Part shown: positions 1 through 60,677 of the stretch, in pieces
How the letters are laid out: every line of letters begins with the position of its first letter
Position numbering within the stretch: the first letter of the stretch is position 1
NCBI GenBank assembly: GCA_017429525.1
Contig: JAFROT010000011.1
Coordinates: 1-60,677, forward strand
Direction: 5' to 3'
Length of the DNA stretch: 60,677 bases
Source: Bacteroidaceae bacterium
GTDB taxonomy: Bacteria; Bacteroidota; Bacteroidia; Bacteroidales; Bacteroidaceae
The notes under the pieces: generated by a model
Seen by the model: the letters and a program-made list of their open reading frames with translations, nothing else
Database searches by the model: none
What the model was told of the DNA's origin: nothing
Position numbers and translations under genes: made by a program

Positions 1-72
1 CCACTATGCTTCAGACTGCGGGGCAAAGATACTTAATCCTGAAGATGTGGACAAATAAAAGCAGCATTTTCT

Positions 73-130
73 TATCCTGCAATTTGACCCATTGAAACAA
101 AGTACTACAAAACTATCCTGCAAAATGACC
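73..130. repeat. Short direct repeat pair
   Basis: Two copies of a 17-base unit (tatcctgcaa, two variable bases, then tgacc) start at 73 and 114, 41 bases apart. They could be paired operator sites for a gene to the left of the window or part of a repeat. The second copy marks the point where the transporter remnant on the minus strand loses its similarity. Confidence 0.4.
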
Positions 131-256
131 TATACGCCCAACTATACTCTTCTCGGCAAGATAGCCGAAGCCTGCTATGCCTATGCAGACGCCAGCCAGA
201 AAGGCTGAGCGCAAGAGTTGAGAGAGGGAGGAGATAGTCAGAATCAAATGGATGGG
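113..256 (-). pseudogene. Remnant of formate/nitrite transporter N-terminus
   Basis: The minus strand encodes a short hydrophobic stretch, LLRSAFLAGVCIGIAGFGYL, followed by AEKSIVG. This resembles the first membrane helix of formate/nitrite transporter (FNT) family proteins. Similarity stops at about 127, where the sequence enters the tatcctgc repeat, and a stop follows at 113. Nothing of the remaining five helices is present, so if the identification is right this is a truncated gene. The rest of the 1-426 region holds no other convincing gene. The call rests on one segment of about 30 residues and could be chance. Confidence 0.3.
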
Positions 257-411
257 TTTGAGTCTAAAATAGCTCATTTGTCGGTGCAAATATATAACTA
301 TTTTTGGAAAATATATGTCTTTAGGCAAAGAAATAAGCCGCAAGAAAGGGAAATCGCAGTTTAATCTGTACATTATGACCGAGAAAAGAGCAGGCATTTG
401 AAACTTTTCAG

Positions 412-419
412 TATCTTTG
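412..419 (+). promoter_or_regulatory. -7 box of Bacteroidetes-type promoter
   Basis: TATCTTTG matches the TAnnTTTG -7 element. It ends 7 bases before the ATG at 427, so the transcript would have a leader of only a few bases. A well-placed -33 TTTG was not found. Confidence 0.5.
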
Positions 420-426
420 CCGACAA

Positions 427-1314
427 ATGAACAGAGAACAAGAGATATACAAAGTGACGCTTGTGGGCAGCCTCGGAAACCTTGTGCTGCTCATCTTCAA
501 GTTCGTTGCAGCCGTCATTGGGCATAGCTCGGCGATGATGGCCGATGCTGTCCACTCGCTATCGGACTTCGTGACGGACATCGTCGTGCTGATGTTTGTA
601 CGCATCAGCAGCAAGCCGCAGGACACGTCGCACGACTACGGCCACGGCAAGTTCGAGACCTTTGCCACGTTCATCATCGGAGTGGCGCTGGTGGCGGCCG
701 CTGCTGGCATCATCATCGCGGCCGTCGGCAAGATCCTGGCGTGGGCTCGAGGAGCAGAGCTGGAGGCCCCCGGCACACTGGCGCTTTGGGCGGCCTTGCT
801 GTCGATAGCGGTGAAAGAGCTACTGTACCGTTACACCGTCGTCCGAGGCAAAGCGCTCAACTCACCTGCGATGATAGCTAATGCGTGGCACCATCGCAGC
901 GATGCTCTCTCGTCCATCGGGGCTGCCATAGGCATCGGTGGCGCCATCTTCATGGGGCACAAGTGGACGGTGCTCGACCCGATAGCGTCGGTCGTCGTGG
1001 GTCTGATGCTGACCGAAGTGGCCTACAAGCTGCTCAAGCAGAGCGTTGACGAGTTGACCGAGCACTCGTTGCCCGAGCAGACGGAGAGTGAGATTCTCGA
1101 CATCATCACCTCATGCCCGGGCATCGCACAGCCCCATAACCTGCGCACCCGCCGCATCGGCTCACGCATAGCCATCGAGGTACACATCCGCATGGACAAG
1201 GACACGCCCTTAGGCGAAGCCCACGACCGCGCCACGACCATCGAGCGACGACTGAAAGAGCGCTTCGGGCCATCGACGCACATCAGCATACACATGGAAC
1301 CGATGAAGGAATGA
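427..1314 (+). CDS. Cation diffusion facilitator family transporter
   Basis: This 295-residue inner-membrane protein is a CDF-family divalent metal exporter (typically Zn, Fe, Mn or Co against protons). Visible family marks are the TM2 metal site in DAVHSLSD (about residues 39-46), the TM5 site in AWHHRSDALSS (about 152-162), six hydrophobic segments in the first 210 residues, and a C-terminal cytoplasmic domain with the usual HIRMDKDTPL strand. Length is normal. The ATG at 427 follows a TATCTTTG box almost directly, suggesting a near-leaderless transcript. The TGA stop forms the first bases of a 37-bp repeat. The transported metal cannot be read from the sequence. Confidence 0.93.
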   Translation: MNREQEIYKVTLVGSLGNLVLLIFKFVAAVIGHSSAMMADAVHSLSDFVTDIVVLMFVRISSKPQDTSHDYGHGKFETFATFIIGVALVAAAAGIIIAAVGKILAWARGAELEAPGTLALWAALLSIAVKELLYRYTVVRGKALNSPAMIANAWHHRSDALSSIGAAIGIGGAIFMGHKWTVLDPIASVVVGLMLTEVAYKLLKQSVDELTEHSLPEQTESEILDIITSCPGIAQPHNLRTRRIGSRIAIEVHIRMDKDTPLGEAHDRATTIERRLKERFGPSTHISIHMEPMKE

Positions 1315-1348
1315 CATGTGACAACTATTTCAACAAAATTTTTTGAAA
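1312..1348. repeat. 37-bp dispersed repeat, copy 1
   Basis: This stretch begins with the stop codon of the transporter gene and contains ctatttcaacaaaattttt followed by tgaaa, an imperfect TTTCAA/TTGAAA palindrome. A copy with about four mismatches lies at 6698-6734, also just downstream of a gene. It may act as a weak hairpin terminator. Confidence 0.6.
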
Positions 1349-1416
1349 TAATTACGGGCATAGGGTTGGGGAAAAAGACATCCGAGTGTCTTATAAGTAA
1401 AAAGACAACCCAGCGA

Positions 1417-1896
1417 ATGAACGTTAAGCCAGACATTAAAGGACTCTACGAACAGCATCGCACGGCAATGCTGAGGCTGGCTCTGCGCCTATTGGGCGAC
1501 GAGGAAGAGAGCCGCGACGTGGTGAGCGACGTCTTTGCCCGCCTGGCTGAGGAACAGCGTGCGCAGAGCCACGCCTATCTGTTCACGGCCGTGCGCAACC
1601 GCTGTCTGAACCTGCTGCGCCACAAGCGCTTGTCGGAGCGGGTGCACAGGTTGCTGCCCATCGGCGAGGACGTGAGCGAGGAGCAGCAGACGGGCGAGAC
1701 GGAAGACGAGACGGACGCGATGCTGCAATTCATCGCGACGGAACTGACGCCGCAGACGCGCGAAGTGGTTCAGTTGCGGTTCCGCGACAGAAAGAGCTAC
1801 CGCGAGATTGCCGAACAACTGGGCATCAGCGAGGCGGCAGTCTATAAGCATCTGGCTCAGGGCATTCGCAAACTCAAAGCACGCTTTAACCCCTAA
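1417..1896 (+). CDS. ECF RNA polymerase sigma-70 factor
   Basis: This 159-residue protein is an extracytoplasmic-function sigma factor. Sigma region 2 spans about residues 7-70 (YEQHRTAMLRLALRLLGDEE, SRDVVSDVFARLA, LFTAVRNRCLNLLRH). Region 4 spans about 100-155 with the helix-turn-helix YREIAEQLGISEAAVYKHLA. The open frame extends upstream to 1318, but the ATG at 1417 gives the normal length and places the start right before region 2. The stop is 13 bases before the next gene, an anti-sigma-like protein, and an outer-membrane protein follows. The three form a likely operon and signalling unit. Confidence 0.93.
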   Translation: MNVKPDIKGLYEQHRTAMLRLALRLLGDEEESRDVVSDVFARLAEEQRAQSHAYLFTAVRNRCLNLLRHKRLSERVHRLLPIGEDVSEEQQTGETEDETDAMLQFIATELTPQTREVVQLRFRDRKSYREIAEQLGISEAAVYKHLAQGIRKLKARFNP

Positions 1897-1909
1897 TCCC
1901 TGACCCGAT

Positions 1910-2590
1910 ATGGATAAACTGGAACTCTTGCTCGACATGATCGAGCACCCTGATCGCTACACAGAGCAACAGATCAGCGAACTGCTGGCCGACGAGGAGA
2001 TGCGCAAGCACTATGACGTGATGGTGCGGCTGCGGGGAGCGTATGATGAGAGAAAAGTGAAAAATGAAAGAGTGAACGCTCGGCCCAAAGGGACTCTTGA
2101 CACTTCAAGAAGTGAAAAATATATTTTACCCGAAGAGTCGGATGCAGTTCATGAAGGAAACTCTTATTTCTCACTTTTCACTTTTCACTTTTCACTTAAG
2201 AAGATCGTCGCCATCTTCCTCGCCGCTGCCTTCCTCGGCGGCCTCACATGGGCCATAAGCCCCCTCATACGCCAAAAGGAAAAGGCCCCCCGATCAGCAG
2301 GGGTATCCACTCTCCCCCTTGAGGGGGAGCGGGGAGGGGGTCTTGAGCGGGGAGGGGGTCTTCTCTCCTTCGCCGATGTACGCTTAGACTCCATGCTCAC
2401 CGTTGTTGCAGCCCATTACGGCAAAGCCGTCTTCTTCGGCGACGAAGAGCTGAAGGCGCTGCACATCCACACGAAGTGGAACCGGGAGGACAGCCTCGCG
2501 GCGTTCATCGAGAACCTGAATGAGCTGGACGGACTGAGTCTGACAGAACAGAGAGATACTATCTTCGTACAGAAAGGAGGCGCACAATGA
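1910..2590 (+). CDS. Anti-sigma-like membrane protein carrying two in-frame repeats
   Basis: This 226-residue protein lies between an ECF sigma gene and an outer-membrane barrel gene, overlapping the latter by 4 bases. Residues 1-45 are a charged cytoplasmic segment. A membrane helix lies at about 99-117 (VAIFLAAAFLGGLTWAISPL). The C-terminus (about 155-222) reads like the STN/DUF4974 module at the end of FecR proteins (DSMLTVVAAHYGKAVFF, then HTKWNREDSLAAFIENL). No FecR core domain is visible. Residues about 47-96 and 134-151 are encoded by two dispersed repeat elements that keep the frame (2048-2197 and 2309-2362). It probably restrains the sigma factor at 1417, but this rests on position and topology. 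Confidence 0.75.
   Translation: MDKLELLLDMIEHPDRYTEQQISELLADEEMRKHYDVMVRLRGAYDERKVKNERVNARPKGTLDTSRSEKYILPEESDAVHEGNSYFSLFTFHFSLKKIVAIFLAAAFLGGLTWAISPLIRQKEKAPRSAGVSTLPLEGERGGGLERGGGLLSFADVRLDSMLTVVAAHYGKAVFFGDEELKALHIHTKWNREDSLAAFIENLNELDGLSLTEQRDTIFVQKGGAQ
2048..2197. repeat. Palindromic CACTTTT-type repeat inside a gene
   Basis: The left arm is a purine run of the gagaaaagtgaaaaatgaa type from 2048. The right arm at 2168-2197 is tandem tcactttt. The arms are inverted relative to each other and enclose about 85 bases. Similar simple repeats (ttcactttcaact) occur between genes at 27881-27975. Here the element is translated in frame. Confidence 0.6.
2309..2362. repeat. End fragment of AGACCC...GGGTCT element, in frame
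   Basis: It carries cccccttgagggggagcggg and a doubled gagcggggagggggtctt. The reverse complement matches the left end of the full elements at 12623-12775 and 15077-15216. It is translated as part of the 1910-2590 protein (a Gly/Glu/Leu-rich stretch). Confidence 0.7.
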
Positions 2591-5500
2591 AAACGAAAGT
2601 GATACTCCTTATCATATATATACTATCATCCTGTCCTCTGTCGGCACAGATGACAGCCCTCGCCCAGGCCCTCGCCCGCCTCAACGAGCAGCAAGAGGAT
2701 TGGACGATTACGTTCGTGGCCGACGAACTCCAAGGATTACAGGTGGAGACCTCGGCGTTGCCTGAAGAAGTGGATGTGCCCGAAGCCGTGGAACGACTGA
2801 CGAAAGGACTGCCCGTGCGGGTGAAGGTGAAGAAAGCCCTGCGCCAAATCTATGTGCAGCGCAAGCAAGACAAAGACATGATGAGCATTCACGGCAAAGT
2901 GCTGGACAACATGACTCGTAATGACTTGCCTGGAGCTGTGGTGACATTAATGACACGGGACAGCACCATAATAGATACACGGGAGGCTAAATCCTTTTGG
3001 ATGAATATGGATAACAGCGGCTACACGTCGGACTTCTACTTCGAGGTCCCTCATCGGCAGCAAGCATACATCCTTAAAGCAACTTTCGACGGGCACGACA
3101 CTACATACGTAGATTATAACCTGAGCAACGTTGGCAGGCGTGAGTTCCTGCGCGAACTGCCGCCCATACTGATGCACAAGACCATACGCCATGCGATGCG
3201 CGAGGTGACCGTCACCGCATCGAAGGTGATGTTCTACTATCGCGGCGACACGGTGGTCTATAACGCCGATGCCTTCCAGCTGGCCGAAGGCTCAATGCTC
3301 GATGCGCTGGTGAAACAGCTGCCGGGAGTAGAGCTGAAGGACGGAGGCGAAATCACCGTCAACGGCAAGCGTGTGGAGGCCCTGCTGCTCAACGGAAAAG
3401 ACTTCTTCAGGGGCAATAACCGTGTGATGCTCGAAAACCTGCCGGCCTATACGGTGAAACAGTTAGAAGTTTATGAGAAGTACGGCGACAAGAGTGAATT
3501 CCTCGGGCAGCAACTGGAAAATGACAAGCGCTATGTGATGGACGTGAAGCTGAAGCGGGAATACAGTATCGGATGGCTGGTGAACGCCGAGGCAGGAGGA
3601 GGAACTGCCGACCGCTATCTCGCCCGCCTCTTTGCCATGCGCTTCACCGACCACTCGCGCCTCGCGGCCTACTTCAATGCCAACAACCTGAACGACGGCG
3701 AACGACCGGGCGAAAGCGGTGGCTACACGATGGGAGCAAATCCAGGACAGCAGACGCGACAACAGGGCGGCATCGACTATTTCGCCGAGGAGCGCGACAA
3801 GAAGTGGAAGCTGGAGGGCAACGTCCGCGCCGAACACAAGACGAATGATATGACAACCGTCACGGAGCGCGTGAACTACCTGCCTGGCGGCGACACCCGC
3901 GAGCACAGCCGTTCGGCGACGGAAGACAAGTCCGTCAGCGTGAGCACGTGGAACCAGTTCCAGTACAACTTCCCGAAGGTGCAGCTCCGCGTCAGACCCA
4001 GCTTTGACTATCAACGATGGAACAACCGTTCGCTCTTCCAATCCTCAGCGTGGGACGCCAATGACACCATCATCAACACCAACCTACAGCAAGGCTCGCG
4101 GAGTGGTTATTCCCTGCACCCTAACCTTTCGACCTTCACCGCCGTCAAGTTGGAGGGCAGCAGCGACTATCTGGAATTCGAGAGCGATGCCTGCTACGAC
4201 GTGAAAGCCGACGACCGCTTCAACCGCCAACGCGTGTCCAGCATGTCGCCATACTATGGCGACCAATACTTCAAGGGCCACCCCGACCGCCACGGCAAGT
4301 TCTGGGCACAAGGTATGTACCATTGGACCATCCGCCGTGGCCTCAACCTCGAAACCTACCTCAGCTACGAATACCGCAACACGCAGCGCGAATCCTCGCT
4401 TTTCCTCTTAGACAGAATGGACCGAGCGGACACGCTGGATCTTGGTGTGCTGCCCTCCGTGGCGGAATACGAACGGACAATGGACGCTGCCAACAGCTAC
4501 AATTATCTCCTGACCGAACATTACTACTCCGTGCGGCCATTCCTATGGTGGTTCCCCAAGATGAAGAACGGCCGTTGGAGCATCAGCCAGCGCCTGCCCA
4601 TACGATTGCTCAACCGCACGCTGCACTACCAGCGCGGACAGGTTGATACCGTCATTACGCACCGCACCGTCCTCTTCGACACCGACTACAGCTATGCCGA
4701 GGGACGATGGGAAAACGGGAACGCCCTATTCATCGCCTACCGTCTGAAGGCTGACGCCCCCTCGATGCTAAACTTCGTCAACATACGCGATGCCACCGAC
4801 CCGCTGAACATCACTGAAGGCAACTCCGACCTGCACAACATCTACCGCCACAGCCTCCAGGTGCATCATCAGAAGAACTATAAGAAAAAGCAGATACAGC
4901 TAACAGGTGGATTGGACTTCGTGCTGACACAGAACGCCACGGTCATGAGCCAGCTCTACGACCCAGAGACAGGTGTTAGAACCTACAAGCCCTATAGCAT
5001 CAACGGCAACTGGGAAATCATCGGAGCCTACGGCATCGGCAACCTGCCGATCGACAAACGAGGCCGACTGCGCATCTTCGTCGTGCCGAACGTTGGCTAC
5101 CGCCACAGCGTGGACCTCACGGGCACGACACAGCTGGAACGCAGCACCGTCACCACCACCAGTCTGAACCCGCTGTTCGTCGCCAGATACAGCCTCGGCG
5201 ACCTCGGCAACCTGAAGCTTGACTGCGAACCCAAGTGGCAATGGCTCCACAGCGCCCGCAGCTCCCTCCCTCTTGGGGGAGGGCGGGGGGAGAGGCCGGA
5301 CTTCCACGTGGCCGACTACAAGACCTCGCTCGCCGTGTTGCTGAACCTGCCGTGGAAACTTCAACTATCGACCGACCTGACCTTCAACGCCCGGCGTGGC
5401 TATGCCGACGCCTCGATGAACACCAACGACTGGATGTGGAAGGCACGCCTTGCGCGACCCTTCTTCAAGGGCAACCTCGTCGTGATGCTCGACGGCTATG

Positions 5501-5676
5501 ACCTCCTCGGACAGCAGCGAAGCACCACCAACGTACTCAACGCCCAAGGCCGCATCGAGACATGGACCAACGTCCCGCCCCGCTACGTCCTGCTCCACGC
5601 CGTCTGGCGATTCAACCGCCAACCCATGCGCAAGAGCGAACGGAAACGAGCCCGCGAGGAGAAGAGCAAGCAGTAA
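2587..5676 (+). CDS. Outer-membrane beta-barrel protein with STN and carboxypeptidase-like domains
   Basis: This 1029-residue protein has a signal peptide (MKTKVILLIIYILSSCPLSA), an STN-like domain (about 22-95), a carboxypeptidase-regulatory-like strand domain (SIHGKVLDNMTRNDLPGAVV, about 99-190) and a plug-like segment (DALVKQLPGVELKDGGEITV, then GKDFFRGN, about 205-310). A long barrel rich in aromatic strands fills the rest. It resembles the OMP_b-brl_3 type of TonB-dependent-receptor relatives. With the upstream sigma and anti-sigma-like genes it should be either the signal-receiving outer-membrane partner or the output. Residues encoded by 5262-5295 (SLPLGGGRGER) come from a dispersed repeat read in frame. 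The ligand is unknown. Confidence 0.88.
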   Translation: MKTKVILLIIYILSSCPLSAQMTALAQALARLNEQQEDWTITFVADELQGLQVETSALPEEVDVPEAVERLTKGLPVRVKVKKALRQIYVQRKQDKDMMSIHGKVLDNMTRNDLPGAVVTLMTRDSTIIDTREAKSFWMNMDNSGYTSDFYFEVPHRQQAYILKATFDGHDTTYVDYNLSNVGRREFLRELPPILMHKTIRHAMREVTVTASKVMFYYRGDTVVYNADAFQLAEGSMLDALVKQLPGVELKDGGEITVNGKRVEALLLNGKDFFRGNNRVMLENLPAYTVKQLEVYEKYGDKSEFLGQQLENDKRYVMDVKLKREYSIGWLVNAEAGGGTADRYLARLFAMRFTDHSRLAAYFNANNLNDGERPGESGGYTMGANPGQQTRQQGGIDYFAEERDKKWKLEGNVRAEHKTNDMTTVTERVNYLPGGDTREHSRSATEDKSVSVSTWNQFQYNFPKVQLRVRPSFDYQRWNNRSLFQSSAWDANDTIINTNLQQGSRSGYSLHPNLSTFTAVKLEGSSDYLEFESDACYDVKADDRFNRQRVSSMSPYYGDQYFKGHPDRHGKFWAQGMYHWTIRRGLNLETYLSYEYRNTQRESSLFLLDRMDRADTLDLGVLPSVAEYERTMDAANSYNYLLTEHYYSVRPFLWWFPKMKNGRWSISQRLPIRLLNRTLHYQRGQVDTVITHRTVLFDTDYSYAEGRWENGNALFIAYRLKADAPSMLNFVNIRDATDPLNITEGNSDLHNIYRHSLQVHHQKNYKKKQIQLTGGLDFVLTQNATVMSQLYDPETGVRTYKPYSINGNWEIIGAYGIGNLPIDKRGRLRIFVVPNVGYRHSVDLTGTTQLERSTVTTTSLNPLFVARYSLGDLGNLKLDCEPKWQWLHSARSSLPLGGGRGERPDFHVADYKTSLAVLLNLPWKLQLSTDLTFNARRGYADASMNTNDWMWKARLARPFFKGNLVVMLDGYDLLGQQRSTTNVLNAQGRIETWTNVPPRYVLLHAVWRFNRQPMRKSERKRAREEKSKQ
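5262..5295. repeat. CTCCCTCCC/GGGAGGG palindrome inside a gene
   Basis: ctccctccctcttggggga followed by gggcggggggagagg forms a hairpin related in composition to the elements at 12623 and 15077. It lies in frame within the barrel gene, probably in a surface or periplasmic turn. Confidence 0.6.
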
Positions 5677-5729
5677 GACTTGATTTCAATAAAGCAGTTA
5701 GTAAACGCCAAGTCCTATAGGAACATCGG

Positions 5730-5769
5730 CCCCGCTGCGTCGTGATGACGCGGCGGGGTCCTTTTTCTT
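5730..5769 (+). terminator. Rho-independent terminator
   Basis: Arms 5730-5741 (ccccgctgcgtc) and 5747-5758 (gacgcggcgggg) pair with one G-T and are followed by tcctttttctt. It ends the sigma/anti-sigma/barrel operon. The right arm recurs alone at 6745 and 11907. Confidence 0.85.
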
Positions 5770-5870
5770 CCTTGTCAAGATGCGGATAAGACATAGCCGA
5801 AGCCCAAGAAAGAAACGGAGAACAGCCTTCACTTACCTTGGCTTATTGATTCACTTGCCTTGGTGTTTTT

Positions 5871-5938
5871 ATTGCACGATAATGATTCGTCCATTGCACG
5901 ATGATGATTGCGCAATGGACGAATCATCATCGTGCAAT
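5871..5938. repeat. 27-bp inverted repeat with 14-nt loop
   Basis: Arms 5871-5897 and 5912-5938 are complementary apart from one position, and the loop again contains an ATGATGATT unit. It sits 30 bases upstream of the -33 box for the HU-like gene. It could be a palindromic mobile element, a terminator-like hairpin or an operator. The remainder of the 5677-6049 gap holds only the terminator and the promoter. Confidence 0.75.
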
Positions 5939-5967
5939 CCACAAAAGCAGATATTTAAGGCAAAAGA

Positions 5968-5999
5968 TTTGGCCATGTCAGGCATAATGATTACCTTTG
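5968..5999 (+). promoter_or_regulatory. Bacteroidetes housekeeping promoter
   Basis: TTTG at 5968-5971 and TACCTTTG at 5992-5999 are separated by 20 bases, the canonical arrangement. It drives the HU-like gene with a leader of about 45 bases. Confidence 0.8.
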
Positions 6000-6049
6000 C
6001 GGAGTGAAACATTAAGGTAATTCCTACCCAGTAACAAATTCTTTGATCT

Positions 6050-6694
6050 ATGGCCATCAGATTTACGATTGCAAAGCGCGGGTTGCTGTCCGCCGAAGAA
6101 GTAAGAATTAAGAACGTTGACGAACAATTCCTGCGGAGCTTGCGTCCTCGGTTGGAGCACCGCCCCACGGTGGATGCCATTGAGTTCCAGAGTGGTAGTT
6201 TCCGCCTACCTTCGGTGATGCCCGAGGGTGAACTTCGGGCAGCACTAAACACGATGCAGCGTGTGATGCTGCACGAGATGGAGAAAGGCAACGCCGTCAC
6301 CCTGCCCGACATCGGCACGTTCCGCCTCTCGCTGAAAGGGGAGATTGAGGTGAAGGAGGGCTACTACCACGGCCGCAACGTGCACGTGGATGACATCATC
6401 TTCACGCCAGACCGCGAGCTGCTGTCCAAGGCCCGTCTCTTCAAAGTCGATCAGGTACCATACGGCATGGCGTTTCACGTCGAAGACGATGAGATTGACG
6501 CACGTCTCACCGCGCTCTTTGCCACGCAGGACACCATCACCCACAAGGATGTGAGCTGTGCCTTCGATCAGACGCTGACGCGCAGCCGCATCTCTACCCT
6601 CCTCCACCGCCTCGTCCGCGAAGGGTGCCTCATTGCTACAGGTAAAGGTGCACAAACCCGCTACAGCGCCGCACCGGGGCATTTCGGGAGGTAG
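6050..6694 (+). CDS. HU-like DNA-binding protein with C-terminal winged-helix-like region
   Basis: This 214-residue protein starts with a HU-family domain of the Bacteroidetes (HU-HIG) type: residues about 1-125, with ITIAKRG-like opening, ALNTMQRVMLHEMEKGNAVT, LPDIGTFRLSLKGE and NVHVDDIIFTPDRELL. The C-terminal part (about 145-214) reads like a small helix-turn-helix (DVSCAFDQTLTRSRISTLLH, then RLVREGCLI). It should bind DNA as a nucleoid-type or regulatory protein. It is a single gene with its own canonical promoter. The C-terminal HTH is my reading and less certain than the HU part. Confidence 0.85.
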   Translation: MAIRFTIAKRGLLSAEEVRIKNVDEQFLRSLRPRLEHRPTVDAIEFQSGSFRLPSVMPEGELRAALNTMQRVMLHEMEKGNAVTLPDIGTFRLSLKGEIEVKEGYYHGRNVHVDDIIFTPDRELLSKARLFKVDQVPYGMAFHVEDDEIDARLTALFATQDTITHKDVSCAFDQTLTRSRISTLLHRLVREGCLIATGKGAQTRYSAAPGHFGR

Positions 6695-6697
6695 GCG

Positions 6698-6734
6698 TGA
6701 CAGGTGACAGCTATTTCAACAAACTTTCTTGAAA
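6698..6734. repeat. 37-bp dispersed repeat, copy 2
   Basis: It matches 1312-1348 with about four differences and again follows a stop codon directly. It is followed at 6745-6757 by GACGCGGCGGGGT, the right arm of the terminator at 5730. Confidence 0.6.
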
Positions 6735-6760
6735 AATGCGTGATGACGCGGCGGGGTTTC

Positions 6761-7027
6761 TTAGTATGCCGCAATCATCTGGTCGAAGGTCACGCTGGGG
6801 GCCGTCACGCCGAAGCCTTCTTTCTTTAGTTTCTGCTTGCGGTGCTGCACGGCAGAGACGGAGATGAGGTAGATGGCAGAGTGGGCGGCGTTGGTCAGCT
6901 TCAGGCGGGTGAGCATACAGAGTCGGAAGTCTTCTTCGGTGAAATTGGGAAACTGGTTGCGCAGGCGGTTGACGAAGCCATTGTCGGCGATGTCCAAGGT
7001 GGATTCTATCTCGCGCCAGCTTAACAT
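6761..7027 (-). pseudogene. C-terminal HTH fragment of a regulator
   Basis: The minus frame from the ATG at 7027 gives 88 residues: a coiled start (LSWREIESTLDIADNGFVNR), then FTEEDFRLCMLTRLKLTNA, then AIYLISVSAVQHRKQKLKK and FGVTAPSVTFDQMIAAY. This matches the C-terminal LuxR-like helix-turn-helix of large Bacteroidales sensor-type regulators with N-terminal TPR and membrane parts. Everything upstream of the HTH is missing, so it is most likely a decayed remnant, although a stand-alone small HTH protein is possible. It lies back to back with the sigma-barrel fusion gene; its start is 22 bases from promoter P1. Confidence 0.5.
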
Positions 7028-7048
7028 GCAAAAAAGAATTGAACTCGT

Positions 7049-7089
7049 GCAGTCTTTTACATGATTATCGGACATAATAAATAGAGACA
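7049..7089 (+). promoter_or_regulatory. Candidate ECF promoter P1
   Basis: GCAGTC (7049-7054), 16 bases, GAC (7071-7073), 3 bases, ATAAATAGAGACA (7077-7089). Spacing and sequence are repeated exactly at 8822 and 9456. The 16-base gap between the first two boxes is typical of ECF sigma promoters. It precedes the sigma-barrel fusion gene, suggesting autoregulation. Confidence 0.65.
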
Positions 7090-7100
7090 TCATGTTTTCG

Positions 7101-8816
7101 ATGGAAGTTACGCAGCTGATAGAACGGTGCAGACAGGGGGATGCGGATGCCCTCGGAGAACTGTACAAAACATACGCCCAACGGATGAGGGGCGTATGCC
7201 GTCGGTTTGTCAGTGACGAACAAACCATCAGCGATGTGTTGCATGACTCCTTCGTGATCATCTTCACCTCTTTTGATAAACTGCGCGATGATAGGAAAGC
7301 AGAGGCATGGATGATGTCGATAACGAGAAATGTCGCGTCGAAATATAAAGACCATCTGGCAAAGATGACCTTTGTACAACTTGAGGATGCAGAGCAATTG
7401 CAGGCGCCAGGAGGTGAGAGCGAAGTGAGAGGTGTTCCGTTGGAGGATGTAATGCAGCTCGTTGACCGTCTGCCAGAAGGTTACGGCCAGGTATTCCGAC
7501 TTTCTGTGTTTGAAGGGTTGTCACATAAGGAGATAGCCAACATGATGGGCATTGAGCCACACTCGTCATCATCACAACTGGCACGGGCGAAGAAGATGCT
7601 GCGCAAGATGATGCAGCGGTATTGGGTAGCCACGCTTCTGTTGCTACTTGTTCCCATTACGTTCTACCTATTCAGGAAAGGAGATAGTGCCGTCAAGGAT
7701 GAAAAGCCAGTTGTGGCCAATCAGAAAGATACAAGGAAAGAATCGAAGAAAGAGCCTCGGACAGATGACGATGGTAAGCAGCAAACGTCGCCACAAAAGC
7801 CTATGATTGTTCATGTTACCAAGCACCATCCTACGATTACTACAACTGATAGCCTTCCATTGCAAATCGCTCAGGCTACGGATTCCACCACGACAGACAC
7901 TTTGTTTAATATGATTGCACAAGAACAGTCAAATACTGACACGATACCGAACGATACATCAAAGACAGTACACGAGTTAGAGATTCCGCATTACGACATC
8001 GCAGACTTCTTACCTCAAAAGCCAGCCACCGGTACACGCCATCAACAAAAATGGTCGGTTGATCTTGCATACGTTGGAGGTTTGGGCGAACAAAATTATA
8101 ATCGTCCTTACGGCTTCACAGAAACACCGATGATAGCCACGACGGGTGAACCACCATCGCCTGTCACCTTTGAGAACTGGAGCGACTATGCGGCTTTCTG
8201 GGCTGAGATGCCAGATGACGGCAGCAGCCATAGCCGGAGCGTAGTTATGAACATTGCACTAAATAATGCCGGAGATGCACCAGGTACAGGCACAGACAAA
8301 ATCGTCCGCAAGAGCCACCACTATATGCCCGTCAACATCTCGTTGGCATTAAAGTACAGACTGAATAATCGCTTTGCACTGGAGACAGGGCTGGGCTACA
8401 GTAGGTTGAAGTCGGAGTTTGAGATGGGTTCAAATGGTAATACCATCAGTGAACAACAGACCATCCACTACCTCGGCATCCCTGTGAAGGGCACCTATAA
8501 TATATATAACAGAAAGGCGTGGAGCCTCTACGGAAGTCTCGGTGTTACCACGGAGATTCCTCTCTACTCGCCGCTCTACACAAGTTACTATTTGCACGGC
8601 ATATTGGAAGATACAGACAACACCACTATTCGTGCTCCATGGCAGTGGTCGGTAGGTACAGGTTTTGGCGTACAATACAATTTCACTCCCAACATCGGAC
8701 TGTTCGCAGAACCAAGCCTGCAATACTTTATCCCGATGCATAGCGACGTCGAGACCTACCGCACTGAGCATCCGTTTACGTTCTCCTTGCCCATAGGCAT
8801 CAGATTTACGTGGTAA
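7101..8816 (+). CDS. ECF sigma factor fused to membrane helix and outer-membrane beta-barrel
   Basis: One continuous frame encodes 571 residues with two normally separate functions. Residues about 5-85 are sigma region 2 (LIERCRQGDADALGELYKTY, DVLHDSFVIIF, EAWMMSITRNVASKY). Residues about 114-170 are region 4 (LVDRLPEGYGQVFRLSVFEG, LSHKEIANMMGI, ARAKKMLRKMM). A membrane helix follows directly (about 174-191, YWVATLLLLLVPITFYLF), then a polar, Lys/Thr/Asp-rich linker of about 120 residues, and a C-terminal barrel (about 316-571) ending in the aromatic beta-signal-like PFTFSLPIGIRFTW. The barrel resembles the OMP_b-brl family. Dual-membrane-spanning anti-sigma factors (Dma) with helix-linker-barrel layout are known from Bacteroides; here the sigma factor itself occupies the cytoplasmic end and no anti-sigma domain is seen. 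ATG 7101 is preferred over 7092 because it gives the same leader length as P2 and P3. Confidence 0.85.
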   Translation: MEVTQLIERCRQGDADALGELYKTYAQRMRGVCRRFVSDEQTISDVLHDSFVIIFTSFDKLRDDRKAEAWMMSITRNVASKYKDHLAKMTFVQLEDAEQLQAPGGESEVRGVPLEDVMQLVDRLPEGYGQVFRLSVFEGLSHKEIANMMGIEPHSSSSQLARAKKMLRKMMQRYWVATLLLLLVPITFYLFRKGDSAVKDEKPVVANQKDTRKESKKEPRTDDDGKQQTSPQKPMIVHVTKHHPTITTTDSLPLQIAQATDSTTTDTLFNMIAQEQSNTDTIPNDTSKTVHELEIPHYDIADFLPQKPATGTRHQQKWSVDLAYVGGLGEQNYNRPYGFTETPMIATTGEPPSPVTFENWSDYAAFWAEMPDDGSSHSRSVVMNIALNNAGDAPGTGTDKIVRKSHHYMPVNISLALKYRLNNRFALETGLGYSRLKSEFEMGSNGNTISEQQTIHYLGIPVKGTYNIYNRKAWSLYGSLGVTTEIPLYSPLYTSYYLHGILEDTDNTTIRAPWQWSVGTGFGVQYNFTPNIGLFAEPSLQYFIPMHSDVETYRTEHPFTFSLPIGIRFTW

Positions 8817-8821
8817 TTGGA

Positions 8822-8862
8822 GCAGTCTTTTTAACGATTTGGGGACTATATAAATAGAGACA
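8822..8862 (+). promoter_or_regulatory. Candidate ECF promoter P2
   Basis: GCAGTC (8822-8827), 16 bases, GAC (8844-8846), 3 bases, ATAAATAGAGACA (8850-8862), identical in spacing to P1. It starts 6 bases after the stop of the fusion gene and drives the lipoprotein gene. Confidence 0.65.
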
Positions 8863-8872
8863 ACCCTTTTAA

Positions 8873-9442
8873 ATGCAAATGAACATGAAGCATTACAAGC
8901 CCCTTGCCTGGATGATGGCGATAGCCATTGCCATGCTTTCCCTGCTGCTGACAGCCTGCAGCAATGATGACGAAACGGTTAACGTCAGCGAAGACAATCA
9001 AAATGAACCAATGGCGGAACTATGCGCATACGGTGTCATGCCAACAGAAACTAGAGGTGCCCACGGTGCCATATTTACCGACGATGACATCGAATGGTTC
9101 GACCTTAACACCCGTGAACTGCGCTTCCGAGATACGATGGAGCCACTGCGTGAGGAAATCCCGTTGCTTGCAGGGATAGACATCTATCTCGACGGCGAAT
9201 ATATCTTTTCCTGTGGGGTCACCTTCGTCAGCCTCATCTGCAGCCAAATGTTTGATGACCTCGTACTCTGCTGCGGAAAAATCGACGGCGAGGTCATTGA
9301 CGATGGTCACTACTATCTCTATGACTGCTATCCGGCCCAATTCATTGATGACGAACGTGTAAAAGCCAACCGCCTTCGTCGCGCTTCGCAATGGGAGGCG
9401 TTCTTGAAATATCTGGAGAGCAAAGGTAAACTAAGAAAATAA
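8873..9442 (+). CDS. Cysteine-rich lipoprotein of unknown function
   Basis: This 189-residue protein has a long hydrophobic signal segment and a lipobox ending LLLTAC (Cys29), so it should be an envelope lipoprotein. An Asp/Glu/Asn-rich spacer is followed by a globular part with FTDDDIEWFDLNTRELRFRD and six further cysteines (51, 114, 123, 133, 134, 152), unusual for a Bacteroidales lipoprotein. I do not recognise the family. It is preceded by promoter P2 and directly follows the sigma-barrel fusion, so it may be a ligand, sensor partner or output of that factor. In-frame ATGs at 8879 and 8885 are alternative starts. Confidence 0.8.
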   Translation: MQMNMKHYKPLAWMMAIAIAMLSLLLTACSNDDETVNVSEDNQNEPMAELCAYGVMPTETRGAHGAIFTDDDIEWFDLNTRELRFRDTMEPLREEIPLLAGIDIYLDGEYIFSCGVTFVSLICSQMFDDLVLCCGKIDGEVIDDGHYYLYDCYPAQFIDDERVKANRLRRASQWEAFLKYLESKGKLRK

Positions 9443-9455
9443 CCTTCCGCCCCGT

Positions 9456-9496
9456 GCAGTCATTCGTTGCAGTTTCAGACTTTATAAGTAGAAACT
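9456..9496 (+). promoter_or_regulatory. Candidate ECF promoter P3
   Basis: GCAGTC (9456-9461), 16 bases, GAC (9478-9480), 3 bases, ATAAGTAGAAACT (9484-9496). Spacing equals P1 and P2, with three changes in the last box. It drives the radical SAM gene with about the same leader length. Confidence 0.55.
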
Positions 9497-9505
9497 GCAA
9501 CGAAT
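9462..9505. repeat. Perfect 15-bp inverted repeat overlapping P3
   Basis: ATTCGTTGCAGTTTC (9462-9476) and GAAACTGCAACGAAT (9491-9505) pair perfectly around a 14-base loop that contains the GAC box and the TATAAGTA. The right arm is followed by ttttta, so the RNA hairpin could end transcription from the lipoprotein gene, or the DNA palindrome could be an operator. Confidence 0.75.
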
Positions 9506-9509
9506 TTTT

Positions 9510-10565
9510 ATGTACACGATTTACGATTATGCCTACAATGGGCTACTCTATCTGAACAACATCATGCGACCGCGTCACAAGCGCCTGTCGCAACTGATGA
9601 TTTACTCGACAACAGCCTGCCAGTCACAATGCAAGCATTGTAATATCTGGCAGAAGCCAGTGGAACACCTATCACTCGAAGCCATCAAGCGAATCATGCA
9701 GAACCGATGTGTCACCAAACGAACAATCGTAGGACTGGAGGGTGGCGAGTTTATCCTCCACCCACAAGCAGCGGAAATTATGGCGTGGTTCCGCAAGCAT
9801 CACCCTAACTACACGCTGTTGTCTAATTGTCTCGCGCCCCGTCGTGTCATAGATGCCGTCCGTCTCTATCAGCCACGGCACTTGTACGTCTCTCTCGACG
9901 GAGGTCGGGAGACTTACTTGAGGATGCGAGGGCGTGACGGCTATGACAGGGTGATTCAAGTGGTGGAGGCATTGAAGGACGAGGTACCGCTGTCGTTGAT
10001 GTTCTGCCTGTCACCCTGGAACAGTTTCGATGACATGGCCTTCGTCATCGACATTGCCCAACATTATGGCGTTGACGTTCGCATCGGCATCTACGGAACG
10101 ATGGCCTTTTTCGACACGACAAGCGAACTGCTGACGGCAACGGACTTCATGAAGCAGATTCCCCAAAGCATCCACCAGACACAGGAGAACTACGACTTTG
10201 TGGCACTCTATGACCAATGGCGCAACGGACATCTACGCCTGCGCTGCCAAAGCATCATGAGTAGTATCGTCATCCACAGCAACGGTGATGTGCCGCTCTG
10301 CCAGAATCTCGATGTTATGTTGGGGAACATCCATGAGCAATCGCTTGACGAGATTTTCAATGGAGTGTCAGCCAGCCAGACACAATGCCATTATTCCAAG
10401 AACTGCAACGGTTGCTGGATTAACTTCCACCGCAAATACGACATCATCCTCCTACGAAACTTCGAGCGCCTTCTGCCGAAGTGGCTCATCGAGAAGTTCT
10501 ACGGCCCATATCAGTGGACGGAAGACCCGCGCATAACCTATCACCAATATTTCAAGAATTTATGA
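9510..10565 (+). CDS. Radical SAM/SPASM-type enzyme
   Basis: This 351-residue protein carries the radical SAM cluster motif CQSQCKHC (CxxxCxxC, about residues 37-44), the EGGE glycine motif (GLEGGEFILHP) and a C-terminal cysteine set (CQNLDVMLGN, then CHYSKNCNGCW) typical of SPASM or twitch auxiliary clusters. Such enzymes bind SAM and 4Fe-4S clusters and often modify peptides, sugars or cofactors; the substrate here is unknown. Its stop overlaps the start of an oxidoreductase gene, so the two are co-translated and probably act in one pathway. It sits behind candidate promoter P3. It is unrelated in detail to the second radical SAM gene at 26800. Confidence 0.88.
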   Translation: MYTIYDYAYNGLLYLNNIMRPRHKRLSQLMIYSTTACQSQCKHCNIWQKPVEHLSLEAIKRIMQNRCVTKRTIVGLEGGEFILHPQAAEIMAWFRKHHPNYTLLSNCLAPRRVIDAVRLYQPRHLYVSLDGGRETYLRMRGRDGYDRVIQVVEALKDEVPLSLMFCLSPWNSFDDMAFVIDIAQHYGVDVRIGIYGTMAFFDTTSELLTATDFMKQIPQSIHQTQENYDFVALYDQWRNGHLRLRCQSIMSSIVIHSNGDVPLCQNLDVMLGNIHEQSLDEIFNGVSASQTQCHYSKNCNGCWINFHRKYDIILLRNFERLLPKWLIEKFYGPYQWTEDPRITYHQYFKNL

Positions 10566-11674
10566 TACAGCAATTGATAGACCGCTACAAACGCCTCCGC
10601 ACCGAGCGTTTCCTTGCACAAACGTACCATCATTCTTATGCCTTCGTCGGCATGGGGCAACACTCGCTCACCAACCTCTATCCCGTGATTCACTATCTCG
10701 GCGTGCCGTTGAAATACATCTGCGTCACATCGGAGAGGAAAGCGCGACTGATAGAACGGAAGTTTCCCCATGTGAAAGCCACCACCTCGCTCAGCACGAT
10801 ATTGACCGATAATGACGTGAAAGGCATATTTGTTGCTGCTGCACCCTCTGCTCACTTCTCCATCGCCTCGCAAGTCCTGAAAAGCGGAAAGTCATTGTTC
10901 ATTGAGAAACCGCCCTGCCAAACACTCCAGGAACTTGATGCACTTATAGAACAGCAGCAACTTTATGGCATTCCCGAGCATCGCTCGCCCATTCCCGAGC
11001 AAAGCTCGCCTACCCGTAGCCATTCCCGTAGCCATTTACCTGTCGCTATGGTTGGCCTACAAAAACGCTATGCCCCTGCCGTGCAAATCCTTCAAAAACG
11101 TCTGTGCAAAGAGCATCTTATCAGTTATGATCTTCATTATCTAACGGGGGCATATCCAGAGGGCAACGCCTTGCTCGACCTTTACATCCATCCCCTCGAC
11201 CTCGTTACCTATCTCTTTGGCAAGCCCGAAATCATAGCCTGCCAGCAAATCGCCTCTGCGTCCTATATCCTCATGCTCCGTCATACTCACATCGTCGGTA
11301 CCCTCGAACTATCCACTCTCTACAGCTGGACATCTGCCGAGGAATCCCTCAAAGTCTGTACGTCTAAAGGAATTTACCGCCTCTCTCAGATGGAGCTGCT
11401 GACCTTCGAGCCAAAGTCCTCCTCCCTCCTTGGTATCCCCTATGAGAAAGTCCACAAGCATAACAAAACCATCGAACAACTTTATACTCGTAACACCTTT
11501 ACTCCCACACTTCCCAACAATCAAATCTATTCGCAAGGTTACTACAGTGAGATACACTCCTTCATAACATCTATTGAGCTCGGCCATTCAAACACCCTCA
11601 CTAATATTACAACAATTAAACCGACTTACGAAGTCTTGATGAGAATAAAGGACTTATTTGCAAAATCCAGTTGA
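10562..11674 (+). CDS. Gfo/Idh/MocA-like oxidoreductase
   Basis: This 370-residue protein has the Gfo/Idh/MocA pattern: an N-terminal nucleotide-binding part (YAFVGMGQHSLTNLYPVIHY, TSLSTILTDNDVKGIFVAAA, PSAHFSIASQVLKSGKSLFI, then EKPPC) and a substrate domain with LLDLYIHPLDLVTYLFG. The EKPPC motif corresponds to the family EKP. It should reduce or oxidise a sugar-like substrate with NAD(P). The open frame extends upstream, but the ATG at 10562 overlaps the radical SAM stop (ATGA), indicating translational coupling. Residues about 137-159 (PEHRSPIPEQSSPTRSHSRS) are encoded by a repeat insertion between conserved segments. No promoter was seen between the two genes. Confidence 0.82.
   Translation: MIQQLIDRYKRLRTERFLAQTYHHSYAFVGMGQHSLTNLYPVIHYLGVPLKYICVTSERKARLIERKFPHVKATTSLSTILTDNDVKGIFVAAAPSAHFSIASQVLKSGKSLFIEKPPCQTLQELDALIEQQQLYGIPEHRSPIPEQSSPTRSHSRSHLPVAMVGLQKRYAPAVQILQKRLCKEHLISYDLHYLTGAYPEGNALLDLYIHPLDLVTYLFGKPEIIACQQIASASYILMLRHTHIVGTLELSTLYSWTSAEESLKVCTSKGIYRLSQMELLTFEPKSSSLLGIPYEKVHKHNKTIEQLYTRNTFTPTLPNNQIYSQGYYSEIHSFITSIELGHSNTLTNITTIKPTYEVLMRIKDLFAKSS
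10969..11037. repeat. Low-complexity hairpin repeat inside the oxidoreductase gene
   Basis: Repeated cattcccgagc units form small hairpins (cgagcatcgctcg, cgagcaaagctcg), then two cccgtagccatt units follow. The stretch is in frame and codes for a Pro/Ser/Arg-rich loop. Related gctcg-rich sequence lies at 27903-27931. Confidence 0.6.
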
Positions 11675-11998
11675 CATACGATCAAAATGCAGAGTATATC
11701 ATGGCTTTCATCATTGACGGGAGGGAACTCTGGTATGCTGAGCAATTTCTATAAGCATAAATAGTGGACTCCAACATCTATAACAGGCTTGCCATGATAT
11801 GGTACACTCCAATCAAACGAAATGAGGTTAGGGTATTAGGCTACCCTAGTCTTGAAAAATGTGGCATCGGTAAACCGATTATACAGACTTGATCTTATCC
11901 TCTGTTGACGCGGCGGGGTTTATCGAATAAAGGCCCACCCCCGAATCCGGGAGTGGGCCTTTCCTCCTCTCCACGACGGGAGGGGTTGGGGTAGTTTT
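11675..11998. other. Intergenic region between convergent operons
   Basis: No coding sequence is supported. It contains a small AGGGTA/TACCCT hairpin, a lone GACGCGGCGGGGT terminator arm (11907-11919), a bidirectional terminator (11929-11962) and a ggaggggttgggg stretch related to the GGGAGGG repeats. Confidence 0.6.
11929..11962. terminator. Bidirectional terminator
   Basis: AAAGGCCCACCCCCG and CGGGAGTGGGCCTTT pair around a short loop, with A-rich left and T-rich right flanks. It separates the oxidoreductase gene (plus) from rnfA (minus). Confidence 0.85.
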
Positions 11999-12616
11999 TT
12001 AGAGACCGAATACTTTGGCGAGACCACCGTCAACGCCGCCGAAGCCCATGAAGGCCATGGCCAGCAGACCGGCGGTAACGAGGGCAATGGGCATGCCCTG
12101 CATTCCCTTGGGAATGTCCATCATGGCAAGTTGCTCGCGGATGGCAGCAAAGATGGTGAGGGCGAGACCAAAGCCGAGAGCCGTGCTGACGGCATAGACA
12201 ACACCTGTGAGCAGATTGGGCTCGAGACCTTGTGCGTTGTAGGTACCCTGTGCCACGAGGATGGCTACACCGAGGATGCAGCAGTTGGTCGTAATAAGGG
12301 GCAGGAAGACGCCGAGTGCCTGGTACAAGGCCGGCGACACTTTCTTCAACACAATCTCCACCATCTGCACGAGGGCAGCGATGACGAGGATGAAGGCGAT
12401 GGTCTGCAAGTAAACGAGATCATACTTGACGAGCAAGATCTGAATGAGATAGGTGACAATCGTGGCTATGGTAAGCACGAAAGCAACGGCTGCGGACATG
12501 CCGAGGGCGGTGTCCACTTTCTTCGACACACCGAGGAACGGGCAGATTCCGAGGAACTGCGAGAAGACGATGTTGTTGACGAAGATGGCCGAGAAGAAAA
12601 TTAATAGATAAGCCAT
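11999..12616 (-). CDS. rnfA: Rnf electron transport complex subunit A
   Basis: This 205-residue polytopic membrane protein opens with AYLLIFFSAIFVNNIVFSQF and carries GICPFLGVSKK, the signature region of RnfA/NqrE subunits. RnfA and RnfE form the inverted-topology membrane pair that carries electrons between the two faces of the membrane. It is the last gene of rseC-rnfBCDGEA. A 153-bp repeat element fills the gap to rnfE, and a terminator follows. Assignment to Rnf rather than Nqr follows from the RnfB and RnfC sequences in the same operon. Confidence 0.96.
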   Translation of the reverse strand: MAYLLIFFSAIFVNNIVFSQFLGICPFLGVSKKVDTALGMSAAVAFVLTIATIVTYLIQILLVKYDLVYLQTIAFILVIAALVQMVEIVLKKVSPALYQALGVFLPLITTNCCILGVAILVAQGTYNAQGLEPNLLTGVVYAVSTALGFGLALTIFAAIREQLAMMDIPKGMQGMPIALVTAGLLAMAFMGFGGVDGGLAKVFGL

Positions 12617-12622
12617 AATATC

Positions 12623-12775
12623 AGACCCCCTCCCCGCTCACCCTCAAGGGGGAGAGTAGAGTGTATTTGAGCGGTAGAGGCTAACAGGGTCATTTCTTTA
12701 ATGCGTTATACAATTGAGTACAATTCTTGAATGGTTACCACTCCCTCCCTTAGAGGGAGGGTGAGGGGTGGGTCT
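12623..12775. repeat. AGACCC...GGGTCT palindromic element, copy 1
   Basis: The element runs from agaccccctccccgctcacc to gagggtgaggggtgggtct and has hairpin-forming ends (ccctcaaggggg and ccctcccttagagggaggg). Its middle (tagagtgtatttgagcggta, cagggtcattt, attcttgaatggttacca) matches copy 2 at 15077-15216. The terminal TCTA supplies the TAG stop codon of rnfE. Confidence 0.85.
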
Positions 12776-13358
12776 AAATCTTCATCGTCTTCTTGACAAC
12801 AGCTATCAGATAGCCGAGGGCAATGAATGCGCCGGGGGCAAGGACGAAGAGGAGCATGCCGTAGTTCTCCGAATAGAGGGTTGCGCCGAAGAGCTTACCT
12901 GTGCCAAGGAGCTCGCGGATGCCACCGAGGAGTGTCAGCGCGATGGTGAAGCCAAGGCCTATGCCAAGGCCGTCAAAGATGCTCTCCACAGGACCGTTCT
13001 TGGCGGCGAAAGCCTCTGCGCGACCGAGGATGATGCAGTTCACCACGATGAGGGGGATGAACAGACCGAGGGTCTTATAGACTTCGGGAGTGTAGGCCTG
13101 CATGAACATCTGAAGGGCTGTGACGAGCGATGCGATGACGACGATGTACGATGGTATGCGCACCTGGTCAGGGATCAGGTTCTTAATGCAGGAGATGATG
13201 AAGTTGGAGAAGATGAGGACTGCCATGGTGGCCAGACCCATCGACATACCGTTGATGGCGCTGGAAGTGGTTCCGAGCGTGGGGCACATGCCAAGGAGAA
13301 GGACGAAGGTCGGGTTCTCCTTGAGGATGCCGTTCCATAGGATCTTAATGTATTTCAT
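12774..13358 (-). CDS. rnfE: Rnf electron transport complex subunit E
   Basis: This 194-residue membrane protein starts ILWNGILKENPTFVLLLGMC and continues PTLGTTSSAINGMSMGLATM, typical of RnfE/NqrD. It pairs with RnfA in the membrane core. The stop codon lies within the palindromic element downstream, so the last residues (KKTMKI) abut the repeat boundary. It lies between rnfG and rnfA in the standard order. Confidence 0.96.
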   Translation of the reverse strand: MKYIKILWNGILKENPTFVLLLGMCPTLGTTSSAINGMSMGLATMAVLIFSNFIISCIKNLIPDQVRIPSYIVVIASLVTALQMFMQAYTPEVYKTLGLFIPLIVVNCIILGRAEAFAAKNGPVESIFDGLGIGLGFTIALTLLGGIRELLGTGKLFGATLYSENYGMLLFVLAPGAFIALGYLIAVVKKTMKI

Positions 13359-13365
13359 ATCTACT

Positions 13366-13496
13366 TAATTCACAATGCACAATTCACTATTCATAATTTG
13401 CTGCGGAAAGCAACGCATAATAAAAAGTGCTGTTGTTCATTGTTCTTATTTAACGGGTGAATAATTGTGAATTATGAATTATTAATTATGAATTGA
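13366..13496. repeat. AATTATGAATT-type inverted repeat element
   Basis: The left arm (aattcacaatgcacaattca) and right arm (ttgtgaattatgaattatta) are AT-rich and roughly complementary around about 65 bases. The right arm contains the end of rnfG (its last residues SIHN and the TAA stop). Shorter relatives occur at 25497-25517. Confidence 0.65.
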
Positions 13497-14096
13497 AGTC
13501 TGCTGAGCAGAAGCTCCACTCTGTGCGTCGGCAGGAGCTGATGCACCGGCGTAGGCATGAAACGCGGCATTGACGGCACGGAGGAAAGCACGCGAGGTGA
13601 TGGTGGAAGCAGTGATGGCATCCACTTCGCCACCGTCCTTGCTGACAGTCAGTTCCTTCTCACCAGGGTTCTTACCGATGATATCGCCCTTCTCGCCCTT
13701 CTGGAACCAGAAGCTGGCTTTGGCACCGAGGCCCGGAGTCTCAGCATGTTCGAGAACGGTGTAGCCCTTGATGGTGCCCTCTTCCGAGAAACCGACGAGG
13801 ACCTTCAATGTGCCGCCGAAGCCATTGGGATCAATTGCTTGGACAGCCATGCCCTTATCTGTCGAATAAAGAATGACATCGTTGCCATTGGCGTCCTGCA
13901 CAGTCTTGGTGTCTTGCACCTGAGCGTCTGTAACACCAAGCACAGAGTTGATACCTTCTGCGAGAGTGCGGGCCTTATTCTCTTCGATGGGGCCTGCGGT
14001 AATCTTATTCACGTAGGCCAATGCTCCAGCGGCGATGACCGAGATGAGGGTCAGCACGCAGAGCATATTAGGTAATGTTGATGGTAGCTTTTTCAT
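13482..14096 (-). CDS. rnfG: Rnf electron transport complex subunit G
   Basis: This 204-residue protein has one N-terminal membrane helix (LCVLTLISVIAAGALAYVNK) and a periplasmic FMN-binding domain. The motif DAITASTITSRAFLRAV contains the Thr expected to carry covalent FMN. It overlaps rnfD by 4 bases. The C-terminus after the domain is Ala/Ser/Gln-rich and its final residues are encoded by a repeat element, so the original tail may have been replaced. Confidence 0.95.
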   Translation of the reverse strand: MKKLPSTLPNMLCVLTLISVIAAGALAYVNKITAGPIEENKARTLAEGINSVLGVTDAQVQDTKTVQDANGNDVILYSTDKGMAVQAIDPNGFGGTLKVLVGFSEEGTIKGYTVLEHAETPGLGAKASFWFQKGEKGDIIGKNPGEKELTVSKDGGEVDAITASTITSRAFLRAVNAAFHAYAGASAPADAQSGASAQQTSIHN

Positions 14097-15070
14097 TTCT
14101 TTACCTCCCCGAAGCGTTTAGGTTTAACATAAGTGTTGATGAGCGGCGTGAAGCCATTCATGATGAGGATGGCGAAGCTCATGCCCTCGGGATAGCTGCC
14201 GAAGTCGCGGATGAGGACCGTCAGCACACCAATGGCGCAGCCGTAGATGAGCTGACCACGGGCAGTCATCGGTGAGGTGACATAGTCGGTAGCCATGAAG
14301 CAGGCGCCGAGCATCAGACCGCCGGAGAGGATGACCTGAACGGGGTTGGCGTAGCTGGGATCGATGAGGTGGAAGATACCTGCCAGCACGAAGACCGTAG
14401 CGAGGATTGACACGGGGATGTGCCAGGTGATGATCTTCTTCCAGAGCATGAAGCAGCAGCCGATGAGCAGGCACAGGGCACTGACCTCACCGAGCGAACC
14501 GCCCGTCTGACCCACGAGCATGTCGAAAGCCGAAGGAAGTTGGTCGAGGTAGGAAGTGTCGCCTTCCTTAATTGCCAATTTCATCAGAGCGAGCGGTGTA
14601 GCACCCGTCTCAGCATCCACATAACCCATTTGTCCGCTGAGCGGCCATGAGGTCATCTGCACGGGGAAAGAAATCAGCAGGAAGACACGACCGACGAGTG
14701 CAGGGTTAAAGGGGTTGCAGCCCAGGCCACCGAAGGTCAGCTTGCCGATGCCAATGGCCACAAGGGCACCAATGATGATAATCCATATGGGAAGGTTGGA
14801 GGGCAGGTTGAAGCCGAGCAGCAGACCCGTCAGGACAGCGCTGCCGTCGCAGATGGTCAGGCGCTCGCGCCCCAAGATGAAGCGTGTAATAGCCCACTCA
14901 AAGAACACGCATGCAGCCACCGACGTAGCGAGGACGATGGCAGACCCCAGTCCGAAGAAGTAGAGCGAGGCAATCAGCGCAGGAATAAGGGCAATGCACA
15001 CGCCGTACATATTCTTCTGCACCGAATCGCCGCCATGGACGTGGGGTGATAGGGAAATGATTGGTTTCAT
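14093..15070 (-). CDS. rnfD: Rnf electron transport complex subunit D
   Basis: This 325-residue polytopic protein belongs to the RnfD/NqrB family. It has about eight hydrophobic segments, the covalent-FMN motif ETGATPLALMK and the conserved FGGLGCNPFNPALVGRVF region. It is thought to couple electron flow to ion movement together with RnfA and RnfE. It overlaps rnfG by 4 bases and is separated from rnfC by a 140-bp palindromic element. Confidence 0.96.
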   Translation of the reverse strand: MKPIISLSPHVHGGDSVQKNMYGVCIALIPALIASLYFFGLGSAIVLATSVAACVFFEWAITRFILGRERLTICDGSAVLTGLLLGFNLPSNLPIWIIIIGALVAIGIGKLTFGGLGCNPFNPALVGRVFLLISFPVQMTSWPLSGQMGYVDAETGATPLALMKLAIKEGDTSYLDQLPSAFDMLVGQTGGSLGEVSALCLLIGCCFMLWKKIITWHIPVSILATVFVLAGIFHLIDPSYANPVQVILSGGLMLGACFMATDYVTSPMTARGQLIYGCAIGVLTVLIRDFGSYPEGMSFAILIMNGFTPLINTYVKPKRFGEVKK

Positions 15071-15076
15071 AAGATA

Positions 15077-15216
15077 AGACCCCCTCCCCGCTCCCCCTCA
15101 AGGGGGAGAGTAGAATGTATCTGAGCGAAAGAGGTTTTCAGGGTCATTTTATTTATATGATTACTATTCTTGAAAAGTTACCACCCCCTCCCTAAGGGAG
15201 GGTGAGGGGTGGGTCT
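15077..15216. repeat. AGACCC...GGGTCT palindromic element, copy 2
   Basis: It has the same ends and the same middle motifs as 12623-12775, in the same orientation. It occupies nearly the whole gap between rnfC and rnfD. Inverted termini (AGACCC and GGGTCT) and about 150-bp length make it MITE-like. Confidence 0.85.
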
Positions 15217-15219
15217 TTT

Positions 15220-16590
15220 TTATTTTTTACCGATAGCCTCCATGTGGCGTGCCTTGATGATACCCATGACGGTCTGCTTGGCAACACGGATGTTGTCGAG
15301 AAGCGGACGGTTGGAGGGGCAAGTGAAGGCGCAGGAACCACATTCGATACAAGAGGTGACGTCGTTCTTCTCGCATCCGTCCCAATCCTTTAGACGGGTG
15401 TAGGAAGCTAGGAGGTAAGGCTCAAGGCCCATCGGGCATGCGCTGACGCACTTGGCACAACGGATGCAGGGGCTGACCTCGCCACGACGACTCTCCTTCT
15501 CGGTCATCAACAACAAGCCGCTGGAACCTTTCGTCACAGGCACTTCGAGCGACATCAGCGCACGTCCCATCATGGGGCCGCCACCAATGATCTTGCCTGT
15601 ATCTGCGGGCAGACCACCAGCCTCGTCAATGAGCTGCTGCATGGGAGTGCCAATACGAGCGAGGAAGTTGGAGGGTTTAGCTACACTTTTACCCGTCACG
15701 GTTATAATGCGTTCAATCAAGGGCTTATTCTTCGTGACGGCTTCGTAGATGGCATAGACGGTTCCCACGTTCTGCACGATAGCGCCCACGTTGATGGGCA
15801 GTGCAGGAGGTGCAGGCACCTGACGCCCGATGACAGCGTCGATGAGCTGTTTCTCGCCACCCTGCGGGTACTTGACCTTCAAGGGCACGACCTCGATGCC
15901 AGGGTACTGAGCAGCCTTCTCTTTCAACAGATTGGTGAGCAACTGGATGGCATCGGGCTTGTTCATCTCGATGCCGATGTAAGCCTTCGGGCAATTGACA
16001 GCATGCTTGATGAGCTGAATACCGACGAGGATTTGTTCGGGTTTCTCGAGCATCAGGCGATGGTCGGCTGTCAGGTAGGGTTCACACTCTACGGCATTGA
16101 CGATGATAGCCTCAGCTTTTGTACCCGGAGGGGGCATCAGTTTCACACCTGTGGGGAAGGTTGCACCACCCATACCAACAATACCAGCAGCCTTGATTCG
16201 ACTGACGACTTCTTCGGCAGTAATGGTCCCGAGATCCTTGAATGTCACAAGCTTGTCAGAGCGGTCAATCGACTCCAACCACTCATCGCCCTCTACATCA
16301 ACGACGACGGCCATACGGCGTGTGCCACTGCTGTCGAGCACGGCATCAACCTTGTTGACCTTACCGCTGACGCTGGAAAAGACGGGCACCGAGAGGCCCT
16401 TGCCAGCTTCGCCAAGGAGTGTACCGACCTTGACTTCATCGCCCTTCTTGACGACAGGCACGGCGGGCGCACCGATATGCTGGAACATCGAGAAGACAGC
16501 CTGCTTGGGGATGGCAGCAGTACGGATGGGCTCAGCTGCCGATAATTTATTCTCTGCGGGATGAACACCGCCAATCTTAAATGTCTTCAT
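15220..16590 (-). CDS. rnfC: Rnf electron transport complex subunit C
   Basis: This 456-residue peripheral subunit is the NADH-side protein of the Rnf complex. It has an N-terminal barrel-sandwich region (FKIGGVHPAENKLSA), the NADH/FMN-binding region with GIVGMGGATFPTGVKLMPP and VNAVECEPYLTADHRLM, and two 4Fe-4S motifs at the C-terminus (CIRCAKCVSACPMG and CIECGSCAFTCPSNRP). It lacks the long Ala/Lys-rich C-terminal extension seen in enterobacterial RnfC. It is separated from rnfB by two bases. Confidence 0.97.
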   Translation of the reverse strand: MKTFKIGGVHPAENKLSAAEPIRTAAIPKQAVFSMFQHIGAPAVPVVKKGDEVKVGTLLGEAGKGLSVPVFSSVSGKVNKVDAVLDSSGTRRMAVVVDVEGDEWLESIDRSDKLVTFKDLGTITAEEVVSRIKAAGIVGMGGATFPTGVKLMPPPGTKAEAIIVNAVECEPYLTADHRLMLEKPEQILVGIQLIKHAVNCPKAYIGIEMNKPDAIQLLTNLLKEKAAQYPGIEVVPLKVKYPQGGEKQLIDAVIGRQVPAPPALPINVGAIVQNVGTVYAIYEAVTKNKPLIERIITVTGKSVAKPSNFLARIGTPMQQLIDEAGGLPADTGKIIGGGPMMGRALMSLEVPVTKGSSGLLLMTEKESRRGEVSPCIRCAKCVSACPMGLEPYLLASYTRLKDWDGCEKNDVTSCIECGSCAFTCPSNRPLLDNIRVAKQTVMGIIKARHMEAIGKK

Positions 16591-16592
16591 GA

Positions 16593-17567
16593 TTATTGTT
16601 CTTTTGCGGGTTCAACATTCGCCGTCGGCGAACCGGCGGGCACAGTGGCTTCATTTACAGCAGGCTTCTCAGCGGCAGGAACTGCGGGCTTTGCAGCGGC
16701 AGCGGGTTTCTCGGCTGCAGATGCCTCAGCCTTCGGCTTACGGGGCGGGAAGTTGAAAGCGTGGATAGCGTTCTGCGGACATTCGTCCTCGCACTTGCGG
16801 CAGAGTTTGCACTTCTCAGCATCAATGTGAGCGAGGTTGGCGTCGACGGTGATAGCCTCGAACTTGCAGACCTTCACGCACTTCTGGCAGGCGATACAGC
16901 CAACGCTGCAAGCCTTGCGCGTCACGGCGCCCTTGTCCTTGTTGTTGCAAAGCACAACAACGCGGCGGTTCTTCAGACCCTTCAGGCGGATTTCGATGAC
17001 GCCGCGCGGACAAGCCTTGGAGCAGGCACCGCAAGCAGTACATTTCTCTTCGTCCACCTCGGGCAGTCCCGTCTCGGGGTTCATGTGGATGGCGTCGAAC
17101 TGGCAGGCTGCCACACAGTCGCCACAGCCCAGACAGCCATAGGCACAAGCTGTCTCGCCCGAGCCAAGCATCTGCTGCACACGGCAGCTCTGTGCGCCGT
17201 CGAATTCGGCGATACGGGGACGGCTCTCGCACGTGCCATTGCATCGCACCACAGCGACTTTTGGAGCACTAGCCTCAGCCTTCATGCCAAGGATGTCGGC
17301 CACTTTCTCCATGACGGGCTGTCCGCCTACGGGGCAGAGCAGTCCCTCGAGCGAGCCCTTGTCGGCAGCCTTCACGCATGCTCCGGCAAAACCTGAGCAG
17401 CCAGGGAAGCCACAACCGCCACAGTTGGCCTGAGGCAGCACTTCGGCGACCTTTCCGATGCGCTCGTCTTCATGAACAGCGAACTTCTTGGCTGCCAGGA
17501 ACAAGATGAGCGCACTCACCAAGCCTATGGCTCCAAGAACAATCACTGCAATCAGGATTACATTCAT
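16593..17567 (-). CDS. rnfB: Rnf electron transport complex subunit B (ferredoxin-type)
   Basis: This 324-residue protein accepts or donates ferredoxin electrons. It has an N-terminal membrane anchor (LIAVIVLGAIGLVSALILFL), a 4Fe-4S motif of the CGGCGFPGCSGF type, and several ferredoxin motifs (CGDCVAACQFDA, CTACGACSKACPRG, CIACQKCVKVCKFEA, CKLCRKCEDECPQNA). An Ala/Pro/Glu-rich tail of about 45 residues follows (AEKPAAAAKPAVPAAEKPAV). It is the first Rnf gene after rseC. Confidence 0.97.
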   Translation of the reverse strand: MNVILIAVIVLGAIGLVSALILFLAAKKFAVHEDERIGKVAEVLPQANCGGCGFPGCSGFAGACVKAADKGSLEGLLCPVGGQPVMEKVADILGMKAEASAPKVAVVRCNGTCESRPRIAEFDGAQSCRVQQMLGSGETACAYGCLGCGDCVAACQFDAIHMNPETGLPEVDEEKCTACGACSKACPRGVIEIRLKGLKNRRVVVLCNNKDKGAVTRKACSVGCIACQKCVKVCKFEAITVDANLAHIDAEKCKLCRKCEDECPQNAIHAFNFPPRKPKAEASAAEKPAAAAKPAVPAAEKPAVNEATVPAGSPTANVEPAKEQ

Positions 17568-17619
17568 AATGGTTTAAAATTTTATAGTTGTTTAGTTGTT
17601 TATTTGACGAGTTGATAGC

Positions 17620-18057
17620 TTATATATTGTCAGCTAATGTGTCAGTTATCCGAAATGAGAAACGGCTTTGCAAGCGTTTTCTCAAGACGAGATAGACAAA
17701 GAGATAGTAAAGAATAACGGTCAGCAGCGACCACAGAGCTCCCTGAACCTCGCTGCCCGTCAGACGGACGATAATGAACAGCACAGGCAACAGCAGTATG
17801 AGCGGCAAGCCATAGGCAAGCAGGGCAGCCAGGCGCCCATCAGAGAGACGACCTTCTAACACGACCTTCTGCCCCACCCTATACTGGCGGGCATCGGCGG
17901 CGTGCACTTCCACTACTTTTTCTTTGGCCTCTGCGCTGGAGCACATAGCCTTTGCGGCACAACCCGAGCACGCCGACGACTGCAGAATCGTCACGTGAAC
18001 GGATTCGCCTACAACCTGTTTAACAACACCTTCGTGGGTGATTAATTCATTCCTCAT
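17620..18057 (-). CDS. rseC: SoxR-reducing/RseC family protein
   Basis: This 145-residue protein has an N-terminal domain with a cysteine motif (CSGCAAKAMC) and two membrane helices (LAALLAYGLPLILLLPVLFI and LLTVILYYLFVYLVL). It matches the RseC/MucC family, which is often co-transcribed with Rnf and has been linked to SoxR reduction in E. coli. The frame is open to an ATG at 18093, but a TATCTTTG promoter box lies at 18100-18093, so the ATG at 18057 (MRNELITHEGVV) is the likely start. It leads the rnf operon. Confidence 0.88.
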   Translation of the reverse strand: MRNELITHEGVVKQVVGESVHVTILQSSACSGCAAKAMCSSAEAKEKVVEVHAADARQYRVGQKVVLEGRLSDGRLAALLAYGLPLILLLPVLFIIVRLTGSEVQGALWSLLTVILYYLFVYLVLRKRLQSRFSFRITDTLADNI

Positions 18058-18092
18058 CTCGTTTTGTAATGCATACTTTGCAAAAAGCGCCA

Positions 18093-18100
18093 CAAAGATA
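18093..18100 (-). promoter_or_regulatory. -7 box of the rseC-rnf operon promoter
   Basis: On the minus strand TATCTTTG matches the -7 consensus and lies 35 bases upstream of the ATG at 18057. No clear -33 box was found. Confidence 0.55.
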
Positions 18101-18204
18101 ACACTTTTTAATGAGGTTTACGCGCGCGAGAGGCAGTTTTTTCAAGAAACCATATTCTTTTCAGAATATTTAACAACTCAAGCACATCATGGCGTATAAC
18201 AAAG

Positions 18205-18232
18205 AGAGGCGCAGCTTCACAGCTACGCCTCT
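18205..18232 (-). terminator. Terminator downstream of rpsP
   Basis: AGAGGCGCAGCT and AGCTACGCCTCT pair around TCAC. On the minus strand the stem is followed by ctttgtt. It separates rpsP from the start of the rnf operon. Confidence 0.7.
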
Positions 18233-18281
18233 TGTGTATGTTTGTTTGGAAGTATTGTAATTTTGTTGGAAGCTGTTGGGT

Positions 18282-18833
18282 TTAAGCTTCTGCGGGAGCC
18301 TCCTCTGTTTGGGGTTCCTCAACAGCAGCCTCAGCCTGAGCAGCAGCCTCGGCCTCTGCCTTAGCAGCAGCCTCAGCAGCCTTCTTGTCGGCTACTTTTT
18401 TAGCGATCTCTTCATTGGTCTTCTTCTCTGCTTCGAGAGCGGCAGCAGCAGCAGCCTTCTTGTCGGCAGCGACCTTATCCTCAACAGCCTTGAGGCCCTT
18501 CTGACGATCGGCCTTCCAAGCGTTGAACTTGATTTGTGCGGTTGCCTCATCGAATGCGCCTTTCTTGACGCCACCACGGAGGTGCTTCATGAGGTAAACA
18601 CCTTCACCGGAGAGGATGTTGCGCACGGTGTCCGTGGGCTGCGCACCCGTCTCAACCCAGTAGAGGGCACGATCGAATTTCAAATCTACAGTGGCAGGAT
18701 TGGTGTTAGGATTGTAGGTACCAATCTTTTCTGTAAACTTACCGTCGCGCGGAGCTCTTACATCAGCAACGACGATGCTGTAGAAAGCGTAGCTCTTACG
18801 GCCATGACGTTGCAATCTGATTTTAGTTGCCAT
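18282..18833 (-). CDS. rpsP: 30S ribosomal protein S16
   Basis: This 183-residue protein begins [20 protein letters not shown] and contains [15 protein letters not shown] and [13 protein letters not shown], diagnostic of S16. The core is about 85 residues. The C-terminal half is a highly charged Ala/Lys/Glu-rich extension, a known trait of Bacteroidetes S16. It is a single gene with a canonical promoter and its own terminator. Confidence 0.98.
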
Positions 18834-18894
18834 AAATGTTTAATAATGAGTTAATAGGTTTGAAACTTATGCTGCCAACTCGTGACAGCGGGCG

Positions 18895-18926
18895 CAAAGG
18901 TACGACTTTCCGCCGACATGACCAAA
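18895..18926 (-). promoter_or_regulatory. rpsP promoter
   Basis: On the minus strand TTTG (18926-18923) and TACCTTTG (18902-18895) are 20 bases apart, the canonical Bacteroidetes spacing. The leader to the ATG is about 57 bases. Confidence 0.8.
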
Positions 18927-18961
18927 CTTTTTGGCTAATAAAACTTAAAATTTTCCGTTTC

Positions 18962-18993
18962 TTTGGTTTTTTCGATAGCTTATGCTATCTTTG
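18962..18993 (+). promoter_or_regulatory. Phosphohexomutase promoter
   Basis: TTTG (18962-18965) and TATCTTTG (18986-18993) are separated by 20 bases. The leader to the ATG at 19080 is about 80 bases. Confidence 0.82.
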
Positions 18994-19079
18994 CAGTGCG
19001 ATAAAGCTAAATCCGTAGAGCGAGAAACCGCAACAAGCATAAAAAACAATTTAATCTCCTTATAATAAAAAGTTAACGA

Positions 19080-20825
19080 ATGGACAACGATTTGATTAAA
19101 AGCTGTGAGGCCAAAGCCCAAGAGTGGCTGTCCTCACCTGTCTATGACGAACAGACAAAAGCTGAAGTGAAAGCCCTGATCGACGCCGAGGACAAGACGG
19201 CGCTGGTGGACGCATTCTACCAGAGTCTGGAGTTCGGAACCGGCGGTCTGCGCGGCATCATGGGTGTCGGCACCAACCGCATGAACCGCTACATCGTAGG
19301 CGCTGCTACACAAGGCTTCGCCAATTACATCCTGAAAGCCTTCCCCGGCCGTACGGATCTGGCCGTGGTCGTAGGCCACGACTGCCGCAACCATGGTCGC
19401 GAGTTTGCTGAGACAGTGGCTGCCATCTTCTCGGCCAACGGCATCAAGGTCTATCTCTTCGAGAGCCTGCGTCCTACCCCCGAGATTTCCTTCGCTATCC
19501 GCCAACTCCACGCACAGGCTGGTGTCAATGTCACCGCCTCACACAACCCGAAGGAGTACAATGGCTACAAGGCATATTGGGAGGATGGTGCACAGGTGCT
19601 CAGCCCGCATGACACAGGCATCATCGACGAAGTGAACAAGGTGAACATCGAGGACGTGAAGTTCCAAGGCAACCCCGACCTCATCCAGATTATCGGTGGC
19701 GAGATGGACTGGGACTACCTGCAGGCCGTCAAGGAAGCCATGGTAGACCAGGAAGTCATCAACCGCCAGAAGGACCTGAACATCGTCTACACCCCACTCC
19801 ACGGCACCGGCCGCGTCATCATCCCCGAGGCCCTGCGCTCATGGGGCTTCCAGAACATCCATGTCGTGCCCGAGCAGATGGTCATCGATGGCAACTTCCC
19901 CACCGTCGTCTCGCCTAACCCTGAGAACTCTGAGGCCATGACCCTGGGCATGAAGCTGGGCACGAAGCTCAACGCTGACCTAGTCATCGCCAGCGACCCC
20001 GATGCTGACCGTCTAGCCATCGTATGCCGCAACCCGAAGGGCGAATGGGAGATTCTCAACGGCAACCAGACCTGCATGATGTTCGCTTGGTACATCATCG
20101 CCAACAAGAAGAAACTGGGTCAGCTCAAGGGCAACGAATTCCTCGTCAAGACCATCGTCACTACGGAACTCATCAAGAAGATTGCCGACAAGAACGGCGT
20201 CGAGATGATGGACTGCTACACAGGCTTCAAGTGGATTGCAGCCCTTATTCGTGAGAACGAAGGCATCAAGAAGTACATCGGTGGCGGTGAAGAGAGTTTC
20301 GGCTTCCTGCCATTTGACAAGGTTCGCGACAAGGACAGCCCCGCATCCATCTGTCTCATCTGCGAGATTGCTGCATGGGCCAAGGACAATGGCAAGACGC
20401 TGTACGACCTGCTGATGGACATCTACCTCGAATACGGCTTCACGCTCAACAACACCGTCAACGTGGTTCGTCCAGGTAAGACAGGTGCCGACGAGATCAA
20501 GCAGATGATGGTAGACTTCCGTGGTGCCAAGGCTCCGAAGACGCTCGGTGGTTCCAAGGTCATCTGCACGAAGGATTACCAAGCCCTCACGGCTACTGAC
20601 GGCGAAGGCAATGTCACCAAGCTCGACATGCCTGCTACCTCCAACGTCCTGCAGTGGTTCACCGAGGACGGCACCAAGGTCAGCGTTCGCCCCAGCGGCA
20701 CTGAACCTAAGATCAAGTTCTACATCGAAGCACCCGCCGAGATGCATTGCCCGAAGTGCTACCCCGCAGCCTGCGAGGAAGGCATGGACAAAGTCAAGGC
20801 CGTGTGCAAGGATCTGGGAATCTAA
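19080..20825 (+). CDS. Phospho-sugar mutase (phosphoglucomutase/phosphomannomutase)
   Basis: This 581-residue enzyme belongs to the alpha-D-phosphohexomutase superfamily and should interconvert hexose 1- and 6-phosphates. The four active-site loops are present: the phosphoserine loop TASHNPKEYNGYKAYW, the metal loop SDPDADRLAIV, the sugar loop GGGEESFGFLP and the phosphate loop RPSGTEPKIKFY. Length fits the PgcA-like type of Firmicutes and Bacteroidetes. The gene ends 10 bases before nudC, so both are probably transcribed from the promoter at 18962. Confidence 0.96.
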   Translation: MDNDLIKSCEAKAQEWLSSPVYDEQTKAEVKALIDAEDKTALVDAFYQSLEFGTGGLRGIMGVGTNRMNRYIVGAATQGFANYILKAFPGRTDLAVVVGHDCRNHGREFAETVAAIFSANGIKVYLFESLRPTPEISFAIRQLHAQAGVNVTASHNPKEYNGYKAYWEDGAQVLSPHDTGIIDEVNKVNIEDVKFQGNPDLIQIIGGEMDWDYLQAVKEAMVDQEVINRQKDLNIVYTPLHGTGRVIIPEALRSWGFQNIHVVPEQMVIDGNFPTVVSPNPENSEAMTLGMKLGTKLNADLVIASDPDADRLAIVCRNPKGEWEILNGNQTCMMFAWYIIANKKKLGQLKGNEFLVKTIVTTELIKKIADKNGVEMMDCYTGFKWIAALIRENEGIKKYIGGGEESFGFLPFDKVRDKDSPASICLICEIAAWAKDNGKTLYDLLMDIYLEYGFTLNNTVNVVRPGKTGADEIKQMMVDFRGAKAPKTLGGSKVICTKDYQALTATDGEGNVTKLDMPATSNVLQWFTEDGTKVSVRPSGTEPKIKFYIEAPAEMHCPKCYPAACEEGMDKVKAVCKDLGI

Positions 20826-20835
20826 CGATCTGGAA

Positions 20836-21603
20836 ATGACCCGATATTTAGCATATTGCCAAGGGGATATTCTTCTCACATCCGAGGGGAATATCCCCTT
20901 GACCTTAGAATCCCTCACATTTCTGCAGCCATGGAACTTCGTGACGACCTTGCACATAGGCGATGACGAAGTGAAAATCATCAGGCTTGAGAAGCCTGTA
21001 ACAGAGGTTGAAGGCCTGCAGATGGTAGGGTTGCGCAAGACTTACGCTATCCTCAACGAGCACGACTATCAGCTGGCTGGCAAAGGTGCCGAGCTGCTCT
21101 ATTGGGATCAAGCCACTCGCTACTGCGGCTGCTGCGGCTCGCCGACTCGTTGGATGACCGACATCAGCAAGCGTTGTCCCGAATGTGGAAAGGAGTGGTG
21201 GCCGTCGGTATCTACGGCCATCATCGTGAGAATCACGCGAGAAACGCCTGACGGTTCATCCATCCTCCTCGTCCACGCCAAGAATTTTAGACGGCCCTTC
21301 CATGGACTTGTCGCCGGCTTTCTCGAGACAGGAGAATCGTTGGAGCAATGCGTGGAGCGAGAAGTGCGCGAAGAAACGGGCTTGCAGATCAAGAACCTCC
21401 GATACTTCGCATCACAGCCATGGCCCTACCCTTTCGGACTGATGGTAGGTTTCACGGCAGACTACGCCGGAGGAGAAGTTCACCTGCAAAAGGAAGAACT
21501 CAGCCAAGGCGGTTGGTTCACGCGCGACAATATGCCACCCATCCCCGACAAAGCCTCCATCGCCCGCCGGCTCATCGATGATTGGTTGGAACAGGGTGAA
21601 TAA
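20836..21603 (+). CDS. nudC: NAD(+) diphosphatase (Nudix)
   Basis: This 255-residue enzyme hydrolyses NADH/NAD to NMN(H) and AMP and may remove NAD caps from RNA. It has a four-cysteine zinc ribbon (CGCCGSPTRW and CPECGKEWWP) and a complete Nudix box (GFLETGESLEQCVEREVREE, then TGL), followed by SQPWPYPFGLMVGF, the SQPWPFPxS-type motif of NudC enzymes. The open frame extends far upstream but inside the mutase gene; the ATG at 20836 gives the normal N-terminus. A 13-bp inverted repeat (20860-20872 with 20889-20901) overlaps codons 9-22. Confidence 0.93.
   Translation: MTRYLAYCQGDILLTSEGNIPLTLESLTFLQPWNFVTTLHIGDDEVKIIRLEKPVTEVEGLQMVGLRKTYAILNEHDYQLAGKGAELLYWDQATRYCGCCGSPTRWMTDISKRCPECGKEWWPSVSTAIIVRITRETPDGSSILLVHAKNFRRPFHGLVAGFLETGESLEQCVEREVREETGLQIKNLRYFASQPWPYPFGLMVGFTADYAGGEVHLQKEELSQGGWFTRDNMPPIPDKASIARRLIDDWLEQGE
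20860..20901. repeat. 13-bp perfect inverted repeat in 5' part of nudC
   Basis: CAAGGGGATATTC and GAATATCCCCTTG flank 16 bases. In mRNA it would form a stable stem just after the start codon. It may affect translation or be chance in coding sequence. Confidence 0.6.
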
Positions 21604-21616
21604 GCCAAGGAACAAA

Positions 21617-21644
21617 AAAATGCAGCCATCCCGGCTGCATTTTT
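21617..21644. terminator. Bidirectional terminator
   Basis: AAAATGCAGCC and GGCTGCATTTTT pair around atccc, with A-rich and T-rich flanks. It serves nudC (plus) and the efflux operon (minus), which converge here. Confidence 0.9.
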
Positions 21645-21666
21645 ATTTTTCATCTTCTGCACCTGA

Positions 21667-22809
21667 TCATTGCTTATCCTTGTCGTCATCCGACAGGATT
21701 AAGCCACCGCGCACCTTTTCGTCCTTCTTTAAGCCCGTACGGATTTCGATATTGATGCCGTCTGAAAGGCCTGTGGTGACGGCACGGCGCTCGTAAACAG
21801 GTTCCTTGCTGCCAGCATCTTTGAGGACATAGACGAATGTGCTGTCGCCACTGAACTCCACAGCTGCCTCGGGGATGGTGATGACATGGTCAGCTTCCTC
21901 CAGAACGATGCTGGCCGTGGCGCTATAGCCACTTCGGATGAAACGTGCCGCTCCACCTTCGCTATCAGCGGGGACATTGACTGCAGCCTTGATTTCAAAC
22001 TGATTGGCACCACCTGTCGTAGCAGCGGCCTTAGGACTGATATATTCGAGGGCTGCCGAGAACTGAACATCCTGCAATGCACCTATCGAGATCTCCATGG
22101 GCATGCCCACCTTCAGACGTCCCACTTCGGTCTCGTCGATGTTACCACGGAAGATGAGATTGGTCATATCAGCGACTGAAGCAATGGTTGTACCATCGTT
22201 GAATGTATTACTGAGAATCACCGAGTTACCGACCTTAACAGGGACATCGAGGATAATTCCGCTGATGGTGCTTCGGACCAGCGTATTAGACGATGAGGCA
22301 TTCGATGCCGAGACGCCGTCGCGCGTCAGTTCCAGCTGCTCCTGCGCCACCTTAGCCTCCTCGCGCGCCTGGTTGTAGGTCTGGCGAACCTTCTCGTAGT
22401 CGTTAGCGCTGATGAGCCCTTTGTCATAAAGCGTCTTCTGGCGCTCATAGTCGGTCTTGGCCTGCTCCAGATTGACGCGCGACAGACGCACGCGGCTCTG
22501 CGCCGATGCCAGTTGGTTCATGTCGGGAATCACCTTCAGTTTAGCGATGACCTCACCTGCCTCGACGTGTTGTCCCGCCTCTTTGAGCAGTTCGGTGATG
22601 ATGCCGCTAATCTGAGGTTTCACAGCCACTTCGTCGCGAGGCTCAATCTTGCCCGTGACAACGGTTGTCTTGCTCAGATTCCTGACGCTGGGCGACAGCG
22701 TCTCATAACGCACCGGTTTAGGGCGCGAGTTGAGGTAGAGGAAGACAAACGTGCCGATGAAGAGAATCGCAACAAGGGCAGCTAAGAAGATGCGAAAGAA
22801 TTTTTTCAT
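21667..22809 (-). CDS. MacA-like periplasmic adaptor protein
   Basis: This 380-residue membrane-fusion protein has an N-terminal anchor helix (IFLAALVAILFIGTFVFLYL), a lipoyl/barrel-sandwich half (VAVKPQISGIITELLKEAGQ), a coiled-coil hairpin of about 90 residues (LSRVNLEQAKTDYERQKTLY) and a beta-barrel region (VGNSVILSNTFNDGTTIASV). It should link inner-membrane MacB-type permeases to a TolC-like channel, which is not in the window. It is the last gene of a four-gene minus-strand operon (ATPase, permease, permease, adaptor). Confidence 0.92.
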   Translation of the reverse strand: MKKFFRIFLAALVAILFIGTFVFLYLNSRPKPVRYETLSPSVRNLSKTTVVTGKIEPRDEVAVKPQISGIITELLKEAGQHVEAGEVIAKLKVIPDMNQLASAQSRVRLSRVNLEQAKTDYERQKTLYDKGLISANDYEKVRQTYNQAREEAKVAQEQLELTRDGVSASNASSSNTLVRSTISGIILDVPVKVGNSVILSNTFNDGTTIASVADMTNLIFRGNIDETEVGRLKVGMPMEISIGALQDVQFSAALEYISPKAAATTGGANQFEIKAAVNVPADSEGGAARFIRSGYSATASIVLEEADHVITIPEAAVEFSGDSTFVYVLKDAGSKEPVYERRAVTTGLSDGINIEIRTGLKKDEKVRGGLILSDDDKDKQ

Positions 22810-22908
22810 TGAACTATTGCTATTATTTATCTATGATTCATTTCTATCAGTTTTTCCGCTCGGCTCGATGGCACGCCCGAGCGAGCAAGAACTTTTCAAT
22901 TGCTTTTC

Positions 22909-24153
22909 TTACTCCTCGCGCATCGCATCGACAGGTTTGATAGTCATCGCGCGAGCCGCTGGTGCCAGACCGGCCAACACGCCTAAGGCTGCAAGCAGGG
23001 CGGCTGCACCGATGGCCGTCCAGAACGAGACTTGGAAATGGCTCTGCACAATACCGTCCTCGGTGAAGCCGAGTTCCATCATCTGCAAGATGAGCACCGC
23101 GAAGATGATACCACTCATGCCCGCCACGCCCGTGAGCAGGATGCTCTCGGAGATGATCTGCGTGAGGATCGTGCGCGGTGTGGCACCGATGGCGCGGCGG
23201 ATGCCAATCTCCGTCGTGCGTTCCTTGACGGTCACCATCATGATGTTCGAGACACCGATGGCTCCGGCCAACAGAGTGCCGATGCCTACGAGCCAGATGA
23301 GCAGGTCGACGCCCTCGAAGAGGTTGTCCATCAGCCCGAAGAGGACTTCGGTATTGAAGACCATGACGGCTTTCTCGTCCGTCGGGTCGATGTCATGAGC
23401 ACGAGCGATGACCTCGCGAATACGGGGGGTGATGTCGCTGATGGCAGTGCCCTTGTGCGCCGTGATGGCAATCATCTCAATGTCGTCGCCCATGTTGAAG
23501 GCGCGTTGCATCAGCGAGAGAGGGATGCAGACGGCTTCCTCCGCCGAGCCATTGATGTTCATGGAGCCGCCACCATAGTCCACGCCTACCACGCTGTAGT
23601 AGACAGAGTCCAGACGAACGAGCTGGCCGCACGGGTCGCCACCTTTGGGGAAGAGTGATTTATACACTTTCTTGCCGATGACACAGACCTTGCGCTGCTG
23701 AGCGATATCCATGTCGTTGATATAGCGACCGTAGTATAGCTTGGGAGCTTCCACCTTGGCGTAGTCGGGCAGCAATCCCTTGACATTGGCATTGAACTTA
23801 TGATCTCCGTTGACCACTTGCACGCCCCACTTGTTGGCCATCGGCGAGATGACATCTATCTGCGGCACCTGTTCGCGCAGTCGCTGCAGGTCTCCCGTGT
23901 TCAGTACCCACATACGTCCTTTTCGAAAGCCATGGAAGGGCTTGGTGGTCGGCTGTTCCCAGATGATAGCAGAATTGGTGGCAAACCCTTCGAAGTTGTT
24001 GTTGAGCATCTCCTTCATGCCCGAGCCTCCACCGATGAGTGCCACCAGCATGAACACCCCCCAGAACACGCCGAATCCGGTGAGGAAGGAGCGCGTCTTG
24101 TTGCGAAGCAGGGTCTCCAGCAATTCGTGGTATGTATCGAGGTCAACTCGCAT
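22909..24153 (-). CDS. MacB-type ABC transporter permease (second)
   Basis: This 414-residue permease has an N-terminal membrane helix (TRSFLTGFGVFWGVFMLVAL), a large periplasmic MacB_PCD-like domain and three C-terminal helices with the FtsX pattern (VGIGTLLAGAIGVSNIMMVT, RTTEIGIRRAIGATPRTILT, IGAAALLAALGVLAGLAPAA). It lacks a nucleotide-binding domain, unlike E. coli MacB. It is paralogous to the next gene upstream (24231-25490); the two probably form a heterodimer. The substrate is unknown. Confidence 0.92.
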   Translation of the reverse strand: MRVDLDTYHELLETLLRNKTRSFLTGFGVFWGVFMLVALIGGGSGMKEMLNNNFEGFATNSAIIWEQPTTKPFHGFRKGRMWVLNTGDLQRLREQVPQIDVISPMANKWGVQVVNGDHKFNANVKGLLPDYAKVEAPKLYYGRYINDMDIAQQRKVCVIGKKVYKSLFPKGGDPCGQLVRLDSVYYSVVGVDYGGGSMNINGSAEEAVCIPLSLMQRAFNMGDDIEMIAITAHKGTAISDITPRIREVIARAHDIDPTDEKAVMVFNTEVLFGLMDNLFEGVDLLIWLVGIGTLLAGAIGVSNIMMVTVKERTTEIGIRRAIGATPRTILTQIISESILLTGVAGMSGIIFAVLILQMMELGFTEDGIVQSHFQVSFWTAIGAAALLAALGVLAGLAPAARAMTIKPVDAMREE

Positions 24154-24180
24154 AATCTTCTATTTTCTTTATCTCGTTAT

Positions 24181-24220
24181 TTCGGGATTTCGGGATTTCG
24201 AGATTTCGGGATTTCGGGAT
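24181..24220. repeat. Tandem TTCGGGAT repeat
   Basis: Five copies of an 8-bp unit (one TTCGAGAT variant) plus a partial sixth lie between the two permease genes. It is a simple tandem array that could vary in copy number. Confidence 0.85.
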
Positions 24221-24230
24221 TTCGGAAATT

Positions 24231-25490
24231 TTATTCTGCTCTCAGGGCTTCTATGGGTCGTATCTTGGCTGCCTTCAGCGCCGGCATCAATCCAGCTATC
24301 GTGCCGGCAACGACGAGCACGAGGGTGACACCTACGCAGGTGCCCAGGCTGACGGTGGGGTCGACGAAGACGGTGGTGGTAAAAAGGCCCGTCTCGATGG
24401 GCTTGGAACCTAAGGTGGCATCCATGTAGAGGTTGGCACAGATGCCCAGCAACATACCAATATATCCGAAGAAACCCGTGACGACGACACTCTCCGTGAT
24501 GATGATGCGCAGGATGCTCAGCGGCGAGGCACCGATGGCCTTGCGGATGCCGAACTCACGCGTGCGCTCGCGAACCGTTATTAACATGATGTTCGAGACG
24601 CCCACGATACCGCTCAGCAGCGTGAACAGGCCAATAATCCAAAGCGCCGTGCGAATGATATTCATTCCCTTGGCCATCTGCATGGCTTGGGTGAAGCGGT
24701 TCCATATCCAAATGGCGTCCGCATCGTCGGGCGCAGCCTGATGCTGGCGGTTGATGGTGGCGCGATAGCGCTCTTCGAAGGCTTCGTTCTCCTTTTCGGT
24801 CGTCAGACCGTGGAAGGTGAAGTTAATGCGCCCTACCCTGTTGCCATAGTTATAGATCGTCTGCAAGGTGGTGAACGGAACGGTCACCTCAGTGCTCATC
24901 CGGCTCTTATCCTCCTTCTCGACACCAATCACAGTGAATGCTAAATCTCCTACCTTCACACTCTTTCCTACCAGCGAGCGGGGATTGTGCGGAACCAACT
25001 CACGAGCTTGGTTCTCGGGCAGAATGAGCACCTTGCGTTGGTCGCGAATGTCAATGTCATTGATGAAGCGCCCCGCCACGATTTCCTTCTTGTTGATCTC
25101 CTGATCCATGGGATAGACGCCACGAAGACTGCTGCTGACGTAGTTCTCGCCCACGGTGATGGTGGCTCCTTCCTCATAGAGTACGGCACCCGCCTTGTCT
25201 ACGTTCTGAGTGAAGCGGTTCTGGGTCGTTACCAGGTCGTTGTTGTCCAGGCGGATATCGCGTCCTTCCTTCAGACCGTCGTAGGGTTTGGAGGTCATGC
25301 CACCGAAGATCATCATCGAGTTGTCCACGTAGCGGTCGTTGTTCTGCATTTGAGCATTGATTAGGCCGTTGCCTGCGCCCAGCAGCACCACAAGCATAAA
25401 GATACCCCACGCCACGGCGAAACCCGTCAACGAGGTACGCAACTTATTACGCCGCGCCGTCTGCCATATTTCAGTGAACGTCTCGATCAA
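24231..25490 (-). CDS. MacB-type ABC transporter permease (first)
   Basis: This 419-residue permease starts with LRTSLTGFAVAWGIFMLVVL, then a periplasmic domain and three C-terminal helices (LWIIGLFTLLSGIVGVSNIM, REFGIRKAIGASPLSILRII, VGVTLVLVVAGTIAGLMPAL). The REFGIRKAIGA and RPIEALRAE motifs are typical of FtsX/MacB permeases. It lacks an ATPase domain and relies on the separate ATPase gene 37 bases upstream. The sister permease at 22909 shares the layout. Confidence 0.92.
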   Translation of the reverse strand: MIETFTEIWQTARRNKLRTSLTGFAVAWGIFMLVVLLGAGNGLINAQMQNNDRYVDNSMMIFGGMTSKPYDGLKEGRDIRLDNNDLVTTQNRFTQNVDKAGAVLYEEGATITVGENYVSSSLRGVYPMDQEINKKEIVAGRFINDIDIRDQRKVLILPENQARELVPHNPRSLVGKSVKVGDLAFTVIGVEKEDKSRMSTEVTVPFTTLQTIYNYGNRVGRINFTFHGLTTEKENEAFEERYRATINRQHQAAPDDADAIWIWNRFTQAMQMAKGMNIIRTALWIIGLFTLLSGIVGVSNIMLITVRERTREFGIRKAIGASPLSILRIIITESVVVTGFFGYIGMLLGICANLYMDATLGSKPIETGLFTTTVFVDPTVSLGTCVGVTLVLVVAGTIAGLMPALKAAKIRPIEALRAE

Positions 25491-25527
25491 CTTGAATTAT
25501 CAATTATCAATTATGAATTTCCGATTC

Positions 25528-26190
25528 CTACTTCTCAATCACTCCGTCCTTGATGCGGATGATGCGGTTGGTCTGAGCCGCCACGCCTGGGTCGTGGGTG
25601 ACAATGATCATTGTGATCCGCTCCTCACGGTTCAGCCGCTTCAGCAGCTCCATCACCTCGATACCCGTCTTCGAGTCAAGCGCACCCGTAGGCTCGTCGG
25701 CCAGGATAATCTTCGGACGCGTCACCAAAGCACGAGCGATGGCCACGCGCTGACGCTGGCCGCCCGACATCTCGTTGGGATAATGCTGAGCCCAGTCCGT
25801 CAGCCCCATCTTCTCCAGTTCCGCCATCGCCAGTTGATGGCGCTTGCGACGCGAGACGCCCTGATAGAACAGCGGCAGCTCCACGTTCTCCACCGCCGTC
25901 TTGAAGCCAATCAGGTTGAACGACTGGAAGATGAAGCCAATCATGTGGTTACGGTACTCGGCGGCACGCGTCTCGCTCAGGTTCTTGATGAGCGTGCCCG
26001 CCAGATAATAGTCGCCCTCGTCGTAGTCGTCGAGGATGCCTAATATATTTAACAAGGTGCTCTTGCCCGAACCGCTGGCACCCATGATGCTCACCAGCTC
26101 GCCCTCGGCTATGTCGAGGTCGATGCCCTTCAGCACGTGCAGCGGTTGCGCACCCGCATAAGTCTTATGTATGCCTTCCAGATGAATCAT
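25528..26190 (-). CDS. ABC transporter ATP-binding protein (MacB/LolD type)
   Basis: This 220-residue ATPase carries Walker A (GASGSGKST), Q-loop region (GFIFQSFNLIG), ABC signature (MSGGQRQRVAIARAL) and Walker B with D-loop (IILADEPTGALDS). It energises the two permeases downstream. The frame continues upstream to 26286 as a hydrophobic, poorly conserved stretch; the ATG at 26190 (MIHLEGIHKTYAG) gives the normal family N-terminus. It is the first gene of the operon. Confidence 0.95.
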   Translation of the reverse strand: MIHLEGIHKTYAGAQPLHVLKGIDLDIAEGELVSIMGASGSGKSTLLNILGILDDYDEGDYYLAGTLIKNLSETRAAEYRNHMIGFIFQSFNLIGFKTAVENVELPLFYQGVSRRKRHQLAMAELEKMGLTDWAQHYPNEMSGGQRQRVAIARALVTRPKIILADEPTGALDSKTGIEVMELLKRLNREERITMIIVTHDPGVAAQTNRIIRIKDGVIEK

Positions 26191-26303
26191 AATTGGCTGC
26201 AAAGGTAATGCATCTTTATAGCATAGACGAAAAAGAAGTGTGAAAAGTTGCAATAGGATTAATAAAAATAGTAAAAATCCTTTCATGCATTGGTAAAAAC
26301 CAC

Positions 26304-26311
26304 TACCTTTG
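26304..26311 (+). promoter_or_regulatory. -7 box upstream of small lipoprotein gene
   Basis: TACCTTTG lies 59 bases upstream of the ATG at 26371. TTGG at 26290-26293 is too close for a canonical -33 box. Confidence 0.5.
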
Positions 26312-26370
26312 CACTAACGTAAGAACAAGTCACCGGCCTCGCCAGAAGCCGTCGCACAACCCTCCAGACC

Positions 26371-26610
26371 ATGCCATACAACCTACGCACCTTCACCCGA
26401 CAGGCCCTCACCGCCATGCTTGCCGCCTTAGGCTTCACCTCCTATCTCGGCTGCAGCGACGACCCCGACCTCTACGGCCCGCTACTCCCCGACGACACCA
26501 CTCGCATCGACACCAACATGCGCCTCATGTACGGCACCATCACCCGGTCCTACATTCCGCCCTCCGATGAGGTCTTAATGACAAATGACGATATTATGAA
26601 TGACGAGTGA
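26371..26610 (+). CDS. Short lipoprotein of an rSAM/lipoprotein system, probably truncated
   Basis: This 79-residue protein has a hydrophobic signal segment ending in a lipobox-like LGC (TSYLGCSDDPD). The mature part holds RLMYGTITRSYIPPSDE. It precedes a radical SAM/SPASM gene and looks like the lipoprotein partner of the Bacteroidetes rSAM/lipoprotein system (TIGRFAM families I recall as TIGR04133/TIGR04134). Its last codons (VLMTNDDIMNDE) are encoded by a dispersed tgacgaat repeat, so the original C-terminus, which in full-length partners continues into a longer domain, may be lost. A real but short version cannot be excluded. Confidence 0.6.
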   Translation: MPYNLRTFTRQALTAMLAALGFTSYLGCSDDPDLYGPLLPDDTTRIDTNMRLMYGTITRSYIPPSDEVLMTNDDIMNDE

Positions 26611-26682
26611 CGAATATAAGTTACCTGTGTCCTATGTGCTCTATAATGGTATATTTTATTCGACACTCGTCATTCATCATTA
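26598..26682. repeat. About 85-bp dispersed element, copy A
   Basis: Arms of gaatgacgagtgacgaat and attcgacactcgtcattca enclose a core (taagttacctgtgtcctatg, ataatggtatattttattcg). The reverse complement at 42636-42720 differs at roughly ten positions. The imperfect inverted ends built from 7-bp units are MITE-like. Confidence 0.8.
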
Positions 26683-26685
26683 GAG

Positions 26686-26799
26686 GCGCAACCTTTTATT
26701 CGTCACTCGCCATTCATCATTCGTCACTCGTCATTCATCATTCGTCATTCATCATTCGTCATTCGTCATTAATAATAATATAGTCATTCGTCATTCATC
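26686..26799. repeat. Tandem CATTCGT/CATTCAT array
   Basis: More than ten imperfect copies of a 7-bp unit (cattcgt, cattcat, cactcgt) run up to the ATG of the radical SAM gene, whose start codon lies in cattcatcatg. The array replaces any normal upstream translation signal. Confidence 0.85.
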
Positions 26800-27870
26800 A
26801 TGAACCTGCGCAAACGCCTCGGGCAGGAACTGGCCCACCAACTCTACCGCAGCATCGAGCGTGAACACCCCCTGCGCCAGCTTTTCTGGGAGTGTACTCT
26901 CCGCTGCAACGTCCACTGCCGCCACTGTGGCAGCGATTGCAAGCGCGTAGCTGGCGTCGAGGACATGCCGGCCGAGGACTTCCTGCGCGTACTCGACAGT
27001 GTGGCACGTAAGTGCAACCCGCACGACGTCTTTGTTATCCTGACGGGGGGCGAGCCGCTCATGCGCAATGACCTGGAAGAGGTGGCAGCCCAGATTTACC
27101 AGCGCGGCTTCCCCTGGGGACTCGTCACCAACGGACTCAGCCTCACGCCCGAGCGTTTCCAGTCACTCTGTCGCGCGGGCATGCACACCGTAGCCCTCAG
27201 CCTCGATGGACTCGAGGACAACCACAACTGGATGCGTGGCCACAAGGATGCCTTCCGCATGGCCGATCAGGCCATCGACCTACTCGTACGTTCCGACATC
27301 CGCTTCGACTGCGTCACCTGCGTCAACCGTCGCAACTATGCCGAACTGCCTGCCCTGCGCGACTACCTCATCCAGAAAGGCGTACGCGAGTGGCGCATCT
27401 ACACCATCTTCCCAATGGGACGCGCCAAGAACGACCCCGACATGCGCCTCTCGGGCGAGCAGTTCCGAGGCGTATTCGAGTTTATCAAACAGACGCGTCG
27501 CGAGGGCCTCATCAAGGCCAGCTACGGTTGCGAGGGCTATCTCGGTGAATACGAGGCAGAGGTGCGCGACCATTTCTTCCACTGCCAGGCAGGCATCACC
27601 GTGGGCAGTGTCATGGCCGATGGCGCCATCGCGGCCTGTGCCAGCATACGCTCCGACTACAACCAAGGCAACATCTACAACGACGATTTCATGGACGTCT
27701 GGGAGCATCGCTACCTGCCCCATCGCACCTTCAATTGGCGACGGACAGGCGACTGCGCCGACTGCCGCCACTGGCGCTACTGCCGAGGCAACGGCATGCA
27801 CCTGCGCGACAACGACGGCCACACCATCCTCTGCCACATCAAGCGCCTCCAGGAAACAGCCTCAAAATAG
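26800..27870 (+). CDS. Radical SAM/SPASM protein of rSAM/lipoprotein system
   Basis: This 356-residue enzyme has the cluster motif CTLRCNVHCRHCGSDC (the CxxxCxxC is CNVHCRHC), ILTGGEPLMRNDLEEVA, LVTNGLSLTPERF and SLDGLEDNHNWMRG. Its C-terminal SPASM region has cysteines in CEGYLGEYE, FFHCQAGITVG, ACASIRSDYNQGNIY and CADCRHWRYCRGNGMHL. This is the pattern of the Bacteroidetes radical SAM enzyme paired with a small lipoprotein. It probably modifies that lipoprotein or a peptide; the chemistry is unknown. Small lipoprotein genes flank it on both sides (26371 and 27981). Confidence 0.88.
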   Translation: MNLRKRLGQELAHQLYRSIEREHPLRQLFWECTLRCNVHCRHCGSDCKRVAGVEDMPAEDFLRVLDSVARKCNPHDVFVILTGGEPLMRNDLEEVAAQIYQRGFPWGLVTNGLSLTPERFQSLCRAGMHTVALSLDGLEDNHNWMRGHKDAFRMADQAIDLLVRSDIRFDCVTCVNRRNYAELPALRDYLIQKGVREWRIYTIFPMGRAKNDPDMRLSGEQFRGVFEFIKQTRREGLIKASYGCEGYLGEYEAEVRDHFFHCQAGITVGSVMADGAIAACASIRSDYNQGNIYNDDFMDVWEHRYLPHRTFNWRRTGDCADCRHWRYCRGNGMHLRDNDGHTILCHIKRLQETASK

Positions 27871-27880
27871 CACTGCACCT

Positions 27881-27975
27881 CTTATTTTTCACTTTCAACT
27901 TTCCGCTCGAGCTTGCTCGCTTCGCTCTGCGAAGAACTCTCAACTTTCAACTCTCAACTTTCAACTCTCAACTTC
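27881..27975. repeat. Simple TTTCAACTCTCAAC repeat element
   Basis: Four to five units of tcaactctcaacttt follow a gctcgagcttgctcgcttcgc palindrome-like patch. It fills the gap between the radical SAM gene and the next lipoprotein gene and is of the same type as 2048-2197. Confidence 0.75.
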
Positions 27976-27980
27976 TCCCT

Positions 27981-28235
27981 ATGCGTCCCATCACCCGTCT
28001 CACCACAGCCTTTCTCTCGGGCCTGCTCATCCTCCTCGGATTCGGTGGATGTCGCAGTTCCAAGCGTGCCGCCGAGAAAGCAGCCGAAGCAGCCCGCGCA
28101 GCCGACGAGGCACGTCTGGACAGCCTCCGTCGCATCCAGCAAGGCCCTCAGCCCTCCGTACGCCCCGACGACCCCACCCGCATCCGAGTCCTCTATGGTC
28201 CCCCACCCGCCCGCTATCGGAAGGACATCAAATAA
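27981..28235 (+). CDS. Small lipoprotein downstream of radical SAM gene
   Basis: This 84-residue protein has a signal peptide (TTAFLSGLLILLGFGGC) with the lipobox Cys at about residue 24. An Ala/Glu/Lys/Arg-rich helix follows (AAEKAAEAARAADEARLDSL), then a Pro-rich C-terminus ending RIRVLYGPPPARYRKDIK. The YGPPP-type end recalls the MYG segment of the lipoprotein at 26371, so it may be a second substrate or partner of the radical SAM enzyme. The ATG at 27981 is chosen because the signal peptide starts there; the frame is open further upstream within the radical SAM gene. Confidence 0.65.
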   Translation: MRPITRLTTAFLSGLLILLGFGGCRSSKRAAEKAAEAARAADEARLDSLRRIQQGPQPSVRPDDPTRIRVLYGPPPARYRKDIK

Positions 28236-28703
28236 ACATAGAAGCTCAGCTATTGCTCCGCGAACCCCAACGGGGCTCGTCCATTGTCCCTTTTCCATTG
28301 TCCATTTTCCTGCGCACTCTTCTCTCAAGTTTTCCCCTGAAATATAAGAGGAGATGTTATCGACATCAGGCAATCCCATTCAACCATCAATCAACCATGA
28401 ATAAAAATGGCAGCTATCGGACTTTGGTTTGTACTGCAATCTCATCCCATGCGTCGGCCTTATATCCAGTTCCTGTACGTCAGGCCAGATGTTTGCCGTA
28501 GGCTTCCTTCGGATACCATCTCGCGGCGGACACCCTTGCCGTTTGCTGTATGCTTCCCACTGTCGAGGTGCATTAGGGACTTTCCCCCATTAGAGTATGC
28601 CTATGCTGGGCGAACAGAAGCCCTGCCGACGAGCACGCTGTGTGCTGCTGTCGGCAGGGCTTTTGCTTTGGTTTAACGATGGGAGGATTCTTCAAGCGTG
28701 AGC
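28236..28703. other. Non-coding region with structured, repeat-like sequence
   Basis: The first 90 bases hold a tccattgtcccttttccatt repeat. From about 28407 to 28615 the sequence is GC-rich with many short complementary patches and gives an 89-codon plus-strand frame (starting MAAIGLWFV, with YIQFLYVRPDVCRRLPSD). I recall very similar short predicted proteins scattered through Bacteroidales genomes, which suggests a dispersed element or structured RNA rather than a gene. A strong terminator follows. I cannot name the element. Confidence 0.45.
28621..28666 (+). terminator. Strong rho-independent terminator
   Basis: CCCTGCCGAC (28621-28630) and GTCGGCAGGG (28650-28659) pair, with a nested GAGCAC/GTGCT stem, and are followed by cttttgctttgg. 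Confidence 0.85.
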
Positions 28704-29615
28704 TTAGATTGGCAAAGCCATTCCTCGCGATGCGGTGTAGACGATAGCCACTCCTTCTTCGGCGTTGACGAACTGGTAGATGGGCGTGCCTTCTTCCTCA
28801 TCGACCTCGCCGGTGTCGGTGCATGTGTAGCCGAGGTTCTTGTAGTAAGCTATGATATCTTCATCGCTGAGTTCTTCGGCGTAGAGGAGCACGATGGAGG
28901 TTACGATGTCGTTCTCGGTGTTGAGGGCGAAGCCCATGAGGAGCTCGTTCTCATCCATGAATGCCATGTACATAGCGCCGTTCTGTGTGAGTGCTTCGCC
29001 GTACTCTTCGAGAATGTCGTTGATATTCTCGCCGAGGAAACTGCCGACAATACCCTCTGGTGTGGCATCCTCGAAGCCGCCGACGGGCTCAACCTCAGCG
29101 GGCTCGTTCTTCGGGTTGTAGTATCCTACGCTGAGCGCGCCGTCGTATTCTACGAGGAGCGTGGCGTCGTCCTCCTTCTCGGCGTTGCCGTAGAGGTAGG
29201 TCGTGCTGGTGATAGTCCCGCCAGTCTCCTCATCCACGTAAGTCTCGGTCTCGGGAGCATAGACGTGGAGTTTTGCGGCGAAGTAGTCCTTTATGTCATC
29301 GGGCTTGTAGGCGTTCTCGGCCAGGGTCTGCATGATGCCGTAGACGGTGTTGGTCTCGGGGTTAAGGATGAATGTGAGACTTGCTACTTTTCCGCTCTCG
29401 AAGGTGTACATGTAGTAGTTGCTGAAGTTCATCGTGGGTTCTCCGAACTTGTTTATCATGGCCTGAAGGGTCATGCCTACGGAGGTGGAGTAGTCGTCGA
29501 AGGTGATGACCACGGGCGTGGGCGTGGGTTCGGGCTTGTCTTCCTCGTCGCCACAGGCTGTGAAGCCGAGGCAGAGTGCAGTTGCTGCAAGCAGCGCGTA
29601 GAGATACTTTCTCAT
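28704..29615 (-). CDS. Acidic lipoprotein at the end of a SusCD-like operon
   Basis: This 303-residue protein has a signal peptide with lipobox LCLGFTACGDEED (Cys at about 21) and a Pro/Thr spacer. Two similar halves follow (about 45-140 and 165-300), each with a short helix (MTLQAMINKFGEP; NINDILEEYGEAL), a strand-rich segment ending in a full-sentence FxLNxExxxV pattern (FILNPETNTVYGI; FALNTENDIVTSI) and a helix (KPDDIKDYFAAKL; SDEDIIAYYKNLG). I do not recognise the family. It lies 41 bases downstream of the SusD-like gene and so occupies the position of surface glycan-binding or SusE-like proteins, but nothing in the sequence proves binding of glycan. Confidence 0.8.
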   Translation of the reverse strand: MRKYLYALLAATALCLGFTACGDEEDKPEPTPTPVVITFDDYSTSVGMTLQAMINKFGEPTMNFSNYYMYTFESGKVASLTFILNPETNTVYGIMQTLAENAYKPDDIKDYFAAKLHVYAPETETYVDEETGGTITSTTYLYGNAEKEDDATLLVEYDGALSVGYYNPKNEPAEVEPVGGFEDATPEGIVGSFLGENINDILEEYGEALTQNGAMYMAFMDENELLMGFALNTENDIVTSIVLLYAEELSDEDIIAYYKNLGYTCTDTGEVDEEEGTPIYQFVNAEEGVAIVYTASRGMALPI

Positions 29616-29656
29616 TGTCGATGTTTTTTTGATGATTAATGAATAGAGGTTATTTG

Positions 29657-31045
29657 TTAATAGTTCTGTGTGAGGCTGTCGTTATAGCGCACGGCATTGA
29701 CGGGGAAGGGGAAGACCCACAGTGGCGACTCGGGCTGAAGGCGGAACGTGCCGTTTGCTCCGAGGCGGTGGCTGACGGTGCGTGCGTAAGGCGCTTCACT
29801 GTTCCAGCGCTTGACGTCGAGGAAATTGAAGACGGTGCCGAGACATTCTATCCACTTGGCGCGCTGCAAGAGAGCCATAGCCTCAGCTTCCGTTGTGACG
29901 CCTCGTGCGGCAAAAGGTTCATAGTCCTCGACACGCACAGCGCGCACCTCGTCGACGAGCGTCAGCCCTCCGGCGATGTCGCCCGTGCGGATGAGACACT
30001 CCGCCAGGACGTAGCGTAGCAGCTCGCTGGTGGGGCCGTAGGGATTGCACTGAGCGCCCCAGCCCATATACATCAGTACGCCCGAGAGCCCCGAATAACT
30101 CTCGCCATAGCTCTGGCTCCAGCCGTCGGGTTTGTCGTAGAGGCGTACGTAGTCGCCGCTCTCAAACAGCGAGTTACATTCCAGCGCCAGCAGCTCTGCC
30201 GTTGGGCATACGCGCACGCCGGCACCGATGTAGAGGAAATTATTGTCGGAGGTCTGGTCCTGAGTCCAGGCGCCGGTGGCTTTCACCGAGGAGCGGTCGA
30301 ACATATGCGGACGCAGTTCTATAGCCCGGCGAGCATAGGGGATGGCGTCGGCGTAACGCTTCATCTGCAACAGAATCATTGCCCGTACGGCATAGCCCCA
30401 AGCGCGGTCGGCGCGCATGACCTCTGCACCACGGTTCTGTGGCAGCAGCGCGATGATGCTGTCGCTGACGTCGGCGAGGATGTGGCGGTAGGTCTCATCA
30501 AGGGTGAGCTTCTGCTTCTGCTCCATGACGTCGGTGGCGGTGACGTAAGCTATACCGCCGTCGGTAGGCGCCGAAGCTGCGTCGTACTGGCGTGCGTGGA
30601 TGCAGGCGGCCAGCCAATGGAGGTAGGCGCGCATGACGCGGGCCTCGGCCACGAGTTGCGGTTTGCGGGCATCGTCGCCCTCGGCCTCCGGCATCTTCTC
30701 GATGATGGTATTCATGTAGTTGACGTACTTGTAGATGGCGGCGTAGCGAGCGTCGGTGGTGGTGAGCACGGCGCGGTCGACCTTCTCGTCGAAAGCCAAG
30801 AGGGCATACTTGACGGTGTTGGTCTGTGCGAGCACGGTGCTGACCTGGTCGAACATACCGAGGCTCTCGCCGGCGAGGACGCCGAGATCCGCAGCGGGCA
30901 GCACCTCGAGGCTGTACTCCTGGTTGAGCAGCAACTCGAGCTCCGACACCTTGGCGAGCGTCACCTTGCCCTTGGGCACGATGTCGAGCTGACGCTCACA
31001 GGCGCAGAGCAGCGGAAGGATAAATAAGTAGATATATCGTTTCAT
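29657..31045 (-). CDS. SusD/RagB family nutrient-binding lipoprotein
   Basis: This 462-residue outer-surface lipoprotein has the lipobox ILPLLCACERQLD and the typical opening DIVPKGKVTLAKVSELELLL. TPR-like helices follow (RVMRAYLHWLAACIHARQYD, AWGYAVRAMILLQMKRYADA, IPYARRAIEL), and the C-terminal region contains RAKWIECLGTVFNFLDVKRW, the usual SusD end. It should form the lid on the SusC-like barrel encoded 12 bases upstream and capture a ligand for import. It is shorter than many SusD proteins. The ligand is unknown; no glycosidase gene lies in the same operon. Confidence 0.93.
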   Translation of the reverse strand: MKRYIYLFILPLLCACERQLDIVPKGKVTLAKVSELELLLNQEYSLEVLPAADLGVLAGESLGMFDQVSTVLAQTNTVKYALLAFDEKVDRAVLTTTDARYAAIYKYVNYMNTIIEKMPEAEGDDARKPQLVAEARVMRAYLHWLAACIHARQYDAASAPTDGGIAYVTATDVMEQKQKLTLDETYRHILADVSDSIIALLPQNRGAEVMRADRAWGYAVRAMILLQMKRYADAIPYARRAIELRPHMFDRSSVKATGAWTQDQTSDNNFLYIGAGVRVCPTAELLALECNSLFESGDYVRLYDKPDGWSQSYGESYSGLSGVLMYMGWGAQCNPYGPTSELLRYVLAECLIRTGDIAGGLTLVDEVRAVRVEDYEPFAARGVTTEAEAMALLQRAKWIECLGTVFNFLDVKRWNSEAPYARTVSHRLGANGTFRLQPESPLWVFPFPVNAVRYNDSLTQNY

Positions 31046-31056
31046 ACGGCTGAGTG

Positions 31057-34000
31057 TTAAAAGTTGGCATAGAGGCTCATCGTATAGCTGCGAGGCGTGG
31101 GCAACAGGGTCGTGCCCGAGACGGGGTTGTTAGCCTCGGGGTCGACTCCGAGCGAGTTGCGCGTCCAGGTGCAAAGGTTGTTGACCTGCAGACGCAGGCG
31201 CAGAGCCTGAAGGCTGATGCGACGGCAGAGCGCCGTGGGGAAGTCGTAGCCCAGGACCAGCGTGCGCAGCTTCATGTAGTCGGCCGGCACGACGTTGGCG
31301 CTGCAGTACTGCGGGCTGCCCACGACGTTGGTGCTGCCCGGGTAGCCGTTGGCCGGAATCTGGCCGCTCTCGTCGTCCCAGTAGCGCAGGTAGGCAGCGG
31401 GCACGGCGTCGAGCTCGGCCAGGCTGTTGTAGCCGTACTGACTGCCGTCACTGGTCCAGTCCTCGTAGCGTGCGCGCATGACGTGGCCGCCATAGTACGC
31501 CAGCATGGCCGTGAGGGTGAAGCCCCGCCATGTGAGTTCCGGCGTCAGCGAGGCGCTCACCTTTGGGTCGAGCGAGCCGCTGTAGACGACATCGTCGGGC
31601 GTGAACTCCTCGGTGTTGATGTCGGTGTAGTGCACTGTGCCGTCGTGGCCGCGCCATCCGAAATACTGAATCCCCGACTGCGTCTGCATCCCTGCAAAGT
31701 CGTAGCTGAAGAGTGAGTGGGCGGGATAACCCTGGTGGAGGGTGTAGGTGGCCAGCGCCTCGGCGCCGGAAGTGGCTTCGTGGTTGACAGCCGTTATCTT
31801 GTTTTTGTTGTAAGCCACACTCGCCCCGAGGCTTATGCCCAAAGCTTCACGGCTGCGGGCGCGGAGAATCTCGCCGTTGAGCTGGAGCTCTACGCCTGTG
31901 TTGCGCAGTTCGCCATTGTTGATGGTCAGCGACGTCCAGCCGGTCGTGGGGTCGAGGTCGGTGGTCGTGAGCAGGTCGGAGCCCTGCTTGCGATAGACGT
32001 CGAGGGCGCCCGTGAGGCGTCCGTGCCACAGTGCGAAATCGGCACCTACGTTCAGCGAGGCTGTCTTCTCCCACCGCAGCTGGTCGTTGGGCGGCGTGTC
32101 GAGCGTAGCCACGCGGGCCGACGTCATCTCGTTGACGCCCACGGTGGCCGTGAGGTACGACGAGAAGTCCTGTGCGATATTCCCCGTGAGGCCGTAGCTG
32201 GCGCGCAGTTTCAGGGCGTCGACCCACTTCACGTCCTTCATGAACGCCTCGTTCTCGACGTTCCAACCAGCGCCCACCGACCAAAGCGGACGGCCACGGT
32301 ATTTGGGATCGGCGCCGAAGAGATCGGCTTTGTCGACGCGCCACGAGGCCGTGAGCGAGTAGCGGTGGTCGTAGGTGTAGCCGCCGTTGGCGTAAACGGA
32401 GTAGAAACGGTGAAGGACGTCGCTCGTGCCGAAGAGCTCTGCGCCGGGAGCGCCCACCATGGTGTAGAACGAGCCGAGGGCCGAGGTGCTGCTCTCGCGG
32501 TCCTTGAGCAGGCCGAAGTTCATCTGCCCCATCGTGTTGGTCTGCGAGGCGTCGTCGTAGCCCACCTGAGCGCTACGGTTGCTCTTGTAGTTGGTCTGGC
32601 GGTACTCGAAGCCGGCCAGCACCTCCAGGGCGTGGCGCTCGCGGAAGGTGCGACTGTAGTCGGTCTGTGCGCGGAAGGTGTAGTAAGCGCCCTCGCCCAC
32701 AGTGGAGCGGAGCAGACCGCCGTCGGGCAGCAGGTGAGTGCCATCTGGCGAAGTGTATAGATTGTAGAGGTGGCGCATATCGTAGCTTTCAGCCTCCTCG
32801 TAGGCGTCGGTCTTGCTGAAGATATCCTCGTACTGGAACATGCCTGTTGCCGTCCATCCCTCAAGAAGGCGGGCCTTGGCGTGGACGAACGAACGTATGT
32901 TGGTTTGCCGCCCGCGACTGAAGTTCATGCCAAGTTCGTTGCGCAGGTTGTAGCTCTCAGACTTCAGCCCCAGCGCGGTGTTGCGCAGCGACGGCTCGAG
33001 CAGATAGACGGCGGCCTCCATGTCGGACAGCGTGCCGTCGGCGTTGTACATCGAGCGATAGGGCGCGAAGGAGTTGATGCCGTTCCACTCCGAGGCGACG
33101 TGCTGCTTCGAGCGCTCATTGATGAGGTTGGCGCCGAACTCCAGCGAGAGCCATCGCGCTACATCGATGTCGCCACGATAGCTGAAGGTGAGCGTGCTGG
33201 CGTGTTCGCGCCTGACGCCGAGATTATCGCCACGATAGTTGGCCACGATGCTTGAGTTGACGTATTTGCCGCGGTTGCGCAGCGCAAGGTTGTACTGATG
33301 GGTGACGTGGGTGCGCTCCCAGGCGTCCTGCCACTCGCGACGATAGTCGTTGCGCGCGAGGGCCGACAGCTGCGCTTCGAGCTGTTCCGGCGTCATCTCG
33401 CCGACGTGATTAGCCATGAGCAGGCGGACAATGGGGCTGAGGGCCTGCGGGTTGCGCGTATAGTAGCTCTCGAGGTTGCGGAAGGCCGACTGGTTGGGAT
33501 TGTACTTGACGAACTGGAAGTTCTTGCGCTCGAGCTCGACGAGCTGTCCGGCATCGGCCCAATGCATATAGCCGTAGTCGTTGTGCTCGCTAACGGTGAG
33601 ATCGGCCGAGAAGTCGACGTCGAGGCGGTCGGTCTTGGCACGCTTTGTGGTGATGACGATGACACCGTTGGATGCCCGTGCGCCGTAGATGCTGGCTGCG
33701 GCGGCGTCCTTCAGTATGGTGATATTCTCGATGTTGTAAGGGTTGACGCTGGCGAGGCCGCCCTCCACAGGAAGGCCGTCGACGACGATGAGCGGACTGG
33801 TGCGGGCGTTAAACGAGCCCGTGCCGCGGATGACAAGGGCGCTCTCGCCGCCGTCGGTGAGACCGTTGTCGTACCCCACGAGACCTGGTACGCGACCTTC
33901 GAGGTTGGATGCCACGTCGGCCACGTAACGTTGGTCGAGGGCCTTGCCGCTGATGAGCTGGTAGCTGCCAGTAGCGTTCTCGCGCTTGATATTCTGGTAG

Positions 34001-34581
34001 CCAGTGACAAGCACCTCTTCCATAAGATTCTCATTGGGTTGCATCTTCACGGCAATCAGGCGATTGTTCCGTGGGCTGACTTTCACGCTGACAGGTTTCA
34101 TGCCCATATAGCTGATGTCGAGCACGGGGTCGGTGCCCTCGACCATAATGGAGAACTGCCCGTCGAGATCGGTGACTACGCCCTCGTTGGTGCCGCGCAA
34201 CCGCACACTGGCGCCGGGCAGCGGGCCGCTCTCATCGTCGATCACCATGCCCGTGACAGAGCGCTTCACGAAGCGGTGCCCACGCGGTGCAAGCCGCAGG
34301 ACGATTGTCTTCTGCACAATCTCGTACTCAAGACCGCATTGTGCCACAAGCGTGCGGTTGAGCAACTGCGAGAGCGTGGCGTCGCGGAGGATGGCCGTTA
34401 TGGGCGGTGCGCCGTCCGTAACACCTTTCTGATGCACGAATTCATAGCCGGTGCGGCGCGTAATATCGCGCATCACGGCGCCGATAGAGGCGTCTTCGTA
34501 AGTCACGCTGTAAGTCGGCTCCTGCGCCCGAGACACCAGGGCGGCGAGAAGCACTGACAAAAGTAGTATTAGGCGTTTCAT
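31057..34581 (-). CDS. SusC/RagA family TonB-linked outer-membrane protein
   Basis: This 1174-residue receptor has a signal peptide (LILLLSVLLAALVSRAQ), an STN domain (YEDASIGAVMRDITRRTGYE, about 25-90), a carboxypeptidase-like domain (GMVIDDESGPLPGASVRLRG, about 108-185), a plug with the SusC signature region (EVLVTGYQNIKRENATGSYQ, ENITILKDAAAASIYGARAS) and a 22-strand barrel ending RSYTMSLYANF. The STN domain indicates signalling to the FecR anti-sigma factor encoded 51 bases upstream. It imports its ligand with the SusD partner, driven by TonB. Confidence 0.96.
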   Translation of the reverse strand: MKRLILLLSVLLAALVSRAQEPTYSVTYEDASIGAVMRDITRRTGYEFVHQKGVTDGAPPITAILRDATLSQLLNRTLVAQCGLEYEIVQKTIVLRLAPRGHRFVKRSVTGMVIDDESGPLPGASVRLRGTNEGVVTDLDGQFSIMVEGTDPVLDISYMGMKPVSVKVSPRNNRLIAVKMQPNENLMEEVLVTGYQNIKRENATGSYQLISGKALDQRYVADVASNLEGRVPGLVGYDNGLTDGGESALVIRGTGSFNARTSPLIVVDGLPVEGGLASVNPYNIENITILKDAAAASIYGARASNGVIVITTKRAKTDRLDVDFSADLTVSEHNDYGYMHWADAGQLVELERKNFQFVKYNPNQSAFRNLESYYTRNPQALSPIVRLLMANHVGEMTPEQLEAQLSALARNDYRREWQDAWERTHVTHQYNLALRNRGKYVNSSIVANYRGDNLGVRREHASTLTFSYRGDIDVARWLSLEFGANLINERSKQHVASEWNGINSFAPYRSMYNADGTLSDMEAAVYLLEPSLRNTALGLKSESYNLRNELGMNFSRGRQTNIRSFVHAKARLLEGWTATGMFQYEDIFSKTDAYEEAESYDMRHLYNLYTSPDGTHLLPDGGLLRSTVGEGAYYTFRAQTDYSRTFRERHALEVLAGFEYRQTNYKSNRSAQVGYDDASQTNTMGQMNFGLLKDRESSTSALGSFYTMVGAPGAELFGTSDVLHRFYSVYANGGYTYDHRYSLTASWRVDKADLFGADPKYRGRPLWSVGAGWNVENEAFMKDVKWVDALKLRASYGLTGNIAQDFSSYLTATVGVNEMTSARVATLDTPPNDQLRWEKTASLNVGADFALWHGRLTGALDVYRKQGSDLLTTTDLDPTTGWTSLTINNGELRNTGVELQLNGEILRARSREALGISLGASVAYNKNKITAVNHEATSGAEALATYTLHQGYPAHSLFSYDFAGMQTQSGIQYFGWRGHDGTVHYTDINTEEFTPDDVVYSGSLDPKVSASLTPELTWRGFTLTAMLAYYGGHVMRARYEDWTSDGSQYGYNSLAELDAVPAAYLRYWDDESGQIPANGYPGSTNVVGSPQYCSANVVPADYMKLRTLVLGYDFPTALCRRISLQALRLRLQVNNLCTWTRNSLGVDPEANNPVSGTTLLPTPRSYTMSLYANF

Positions 34582-34632
34582 TAATTAACCTGTTAATATG
34601 TTAAAGTGTCAACATGTTAATGAGTCAACCCC

Positions 34633-35811
34633 TCAACGTGAAGCCACGCTGACATGCTTGCCGCTGACATCGAAGTGCAGACCACCGCTGCTGCTGAGGA
34701 TGCGTACTACATCAGCGAAATCAGCGTAGCGCGGGATACGGCCCATGAACACCGTCTGAGCGGCGCGGCGATCGGCAAAGTCGTAAGTGAAGTCGTACCA
34801 GCGAGCAAGCGTGAGCATGATTTGCTCGAGGGTCTGGTTCTCGAACACAAATTTCCCGTCCTTCCAGCTCGTGGCAACATCCGTGTCGACAGCTACCACT
34901 TTGATGTCGCGAGCCTCCTTGCTGAAGACAGCCTGATGGCCGGGCGTGAGCAGCAGCTGAGCCTCGCCGGCGCCGATGGGCTGCAAGGCTATAGAGCCGC
35001 TGACGAGGGTCGTGGCCACAGCATCGTCTTCTGGATAAGAATGGATATTGAATTCCGTGCCGAGCACGCGAACGGTCTGCCCGTCGGCCTCGACGATGAA
35101 GGGCTTGTGCTCGTCGCGTGCCACGCGGAAATAAGCTTCGCCACGCACGCTGACGCGCCGCTCTGCGGCTTCGAAGGTCTCGGGGTAGATGAGCTGCGAC
35201 TGGGCATTGAGGAAGACCTCGGTGCCATCCTCGAGCGTCACGCGGAACTCGCCGCCACGGGGCGTTATGAGCGAGAGCGACTGCGCCGACGGCGATTCAC
35301 TGGCGTGTGGTGCCGTCGAAGTGCGCGAACGGGAGTCGGCACGATAGCGGGCAAGAAGCTGAGCGGTACTCACCGATTGCCCGGAAGCTTCATCGCTCGT
35401 GAGTTCGATGACTGGAGCTTCAGCATCAGGCGACCCGCCTACGACCTGCAGACTGGCACGCATAGAGCCACACTGAATCCCTGCTGACGGGGCTCCCTCG
35501 CGCGTAAAGGTATAGGTGAAGGTCAGACTGCCTAAGGCCACCACGGCAGCCACCACAGCCGCTATGCGCCACCATCGGAGCTGCCGGCGCTGAGCCACGG
35601 CATCGATGCGCCCCTGCATATCGGCCAACGGGCGAGCCACGTCGGCAGAACGACGGCGGCCGTACTCGCGCTGCAAGAACTCAGCATCGACGAGCCGGCG
35701 ATAAAGCCGCTCGTTGGCAGCATCAGCCTCGCGCCACAAGCGCAGTTCCTCAGCCTCCTCGCTGGAGAGGGTGCCGAGAATGGCTTTCATGAGGAGGTCT
35801 TTTCTTTCCAT
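34633..35811 (-). CDS. FecR family anti-sigma factor
   Basis: This 392-residue protein has an N-terminal cytoplasmic segment (MKAILGTLSSEEAEELRLWR), a membrane helix (about 80-104, WRIAAVVAAVVALGSLTFTY), a FecR domain (ITPRGGEFRVTLEDGTEVFL, then NAQSQLIYPETF, and RRVSVRGEAYFRVARDEHKP) and a C-terminal DUF4974 domain (TLEQIMLTLARWYDFTYDFA). It should hold the ECF sigma factor encoded at 37378 and respond to the STN domain of the SusC protein. A Ser/Thr-rich insert of about 60 residues separates the helix from the FecR domain and is longer than usual. Confidence 0.94.
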   Translation of the reverse strand: MERKDLLMKAILGTLSSEEAEELRLWREADAANERLYRRLVDAEFLQREYGRRRSADVARPLADMQGRIDAVAQRRQLRWWRIAAVVAAVVALGSLTFTYTFTREGAPSAGIQCGSMRASLQVVGGSPDAEAPVIELTSDEASGQSVSTAQLLARYRADSRSRTSTAPHASESPSAQSLSLITPRGGEFRVTLEDGTEVFLNAQSQLIYPETFEAAERRVSVRGEAYFRVARDEHKPFIVEADGQTVRVLGTEFNIHSYPEDDAVATTLVSGSIALQPIGAGEAQLLLTPGHQAVFSKEARDIKVVAVDTDVATSWKDGKFVFENQTLEQIMLTLARWYDFTYDFADRRAAQTVFMGRIPRYADFADVVRILSSSGGLHFDVSGKHVSVASR

Positions 35812-35848
35812 TTTCTTTAGCTTTTGGAATAGAGAGAGTCCGAGGAAA

Positions 35849-37225
35849 CTATTTCGTCAGTTCTGTCAGGTAAGAGACCAACTCTGGGTCAGACGGGCGC
35901 TTGGCATCCTGATTGATAATCGTGCCGTCAGGGCCGAGGATGAAGAAGCGGGGGATGCCCGTTATGGAGAGGGCCTCAGAGAGGGTCTTGTTGGCATCGG
36001 CATCGAGGATGAACTGCTGCCAGACGGGCTTGTCCTTGGCCAGCTTAGCCTCCCATGCCTTGCGGTCGGTGTCGACGCTGAAGCTCACGAACTGCAGCTT
36101 CTCGTTGTCCTTCATCTGCTCAACGAGCTTCTCAACGAAGGGGATCTCCTTGCAGCAAGGGCCGCACCAGGTAGCCCACACGTCGACATAGGTGAACTTG
36201 CCTCGCAGCGAACTGGCCGACACGCGCGTGCCATCGGGGCGCTCGAGGGTGATGTCGGGCATGGGCTGACCGTCCATGCTCTGAACAGTCTTCTCATACT
36301 CGCCCTTGAACGCGTCGATGTATTCAGGATAATCTTTTGCAAACTCCTGATAGCGCGTCCAAAACTCCTCCTTGCCCGTCTCGTGGTCGCCATAGGCGAA
36401 GAAGGTCTGAGGAATAGCGTACGCCATCTGCTTACGCAGCTTGGGATTCGTCACGAGCGAATCGGTTATGTTGATCATCTCTAGGCAATAAGCCGAATAG
36501 TCGCCTTTGAAGTCAGGCTGGGGAGTGCTGATCTTGTTCATCACCCAGAGGATGGAGTTCATTGCCGTGAAGTCAAGGTCGCTATTGGGGTCGATGGTAG
36601 AGATGAGCTGTGCGTACTCGGGGAAGTCGCTTTCCTTGCAATGTTCTTCCATGGCACGGTCGCCGAGCATACGTATTTGCATGCCCGTGTGGCGAGCCTC
36701 ACAGAGGCGGGTGTAGTAGTCGCGCAGTTTGGGATCGGAGATGGCTTTGGCCTTCTCCAGGGCGACGGCATAGCGCTCGTCGGCAAGAGCTTTAGCCTCG
36801 GCATAAGGCATATCCTGCAACGAGAAGAGATCGAAGGCCAGAGCTGCGGCCGAGACGGCTTCGCTCACATCGGCGTTGTCGCCGCCGAAGCGGCATGTGT
36901 ATTCTCCGTTCTCGCCCTTGACGAAATCAACGACCGTCGTCTTGCCTTCCTCCAGGTGAGCGCCGAAGATTTGCTGATCAACGTAGAGGTCGACATCGGC
37001 ACAGCCCTCGGGCAGCTCCATGGTGAATTCATACTTGCCCGACACCGAATCGACCACAACATCAATGACCTTTGCCTGATAGATGTCGCCATCGGGCAGA
37101 TAGTTGACGGCAAACTCGGTGCCGGCGTCTAATTGTGCGGTGCCGCGGAGCAGCGGACCATTTGCGTTGTTGCTGCACGCACAAAGGAGGAGTGCGGCGC
37201 AAAGTGAGAAGAATGTTTTTTTCAT
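35849..37225 (-). CDS. TlpA-like thioredoxin-fold lipoprotein
   Basis: This 458-residue envelope protein starts with a signal peptide and lipobox (FSLCAALLLCACSNN). An N-terminal DUF4369-like beta domain (about 25-130) is followed by a helical middle and a C-terminal thioredoxin domain with the active-site motif WATWCGPCCKEIPFVEKL (CGPC plus an extra Cys). The TlpA/ResA-type family reduces or isomerises disulphides in exported proteins. It is the first gene of the operon that continues with fecR, susC, susD and a lipoprotein, an uncommon leader for such operons; it may service the redox state of co-expressed surface proteins. Confidence 0.92.
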   Translation of the reverse strand: MKKTFFSLCAALLLCACSNNANGPLLRGTAQLDAGTEFAVNYLPDGDIYQAKVIDVVVDSVSGKYEFTMELPEGCADVDLYVDQQIFGAHLEEGKTTVVDFVKGENGEYTCRFGGDNADVSEAVSAAALAFDLFSLQDMPYAEAKALADERYAVALEKAKAISDPKLRDYYTRLCEARHTGMQIRMLGDRAMEEHCKESDFPEYAQLISTIDPNSDLDFTAMNSILWVMNKISTPQPDFKGDYSAYCLEMINITDSLVTNPKLRKQMAYAIPQTFFAYGDHETGKEEFWTRYQEFAKDYPEYIDAFKGEYEKTVQSMDGQPMPDITLERPDGTRVSASSLRGKFTYVDVWATWCGPCCKEIPFVEKLVEQMKDNEKLQFVSFSVDTDRKAWEAKLAKDKPVWQQFILDADANKTLSEALSITGIPRFFILGPDGTIINQDAKRPSDPELVSYLTELTK

Positions 37226-37342
37226 CGTGCGTAGATAGTATTTATGGAATGTTTACGTCTGCTTATACGCAAACAGATAAAAAAAAGGAACCTCAAAAAT
37301 GACATTTTACTACTTTTTATACGATTTTTCCTGCTTTTTGTT

Positions 37343-37350
37343 TACTTTTG
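37343..37350 (+). promoter_or_regulatory. -7 box upstream of ECF sigma gene
   Basis: TACTTTTG lies 27 bases before the ATG at 37378. The 37226-37377 gap serves both divergent operons. Confidence 0.5.
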
Positions 37351-37377
37351 CATCGCAATAACCGCATACACGCCTGA

Positions 37378-37905
37378 ATGCAACTCAAGCCATCTGTCAT
37401 CGCTGACTTCAAAGCCGGACGCCTCGACACGTTCTATGCCGAAGCCTATGCCGACCTCCTCACCTTTGCTGCACGGCAGCTGGGCGAGAGCCATGCACTG
37501 ATGGCCGAGGACGTCGTGCAGGAGGTTATCTTTCAGTCGTATCAACGCCGTGCGGGCATTAGCGACAGTGCGCAGTGGAAAGCTTTCCTCTTCCGGAGCA
37601 TACACAACGCAGCAGTAAGCATCAGGCGCAAGCACGCTTCGGAACAACGATACCTGAACCAACACAGAGAAGATGCTGAGGATTTCGAACACAGCATCGT
37701 GGAGCAAGAGACGCTCGAATGTCTGTTCGACGCCATCGACGCGCTGCCCGAACGCTACCGACGCATCTTTGACCTCAGCTTCGAAAAAGGCCTACGGAAT
37801 ACCGAGGTGGCCGAACTGCTGAACGTGAGCACGCGCGCCGTGACGAAGCAAAAAGCGCGCATGATAGAGCTCGTGGAGAAGCACATGCGCAAGCAATCCG
37901 AATAG
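37378..37905 (+). CDS. ECF RNA polymerase sigma factor (FecI-like)
   Basis: This 175-residue sigma factor has region 2 at about residues 15-85 (FYAEAYADLLTFAARQLGES, DVVQEVIFQSYQ, WKAFLFRSIHNAAVSIRRKH) and region 4 at about 115-170 (LPERYRRIFDLSFEKGLRNT, EVAELLNVSTRAVTKQKARM). It is divergent from the thioredoxin-fecR-susC-susD operon and should activate it when released by FecR, the standard FecI/FecR arrangement of Bacteroidales. A GCCCCTGC/GCAGGGGC hairpin (37942-37975) follows the gene. Confidence 0.94.
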   Translation: MQLKPSVIADFKAGRLDTFYAEAYADLLTFAARQLGESHALMAEDVVQEVIFQSYQRRAGISDSAQWKAFLFRSIHNAAVSIRRKHASEQRYLNQHREDAEDFEHSIVEQETLECLFDAIDALPERYRRIFDLSFEKGLRNTEVAELLNVSTRAVTKQKARMIELVEKHMRKQSE

Positions 37906-37949
37906 GCTTTGTTCAAGGGCAACCCTCTAAAAGCCTTCCTCGCCCCTGC

Positions 37950-38105
37950 CTAAAGTCCGTCGCCCCCGCAGGGGCTTACCTCTCCGTTCAACGGGTCCAG
38001 CTGGTAGAGTGTCGCCTCCATTATCCACATGCGCTTCGTATAGTCGAAAGGCTGTAATCCACAGGTCTCAAGACCCTGAGGCAATCGTCGTTCATGCCTA
38101 CGCAT
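37950..38105 (-). CDS. Small open reading frame, doubtful
   Basis: A 51-codon minus-strand frame from ATG at 38105 reads LPQGLETCGLQPFDYTKR and MWIMEATLYQLDPLNGEVSP. Its composition looks protein-like, but it has no recognised domain or signal and overlaps the hairpin after the sigma gene. It may be a remnant of a larger gene or chance. The rest of the 37906-38247 gap holds only the palindromes at 38121-38164. Confidence 0.2.
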   Translation of the reverse strand: MRRHERRLPQGLETCGLQPFDYTKRMWIMEATLYQLDPLNGEVSPCGGDGL

Positions 38106-38120
38106 ATTGTTGTATTCACT

Positions 38121-38164
38121 ATTCCATCATGATGGAATGATTGTTCTGTCATGATGGAATGATT
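38121..38164. repeat. ATTCCATCATGATGGAAT palindrome cluster
   Basis: An 18-bp perfect palindrome (38121-38138) is followed by a second partial copy (tcatgatggaatgatt, 38149-38164). It recalls the ATGATGATT palindrome at 5871-5938. Confidence 0.7.
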
Positions 38165-38247
38165 GATGCGAACGTATGTGCACGGCTGAAAGACTGGTGT
38201 CTGAGGGACGAGGGAACGGTCGCTCACGGATGTACGTCCGCTAGCGT

Positions 38248-38986
38248 TTAGCCGTGCGTTCTTTCCTCCAGGTAAGCATCTCTCATTCCCGAAAGGATTC
38301 TCACTTCGATACCAGACTTACGGGCTGCATCTTCAAAGGCATAGTAATTCATGGGAATAACGAATCCCGATGCAATGGGATGAAGGCAGTCAATCAGATT
38401 GATGTTTGTGCCCCAAAAGGCATTCTCTCCTATTACTAAGCTCCAATTTGTCAAGGTTAAGGTCGTCGGTGTGCTGCAATTCTGGAATGCACCTTTTCCT
38501 ATAGAACGAAGATTGCTGCTGAAACTGAATGCAGCAAGACTTGTACAACCACTAAAGCTCTAACCCGGAGAGATCGGCATTAGCCAAACTGGAACAATTA
38601 TAAAAAGCCTTCTCGCCTACTTCACTGACGCCAGACAAGTTTATTTCCGTCAGGTTTGAGCAGCCTTCGAACGCACTCTCGCCAATAACATTACATTCGT
38701 CGTAGAGCGTTACTGATTGCAAGGAAACGCAACCTTTAAATGCACCTATAGGAATCCTCTCCACATGACCTGGTATCGTAACCGATGTAAGGCTCGTACA
38801 ATTCTCAAATGCAAAGTCTGGTAATGTCCGTATGGCATGAATGTCAGCAGTGGCAAACCTAATATATTGAAGACTTTGACAATTCCGGAATACGCTTGTG
38901 TTGGCAATATTCCTAGAATACAATTTTTTAAAATAGCGAGGAATAACGGCCCCTACCCCAGTGGGGAATGAATGATATATGAACAA
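38248..38986 (-). pseudogene. Disrupted BspA-like leucine-rich repeat protein
   Basis: Two minus-strand frames together encode LRR_5/BspA-type repeats: SLTSVTIPGHVERIPIGAFK, GCVSLQSVTLYDECNVIGES, AFEGCSNLTEINLSGVSEVG, EKAFYNCSSLANADLSGLEL, and after a frame change near 38555 FSGCTSLAAFSFSSNLRSIG, KGAFQNCSTPTTLTL, NWSLVIGENAFWG, ending LEERTHG. The first frame stops at 38552 and the second has a stop just upstream of its first LRR codon, so a small deletion has removed part of one repeat. The N-terminal signal peptide is absent; the fragment begins right behind the serpin stop. Intact relatives are surface proteins for adhesion. Confidence 0.75.
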
Positions 38987-38992
38987 GCTGCT

Positions 38993-40291
38993 TCAGTCGC
39001 CTACATATTTGCCAATAAAAAAGATAGTGCCTGTAGACTGTTCGCTGACAACGTAGAGGAAGGGGCGTGTAGCGTGGAACGTGACGTGCTGCGGCTCCAC
39101 AGGCAAAGCCGTAAATTCCACGCCTACCACCGTCACGGCTGCGGCTTCAGTGCCTGCTTCATCGAGCTTGATGCGCGCCACCTGCTTCATCAGGCCTATG
39201 TAGGTAGGCTCATTACAGAAATTGGGGAACTCGGCTCGGCTCCTGTCAAAGGCATAGGGCATACCCAACTGTGCCATGACCTTGTTCAGCGTAACATCAG
39301 TCTGGGACTCGAAGCGCGGCAACTTCAGGTCGACAATGGCCGTATTCCTTATGATGCAATGACGTTGCACCCAGTTCTGAGCGTTCAGCGAGAGGAGCAC
39401 CTCATCGACCGATTTCCCCTCACGAGGCAGGAGGAGGGTCATCCTATAGGCCCCGTTGCCGTAGGGCAGGGACAAGGTTTGACAGAGCTCGTTCTCCGTG
39501 TAGTCGAACTCATGCTGCTGGTGCATCATGGGCAGCTGTCTTTGTGTTCCATCCCCGCATGAGAACGTCTCGTTCTTCGTCTCGCTCTTGTTGAACTTGT
39601 TTTGCCAGATGCCTCTGAAGTAGATAGCGTTGAGCAGATAGCTGACAGCATCAGCATTGAAATCATCAACGGACAAGACTTCCTTGATCATCCCTTCTGT
39701 GTGGTCGCTGGCCCAACGATTGATGACGGCTCGTGTCTTACCATCATGGAAGTCACGGGTCTCGGGCTGTGCATCGTAGTATTGACCAGCTTTCGAGAGG
39801 AAGTCTGGTAACAACTGATAGCCTGTGTTCATGTAGATGTTGTTGGCTATCGACACGTTCGTCAGCTTGTCCATGGTTGAAGCCTCGGTCAGCATCTTCC
39901 GGCAGAAGGTGTTGATGGCGTCGGCACCTTTGTCGCCGTAGCCCAGGACGTTGTTGATCTGCTGCTGGGTCTGGCCTGCTGCACCGTTGTTGAGCATCCC
40001 GAGTGCGTAGGTGATGCTGAGGGGTGAAAGGACGATGCTCTTCGAGACTGCTACACCGGCGGGGCTCGCGCCACTCTTGCCGGGTAGCGTGACTGCGCGG
40101 AAAAGGTTGAAGGCAAAGTCGTTGGACGCCTCGACCAGGTCCTGCTGTGCCCGTGTCAGGGCGATGGGCGTAAAAGTGTTGTCAGAGGGCATTTCAATGC
40201 CTGGTTCGTCGTTATCGTCAGAACATCCTGCCAACGGTGCGGCTGCAAGCGCTACGACGAGCGCTGCCAGCAAAATCATTCTGTTTGTCAT
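38993..40291 (-). CDS. Serpin-family protease inhibitor lipoprotein
   Basis: This 432-residue protein has a signal peptide with lipobox (VVALAAAPLAGCSDDND, Cys about 23) and a full serpin fold: FAFNLFRAVT, SKSIVLSPLSITYALGMLNN, GAAGQTQQQINNVLG, ADAVSYLLNAIYFRGIWQNK and the C-terminal RPFLYVVSEQSTGTIFFIGK. The hinge of the reactive-centre loop reads EAGTEAAAVT, which fits inhibitory serpins (Gly at P15, Thr at P14, Ala at P12-P10). By that register P1 lies in or near VEFTAL. It should trap proteases at the cell surface, like the Tannerella serpin miropin. It is a single gene. Confidence 0.93.
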   Translation of the reverse strand: MTNRMILLAALVVALAAAPLAGCSDDNDEPGIEMPSDNTFTPIALTRAQQDLVEASNDFAFNLFRAVTLPGKSGASPAGVAVSKSIVLSPLSITYALGMLNNGAAGQTQQQINNVLGYGDKGADAINTFCRKMLTEASTMDKLTNVSIANNIYMNTGYQLLPDFLSKAGQYYDAQPETRDFHDGKTRAVINRWASDHTEGMIKEVLSVDDFNADAVSYLLNAIYFRGIWQNKFNKSETKNETFSCGDGTQRQLPMMHQQHEFDYTENELCQTLSLPYGNGAYRMTLLLPREGKSVDEVLLSLNAQNWVQRHCIIRNTAIVDLKLPRFESQTDVTLNKVMAQLGMPYAFDRSRAEFPNFCNEPTYIGLMKQVARIKLDEAGTEAAAVTVVGVEFTALPVEPQHVTFHATRPFLYVVSEQSTGTIFFIGKYVGD

Positions 40292-40520
40292 ACTTCTCTT
40301 GTTTAATTGAATCGTGCTGGAAAAATTAGACGCTTCTATTCATATATACACCTGTTTGAGAGAGAATATTACACAGAACAACATTTTTTTGGGATTTATA
40401 TACAATTTGACCCTAAGCGGCCTGTCGCTCGACCGAAGGACGCTTGCCACTTCAAGAAGGGCAAAAGCATTAATGCGTGAAAGACACCAACCGCTTGTGG
40501 TCGGCGTGAGGGTGCCCAGA

Positions 40521-42524
40521 TCAGAAGGCGAAGGAGACGCTGCGCTTGCAGGTACGCTGGATGGGCTTATGACCTTCGCGGGAGGCGGTGACAAGGATGC
40601 GGCCATGGGCATCGCGACGCACCTCGAGGTCCAAGCACTGGCCTGCGAGATGGAGGCGACGGAGGCGCATGGAGGGCCAGCTTTCAGGCAGGCGGGGAGT
40701 GACAGAGAAGGAGCGCAGCCCCGTAGGACGGATACCGAACAGCCCTTCGGTGATGATGCGGGCATAGAGGGCACTCTCAGCTGAGAGGTGGCGCTGGGAA
40801 CCTTCGGGCCAGGCCTCGATGGCATAGGGTACGTGAGCGCCAAGCAGACGCGTGCGCGAGTAGTACTGCAGGAAGGAGAGGGTGCGCTCGGTGTCGCCTG
40901 CCATGAGGGCTCCGCGCAGGGCGTAGAGCGTAGTGCGGTCCCAGAAAGTCTCGCTGCCGGCCTGTGTGAGCATGCCGTCGCGCGTCCAAAGGCGTGGCGA
41001 ATATAGGGCATCGAGGGTGCCTTGTGCACGGGTGAAGATGCCCATGGTCAGGGGGATGCAAATCCATGAACGCAGGACTTTGTTGCCAACGTAGTAGCGA
41101 TAGGTGTCGAAGCCCTCGACCGTGGCGTGGAAATAGCGGTCGATGGCCTGCTCGAGGGCGCGTGCCTGCAGGTCATACTGTTTTGCCAAGCGGGAACTCT
41201 TGCTCAGGTCGCGCGCCAGCATGGAGGCCGAGCGGAGGGCATCGTAGTAGAGCGACGAGGTGCAGAGGTTGGCCTCGCCGGCTGGGAAGCGCCCTTCGAG
41301 CTCGTCGCTGTTGGAACGCACGACGCCCTGGTCGTTAAGCTGCCGACGGCAGTACTCGAGGCACCACTGGATGAGCGGCCACAGCTGTTCGGCCTCATCA
41401 CGCGAACCTCGCGCCAGGGCATAACGCGCTGCTCCATATGCAATCATGGCTGCATCGCCACGGTCGCCGGCGCCGTTCCAATAGCCGTCGCCCTCGGCAA
41501 TGATGCTGCTGGGCATGGGCTTGTAGTCGGGGTTCATATAGCGGGCGAAATGCAGGTAGGAGTTGAGGGCGGATGCCGAGGCGTAGCCGTAGCCCGTGAA
41601 GGGGAAGAAAGGATTGGCGTATTCGGCCTGGTCGTTGGCCCAGATGGCGGCATAGTAGGCTTCGCCTCCGGGGCCATGGAGGGGTCCGCCCTTGGTGGCA
41701 AAGATGCTCTCCTGCGAACGAATCTTGGAGAAGGCAAACATGCGGTCGAGGACGGCATCGGGGCTCTCGAGGACGAGGTTGTCCATCCACTGGCCGACGA
41801 GGGCACGGCGGGCTTCAATCTCGCGGTCGGCACTCCACTCGGGCATAGGCAGTCCTTGCTTCCAGGCTCCCGTCAGGACTGAGAATTGGACGGAATCGCC
41901 AGGGGCGAGCTTGTAGGTGCCTGCGCCCTGCAAGACCTGCCGGACGACGTAGGGGCCATCGACGCAGAAAGCGGCCGGCACGACTTGCTCGAACTGTCGG
42001 TCGTCAATCTGGAATTCGATGGGTCGGTCGACGATATTCTTGAGCACGATGCGCTCGACAAGTGCGGGCAGCTCGGGCGAGGGGGCTATGATGCGATGGA
42101 TGCCGAGGCCAGTGCTGCGGCTGTCAATCTCCATCATGCCACGGAGGGCGATGCGCTGCACCCACTCGTGGACGGCTACCATAGAGCGGCGCACGTTGAC
42201 GGCTTCGAGCGGGTTCCACGAGAGCTGTCGCTGGAGGGAGCCGTGGGTGTCGTTGGGGAGGGTGCGCAGCATAGGCCATACCATACCCCGACTGATGCGC
42301 AACCGCCCGCGCTCGTCGAGGCCGTAGCGAAGTACGACGGAGACACGGCGCCCGGACATCTCGATGTGGTCCTCGTGGGCACGGCCATCGTAGGTCCAGG
42401 CGATGGCACCATCGTCGGCAAGTCGCCAGAAGTCAGGAGTGGTGGGGGTGGTGTCGTCGGCAGCTGCAGGCGCTACGACGAGAAGGAGGAGGTAAATGAA
42501 TGGTAGAAAGGAAAGCTTGTTCAT
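40521..42524 (-). CDS. Six-hairpin glycosidase-like protein
   Basis: This 667-residue secreted protein has a signal peptide (LSFLPFIYLLLLVVAPAAA), an N-terminal beta-sandwich (about 25-240) and an alpha/alpha-barrel domain (about 250-580) with FAFSKIRSQESIFATKGG, YYAAIWANDQAEYANPFFPF, LWPLIQWCLEYCRRQLNDQG and EANLCTSSLYYDALRSASML. The layout matches six-hairpin glycosidases (GH63, GH78 and GH95-like clans). I cannot assign the family or substrate. The frame begins at 42578, but the ATG at 42524 starts the signal peptide. The gene stands alone between a serpin gene and secA. Confidence 0.8.
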   Translation of the reverse strand: MNKLSFLPFIYLLLLVVAPAAADDTTPTTPDFWRLADDGAIAWTYDGRAHEDHIEMSGRRVSVVLRYGLDERGRLRISRGMVWPMLRTLPNDTHGSLQRQLSWNPLEAVNVRRSMVAVHEWVQRIALRGMMEIDSRSTGLGIHRIIAPSPELPALVERIVLKNIVDRPIEFQIDDRQFEQVVPAAFCVDGPYVVRQVLQGAGTYKLAPGDSVQFSVLTGAWKQGLPMPEWSADREIEARRALVGQWMDNLVLESPDAVLDRMFAFSKIRSQESIFATKGGPLHGPGGEAYYAAIWANDQAEYANPFFPFTGYGYASASALNSYLHFARYMNPDYKPMPSSIIAEGDGYWNGAGDRGDAAMIAYGAARYALARGSRDEAEQLWPLIQWCLEYCRRQLNDQGVVRSNSDELEGRFPAGEANLCTSSLYYDALRSASMLARDLSKSSRLAKQYDLQARALEQAIDRYFHATVEGFDTYRYYVGNKVLRSWICIPLTMGIFTRAQGTLDALYSPRLWTRDGMLTQAGSETFWDRTTLYALRGALMAGDTERTLSFLQYYSRTRLLGAHVPYAIEAWPEGSQRHLSAESALYARIITEGLFGIRPTGLRSFSVTPRLPESWPSMRLRRLHLAGQCLDLEVRRDAHGRILVTASREGHKPIQRTCKRSVSFAF

Positions 42525-42635
42525 AGTGAGAGGAATGAATAATGAGGAATGAATAACTGCTTCGCTGTCACGGAGCACACAGAGGACACAGAGGAAGTGA
42601 CAAATGAAGAATTAAAGGCTGCGCCTTATAATGAC

Positions 42636-42720
42636 GAATGACAAGTGACGAATGACGAATAAAATATACCATTATAGGACACATAGGACACTGGTAACTT
42701 GTATTCGTCATTCGTCATTC
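42636..42720. repeat. About 85-bp dispersed element, copy B
   Basis: Inverted relative to copy A at 26598-26682. The core (ataaaatataccattatagg, acacataggacactggtaac) is flanked by tgacgaatgacgaat and attcgtcattcgtcattc arms. It occupies the gap between secA and the glycosidase-like gene. Confidence 0.8.
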
Positions 42721-42740
42721 GTCATTAAAAACGCTGGGGG

Positions 42741-45700
42741 TTACAGATTACGCCCGTGGCAGTTCTTGAACTTCTTGCCGCTTCCACAGGGGCATGGGTC
42801 GTTGCGTCCAGGAACCTTCTCTGCCGTGAAAGGCGTGCGGGGCTGACGCTCGCGGGTGTCCTGTGCGGCAGCTGCCTGCTGAGCGGGATCGTTGAGGTCG
42901 GCAGAAGCGCCACCAGCATATTCGGGACGTCCGTAGTTGGGCGCAGGCGTGGTGCCCGGAGCGCCACCGGCACGGCTTGTGGTGTACTGCGCACGCTGTG
43001 CGGCGGCTGCACGCTGACGGCGCTGTGCCTCGTACTCGGCACGACGCTGTGCGGCATCGTCGGGCGCTTCGACCTGCTGCTCGGGCACTTGTCCGCGCAT
43101 GAGGATGGAGATGGTCTGGTTGTTGATCTTGTTGACCATCTTGTCGAAGAGCTGTACGCTCTCGAGCTTGAAGATGAGCAGCGGGTCCTTCTGTTCGTAG
43201 GAAGCGTTCTGTACGCTGTGCTTGAGTTCGTCAAGCTCGCGGAGGTTTTCCTTCCAAGCCTCGTCGATGACATGGAGCATGATGGCCTTCTCGAAGGCGG
43301 TGACGAGGGCACGTCCCTCGCTGTCGCAGGTCTGCTGCAGCGAGACGCCACCGATGTTGTAGACGCGTCGGCCGTCGAGAATGGGAACCATCACAGGGCG
43401 ATCCTTCCACTCCTGACCATTGGGGCCGTCGTAGATGGGCTTGAAGACCTTGTAGGCTTCGGCAGCGATGAGATCGGTCTTCTGCTGGAAGCGGGCGAGG
43501 ACTGCCTGATAGGCTTTCTCCTCAAGATCATCGCGCTTCATGCTGATGAGCTCTTCCGAACTGAAGGGCACCTCCATGGCGAAGAGGCTGATGAACTGCT
43601 CCTTCATCTGGTCGTGGTCGGCACAGTTCTCGATGATATTGCAGACGCGGTCGTAGAGCATGTCGGCAATATCCATGCCGAGGCGCTCACCCATAAGGGC
43701 GTGGCGACGCTTCTCGTAGACCACGGTGCGCTGCTTGTTCATGACGTCGTCGTACTCAAGCAGGCGCTTACGGACGCCGAAGTGGTTCTCCTCGACTTTC
43801 TTCTGGGCGCGCTCGATGGAGCTGTTGATCATGGGGTGTTCGATCATCTCGCCATCCTCGAAGCCGAGTCGGTCCATGACCTTGGCGATGCGCTCGCTGG
43901 CGAAGAGACGCATGAGCTTGTCCTCGAGCGAGACGAAGAAGACGGAGCTTCCGGGGTCGCCCTGACGTCCAGAACGTCCGCGCAACTGGCGGTCGACGCG
44001 GCGACTCTCGTGGCGCTCTGTACCGATGATGGCCAGACCGCCAGCTGCCTTCACCTCAGGCGACAGCTTGATATCCGTACCACGACCGGCCATGTTCGTA
44101 GCGATGGTGACGGCACCGAGGCCATTTGTGGACTGACCTGCAAGGGCCACAATATCGGCCTCCTTCTGGTGGAGCTTGGCGTTGAGCACCTGATGAGGAA
44201 TCTTGCGGAGGGAAAGCATACGCGAGAGGAGCTCGGAGATCTCGACCGAAGTGGTACCGACGAGGGTGGGACGTCCGCTGTTGCGCATCTTCTCGACCTC
44301 GGCGATGACGGCGTTGTACTTCTCGCGCTGGGTCTTGTAAACACGGTCGTTCATATCCTCGCGGATGACGGGACGGTTGGTCGGGATCTCGACGACATCG
44401 AGCTTGTAGATGTCCCAGAACTCACCAGCCTCGGTGACGGCCGTACCGGTCATACCGGCCAGCTTGTGGTACATACGGAAATAGTTCTGCAGGGTGATGG
44501 TGGCGAAGGTCTGTGTGGCAGCCTGCACCTTGACGTGCTCCTTAGCCTCGACAGCCTGGTGGAGACCATCGCTCCAACGGCGACCTTCCATGACGCGGCC
44601 CGTCTGCTCATCGACGATCTTCACTTCGCCGTCAACGATGATATACTCCTCGTTGAGGTTGAACATGGCGTACGCCTTCAGGAGTTGCTGGATGGTGTGT
44701 ACGCGCTCGCTCTTGATGGCATAGTCGGTGTACATCTGGTCCTTCTTCTGCACACGCTCCTCATCGGAAAGCGACTTGTCGCCCTCGAGGGCTGACATCT
44801 GGCTGGCAATATCGGGCAGGATGAACAGGTCGTCGTCGTTGACCTGACCGGCAAGCCAGGCGTTGCCCTTATCGGTGAGGTCGGCGCTGTTGAGTTTCTC
44901 GTCGATGACGAAATAGAGGGGTTCGACAGCCTCAGGCATACGCTTGTTGTTGTTCTCCATGTAAATCTCCTCCGTGGAGAGCATTCCGCTCTTGATGCCC
45001 GGCTCGGAGAGGTACTTGATGAGCGGCTTGTTCTTGGGCAGAGCCTTGTAGGAACGGAAGAGCGAGAGGAAGCCTGCTGCCGTCTTCTCCTTGTCGTCCT
45101 CGGCCTGTCCCTCGGCGATGAGCTTCTTGGCTTCTGCCAGATACTGGGTGGCCAACTGGCGCTGCACGCCAACGAGCTTCTCGACCAGCGGCTGATACTC
45201 CTCAAACATCTGGTCGTCGCCCTTAGGCACGGGACCACTGATGATGAGCGGCGTACGGGCATCGTCAATAAGCACAGAGTCGACCTCGTCGACGATGGCG
45301 TAGTTGTGCATGCGCTGCACGAGGTCCTCGGGCGAGGTGGCCATATTATCGCGCAGATAGTCGAAACCGAACTCATTGTTCGTACCGAAAGTGATGTCAG
45401 CCTGATAAGCTTTACGACGAGCCTCGCTGTTGGGCTGGTGCTTGTCGATGCAGTCGACCGAGAGACCATGGAACATATAGAGCGGGCCCATCCACTCGGA
45501 GTCACGCTTAGCCAGATAATCGTTGACAGTGACGACATGTACGCCATTGCCCGTCAGCGCATTGAGGAAGACTGGCAGGGTAGCGACGAGGGTCTTACCT
45601 TCACCCGTGGCCATCTCGGCAATCTTGCCCTGATGAAGGACGGTGCCACCGAAGAGCTGTACATCGTAGTGGATCATGTTCCAGACGGTCTCGTTGCCAC

Positions 45701-46181
45701 CCGCAACCCAATGGTTGTGGTAGATAGCCTTTTCACCATCTATATCGACAAAGTCGTGGCGAGCAGCCAGTTCGCGGTCGAAATCAGTGGCCGTGACAAC
45801 GACGTCCTCGTTGTTGGTGAAGCGCTCTGCCGTGGACTTGACGATTGCGAAGGCGATGGGACGAATCTCGTCGAGCACCTTCTCAAAGACTTCCAACTGG
45901 TCCTTCTCCAACTTGTCGATTTTCTCGAAGATGGGCTTACGGTCCTCAATGGCCGTCTGCTCGATCTTTGCCTTGAGTTCATCGATCTGAGTACGGATGG
46001 GGACGCCAGCCTCGCGTATGCGCGCTTGTAATTCTTTGGTACGCGCGCGAAGCTCGTCGTTGGAGAGGGCATTGATCTCAGGATAAACCTTCAGCACCTC
46101 ATCGACGAGAGGCTGAATGGCTTTCATGTCGCGGTCGCTCTTGTTACCAAAGAGCTTGCGCAGAAGTTTAATAAAATCCAT
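42741..46181 (-). CDS. secA: Preprotein translocase ATPase SecA
   Basis: This 1146-residue motor protein drives export through SecYEG. Visible motifs are Walker A ([16 protein letters not shown]), DEAD-type [20 protein letters not shown], the helicase motifs ([51 protein letters not shown]) and the C-terminal zinc-binding [14 protein letters not shown]. The length exceeds E. coli SecA because of inserts common in Bacteroidetes. The frame extends to 46256, but [18 protein letters not shown] at 46181 is the usual start. A Gln/Ala/Arg-rich linker precedes the zinc tail. Confidence 0.98.
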
Positions 46182-46268
46182 ATATAATTTTTGTTTTTGC
46201 GTTAGAAATGTGATAGAAGATATGGGGTATAGAGGGTATAGAGCGATGACGAACAAAGGTCGGCGGCT

Positions 46269-47813
46269 CTATTTCAGCACCAATGGCGCCGTGCGACTTC
46301 CGTTGGGCGCTCGTATGCGCAGGCAACGAGCCAACGTAGGAGCTATAGCCGCCATGGAGACTGGTGTCGTGACGCGTTCGGCACGCACGTCGGCACCGAG
46401 GAAGAAAAGTGGATAAGCGATGTAAGGGTGACCACGATCCACACGCTCAATGCCCTGCTCGGTCGTCAGTGTCCAACCAGGGTGAACCTCAACCATGAGG
46501 TCGCCCCACCGTGTAGGAGTCCATGCATTACGAAGTGCATCGAGCGAGGTGGAGTGAGCGCCAGCGACCAGGGAACGGAGACTGAACACATCACGAACGC
46601 CCTCCATCTGTGTCAGGAACTCCTCGCTCTCAGCAAGGAGGTCGTTGAGATGGAGCTGTCGCTGCTCGATGAGTTTGTGGTCTAAATAAATCTGTTTGTC
46701 GTAGGTAGCCTCAACGTACTGAGCCTGACCGTGCTTAGCGGCCAGGAACATATTCAGGAGCATGGAGGCCCGCTGCATGTTGAACGTGCCTGCAGCTATC
46801 GTAGGTGCTTCGGCAGCATCGTCGTAACCCGTCGAGGAGACGACGACCAGCACTTGGCTCAGACCTACATGCTTGTCGATGGCATCAAGAAGCGATGCCA
46901 ACGCGCGGTCGAGGCGCACATAGGTATCTTGCAGTTCGGCAGGGTAGCGCGCTACGCTCTGATGGTCAAAAGTGCCGGCATAGAAGCCGAGGCAGAGCAG
47001 ATCAGGCAGGACATCGCGCCCCACAGCTGTCCCCGTGATGCACGCTTCGGCCAGATGGGCGACCTCATCGTTGACCAAGGCCGAACTCTTGAACTGACGA
47101 TAGCGGCGGTCGCCCGAGAACGTGTGCTTGAAATCCTTGGACGAAGCATCGGCCAAGGCATGATAATAGAGAAATGAGGGGTAAGCGTTGTCGAAGACCG
47201 ACTCCCAGGTGAGATGGTTGATGCGTCGGCTCAGGGGTTCGGACCTGTCGTAGGTCGCAATCCATGAGGGCAGCTTGCCATAAAAACTGCTGCTGCACCA
47301 CGAACCCGTCTGATCGTCAATCCAAAAAGCGCCATCGGCAACATGAGCCGCCATGAGGACGGCCATGTCACGCTCAGGTGCGATGCTGTAGACGAGCGAC
47401 TTACGCGCCGTGGCCTGCTTGAGTTCGTCGGAGAGCGCTGACGTCAGCAAGTAGTTGGGTGAGCTCTGGTCGAATGTCTCGATGCCCTTGTAGCGCGTAT
47501 CGTCAACACAATAGAGGGGCTGCAGCGTCTGCCGAGAGAGCCATGTCATGGAGGGGATGCCGTGGTCGCGAGGAACTGCACCGGTCACGAGCGTAGCGGC
47601 AGCCGATGCACGGTCGGCATCGACGAATGGTTGCTGGCTGTCGGCATAGAAACGAGCCTCGGCCATCAGGCGCTTGAAACCTTTTTCACCATAGAGGGGT
47701 GAGAATGTCTCAAGATAGTCGGCACGCAACTGATCGACAAGAATGTTCACGACCAGACGTGGCAGTTCGGCGGTGGACTGTGCATCGACATTCATCATGG
47801 CTACGAGCGCCAC
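46269..47813 (-). CDS. Alkaline phosphatase-superfamily protein with degenerate active site
   Basis: This protein of about 514 residues aligns well with Bacteroidales PafA-like phosphatases over its whole length (LVVNILVDQLRADYLETFSP, GEKGFKRLMAEARFYADSQQ, TLVTGAVPRDHGIPS, LQDTYVRLDRALASLLDAID). The catalytic positions are altered: the nucleophile Thr region (TAPGH in active relatives) reads RASAA, the STDYIGH metal motif reads AGTFDHQ, and the TADHG motif reads SSTGYDD. It is therefore probably a non-catalytic member. GTG 47813 is the first standard start, but the signal peptide seems to begin at an ATA at 47843. Confidence 0.8.
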   Translation of the reverse strand: MALVAMMNVDAQSTAELPRLVVNILVDQLRADYLETFSPLYGEKGFKRLMAEARFYADSQQPFVDADRASAAATLVTGAVPRDHGIPSMTWLSRQTLQPLYCVDDTRYKGIETFDQSSPNYLLTSALSDELKQATARKSLVYSIAPERDMAVLMAAHVADGAFWIDDQTGSWCSSSFYGKLPSWIATYDRSEPLSRRINHLTWESVFDNAYPSFLYYHALADASSKDFKHTFSGDRRYRQFKSSALVNDEVAHLAEACITGTAVGRDVLPDLLCLGFYAGTFDHQSVARYPAELQDTYVRLDRALASLLDAIDKHVGLSQVLVVVSSTGYDDAAEAPTIAAGTFNMQRASMLLNMFLAAKHGQAQYVEATYDKQIYLDHKLIEQRQLHLNDLLAESEEFLTQMEGVRDVFSLRSLVAGAHSTSLDALRNAWTPTRWGDLMVEVHPGWTLTTEQGIERVDRGHPYIAYPLFFLGADVRAERVTTPVSMAAIAPTLARCLRIRAPNGSRTAPLVLK

Positions 47814-47885
47814 GATGGAGGTCAGCAGACGATTTTTGGTTATGGAAGGATAGTGTGCGATGATGCGAATGTGAATAATAAGAGG

Positions 47886-49094
47886 TTAGGGCTTCTGTCT
47901 GTAGACAAGCAGGTGCACTACAGCACGACTCAGCAAAAGGAGTGCCACAGGCAGGATGAGTTGACTAAAATGTTGAGGCAGGATCGCGTAGAGAACCAAG
48001 AAGAAGACAAGGAATCCTGCCGCGAAAGCGTGATAGACAAAGCTTTGACGGCGAATGTCGGCCCTCACGACGAAGGGGAGAAAGACAAGCGGAAGAGGAT
48101 TGAGCACCCATACCTGCCAATTTGACGCTACAGCTGGATGCTGCGAGCATAGCGACATGAATACGAGCAGCAAGCCTGCTATGCCCTGAAGGAACATCAG
48201 CACAGCATCCACAGGCCACAGGATGCGACGGCGACGATACTCCCAAACGGCGATGAGCAAGCCGACGACCAGCGCACCCAACCCCACCTGAACAGGCGTC
48301 AACGGGAAAGAGGGCAGACTGTCGCGCTCAGCCTGCTGCCGCGACGGATCAGCGGCCAACAGTTCCTTGCTTTCAGCGACTAAAGGCCGCACGCCGTGGA
48401 CATCGCCATCTATCATGGCACTGTCGGCGTACCACATCATGTAAATGGGCGAGAACATCTCATCGCGCTCGGTAATGAGCGTGTCGACGTCAGCCCCCAA
48501 CAGCAGGTCGTTCCCCTCGCGAGCCCACTCATGGCCTTGAGTGAACTGGTGGAGAATAGAACGGAACGTGTTGCGCCGCGCACGTGCAGGATAGCGGACA
48601 GCCCCAAAGACGTTCTCCTCGATGATGTCGCGTGCCTTGGTGGTACAATTGCTGCGGAAGATATTGTAGCGATAAACGCAGTTCTCTGGTCGCGCAGTCG
48701 TGGCCAGCGCGTTGGCCAGACGAGCTGCTTCGGGCGGAATCAAGTTGAGAATCTGTTCGGTGACCGATGAACCGCGATAGGCATATTCGGCCAAGAAATA
48801 GCCAAAGGGGCAGGGCATCAGCATATAATCACACTCGCCCAAGACGAAACGCCAGATGAAATGCGGCTGATCGAAGCTGAAGGCACCGAAATTGTAGACA
48901 ATATCAGAGGAATCACGCGCGCTGCGCACGCGAAGGGCTGTATGACCATAGAGCTCGTAGGTCTGCTCGCCTGGTGAGCACGTGAGCAGGCTGACCACAA
49001 GCGTCGAATCATCCTCCATCTCCTGTGCAGCAAGGGAGGGAGACGCGAGCGCTGTGACCACGAACAATACGATGAAAGACAGATAAACTCTCAT
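47886..49094 (-). CDS. DUF4105 membrane protein (candidate lipoprotein N-acyltransferase family)
   Basis: This 402-residue protein has a signal peptide (LSFIVLFVVTALASPSLAAQ), a DUF4105 domain (about 30-215) and four C-terminal membrane helices (VGLGALVVGLLIAVWEY, AVLMFLQGIAGLLLVFMSLC, VYHAFAAGFLVFFLVLYAIL, LILPVALLLLSRAVVHLLV). Likely catalytic residues are His in ELYGHTALRVR and Cys in FRSNCTTKARDIIEEN. I recall that the Bacteroides lipoprotein N-acyltransferase Lnb belongs to this family; that link is from memory. ATG 49094 is preferred over 49106 because a TACCTTTG promoter box covers 49111-49104. It probably heads an operon with the phosphatase-like gene and perhaps secA. Confidence 0.85.
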   Translation of the reverse strand: MRVYLSFIVLFVVTALASPSLAAQEMEDDSTLVVSLLTCSPGEQTYELYGHTALRVRSARDSSDIVYNFGAFSFDQPHFIWRFVLGECDYMLMPCPFGYFLAEYAYRGSSVTEQILNLIPPEAARLANALATTARPENCVYRYNIFRSNCTTKARDIIEENVFGAVRYPARARRNTFRSILHQFTQGHEWAREGNDLLLGADVDTLITERDEMFSPIYMMWYADSAMIDGDVHGVRPLVAESKELLAADPSRQQAERDSLPSFPLTPVQVGLGALVVGLLIAVWEYRRRRILWPVDAVLMFLQGIAGLLLVFMSLCSQHPAVASNWQVWVLNPLPLVFLPFVVRADIRRQSFVYHAFAAGFLVFFLVLYAILPQHFSQLILPVALLLLSRAVVHLLVYRQKP

Positions 49095-49103
49095 AAACGG
49101 GTG

Positions 49104-49111
49104 CAAAGGTA
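49104..49111 (-). promoter_or_regulatory. -7 box upstream of DUF4105 gene
   Basis: On the minus strand TACCTTTG ends 10 bases before the ATG at 49094, leaving a leader of only a few bases and ruling out the ATG at 49106. Confidence 0.55.
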
Positions 49112-49238
49112 AACAAAAATTATGATTTCAGATTTATAAAAGTCGATTTTCTGCGATTCTGAGACTTAAAATAGGTAAAAAAGGGCTCTTACACGAAGAA
49201 TAATCGAAAAACGTAAACCTTAAATCGCAAATAAACAT

Positions 49239-49246
49239 TACCTTTG
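49239..49246 (+). promoter_or_regulatory. -7 box upstream of coaX
   Basis: TACCTTTG ends 8 bases before the ATG at 49255, so the transcript would be nearly leaderless. No clear -33 box. Confidence 0.5.
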
Positions 49247-49254
49247 CAGCCGAA

Positions 49255-49974
49255 ATGAACCTCATCCTCGACATCGGCAACACCGTCAGCAAGTATTACT
49301 TCTTCGACGGCGACATGCTCGAAAGCCACGGCAGACAACTTGGACACACGCTCGAATTCATCGACCACCTGTCCGTGTTGCCTGAAGCTGTTATCGTCTC
49401 GTCGGTTGTCGACTTGAGCGAGGAAGCCGAGCAACGGCTGCAAGCCCTCCCCTGCCCCGTCGAACGTTTCACGGCCCAGACACCCATCCCATTGGCCAAC
49501 CGCTATCGCACGCCCTCGACATTGGGCACAGACCGGTTGGCAGCGGCCATCGGCGCTTGGACGCAACACCCTCATCACCCGCTACTCATCATCGATGCCG
49601 GCAGCTGCATCACCTTCGACTTCGTCACGCAGGCAGGAGAATATGTCGGCGGGAATATTGCGCCAGGGCTACATGCCCGGCTACAAGCCATTGGCGACTA
49701 CTTCCCTCGACTGCCGCTGGTGGAGGCCGAGGGCGACGTACCAGAACTCGGCTATGACACTGAAACGGCTATCCGCGCAGGGGTCATCGAGGGCTTGAAG
49801 CACGAAATCGAGGGCTATATCCAGCATTTCAGCGCTAAATATCCTGAACTTTTTGTTTTTTTAACGGGCGGTGACGATTTTCGTTTTGACAAGACGTCAA
49901 GATGCCCTATCTTTGCAGACAAATTTCTCGTGCCGCACGGTCTCAACGCCGTCCTAAGGCACCTCAAACCATAG
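49255..49974 (+). CDS. coaX: Type III pantothenate kinase
   Basis: This 239-residue kinase starts coenzyme A synthesis by phosphorylating pantothenate. The acetate-kinase-like fold motifs are visible: LILDIGNTVSKYYFF at the N-terminus, LGTDRLAAAIGAW, IDAGSCITFDFVTQAGEYVG and GGNIAPGLHARLQAI. Length is normal for CoaX. It begins a plus-strand run with an outer-membrane protein, lptC, a CNNM/CBS protein and a SurA-like chaperone, a gene order I recognise from other Bacteroidales. Confidence 0.95.
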   Translation: MNLILDIGNTVSKYYFFDGDMLESHGRQLGHTLEFIDHLSVLPEAVIVSSVVDLSEEAEQRLQALPCPVERFTAQTPIPLANRYRTPSTLGTDRLAAAIGAWTQHPHHPLLIIDAGSCITFDFVTQAGEYVGGNIAPGLHARLQAIGDYFPRLPLVEAEGDVPELGYDTETAIRAGVIEGLKHEIEGYIQHFSAKYPELFVFLTGGDDFRFDKTSRCPIFADKFLVPHGLNAVLRHLKP

Positions 49975-49990
49975 AATTAAAACTATTAAA

Positions 49991-51346
49991 ATGAGAATCA
50001 GATATCGCCTACTGACGACCTTAGGTTCATGTCTCATCAGCCTCATGCCCGCTCTGGCTCAAACCAGCGGCACCAACTCATCCTACTCACGCTTCGGCCT
50101 TGGTCTGCCTAACAACCAGTCGCAAGGCTTCAGCCGTTCGATGGGAGGTGTCGGGCAAGGCATCCGCGATGGCATCCGCGTCAATTCACTCAACCCCGCC
50201 AGCTACTCAGCTATTGACTCCGTTACGTTCCTCTTCGACGTCGGGATGAGCCTGCAACGCATCAGAATGTCCACTGGCGACAACCACTTGAACATCAACA
50301 ATACCAACTTCGACTACGTCACCGCAGGCTTTCATCTGACACGCAATGTAGGCATGAGCCTGGGATTCCAGCCTTTCACCTCCATCGGCTACAGCTTCAC
50401 GCAAGAACAGAATGTGGCCACCGACCCTTATACAGGCCAGAATATCACCAACACGTTCAGCTTCGATGGTAGCGGTGGACTACATCTGGCGTTTGCCGGT
50501 GTGGGTTGGAAGCCGTTCAAATGGGTGTCCATTGGTGCTAATGCCGGCATCCTATGGGGCAACATCAAGCATCAAGTCGTACAGACATTTGCCGAGAACG
50601 GCACCAGCGCCAGCAATTACAGTAGCCTGCGCACCTTCTATGACACCTCTGTCAAGACTTGGAAAGGCGACGTCGGCATCCAGTTCACCGCACCCCTCAA
50701 CAAGAAGGACCAACTGACGCTCGGTGCCACCGTGGGGATTGGACACAAGATTGGCGGCGAATCGACAATGCTCAGGACTGTACTCTCAGGCGACACCATC
50801 ACCAAGACGGCCGACAAGGCTTACCAACTGCCTATGACCTACAGCTTCGGTGCTGCATGGAAACACGCCGACAAACTCACTCTGGCACTCGATGCCACAC
50901 TCGAACAATGGAGCAAATGCACTACGCCACGCTACAACAGCACCACGGGCATTTATGCTGCCAGTACCGGAGAATACGGAAATCGGCTCCACATCAATGC
51001 CGGCTTCGAATACATCCCCGGACGCTTTGACCGCAAGTATTTACAGCGAATCAACTATCGAGCCGGTGCTTACTATGCAACACCATTCCAGAAGATTACC
51101 ATGCATGGTGCCACCGTGGATGGGCCCTCTGAAATCGGCATTACGGCAGGACTCGGACTGCCCATCAGCAACGGCATCACGCGCTTGTCGCTCTTGAACG
51201 TCTATACGCCGTCGTATGTCAACATCGGAGTGGAATGGGCTCGTCGTGCTCCCGGCAACACCCAACTCATCACAGAGAACGTGTTCCGCATTAACATCGG
51301 ACTGACATTCAACGAGAACTGGTTCATGAAGTGGAAAATCCAGTAA
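49991..51346 (+). CDS. Outer-membrane beta-barrel protein (FadL/PorV-like)
   Basis: This 451-residue protein has a signal peptide (LLTTLGSCLISLMPALAQ) and a barrel opening SSYSRFGLGLPNNQSQGFSR, SMGGVGQGIRDGIRVNSLNP, ASYSAIDSVTFLFDVG. The N-terminal NPASY region with conserved Gly and Asn is like FadL/OmpP1 transporters, and the C-terminus ends in alternating strands (RINIGLTFNENWFMKWKIQ). It may carry hydrophobic molecules or act in envelope assembly. It overlaps lptC by 16 bases, which together with coaX points to envelope and cofactor housekeeping. Confidence 0.85.
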   Translation: MRIRYRLLTTLGSCLISLMPALAQTSGTNSSYSRFGLGLPNNQSQGFSRSMGGVGQGIRDGIRVNSLNPASYSAIDSVTFLFDVGMSLQRIRMSTGDNHLNINNTNFDYVTAGFHLTRNVGMSLGFQPFTSIGYSFTQEQNVATDPYTGQNITNTFSFDGSGGLHLAFAGVGWKPFKWVSIGANAGILWGNIKHQVVQTFAENGTSASNYSSLRTFYDTSVKTWKGDVGIQFTAPLNKKDQLTLGATVGIGHKIGGESTMLRTVLSGDTITKTADKAYQLPMTYSFGAAWKHADKLTLALDATLEQWSKCTTPRYNSTTGIYAASTGEYGNRLHINAGFEYIPGRFDRKYLQRINYRAGAYYATPFQKITMHGATVDGPSEIGITAGLGLPISNGITRLSLLNVYTPSYVNIGVEWARRAPGNTQLITENVFRINIGLTFNENWFMKWKIQ

Positions 51347-52029
51347 ACGCCAATCGGCAATCCATCACCGCAGTGAATCAGAGTAAGCTCTCATTGGTAT
51401 CCGTCATCGTCCTGCTTCTGTTGGCAATCACGTCTTGCGAACAGAGGCATGAGCATCTTGCGCCCGCTGTGAACGAGGCCGACTCGCTGCCGCTATTGAC
51501 AGCGCATGGCATCTCGAACCTCATCTCAGACTCGGGCATCATCAGCTACAAGATCATAGCCGAGGACTGGCTCATCTATACCCAACCCGTGCCTAAATGG
51601 TCGTTCCTGAAAGGACTATTCCTCGAGAAGTTCGACACGACCTTTCACGTACAATGGCACGTCCAGTCGGACACGGCCTACTGTCACGACAACCGCACAT
51701 GGGAACTACGCGGACGCGTCGTCGTGCTGAATCGTGAGGGGACGCTTTTCGAGACCGAAGAACTCTTCTGGGATATGGATGCTCACGAGATGTGGAACAC
51801 CATGTACATGTGCATCACCAAGCCTTCGTCCAACCAGCAACTCAGAGGCTACAACTTCCGTTCCGACGAACAGATGACCGACTATCGAATCCTCAACTCC
51901 GCTGGCTACACGCCTATGAACGAGCACAAGGACAACGCCTCGAATAGCACCGACGGCATGGACAGCTACCAACGTCCATCGACAGCTGATTCTCGCAGAG
52001 ACGAGAGCGCTTACACGACGCAACACTAA
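51331..52029 (+). CDS. lptC: LPS export periplasmic protein LptC
   Basis: This 232-residue protein has a membrane or lipoprotein anchor (LVSVIVLLLLAITSCEQ) and an LptC domain: VPKWSFLKGLFLEKFDTTFH, SDTAYCHDNRTWELRGRVVV, TEELFWDMDAHEMWN. It should bridge LptB2FG to LptA in LPS transport. The GTG at 51331 lies within the end of the preceding gene, giving a 16-base overlap; no better start precedes the anchor. The last 35 residues are Ser/Asp/Gln-rich and not part of the fold. Confidence 0.9.
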   Translation: MENPVNANRQSITAVNQSKLSLVSVIVLLLLAITSCEQRHEHLAPAVNEADSLPLLTAHGISNLISDSGIISYKIIAEDWLIYTQPVPKWSFLKGLFLEKFDTTFHVQWHVQSDTAYCHDNRTWELRGRVVVLNREGTLFETEELFWDMDAHEMWNTMYMCITKPSSNQQLRGYNFRSDEQMTDYRILNSAGYTPMNEHKDNASNSTDGMDSYQRPSTADSRRDESAYTTQH

Positions 52030-52053
52030 CGCTTTCATCGTAAGACCTCACAC

Positions 52054-53328
52054 ATGACTACGCTCATCATATATATTATCATCACGCTTGCCTTCTCTGC
52101 CTTCTTCTCAGGGATGGAAATCGCATTCGTCTCCAGCAACAAGATGCGATTCGAGATGGAGCGTTCACAAAGCAGTCTGGGTTCGCGCCTGGCAGCTACT
52201 TTCTATGAACACCCCAACAACTTTATCTCTACTCTGCTCGTTGGCAATAATATCTCCATTGTCATCTATGGCATATTGATTGCCCGACTGCTGGACACCG
52301 TCGTCATCCGACCGGCCGGTATCACCAATGAATGGATTGCACTACTGGTCGAAACGCTCATCTCCACGATTATCGTACTCTTCACTGGCGAGTTCCTGCC
52401 GAAGACACTCTTCAAGATCAACCCCAACCGCACGTTGACGCTATTCTCGCCACTCGCCTACCTCTTCTACGTCATCCTCTATCCCATCTCAAAGTTCACC
52501 AGCAGCCTCTCCAAACTTATCCTGCGGATCTTCGGGCTGAAAGTGAACAGTGGCGACACAGATCAGGCTTTTACGAAAGTTGACCTCGACTATCTCATCC
52601 AGTCAAGCATCGAACAAAGTTCTGACGACGAGGAGATTACTGATGAAGTGAAAATCTTCCAGAACGCACTCGATTTCAGTAATTGCAAGGTTCGCGACTG
52701 CATCGTACCACGAACCGAAATCGTAGCTGTCGAGACGGCTGAGAGCCTGGACGTACTAAAGGCACGCTTCATCGAGAGCGGCTGCTCGAAAATCATTGTA
52801 TACGAAGAGGATATCGACAACGTGATTGGCTTCATCCATTCTTCCGAGATGTTCCGCCTGAAGTCAACCGATGACTGGCGCGACCATATCAGAGAGGTTC
52901 CCATTGTACCCGAGAGTATGGGTGCACAGAAATTGATGCAGACACTCATGCAGCAGAAGATTTCCTTGGCTGTCGTCGTTGACGAATTTGGAGGCACGAG
53001 TGGCATCTGCACGCTCGAAGACCTTGTCGAGGAAATATTCGGTGATATCGAAGACGAACACGACCAATCGACCTACACCGCCAAACGACTCCCATCTGGA
53101 GAATACGAAATCTCAGCTCGACTCGAAGTAGAGAAAGCCAACGAACTGCTCGACCTGGACTTGCCCGAGAGCGAAGACTACATGACCGTCGGCGGACTCA
53201 TCTTACATGAATTGCAACGTTTCCCGAAACTGAACGAAATTGTCAGCTTCGACAAGTTCGATTTCAAAATTATTAAGAACACAAGTACGAAAATTGAACT
53301 CGTCAGACTGAAAATACACGACGAATGA
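52054..53328 (+). CDS. CNNM/CBS-domain membrane protein (hemolysin C/CorC family, GldE-like)
   Basis: This 424-residue protein has an N-terminal CNNM (DUF21) domain with three to four membrane segments (IIYIIITLAFSAFFSGMEIA, VGNNISIVIYGILIARLLDT, LLVETLISTIIVLFTGEFLP), two CBS domains (RDCIVPRTEIVAVETAESLD; PESMGAQKLMQTLMQQKISL, AVVVDEFGGTSGICTLEDLV) and a C-terminal CorC_HlyC domain (YEISARLEVEKANELLDLDL). Family members are linked to Mg or Co efflux, or in gliding Bacteroidetes to motility (GldE). No other gliding genes are present here. Confidence 0.92.
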   Translation: MTTLIIYIIITLAFSAFFSGMEIAFVSSNKMRFEMERSQSSLGSRLAATFYEHPNNFISTLLVGNNISIVIYGILIARLLDTVVIRPAGITNEWIALLVETLISTIIVLFTGEFLPKTLFKINPNRTLTLFSPLAYLFYVILYPISKFTSSLSKLILRIFGLKVNSGDTDQAFTKVDLDYLIQSSIEQSSDDEEITDEVKIFQNALDFSNCKVRDCIVPRTEIVAVETAESLDVLKARFIESGCSKIIVYEEDIDNVIGFIHSSEMFRLKSTDDWRDHIREVPIVPESMGAQKLMQTLMQQKISLAVVVDEFGGTSGICTLEDLVEEIFGDIEDEHDQSTYTAKRLPSGEYEISARLEVEKANELLDLDLPESEDYMTVGGLILHELQRFPKLNEIVSFDKFDFKIIKNTSTKIELVRLKIHDE

Positions 53329-53471
53329 CCTCTATTTTGACAAACTTTTAGGGTAAAAACGCAAATTTCGGGATAAACGCGTGGCCGTTTGCAAAATTCT
53401 TTGTACCTTCGCACGCTTTTTGGAGTTAAATCCCATCGATAGAAACAAAATAACAAATAATTCAATAACAA

Positions 53472-55634
53472 ATGGCAACATTACAAAAACTCAGAAACAA
53501 AGGCGCACTCCTCATCCTTTTCGTGGGTCTTGCGCTATTTGCATTCATCGCTGAAGAAGCCGTACGCTCACTCTCTTCCTCACAAGCTGAGAGCCATCAG
53601 CGTGCTGGCGAGGTTTACGGAAAGACGCTTAACGTGCAAGACTACAACGACCTCGTCGACGAGTACGTTGACGTCGTCAAATTCTCTTCAGGCAGCGACA
53701 ACCTGTCCGAGGAACAGATGCAGCAGGTACGCGACCAAGTATGGCAGACCTATGTGCAGAACGAACTGCTCCAGCACGAAGCTGACGAGCTCGGTCTCAC
53801 CGTCACCGATGCCGAGATGCAGGACATCATCAAGAATGGTCAGAGCCCTCTGCTCGCACAGACTCCTTTCCGCAACCAGCAGACTGGTGCTTTTGACATC
53901 GAACAACTCAACCAGTTCCTTACCCAGTACAATGCCATGAAGGGACAGGCTGGCCAACCCGCCGAAGCTATGGCCTACTACACCCAGATCTACAACTTCT
54001 GGAAGTTCATCGAGAAAAACATTCGTCAGCAGGCACTTGCCAATAAGTTCCAGAGTCTTCTGGCCAAGTCGTTCATCTCCAACCCTGTCAGCCTCAAGAA
54101 CAGCTACGAGGGTAGCCACGACGAGAAGGACATCCTCCTGGCTGCAGTACCCTATTCCAGCATCAAAGACGATGACGTAAAGGCTGACGACAAGGAGCTC
54201 AATGCCAAGTACAATGAGCTGAAGGATATGTTCCGTCTTGACGAGCCCACACGCGACATCAAGTACATTGACGTTGCCATCACCGCCAGCAAAGCCGACC
54301 GCGACGAGATCAACAAGGAGATGCAGGAAGTAGCTGCACAAATGCTGACCGATGATGCAGACTTCGCCAATATCGTCCGCAAGAGTGGTAGCGTCGTAGG
54401 CTACAACGCACTCGCTGTTCGCCGCACAGCTCTGCCCACAGACATCGCTGCCCAGCTCGATTCCATGAGTGTAGGTGCTCAGAAGGGTCCCTACCTCAAT
54501 GCACAGGACAACACGCAGAACATCGTTCGCCTCATTGCCAAAGCTACCCTGCCCGACTCTATCCAATTCCGTCAGATTGGCGTAGGCGGTGCCGACGAGG
54601 CTGCTGCCAAGAAGACTGCCGATAGCATCATGACGGCTCTCAACGCTGGTGTACCCTTCGACAGCATCGCCAAGAAGTACAACCAGACTGGTGAGGAGAC
54701 TTGGATCACCTCCGCTCAGTATGAGACCGCAACACTCGACGAGAACAACCAGAAGTTCATCAACGCGCTCAACAACCAAGCTGTAGGTACAACCCAGATG
54801 GTCAAGATTGGCACCGGCTATGCAATCCTCCGCGTTATGGACCGCCGCAATCCTGTCGAGAAATATCAGGTGGCTGTCGTCAAGCGTCCGCTGGATTTCT
54901 CCAACGATACATTCAACAAGACCTTCAACGATTTCTCACAGTTTATTGCTTCAAACAAGACCATCGAAGAGATCGAGGCCAATGCCCTCAAAGCGGGTTA
55001 CATGGTTCAGCAGCGTGAGAGCATGTTTGCCAACGAGCACAACGTGGCTGGTCTCAGCTCCACGCGTGAAGCATTCCGTTGGATTTTCAACAAAGACCGC
55101 AAGATTGGCGAGGTATCCGACATCTACACTGTCGGCAACAATGACCACCTGCTCGTTGTCATGCTCACAGGTAAGAACGATGGCGAATACCGCACCCTCG
55201 AGAGCGTGAAGGATTTCGTTCAAGGCGAAGTCATCCGCGATAAGAAGGCTGCTAAGCTGAAAGAGCAAATGGCAGCTTGTAATGACCTTGCTGCTGTGGC
55301 TAAGCTTCAGGGCGCCCTCCCCATTGACACCATCAAGCATGTCACCTTCAGCGCACCCGTATTCCTGCCCTCTACTGGTTCCAGCGAAGCAGCCCTGAGT
55401 GGTGCTGTTGCCAAGACTGCTAAAGGTCAGTTCGCAAAGGGCGTGAAGGGTAACAGCGGTGTCTATGCTTTCCAGGTCATCAACGAGAAGAAGGCTGATG
55501 CCAAGCTCGCCGATAGCGTCAAGGAAACGACTAAGACCCAGGTGGCCTCACAAGCCCTCCGTGCTGCTTCACGCTATATGCAAGAGCTCTATCAGAACGC
55601 CAACATCAAGGATCATCGTTACATCTTCTATTGA
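53472..55634 (+). CDS. SurA/PpiD-like peptidylprolyl isomerase chaperone
   Basis: This 720-residue protein has a membrane anchor (ALLILFVGLALFAFIAEEAV), a SurA-N-like helical domain (about 40-230, YGKTLNVQDYNDLVDEYVDV, VQNELLQHEADELGLTVTDA) and a rotamase region (about 340-470, TADSIMTALNAGVPFDSIAK, KYNQTGEETWITSAQ, GTTQMVKIGTGYAILRVMDR). It should assist folding of outer-membrane proteins from the periplasmic face of the inner membrane. A TACCTTCG at 53404-53411 is a possible -7 box. A terminator follows at 55688. Confidence 0.92.
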   Translation: MATLQKLRNKGALLILFVGLALFAFIAEEAVRSLSSSQAESHQRAGEVYGKTLNVQDYNDLVDEYVDVVKFSSGSDNLSEEQMQQVRDQVWQTYVQNELLQHEADELGLTVTDAEMQDIIKNGQSPLLAQTPFRNQQTGAFDIEQLNQFLTQYNAMKGQAGQPAEAMAYYTQIYNFWKFIEKNIRQQALANKFQSLLAKSFISNPVSLKNSYEGSHDEKDILLAAVPYSSIKDDDVKADDKELNAKYNELKDMFRLDEPTRDIKYIDVAITASKADRDEINKEMQEVAAQMLTDDADFANIVRKSGSVVGYNALAVRRTALPTDIAAQLDSMSVGAQKGPYLNAQDNTQNIVRLIAKATLPDSIQFRQIGVGGADEAAAKKTADSIMTALNAGVPFDSIAKKYNQTGEETWITSAQYETATLDENNQKFINALNNQAVGTTQMVKIGTGYAILRVMDRRNPVEKYQVAVVKRPLDFSNDTFNKTFNDFSQFIASNKTIEEIEANALKAGYMVQQRESMFANEHNVAGLSSTREAFRWIFNKDRKIGEVSDIYTVGNNDHLLVVMLTGKNDGEYRTLESVKDFVQGEVIRDKKAAKLKEQMAACNDLAAVAKLQGALPIDTIKHVTFSAPVFLPSTGSSEAALSGAVAKTAKGQFAKGVKGNSGVYAFQVINEKKADAKLADSVKETTKTQVASQALRAASRYMQELYQNANIKDHRYIFY

Positions 55635-55687
55635 TCCTCTCGCGCGCACACGCGTAATAAAATAAAGGTGTCATCACCCTACAAAAT

Positions 55688-55719
55688 GCCCTCTCCAGAA
55701 GCTTGGAGAGGGCGTTTTG
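55688..55719 (+). terminator. Rho-independent terminator
   Basis: GCCCTCTCCA (55688-55697) and TGGAGAGGGC (55704-55713) pair around gaagct and are followed by gttttg. It ends the chaperone transcript. Confidence 0.88.
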
Positions 55720-55794
55720 CCTTGTAAAAGGCAATAGAAATATTAAATAATGTAAATCTTTTATCAAAATGATACAACGAACGCGATAATGCAT

Positions 55795-55802
55795 TATCTT
55801 TG
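55795..55802 (+). promoter_or_regulatory. -7 box upstream of NTF2-like gene
   Basis: TATCTTTG lies inside the open frame from 55789, which shows that the ATG at 55840 is the likely start, with a leader of about 33 bases. Confidence 0.6.
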
Positions 55803-55839
55803 CATTTGCAAAGTCAAGTTAGCAAAACCATTCTACTCT

Positions 55840-56337
55840 ATGAACACTAGCCTCATTCTCAAAAGACCCGTTCACACAGCCCTCGAAGCTCGACGCGAAA
55901 AGGAAGCCGTGCGACGTCTGCTTACATTCGAACGTTTTGCCCGCGACAATCAGTTGTGGGACGAGATGCTGACGTGCTACGACAGCAAGGCTCACGTCAA
56001 AGCCACGTGGTTCGAAGGCACTGCCGAGGAATTTGTGAAAGCACTCTCTGCACGCACAGATCATATCCCCTACCATATCCATTCTACTATGGTATGGCCA
56101 CATGGCAATCGTGCTGTTGCCATCATGGATACTACTTTCCCCTCAAAGGTGGAAGTGGCAGGTGTCACCTTCAACCAGACGGCAGATTCGCAGTATCTCT
56201 ATCGGCTCAATCGCATCAATGGCGAATGGTATATTATTGATTGCGAGACCATCCTTGAGGAACTCCCAGGTAAGAGTCGCCCCGACTATCTGACCAAACT
56301 CTACGAGGAAGCCGACAACTGGCTTAAGAACGGCTAA
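55840..56337 (+). CDS. NTF2/SnoaL-like protein
   Basis: This 165-residue protein has the SnoaL-like layout: an N-terminal helix (VRRLLTFERFARDNQLWDEM), then LTCYDSKAHVKATWFEGTAE, EFVKALSAR, and strands TMVWPHGNRAVAIMDTTFPS and QYLYRLNRINGEWYIIDCET. Members bind small molecules or act as dehydratases or isomerases; the substrate is unknown. No signal peptide, so cytoplasmic. It overlaps the convergent patatin gene by 4 bases. Confidence 0.82.
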   Translation: MNTSLILKRPVHTALEARREKEAVRRLLTFERFARDNQLWDEMLTCYDSKAHVKATWFEGTAEEFVKALSARTDHIPYHIHSTMVWPHGNRAVAIMDTTFPSKVEVAGVTFNQTADSQYLYRLNRINGEWYIIDCETILEELPGKSRPDYLTKLYEEADNWLKNG

Positions 56338-57194
56338 TCTACAGAGACGGAAAGAAAGGCTTTTATTTCCTGCAGTCGCAACAGAGCTTGTTCACGGCCC
56401 AGTTCATAAACGCGTCGCATCACCTTCGGGTCGTGCGACGTATGCTTTATTGGCAGTGATGACGACGGGCGAAACACTAACGCACAACCTTCGGCCTCTC
56501 GCTTGCGCACAAACGCCAGTTCTTCATTATACATCACATGCCGCTCTGCCACGGCCTTCAAAAAAAGCGGATAATGCTTCAAATTGCTTAACCGCATCAA
56601 TGGCAAGAAGCGGTTACGCTGTTTCACATAGCCCTCGGGTTGCGTAAGGATGACGATATTCCTATCAAATCCTTCACGCTCCATAAATGCCAACGGAATA
56701 CTATCCGCCACGCCACCATCAAGTAACTTGCGTCCATCCAGTTCAACAATCCTTGAACACAGGGGCATGGAGGCAGATGCGCGAATCCAATCATAGGTTT
56801 CATCGTCAGCATCTTCCAACAAATGATAGACAGCCTGACCCGTCTCCACATCCGTGCAGACAGCCCAAAACGGAAGCGGATTCGCATTGAAAGCCGCGAC
56901 ATCAAAGATGTCCATCTCTTTGGGGACCTTATGATAAGCATATTCCGCACCATAGAGGTCGCCCGTCGTTATCAGCGAACGCAAGCTGCAATAGCGCCAA
57001 TCCTTTGCAAAACGCATATTGTAACGCAGTGCACGCCCCACCTGGCCACTCTTGATATTACAGCCAAGCGCTGCACCAGCTGAGACACCCACAACACCAT
57101 CGAACGTGATGCCCTCGTCCATCAAGACATCCACGATTCCCATCGAATAGAGGCCTCGCAGGGCTCCACCTTCAAGCACAAGTCCGTGTTTCAT
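56334..57194 (-). CDS. Patatin-like phospholipase
   Basis: This 286-residue protein has the patatin features: KHGLVLEGGALRGLYSMGIV (oxyanion-hole glycines), GVVGVSAGAALGCNI (nucleophile Ser in GxSxG) and LLDGGVADSIPL (catalytic Asp in DGG). It should hydrolyse acyl lipids. No signal peptide is visible. ATG 57194 is preferred over 57209 because TATCTTTG covers 57206-57199, leaving almost no leader. It converges on the NTF2-like gene. Confidence 0.93.
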   Translation of the reverse strand: MKHGLVLEGGALRGLYSMGIVDVLMDEGITFDGVVGVSAGAALGCNIKSGQVGRALRYNMRFAKDWRYCSLRSLITTGDLYGAEYAYHKVPKEMDIFDVAAFNANPLPFWAVCTDVETGQAVYHLLEDADDETYDWIRASASMPLCSRIVELDGRKLLDGGVADSIPLAFMEREGFDRNIVILTQPEGYVKQRNRFLPLMRLSNLKHYPLFLKAVAERHVMYNEELAFVRKREAEGCALVFRPSSSLPIKHTSHDPKVMRRVYELGREQALLRLQEIKAFLSVSVD

Positions 57195-57198
57195 AATG

Positions 57199-57206
57199 CA
57201 AAGATA
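57199..57206 (-). promoter_or_regulatory. -7 box upstream of patatin gene
   Basis: On the minus strand TATCTTTG ends 4 bases before the ATG at 57194, implying a leaderless or nearly leaderless transcript. Confidence 0.55.
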
Positions 57207-57259
57207 CAAATTTTCTCAAATCTCTTCACAAATTATCATCAACTTTCTCAAAAACTCAT

Positions 57260-57267
57260 TATATTTG
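57260..57267 (+). promoter_or_regulatory. -7 box upstream of transglutaminase gene
   Basis: TATATTTG lies 22 bases upstream of the ATG at 57290. Confidence 0.5.
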
Positions 57268-57289
57268 CACCATCAAAAGAAATAAAACG

Positions 57290-59812
57290 ATGAAAAAGGC
57301 CATTTTCCTCACACTCTTAAGCATGCTTGCCTTGTCCTGCAGCAATCCTGAAACCGAACGTCAGTCCTACCTGCGCTTCCTTTACGACAATATGTCGCTT
57401 CCTGATCGCATTGACTATGATACAGCATTCTATGAAGCTAATGTGGAAACTGCTCTGCAAGCACGTTCTGAGATGAAATGGGGACGTAGTGTGCCCGAGC
57501 GTGAGTTTCGCCATTTCGTTCTCCCGCCTCGTGTCAACAACGAGGACCTCGATTCCTTTCGCATCGCCTACTACGATGAGCTGGCTTCGCGTGTCAAAGG
57601 CCTCACGATGACAGAAGCCATACTCGAGGTCAACCATTGGTGCCACGAACACGTCACCTACAGACCAACCAGTGCACGCACCCTCGGACCGGCATCCACC
57701 ATCCGAACGGCCTATGGCCGCTGTGGTGAGGAATCGGTACTACTCGTAGCAGCCTTGCGCACAGTTGGCATTCCAGCCCGTCAAGTCTACACACCTCGTT
57801 GGGCACATACTGATGACAACCATGCATGGGTCGAAGCTTGGGCTGACGGTGAATGGCATTTCCTCGGTGCATGCGAACCCGAACCGGTCCTCGACCTCGG
57901 ATGGTTCAATGAGAGCGCCTCACGAGGAATGCTCATGCACACCAAAGTCTTTGGTAACTACGATGGCCCAGAAGAAATTGTTGGTCAAGAACATAACCTA
58001 ACCGAAATCAATGTCACGAACAACTACGCTCCTACACGACGGCTCACCGTTACCGTAGTCGACTCGCTCGACCAACCTGTCTCCGATGCCAAAGTGGAAT
58101 TCAAGCTTTACAACTATGCTGAATTCTATACCGTTGCATCTAAGCAGACTGATGCTGAAGGTCATGCCTTCCTCACAGCAGGACTGGGCGACATGATGGT
58201 CTGGGCTTCAACGTCTAATGGCCTTGCCTGTCAGCAAGTAAGCTTCGCACGTGATAGCGTTATTACACTACACCTCCAGCCTAGCGCTACGTTCAGACCA
58301 GACCAGCACGAACGTATCTCCGCTCCAATCTCGTTCGATATTACACCACCTATCGCAGGTGCATCGCTGCCCGTCGTTAGCCCAGAGCAACGCGAAGAAA
58401 ACAATCGACGGCTCGCTATCGAGGACAGCATCCGCCACGCTTACGAGCAGACCATGACCGACCAACGATGCAGGGGCAATCAAAAGGTTATTGACGGCAT
58501 ACGCAGATATGGCGAGCAGTTACACTCCGAGGCGCTTGTAGAGCATCTGATTGCGATTCTCCCTGACAAGGATCTCCAAGACGTTTCCCTCAACGTCCTC
58601 ATTGATAACGTTTGTCCGTCCAAACATCCGGCATCCCTGTACACTCTGCCCAATAACTCTGAGCTGGCCGCCTATGTCCTATCGCCACGTATTGAACGCG
58701 AGATGCTTACGCCTTTCAAGGAGCCTCTACGCGAAGCGTTCCATTCCTTCAACGTCGACCAACTCATCCAGTGGACTAATGATAGCATCACCATCGTCGA
58801 AGGACAGAATCCACAACACCTGCGCATGCGCCCTCTTGGTGTCTTCCGCTCACGTACTGCCGATCAACTCGGACGTGACATCTTCTTCGTAGCTGCATGC
58901 CGTGCAATTAACATACCTGCACGTATCAATGAGATTAACGCCAAAGTGCAATACTACGCTGATGGTTGGCACGACGTCTCCTTCACCACCGTCAAGGATC
59001 CAGCAGATTCTCAGCCTAGTAAGGCTGAACTCGCAGTTTCGACAGGTACGCTTCGTTTCACCTACGAACCATCAAGACACCTTCCAGATGCCAAGTACTA
59101 CACCCACTTTACCCTCTCACGTCTCCACGATAATAACCAACTCCAGCTACTCACCTTCCCCGAGGAAGCTACTTTTGCCAATACCTTCGCCTCAGGTGTC
59201 AGTCTCGATGCTGGCACTTACGTCCTCGTCACAGGCACACGTATGGCAGATGGTGGAGTCCTCGCTTCCATGCAGATGTTCGAGATCAAAGCCAATCAAA
59301 CGACCACCGTCCCCTTGACGCTTCGCCAACGCGATGACGCTGTCTCTGTCATTGGCTCACTTAATGCCGAAGATCTCTACCATCCCCTTACCATCTCGCC
59401 TTTATCTGTGGCAGAACCCACGTCCCTCCTGGCCACCTGTGGACGTGGTTACTATGCCCTCGGAATCATCGCGCCCAACCAGGAGCCTACGAATCATACG
59501 CTTCGAGACATCAGCCTCGTACGTGATAACCTCGACAAGTGGGGGCGCAAGATGGTTCTCCTCTTCGAGAGCGAGGACGATGCTCATCGTTTCAATTTCA
59601 AAGAGTTCAATAAATTACCGTCTACTGTCGCATGGGGCATCGATGCCGACGGCAGCATCTTGAAAGAGGCTGTCGAGCAGCTGCATCTCAACTCATCAGC
59701 CCTACCCATTTTCTTGATCTGCGACTCCTTCAATCGAGTTGTCTTTGTCCAACAAGGATATACCATCGGTATCGGCGAGCAACTGCTCAAAGTCATCCAC
59801 CAGCTCAAATAG
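57290..59812 (+). CDS. Transglutaminase-domain lipoprotein
   Basis: This 840-residue protein has a signal peptide with lipobox (LTLLSMLALSCSNPE, Cys about 17). The transglutaminase-like domain (about 95-210) has the Cys in TAYGRCGEESVLLVAALRTV, the His in DDNHAWVEAWADGEWHFLGA, and an Asp in the following strand (PVLDLGWFN). An Ig or carboxypeptidase-like domain follows (RRLTVTVVDSLDQPVSDAKV), then a second long region with a partial transglutaminase-like segment (QLGRDIFFVAACRAINIPAR). It may act as a cysteine protease or peptide crosslinker at the cell surface. It is a single gene. Confidence 0.88.
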   Translation: MKKAIFLTLLSMLALSCSNPETERQSYLRFLYDNMSLPDRIDYDTAFYEANVETALQARSEMKWGRSVPEREFRHFVLPPRVNNEDLDSFRIAYYDELASRVKGLTMTEAILEVNHWCHEHVTYRPTSARTLGPASTIRTAYGRCGEESVLLVAALRTVGIPARQVYTPRWAHTDDNHAWVEAWADGEWHFLGACEPEPVLDLGWFNESASRGMLMHTKVFGNYDGPEEIVGQEHNLTEINVTNNYAPTRRLTVTVVDSLDQPVSDAKVEFKLYNYAEFYTVASKQTDAEGHAFLTAGLGDMMVWASTSNGLACQQVSFARDSVITLHLQPSATFRPDQHERISAPISFDITPPIAGASLPVVSPEQREENNRRLAIEDSIRHAYEQTMTDQRCRGNQKVIDGIRRYGEQLHSEALVEHLIAILPDKDLQDVSLNVLIDNVCPSKHPASLYTLPNNSELAAYVLSPRIEREMLTPFKEPLREAFHSFNVDQLIQWTNDSITIVEGQNPQHLRMRPLGVFRSRTADQLGRDIFFVAACRAINIPARINEINAKVQYYADGWHDVSFTTVKDPADSQPSKAELAVSTGTLRFTYEPSRHLPDAKYYTHFTLSRLHDNNQLQLLTFPEEATFANTFASGVSLDAGTYVLVTGTRMADGGVLASMQMFEIKANQTTTVPLTLRQRDDAVSVIGSLNAEDLYHPLTISPLSVAEPTSLLATCGRGYYALGIIAPNQEPTNHTLRDISLVRDNLDKWGRKMVLLFESEDDAHRFNFKEFNKLPSTVAWGIDADGSILKEAVEQLHLNSSALPIFLICDSFNRVVFVQQGYTIGIGEQLLKVIHQLK

Positions 59813-59904
59813 GATAATAATCTTCATTTACCATACACTTTGATTTGAGATTTCTGTTGAACAACACAGGATTAGGTGAATTATACAAAATTCCTGATTA
59901 TTAT

Positions 59905-59935
59905 TTTGCTGTATATAAAAAAACAAATAACTTTG
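59905..59935 (+). promoter_or_regulatory. Bacteroidetes promoter
   Basis: TTTG (59905-59908) and TAACTTTG (59928-59935) are 19 bases apart. The leader to the ATG at 60012 is about 70 bases. Confidence 0.7.
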
Positions 59936-60011
59936 CAGCGAAAATAGAATTCATTCTTGAATGATACGCTAACTAAATTGTCTGAAATATAACACAAACC
60001 ATACATTTCCA

Positions 60012-60677
60012 ATGAAGAGAAGAGTTCTCCAACACCTGCTGTACTGCACCACATTGTTGGTTTGCAGCCAGGCCATCTTTGCGTCTCCACAAATGAAGGA
60101 TGACAACGGCGAAGGTATCGTCGTTCGTTTTGTTGATGCACATGGAGCCCCTATCCGCAGAGCGAGCCAGACACTTCCTGAGGTCATTCGCCTCAAAGGT
60201 ACAGGCTCAGAAGCCACCGTAACGGTCTCAGCCACAGGCTTGACTGAAGATATCAGCCTGCGCGTCGGTCCCGGTTTTGAGGTTACCCCCACGACCATCT
60301 CTGCTGGCACCGAGTCGACACCTGTGGTCGTTCGTTGCACAACTACACGCAGCCATGTCGAAAGTCAGCTGATCCTGCGTTCAGGTGATATTCGCACCTA
60401 CGTGGACATCGAAGCCGAAGGCACTCCCCTACCCTCAAAGGACATCTCCTCTCAAGGCACGGCGTTCGATGGTTCTGCCGTCGAATCCCAGACCTTCGAT
60501 GCCAGCGCACTCTCCGGCAAGGGCTACACCATCGAGATCAAGGCGCGTACAGACGATCCCAGCAAGAGCGTCCTGCCCTATGCCGTCACCTCCGACGGAC
60601 TCGGCTTCAAGGGCTATGTACGCTCGACCTCCATGGGCCTGATGAACTCCAAGAATGTATTCGTCAGCGAGAAGGGA
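60012..60677 (+). CDS. Secreted protein, 5' part only
   Basis: The frame is open to the end of the window and gives 222 residues. The signal peptide is LLYCTTLLVCSQAIFASPQ. The next segment (about 30-135) repeats short strands (LKGTGSEATVTVSATGLTED, ISLRVGPGFEVTPTTISAGT, VESQLILRSGDIRTYVDIEA), suggesting an Ig or BACON-like domain. The part after residue about 150 (FDASALSGKGYTIEIKARTD, KSVLPYAVTSDGLGFKGYV) reads like the start of a LamG/lectin-like beta domain. The function cannot be given without the missing 3' part. Confidence 0.75.
   Translation, partial: MKRRVLQHLLYCTTLLVCSQAIFASPQMKDDNGEGIVVRFVDAHGAPIRRASQTLPEVIRLKGTGSEATVTVSATGLTEDISLRVGPGFEVTPTTISAGTESTPVVVRCTTTRSHVESQLILRSGDIRTYVDIEAEGTPLPSKDISSQGTAFDGSAVESQTFDASALSGKGYTIEIKARTDDPSKSVLPYAVTSDGLGFKGYVRSTSMGLMNSKNVFVSEKG

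Follow-up and report, generated by a model that had tools for sequence, protein, structure and literature searches.

The closest described counterpart of the protein analysed here is Dma3 of Bacteroides thetaiotaomicron (bt_2778-2779), a Dma protein which carries its own N-terminal sigma domain and whose role is described as unknown in the accessible part of a recent report (PMC13088901, 2026, citing Pardue et al., 2024); according to the same text, the dma3 locus rises upon deletion of dma1 or dma2. In the accessible part of PMC10434189, BT2778 is annotated as a member of the sigma-70 family, has a value near 2.3 in the iron tables and is present in B. thetaiotaomicron only, among the species compared, and nothing on Dma3 was found in the accessible portions of PMC12596196 and PMC12045153. 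The helix, disordered tether and C-terminal barrel of Dma1 and Dma2 are all present in the fusion protein described below, which bears out the kinship with Dma proteins proposed in an initial annotation of this DNA; the difference lies at the N-terminus, where Dma1 and Dma2 have an anti-sigma domain of their own, together with a separate ECF21 sigma gene, and the fusion has a sigma domain instead. As a kind of merger it is not new, the layout being already published for Dma3 (accessible part of PMC13088901). The fusion is a well-conserved member of the Dma3 kind, and the merger itself was already known.

In the window, the whole analysed stretch of 60,677 nucleotides, a single frame at 7101-8816 of the forward strand is translated without a stop into 571 residues (Table 1). 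An alternative in-frame ATG is found at 7092, 9 nt 5' of this start, and the start at 7101 is favoured because three relatives (L045, L054 and L055) have no in-frame ATG at the position of 7092. Pfam matches to Sigma70_r2 (residues 21-82), Sigma70_r4_2 (115-167) and OMP_b-brl_2 (408-532) all exceed the curated cut-offs, sigma regions 2 and 4 are also matched by NCBIfam, and the PDB profile matches are of the SigW, SigE and AlgU type. Immediately 3' of region 4 lies a 17-residue segment (from residue 175) with a mean hydropathy of 2.23, and neither an anti-sigma domain nor a remnant of one is seen between region 4 and the helix in any of the 29 aligned fusions, as had been proposed. The AlphaFold model of the fusion (65 sequences; mean pLDDT only 65.1) consists of helices at residues 2-88 and 114-192 and of strands between 318 and 570 that we take for the roughly eight strands of a barrel. 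Its pLDDT is mostly 70-89 in region 2, 69-93 in the barrel from residue 401 on, about 54-61 in the first barrel strand and below 50 in the linker (193-315), and region 4 and its joint with the helix are poorly modelled (only 45-64). In Foldseek searches the sigma side matched sigma-E, AlgU and mycobacterial ECF factors, and the barrel side matched the OmpA, OmpX, NspA and OprF barrels. The structure prediction advised by the initial annotation returns a sigma fold and an OmpA-like barrel, with region 4 at low confidence, and the proposed succession of sigma factor, helix, linker and barrel in one protein is confirmed by the unbroken frame, the Pfam domains and the like architecture of 77/80 relatives.

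Table 1. Features of the fusion locus, in positions of the window.
Feature	Position	Strand	Basis
Promoter-like site 1, before the fusion gene; upstream part GTGCAGTC, downstream part GGACAT	7047..7077	+	motif match at 7049
ECF sigma domain, residues 1-173, regions 2 and 4	7101..7619	+	Pfam/NCBIfam, PDB profile matches, Foldseek; omega 0.11
Single membrane helix with proline, residues 174-193	7620..7679	+	hydropathy; Pro counts across fusion helices
Polar disordered linker, residues 194-315	7680..8045	+	AlphaFold pLDDT < 50
Outer-membrane barrel, residues 316-571, about 8 strands, terminal Trp	8046..8816 (stop codon included)	+	Pfam, AlphaFold, Foldseek
Promoter-like site 2, before the lipoprotein gene	8820..8850	+	exact match at 8822
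Small predicted lipoprotein, no PDB fold match at E <= 0.001	8873..9442	+	ORF; Cys29 invariant across 21 aligned sequences
Promoter-like site 3, before the radical-SAM gene	9454..9484	+	match at 9456, 3 mismatches
Inverted repeat with arms of 15 nt that enclose the downstream half of site 3; its end is 4 nt from the rSAM ATG	9462..9505	+	sequence, folding, covariation
Radical-SAM/SPASM (rSAM) enzyme gene	9510..10565	+	PF04055 3.5e-14, PF13186 1.4e-08
Gfo/Idh/MocA-type oxidoreductase gene, overlaps the rSAM frame, start uncertain	10481..11674	+	PF01408 8.2e-12

The most hydrophobic segment lies 19-22 residues past an HSSSSQL motif in 77 of the 80 fetched relatives, and the linker measures 102-141 residues (median 118) across 74 fusion sequences. 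Net charge is higher before the helix than after it in 77/77 fusions, which fits a cytoplasmic sigma domain, and we infer that the helix is placed in the inner membrane and the barrel in the outer membrane. The last barrel strand is highly conserved (0.95) and ends in Trp in 77/77 close relatives, 38/38 sequences of the genus set and 17/21 of the family set (the others being three Tyr and one Arg). The barrel also has a long first outer loop (approximately residues 327-401), in which an NWxDYA motif is kept among close relatives, suggesting a specific role of this loop. Between regions 2 and 4, the sigma domain varies in sequence, with a mean majority frequency of 0.63.

No stop or frameshift, which the initial annotation had named as a finding that would refute the fusion, lies between region 4 and the helix, and the domain fusion that it proposed to seek in other Bacteroidales genomes is found in all three principal sets, which share genomes, so that counts summed over them contain duplicates. 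A fusion relative is encoded by 429 of the 454 candidate stretches from genome contigs; the best 80 were kept, all under Bacteroidales names and many with titles that point to deer, goat, sheep, yak or buffalo or to the rumen. The frame is unbroken across sigma domain and barrel in 77 of these 80, the exceptions being one that stops at codon 11 (L106) and two not parsed as a whole frame (L109 and L128), and 4 of the 77 have no ATG at the aligned start position. A spanning fusion is present in 35/139 genus genomes (a hand count, with G008 excluded since its locus, L081, has separate genes), and 38 of the 40 loci read, window included, are unbroken, L084 having an in-frame TAG and L081 the separate genes. 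The family sample contains it in 70/301 genomes and 16/30 genera (hand count), as 62 single spanning matches, among which G050 and G285 contain an internal stop and G088 and G220 are without the N-terminal end, and as 8 two-piece matches within one frame length (G135, G146, G356, G296, G270, G362, G403 and G257), of which the seven fetched, all except G257, read as a single frame. Three single-contig genomes (G143, G280 and G786) carry the fusion. At E <= 1e-70, four of the 295 genomes of the order sample match, namely the window's own, G140, in which the frame ends after 228 residues, G525, with separate pieces, and G636, with a fusion. Pooled over 89 pairs of 80-95% identity, which share species and are thus non-independent, omega is 0.11 in the sigma domain, 0.13 in the barrel and 0.18 in the helix; in the linker it is 0.36 and reaches about 1 in some individual pairs.

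Internal stops in the fusion genes of L084 (G050), G209, G285 and L106 perhaps mark decaying copies. In the pairs L095/L098, L120/L122 and L122/L139, dS is 0.02-0.03 for the barrel versus 0.34-0.50 for the sigma domain, the pair L094/L095 has a dS of 0.01 in the linker versus 0.28 in the barrel, and L059 clusters with L057 by its sigma domain and with L076 by its barrel. Such contrasts in dS, and the grouping of L059, suggest a mosaic evolution in which parts would have been exchanged between species.

No separate sigma gene adjoins the fusion; the only other sigma match of the contig at E <= 0.001, which is ECF-like and 28% identical, is located at 37465-37896. The genome of the window also has a Das/Dma-type pair (L002), in which sigma factor and helix-linker-barrel protein are encoded by two genes; the barrel there is 38% identical. 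Across 22 such separate-pair loci, the sigma gene is followed by an adjacent or overlapping gene that encodes mostly about 45-75 residues before the helix, then linker and barrel, and judged from these layouts the fusion looks like a Das/Dma pair in which a sigma domain replaces the anti-sigma part. Another motif, TGTAAT ... GTGTATA, which may be the promoter of these genes, recurs upstream of several of the separate sigma genes (in L177-L184). On the tree of sigma domains, those of the fusions are separated from the two Das groups, and on the tree of barrels, those of the fusions join one of two Dma groups; the origin of the fusion takes three changes on the sigma tree and two on the barrel tree, and a single origin is possible.

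In many loci of the window's clade, the genes for the fusion, the lipoprotein, the rSAM/SPASM enzyme and the Gfo/Idh oxidoreductase follow each other in that order. The lipoprotein has no Pfam family above the cut-off, and its model (pLDDT 76) no PDB match at E <= 0.001; conserved stretches of its family surround WF..NTRE and LYDCYP. Counting loci with at least 2.5 kb downstream, in the three overlapping sets (80-locus, genus and family), a same-strand rSAM gene follows the fusion in 49/59, 15/32 and 6/20 loci and a same-strand methyltransferase gene, by Pfam, in 0/59, 5/32 and 11/20, the two never occurring together; 10, 12 and 3 loci (25/111 summed) have neither on the same strand. In L065, L073 and L074, where both same-strand targets are missing, a methyltransferase-like gene directly follows the fusion on the opposite strand. 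Among the 139 genus genomes, 28 have the rSAM gene at E <= 1e-80, 23 of them with the fusion. Two of the five without it (G075 and G092) have contigs that end just upstream, with the motif described below still there, and in the three with a continuing contig (G131, G134 and G138) this motif is absent. On the other side of the fusion, the window holds a large OMP_b-brl_3 outer-membrane protein (2587-5676); the genes of this and of an HU-like protein, both located upstream in the window, served as probes and matched nothing at E <= 1e-4 among the loci fetched. A search of 158 genomes of one large-genome genus found 13 that match the fusion at E <= 1e-60. The methyltransferase neighbour in L219, L222 and L223, which come from a large-genome genus other than that of the window and were read without L217, L218 and L224-L226 (other strand), may represent the arrangement of the B. 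thetaiotaomicron dma3 locus.

A bipartite promoter-like motif, first spotted by eye upstream of the fusion and of the next gene, has three matches in the window at up to 3 mismatches, compared with a mean of 0.10 in shuffled sequences. At up to 4 mismatches it is found near -54 of the fusion start in 64/75 loci and within 130 nt 3' of the fusion stop in 68/77, the window being included in both. Exact TGCAGTCTTT occurs within 150 nt 5' of the fusion in 72/75 loci of the 80-locus set, 35/37 of the genus set and 11/21 of the family set, and GCAGTCNTT within 120 nt 5' of the rSAM start in 75/87. The whole assembly has 7 matches at up to 3 mismatches (the window's 3 included, the other 4 at chance level) versus 7 for the reversed control, so that the claim rests on position and on the relatives. 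At up to 1 mismatch, the 139 genus genomes contain 27 sites in 23 genomes, and the reversed pattern one site; all but two (G076:C91 and G027:C91, the latter preceding a broken rSAM gene close to a contig end) of these 27 flank a fusion gene or fragment, and of the approximately 39 genus genomes that hold a fusion or a fragment of one, only 21 possess such a site. A general scan of 7000-12000 for sigma-70-like sites (13; 7.0 expected, sd 2.7) and terminator-like sites (4; 4.3 expected) was uninformative. Literature searches, the wording of which did not cover the motif or the hairpin, found no published report of the motif, the targets or the hairpin.

Distant fusions often retain the upstream half, TGCAGTCTTT, and vary in the downstream half, among the forms of which are GGACTATA, GTATCTATA, CTCCTT and TTATCAT. 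Within a locus, the downstream halves of paired promoters agree at 8.74 of 14 positions versus 6.82 when loci are shuffled (0/5000 as high), a figure computed for the 23 of 44 loci that have both sites and inflated by relatedness; with one locus for each of six clades the values are 8.42 versus 6.59 (descriptive). Downstream halves that are alike within a locus and unlike between clades fit one sigma factor per locus that reads both sites, and the sigma domain, being accompanied by a promoter-like motif specific to its locus, appears to be active.

The third site differs from the others in its surroundings, as its downstream half is enclosed by the arms ATTCGTTGCAGTTTC (9462-9476) and GAAACTGCAACGAAT (9491-9505). 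The rSAM leader RNA of the window folds with -27.3 kcal/mol (z -8.4) and a partly paired start codon, and the leaders of the window's fusion and lipoprotein genes gain nothing over shuffled sequences (z 0.38 and 0.79, respectively). The longest perfect repeat, measured in each of the 47 distinct rSAM leaders, has a mean length of 10.96 versus 4.87 after shuffling. A fixed 13-nt arm pairs with the tail of its own leader at 11.94 of 13 positions on average (at least 11 in 40/47), as compared with 10.62 for swapped tails (0/2000 as high) and 9.10 for shuffled tails; seven leaders, distant clades among them, pair at fewer than 11 positions. Covariation was counted in 27 of the 47 leaders, hand-chosen with near-copies left out and with the long-loop L050, L093, L153 and L164, the shortened L085 and the distant L192, L195, L205, L206 and L209 also omitted; 9 of the 13 hairpin pairs show changes on both sides that keep the pairing, a number attained in none of 500 shuffles, and sliding the partner arm breaks the covariation. 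In the four long-loop leaders, the kept arms are separated by roughly 20 to 60 additional nt. Upstream of the rSAM gene in L235 (G138), there is neither motif nor 5' arm, but a 3'-arm-like piece, TTACAACGAA, is left ahead of the ATG, which looks like the outcome of a loss of the promoter half. A hairpin at all three promoters was considered and is not supported, lipoprotein leaders having no excess of inverted repeats (4.54 vs 4.68); fusion leaders have a small one (4.92 vs 4.35; at least 7 nt in 11% vs 3.8%), and 12 methyltransferase leaders are intermediate (5.92 vs 5.02). If transcription started just after the GGAC half, the sigma-started RNA would be without the 5' arm and only read-through RNA would fold; the hairpin could thus block read-through rSAM RNA, and a role at the DNA level instead is possible.

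Starting from the architecture, the conservation, the placement of the motif and the covariation of the hairpin, we consider it somewhat probable that the fusion is a Dma3-type trans-envelope sigma factor, with the barrel as sensor and a sigma domain that is probably cut free at the helix and drives its own locus. The barrel would fold in the outer membrane, inserting there while the helix is already fixed in the inner one, as is assumed from Dma; the linker would cross the periplasm, and the helix would keep the sigma domain at the inner face of the inner membrane, with region 4 so close against the membrane that, as we propose, the domain stays idle. Linker or helix would become exposed to proteases through an event at the outer membrane, be it a ligand that reaches the long first loop or a barrel that fails to fold, and intramembrane cleavage at the helix would liberate the sigma domain. 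Together with RNA polymerase, the free sigma domain would read sites like GTGCAGTCTTT-N12-GGACTATA, driving its own gene in positive feedback as well as the lipoprotein gene and the rSAM/SPASM and oxidoreductase pair or, in other clades, the methyltransferase gene. At the rSAM promoter within the hairpin, read-through RNA would be blocked and sigma-started RNA, beginning in the loop, would be free. Helix-breaking residues favour intramembrane proteases, and Pro occurs in the central 15 helix residues of 116/135 fusions (overlapping sets; L203 dropped for its weak helix) versus 3/21 Dma helices, with a split between close (73/77) and diverse fusions (only 19/34). The window's genome has one clear M50 (RseP/S2P-type) protease, a family also found in 14/14 control genomes, and proline and protease together are suggestive of an intramembrane release of the sigma domain. 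Possible, if somewhat doubtful, is the fullest version, in which one protein would contain the complete relay, command a private regulon of about three own-locus promoters and hold a hairpin-locked target that is translated from sigma-started mRNA only.

Release may not be required if the tethered sigma domain recruits RNA polymerase at the inner membrane, in the manner of ToxR and CadC, membrane regulators that act while membrane-bound. The modest share of diverse fusions with a helix proline is in keeping with such an activator, as is the variable stretch between regions 2 and 4, which could be flexible; however, hardly any residues separate region 4 from the helix in nearly all of the relatives read, which is tight for a DNA-bound region 4, and we regard activation without cleavage as unlikely. 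Distinctly unlikely is a monitor of barrel assembly that has no ligand, in which failed insertion of the barrel would route the protein to envelope proteases. The C-terminal Trp of all close relatives, the conserved last strand and the rise of the B. thetaiotaomicron dma3 locus upon deletion of dma1 or dma2 (accessible part of PMC13088901) speak for it, but the three predicted targets are not chaperone or barrel-assembly genes by Pfam, and the NWxDYA motif is kept in the long first loop of close relatives.

The sigma domain might also be an inactive relic that only anchors the protein or titrates partners while another sigma factor reads the motif, and the genome does have 14 further sigma-like matches at E <= 0.001. 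Such a relic is very improbable, given the low omega of the sigma domain, a near-exact motif that is almost confined to fusion loci and absent where the fusion is absent, and the variation of this motif by clade despite its match within a locus. That two genes were joined by an error of sequencing or assembly can be rejected: the source assembly is incomplete (56 contigs, 86.5% complete), but 77/80 relatives are unbroken, three single-contig genomes carry the fusion, pooled dN/dS is low, and an identical layout is published as Dma3 (accessible part of PMC13088901).

As a Dma3-type sigma factor that is probably released at its helix, the fusion would let a single protein carry a signal all the way from outer membrane to promoter, a minimal path encoded in many Prevotella-like ruminant genomes, and would illustrate the conversion of a sigma/anti-sigma pair into one polypeptide in which the tether replaces inhibition. 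The Pro-sigma-K of Bacillus subtilis is likewise a membrane-associated sigma factor freed by an intramembrane protease; it differs in having an N-terminal prosequence and no outer-membrane part, and no homology to the fusion is claimed. For the rSAM leader alone, an analogy may be drawn with gene e of phage T4 and similar late genes, in which the promoter lies within a hairpin, the early mRNA is blocked and only locally started mRNA is translatable. Compared with Dma3 of B. thetaiotaomicron, which is set alike according to the accessible part of the published description (PMC13088901), the fusion has in common the N-terminal sigma domain within a Dma protein and the lack of an adjacent separate sigma gene, and differs in its predicted targets, which in the window are the lipoprotein and the rSAM/oxidoreductase pair; the predicted local circuit is what is added here, and its conservation, promoter motif, target genes and hairpin make Dma3 open to test as a circuit.
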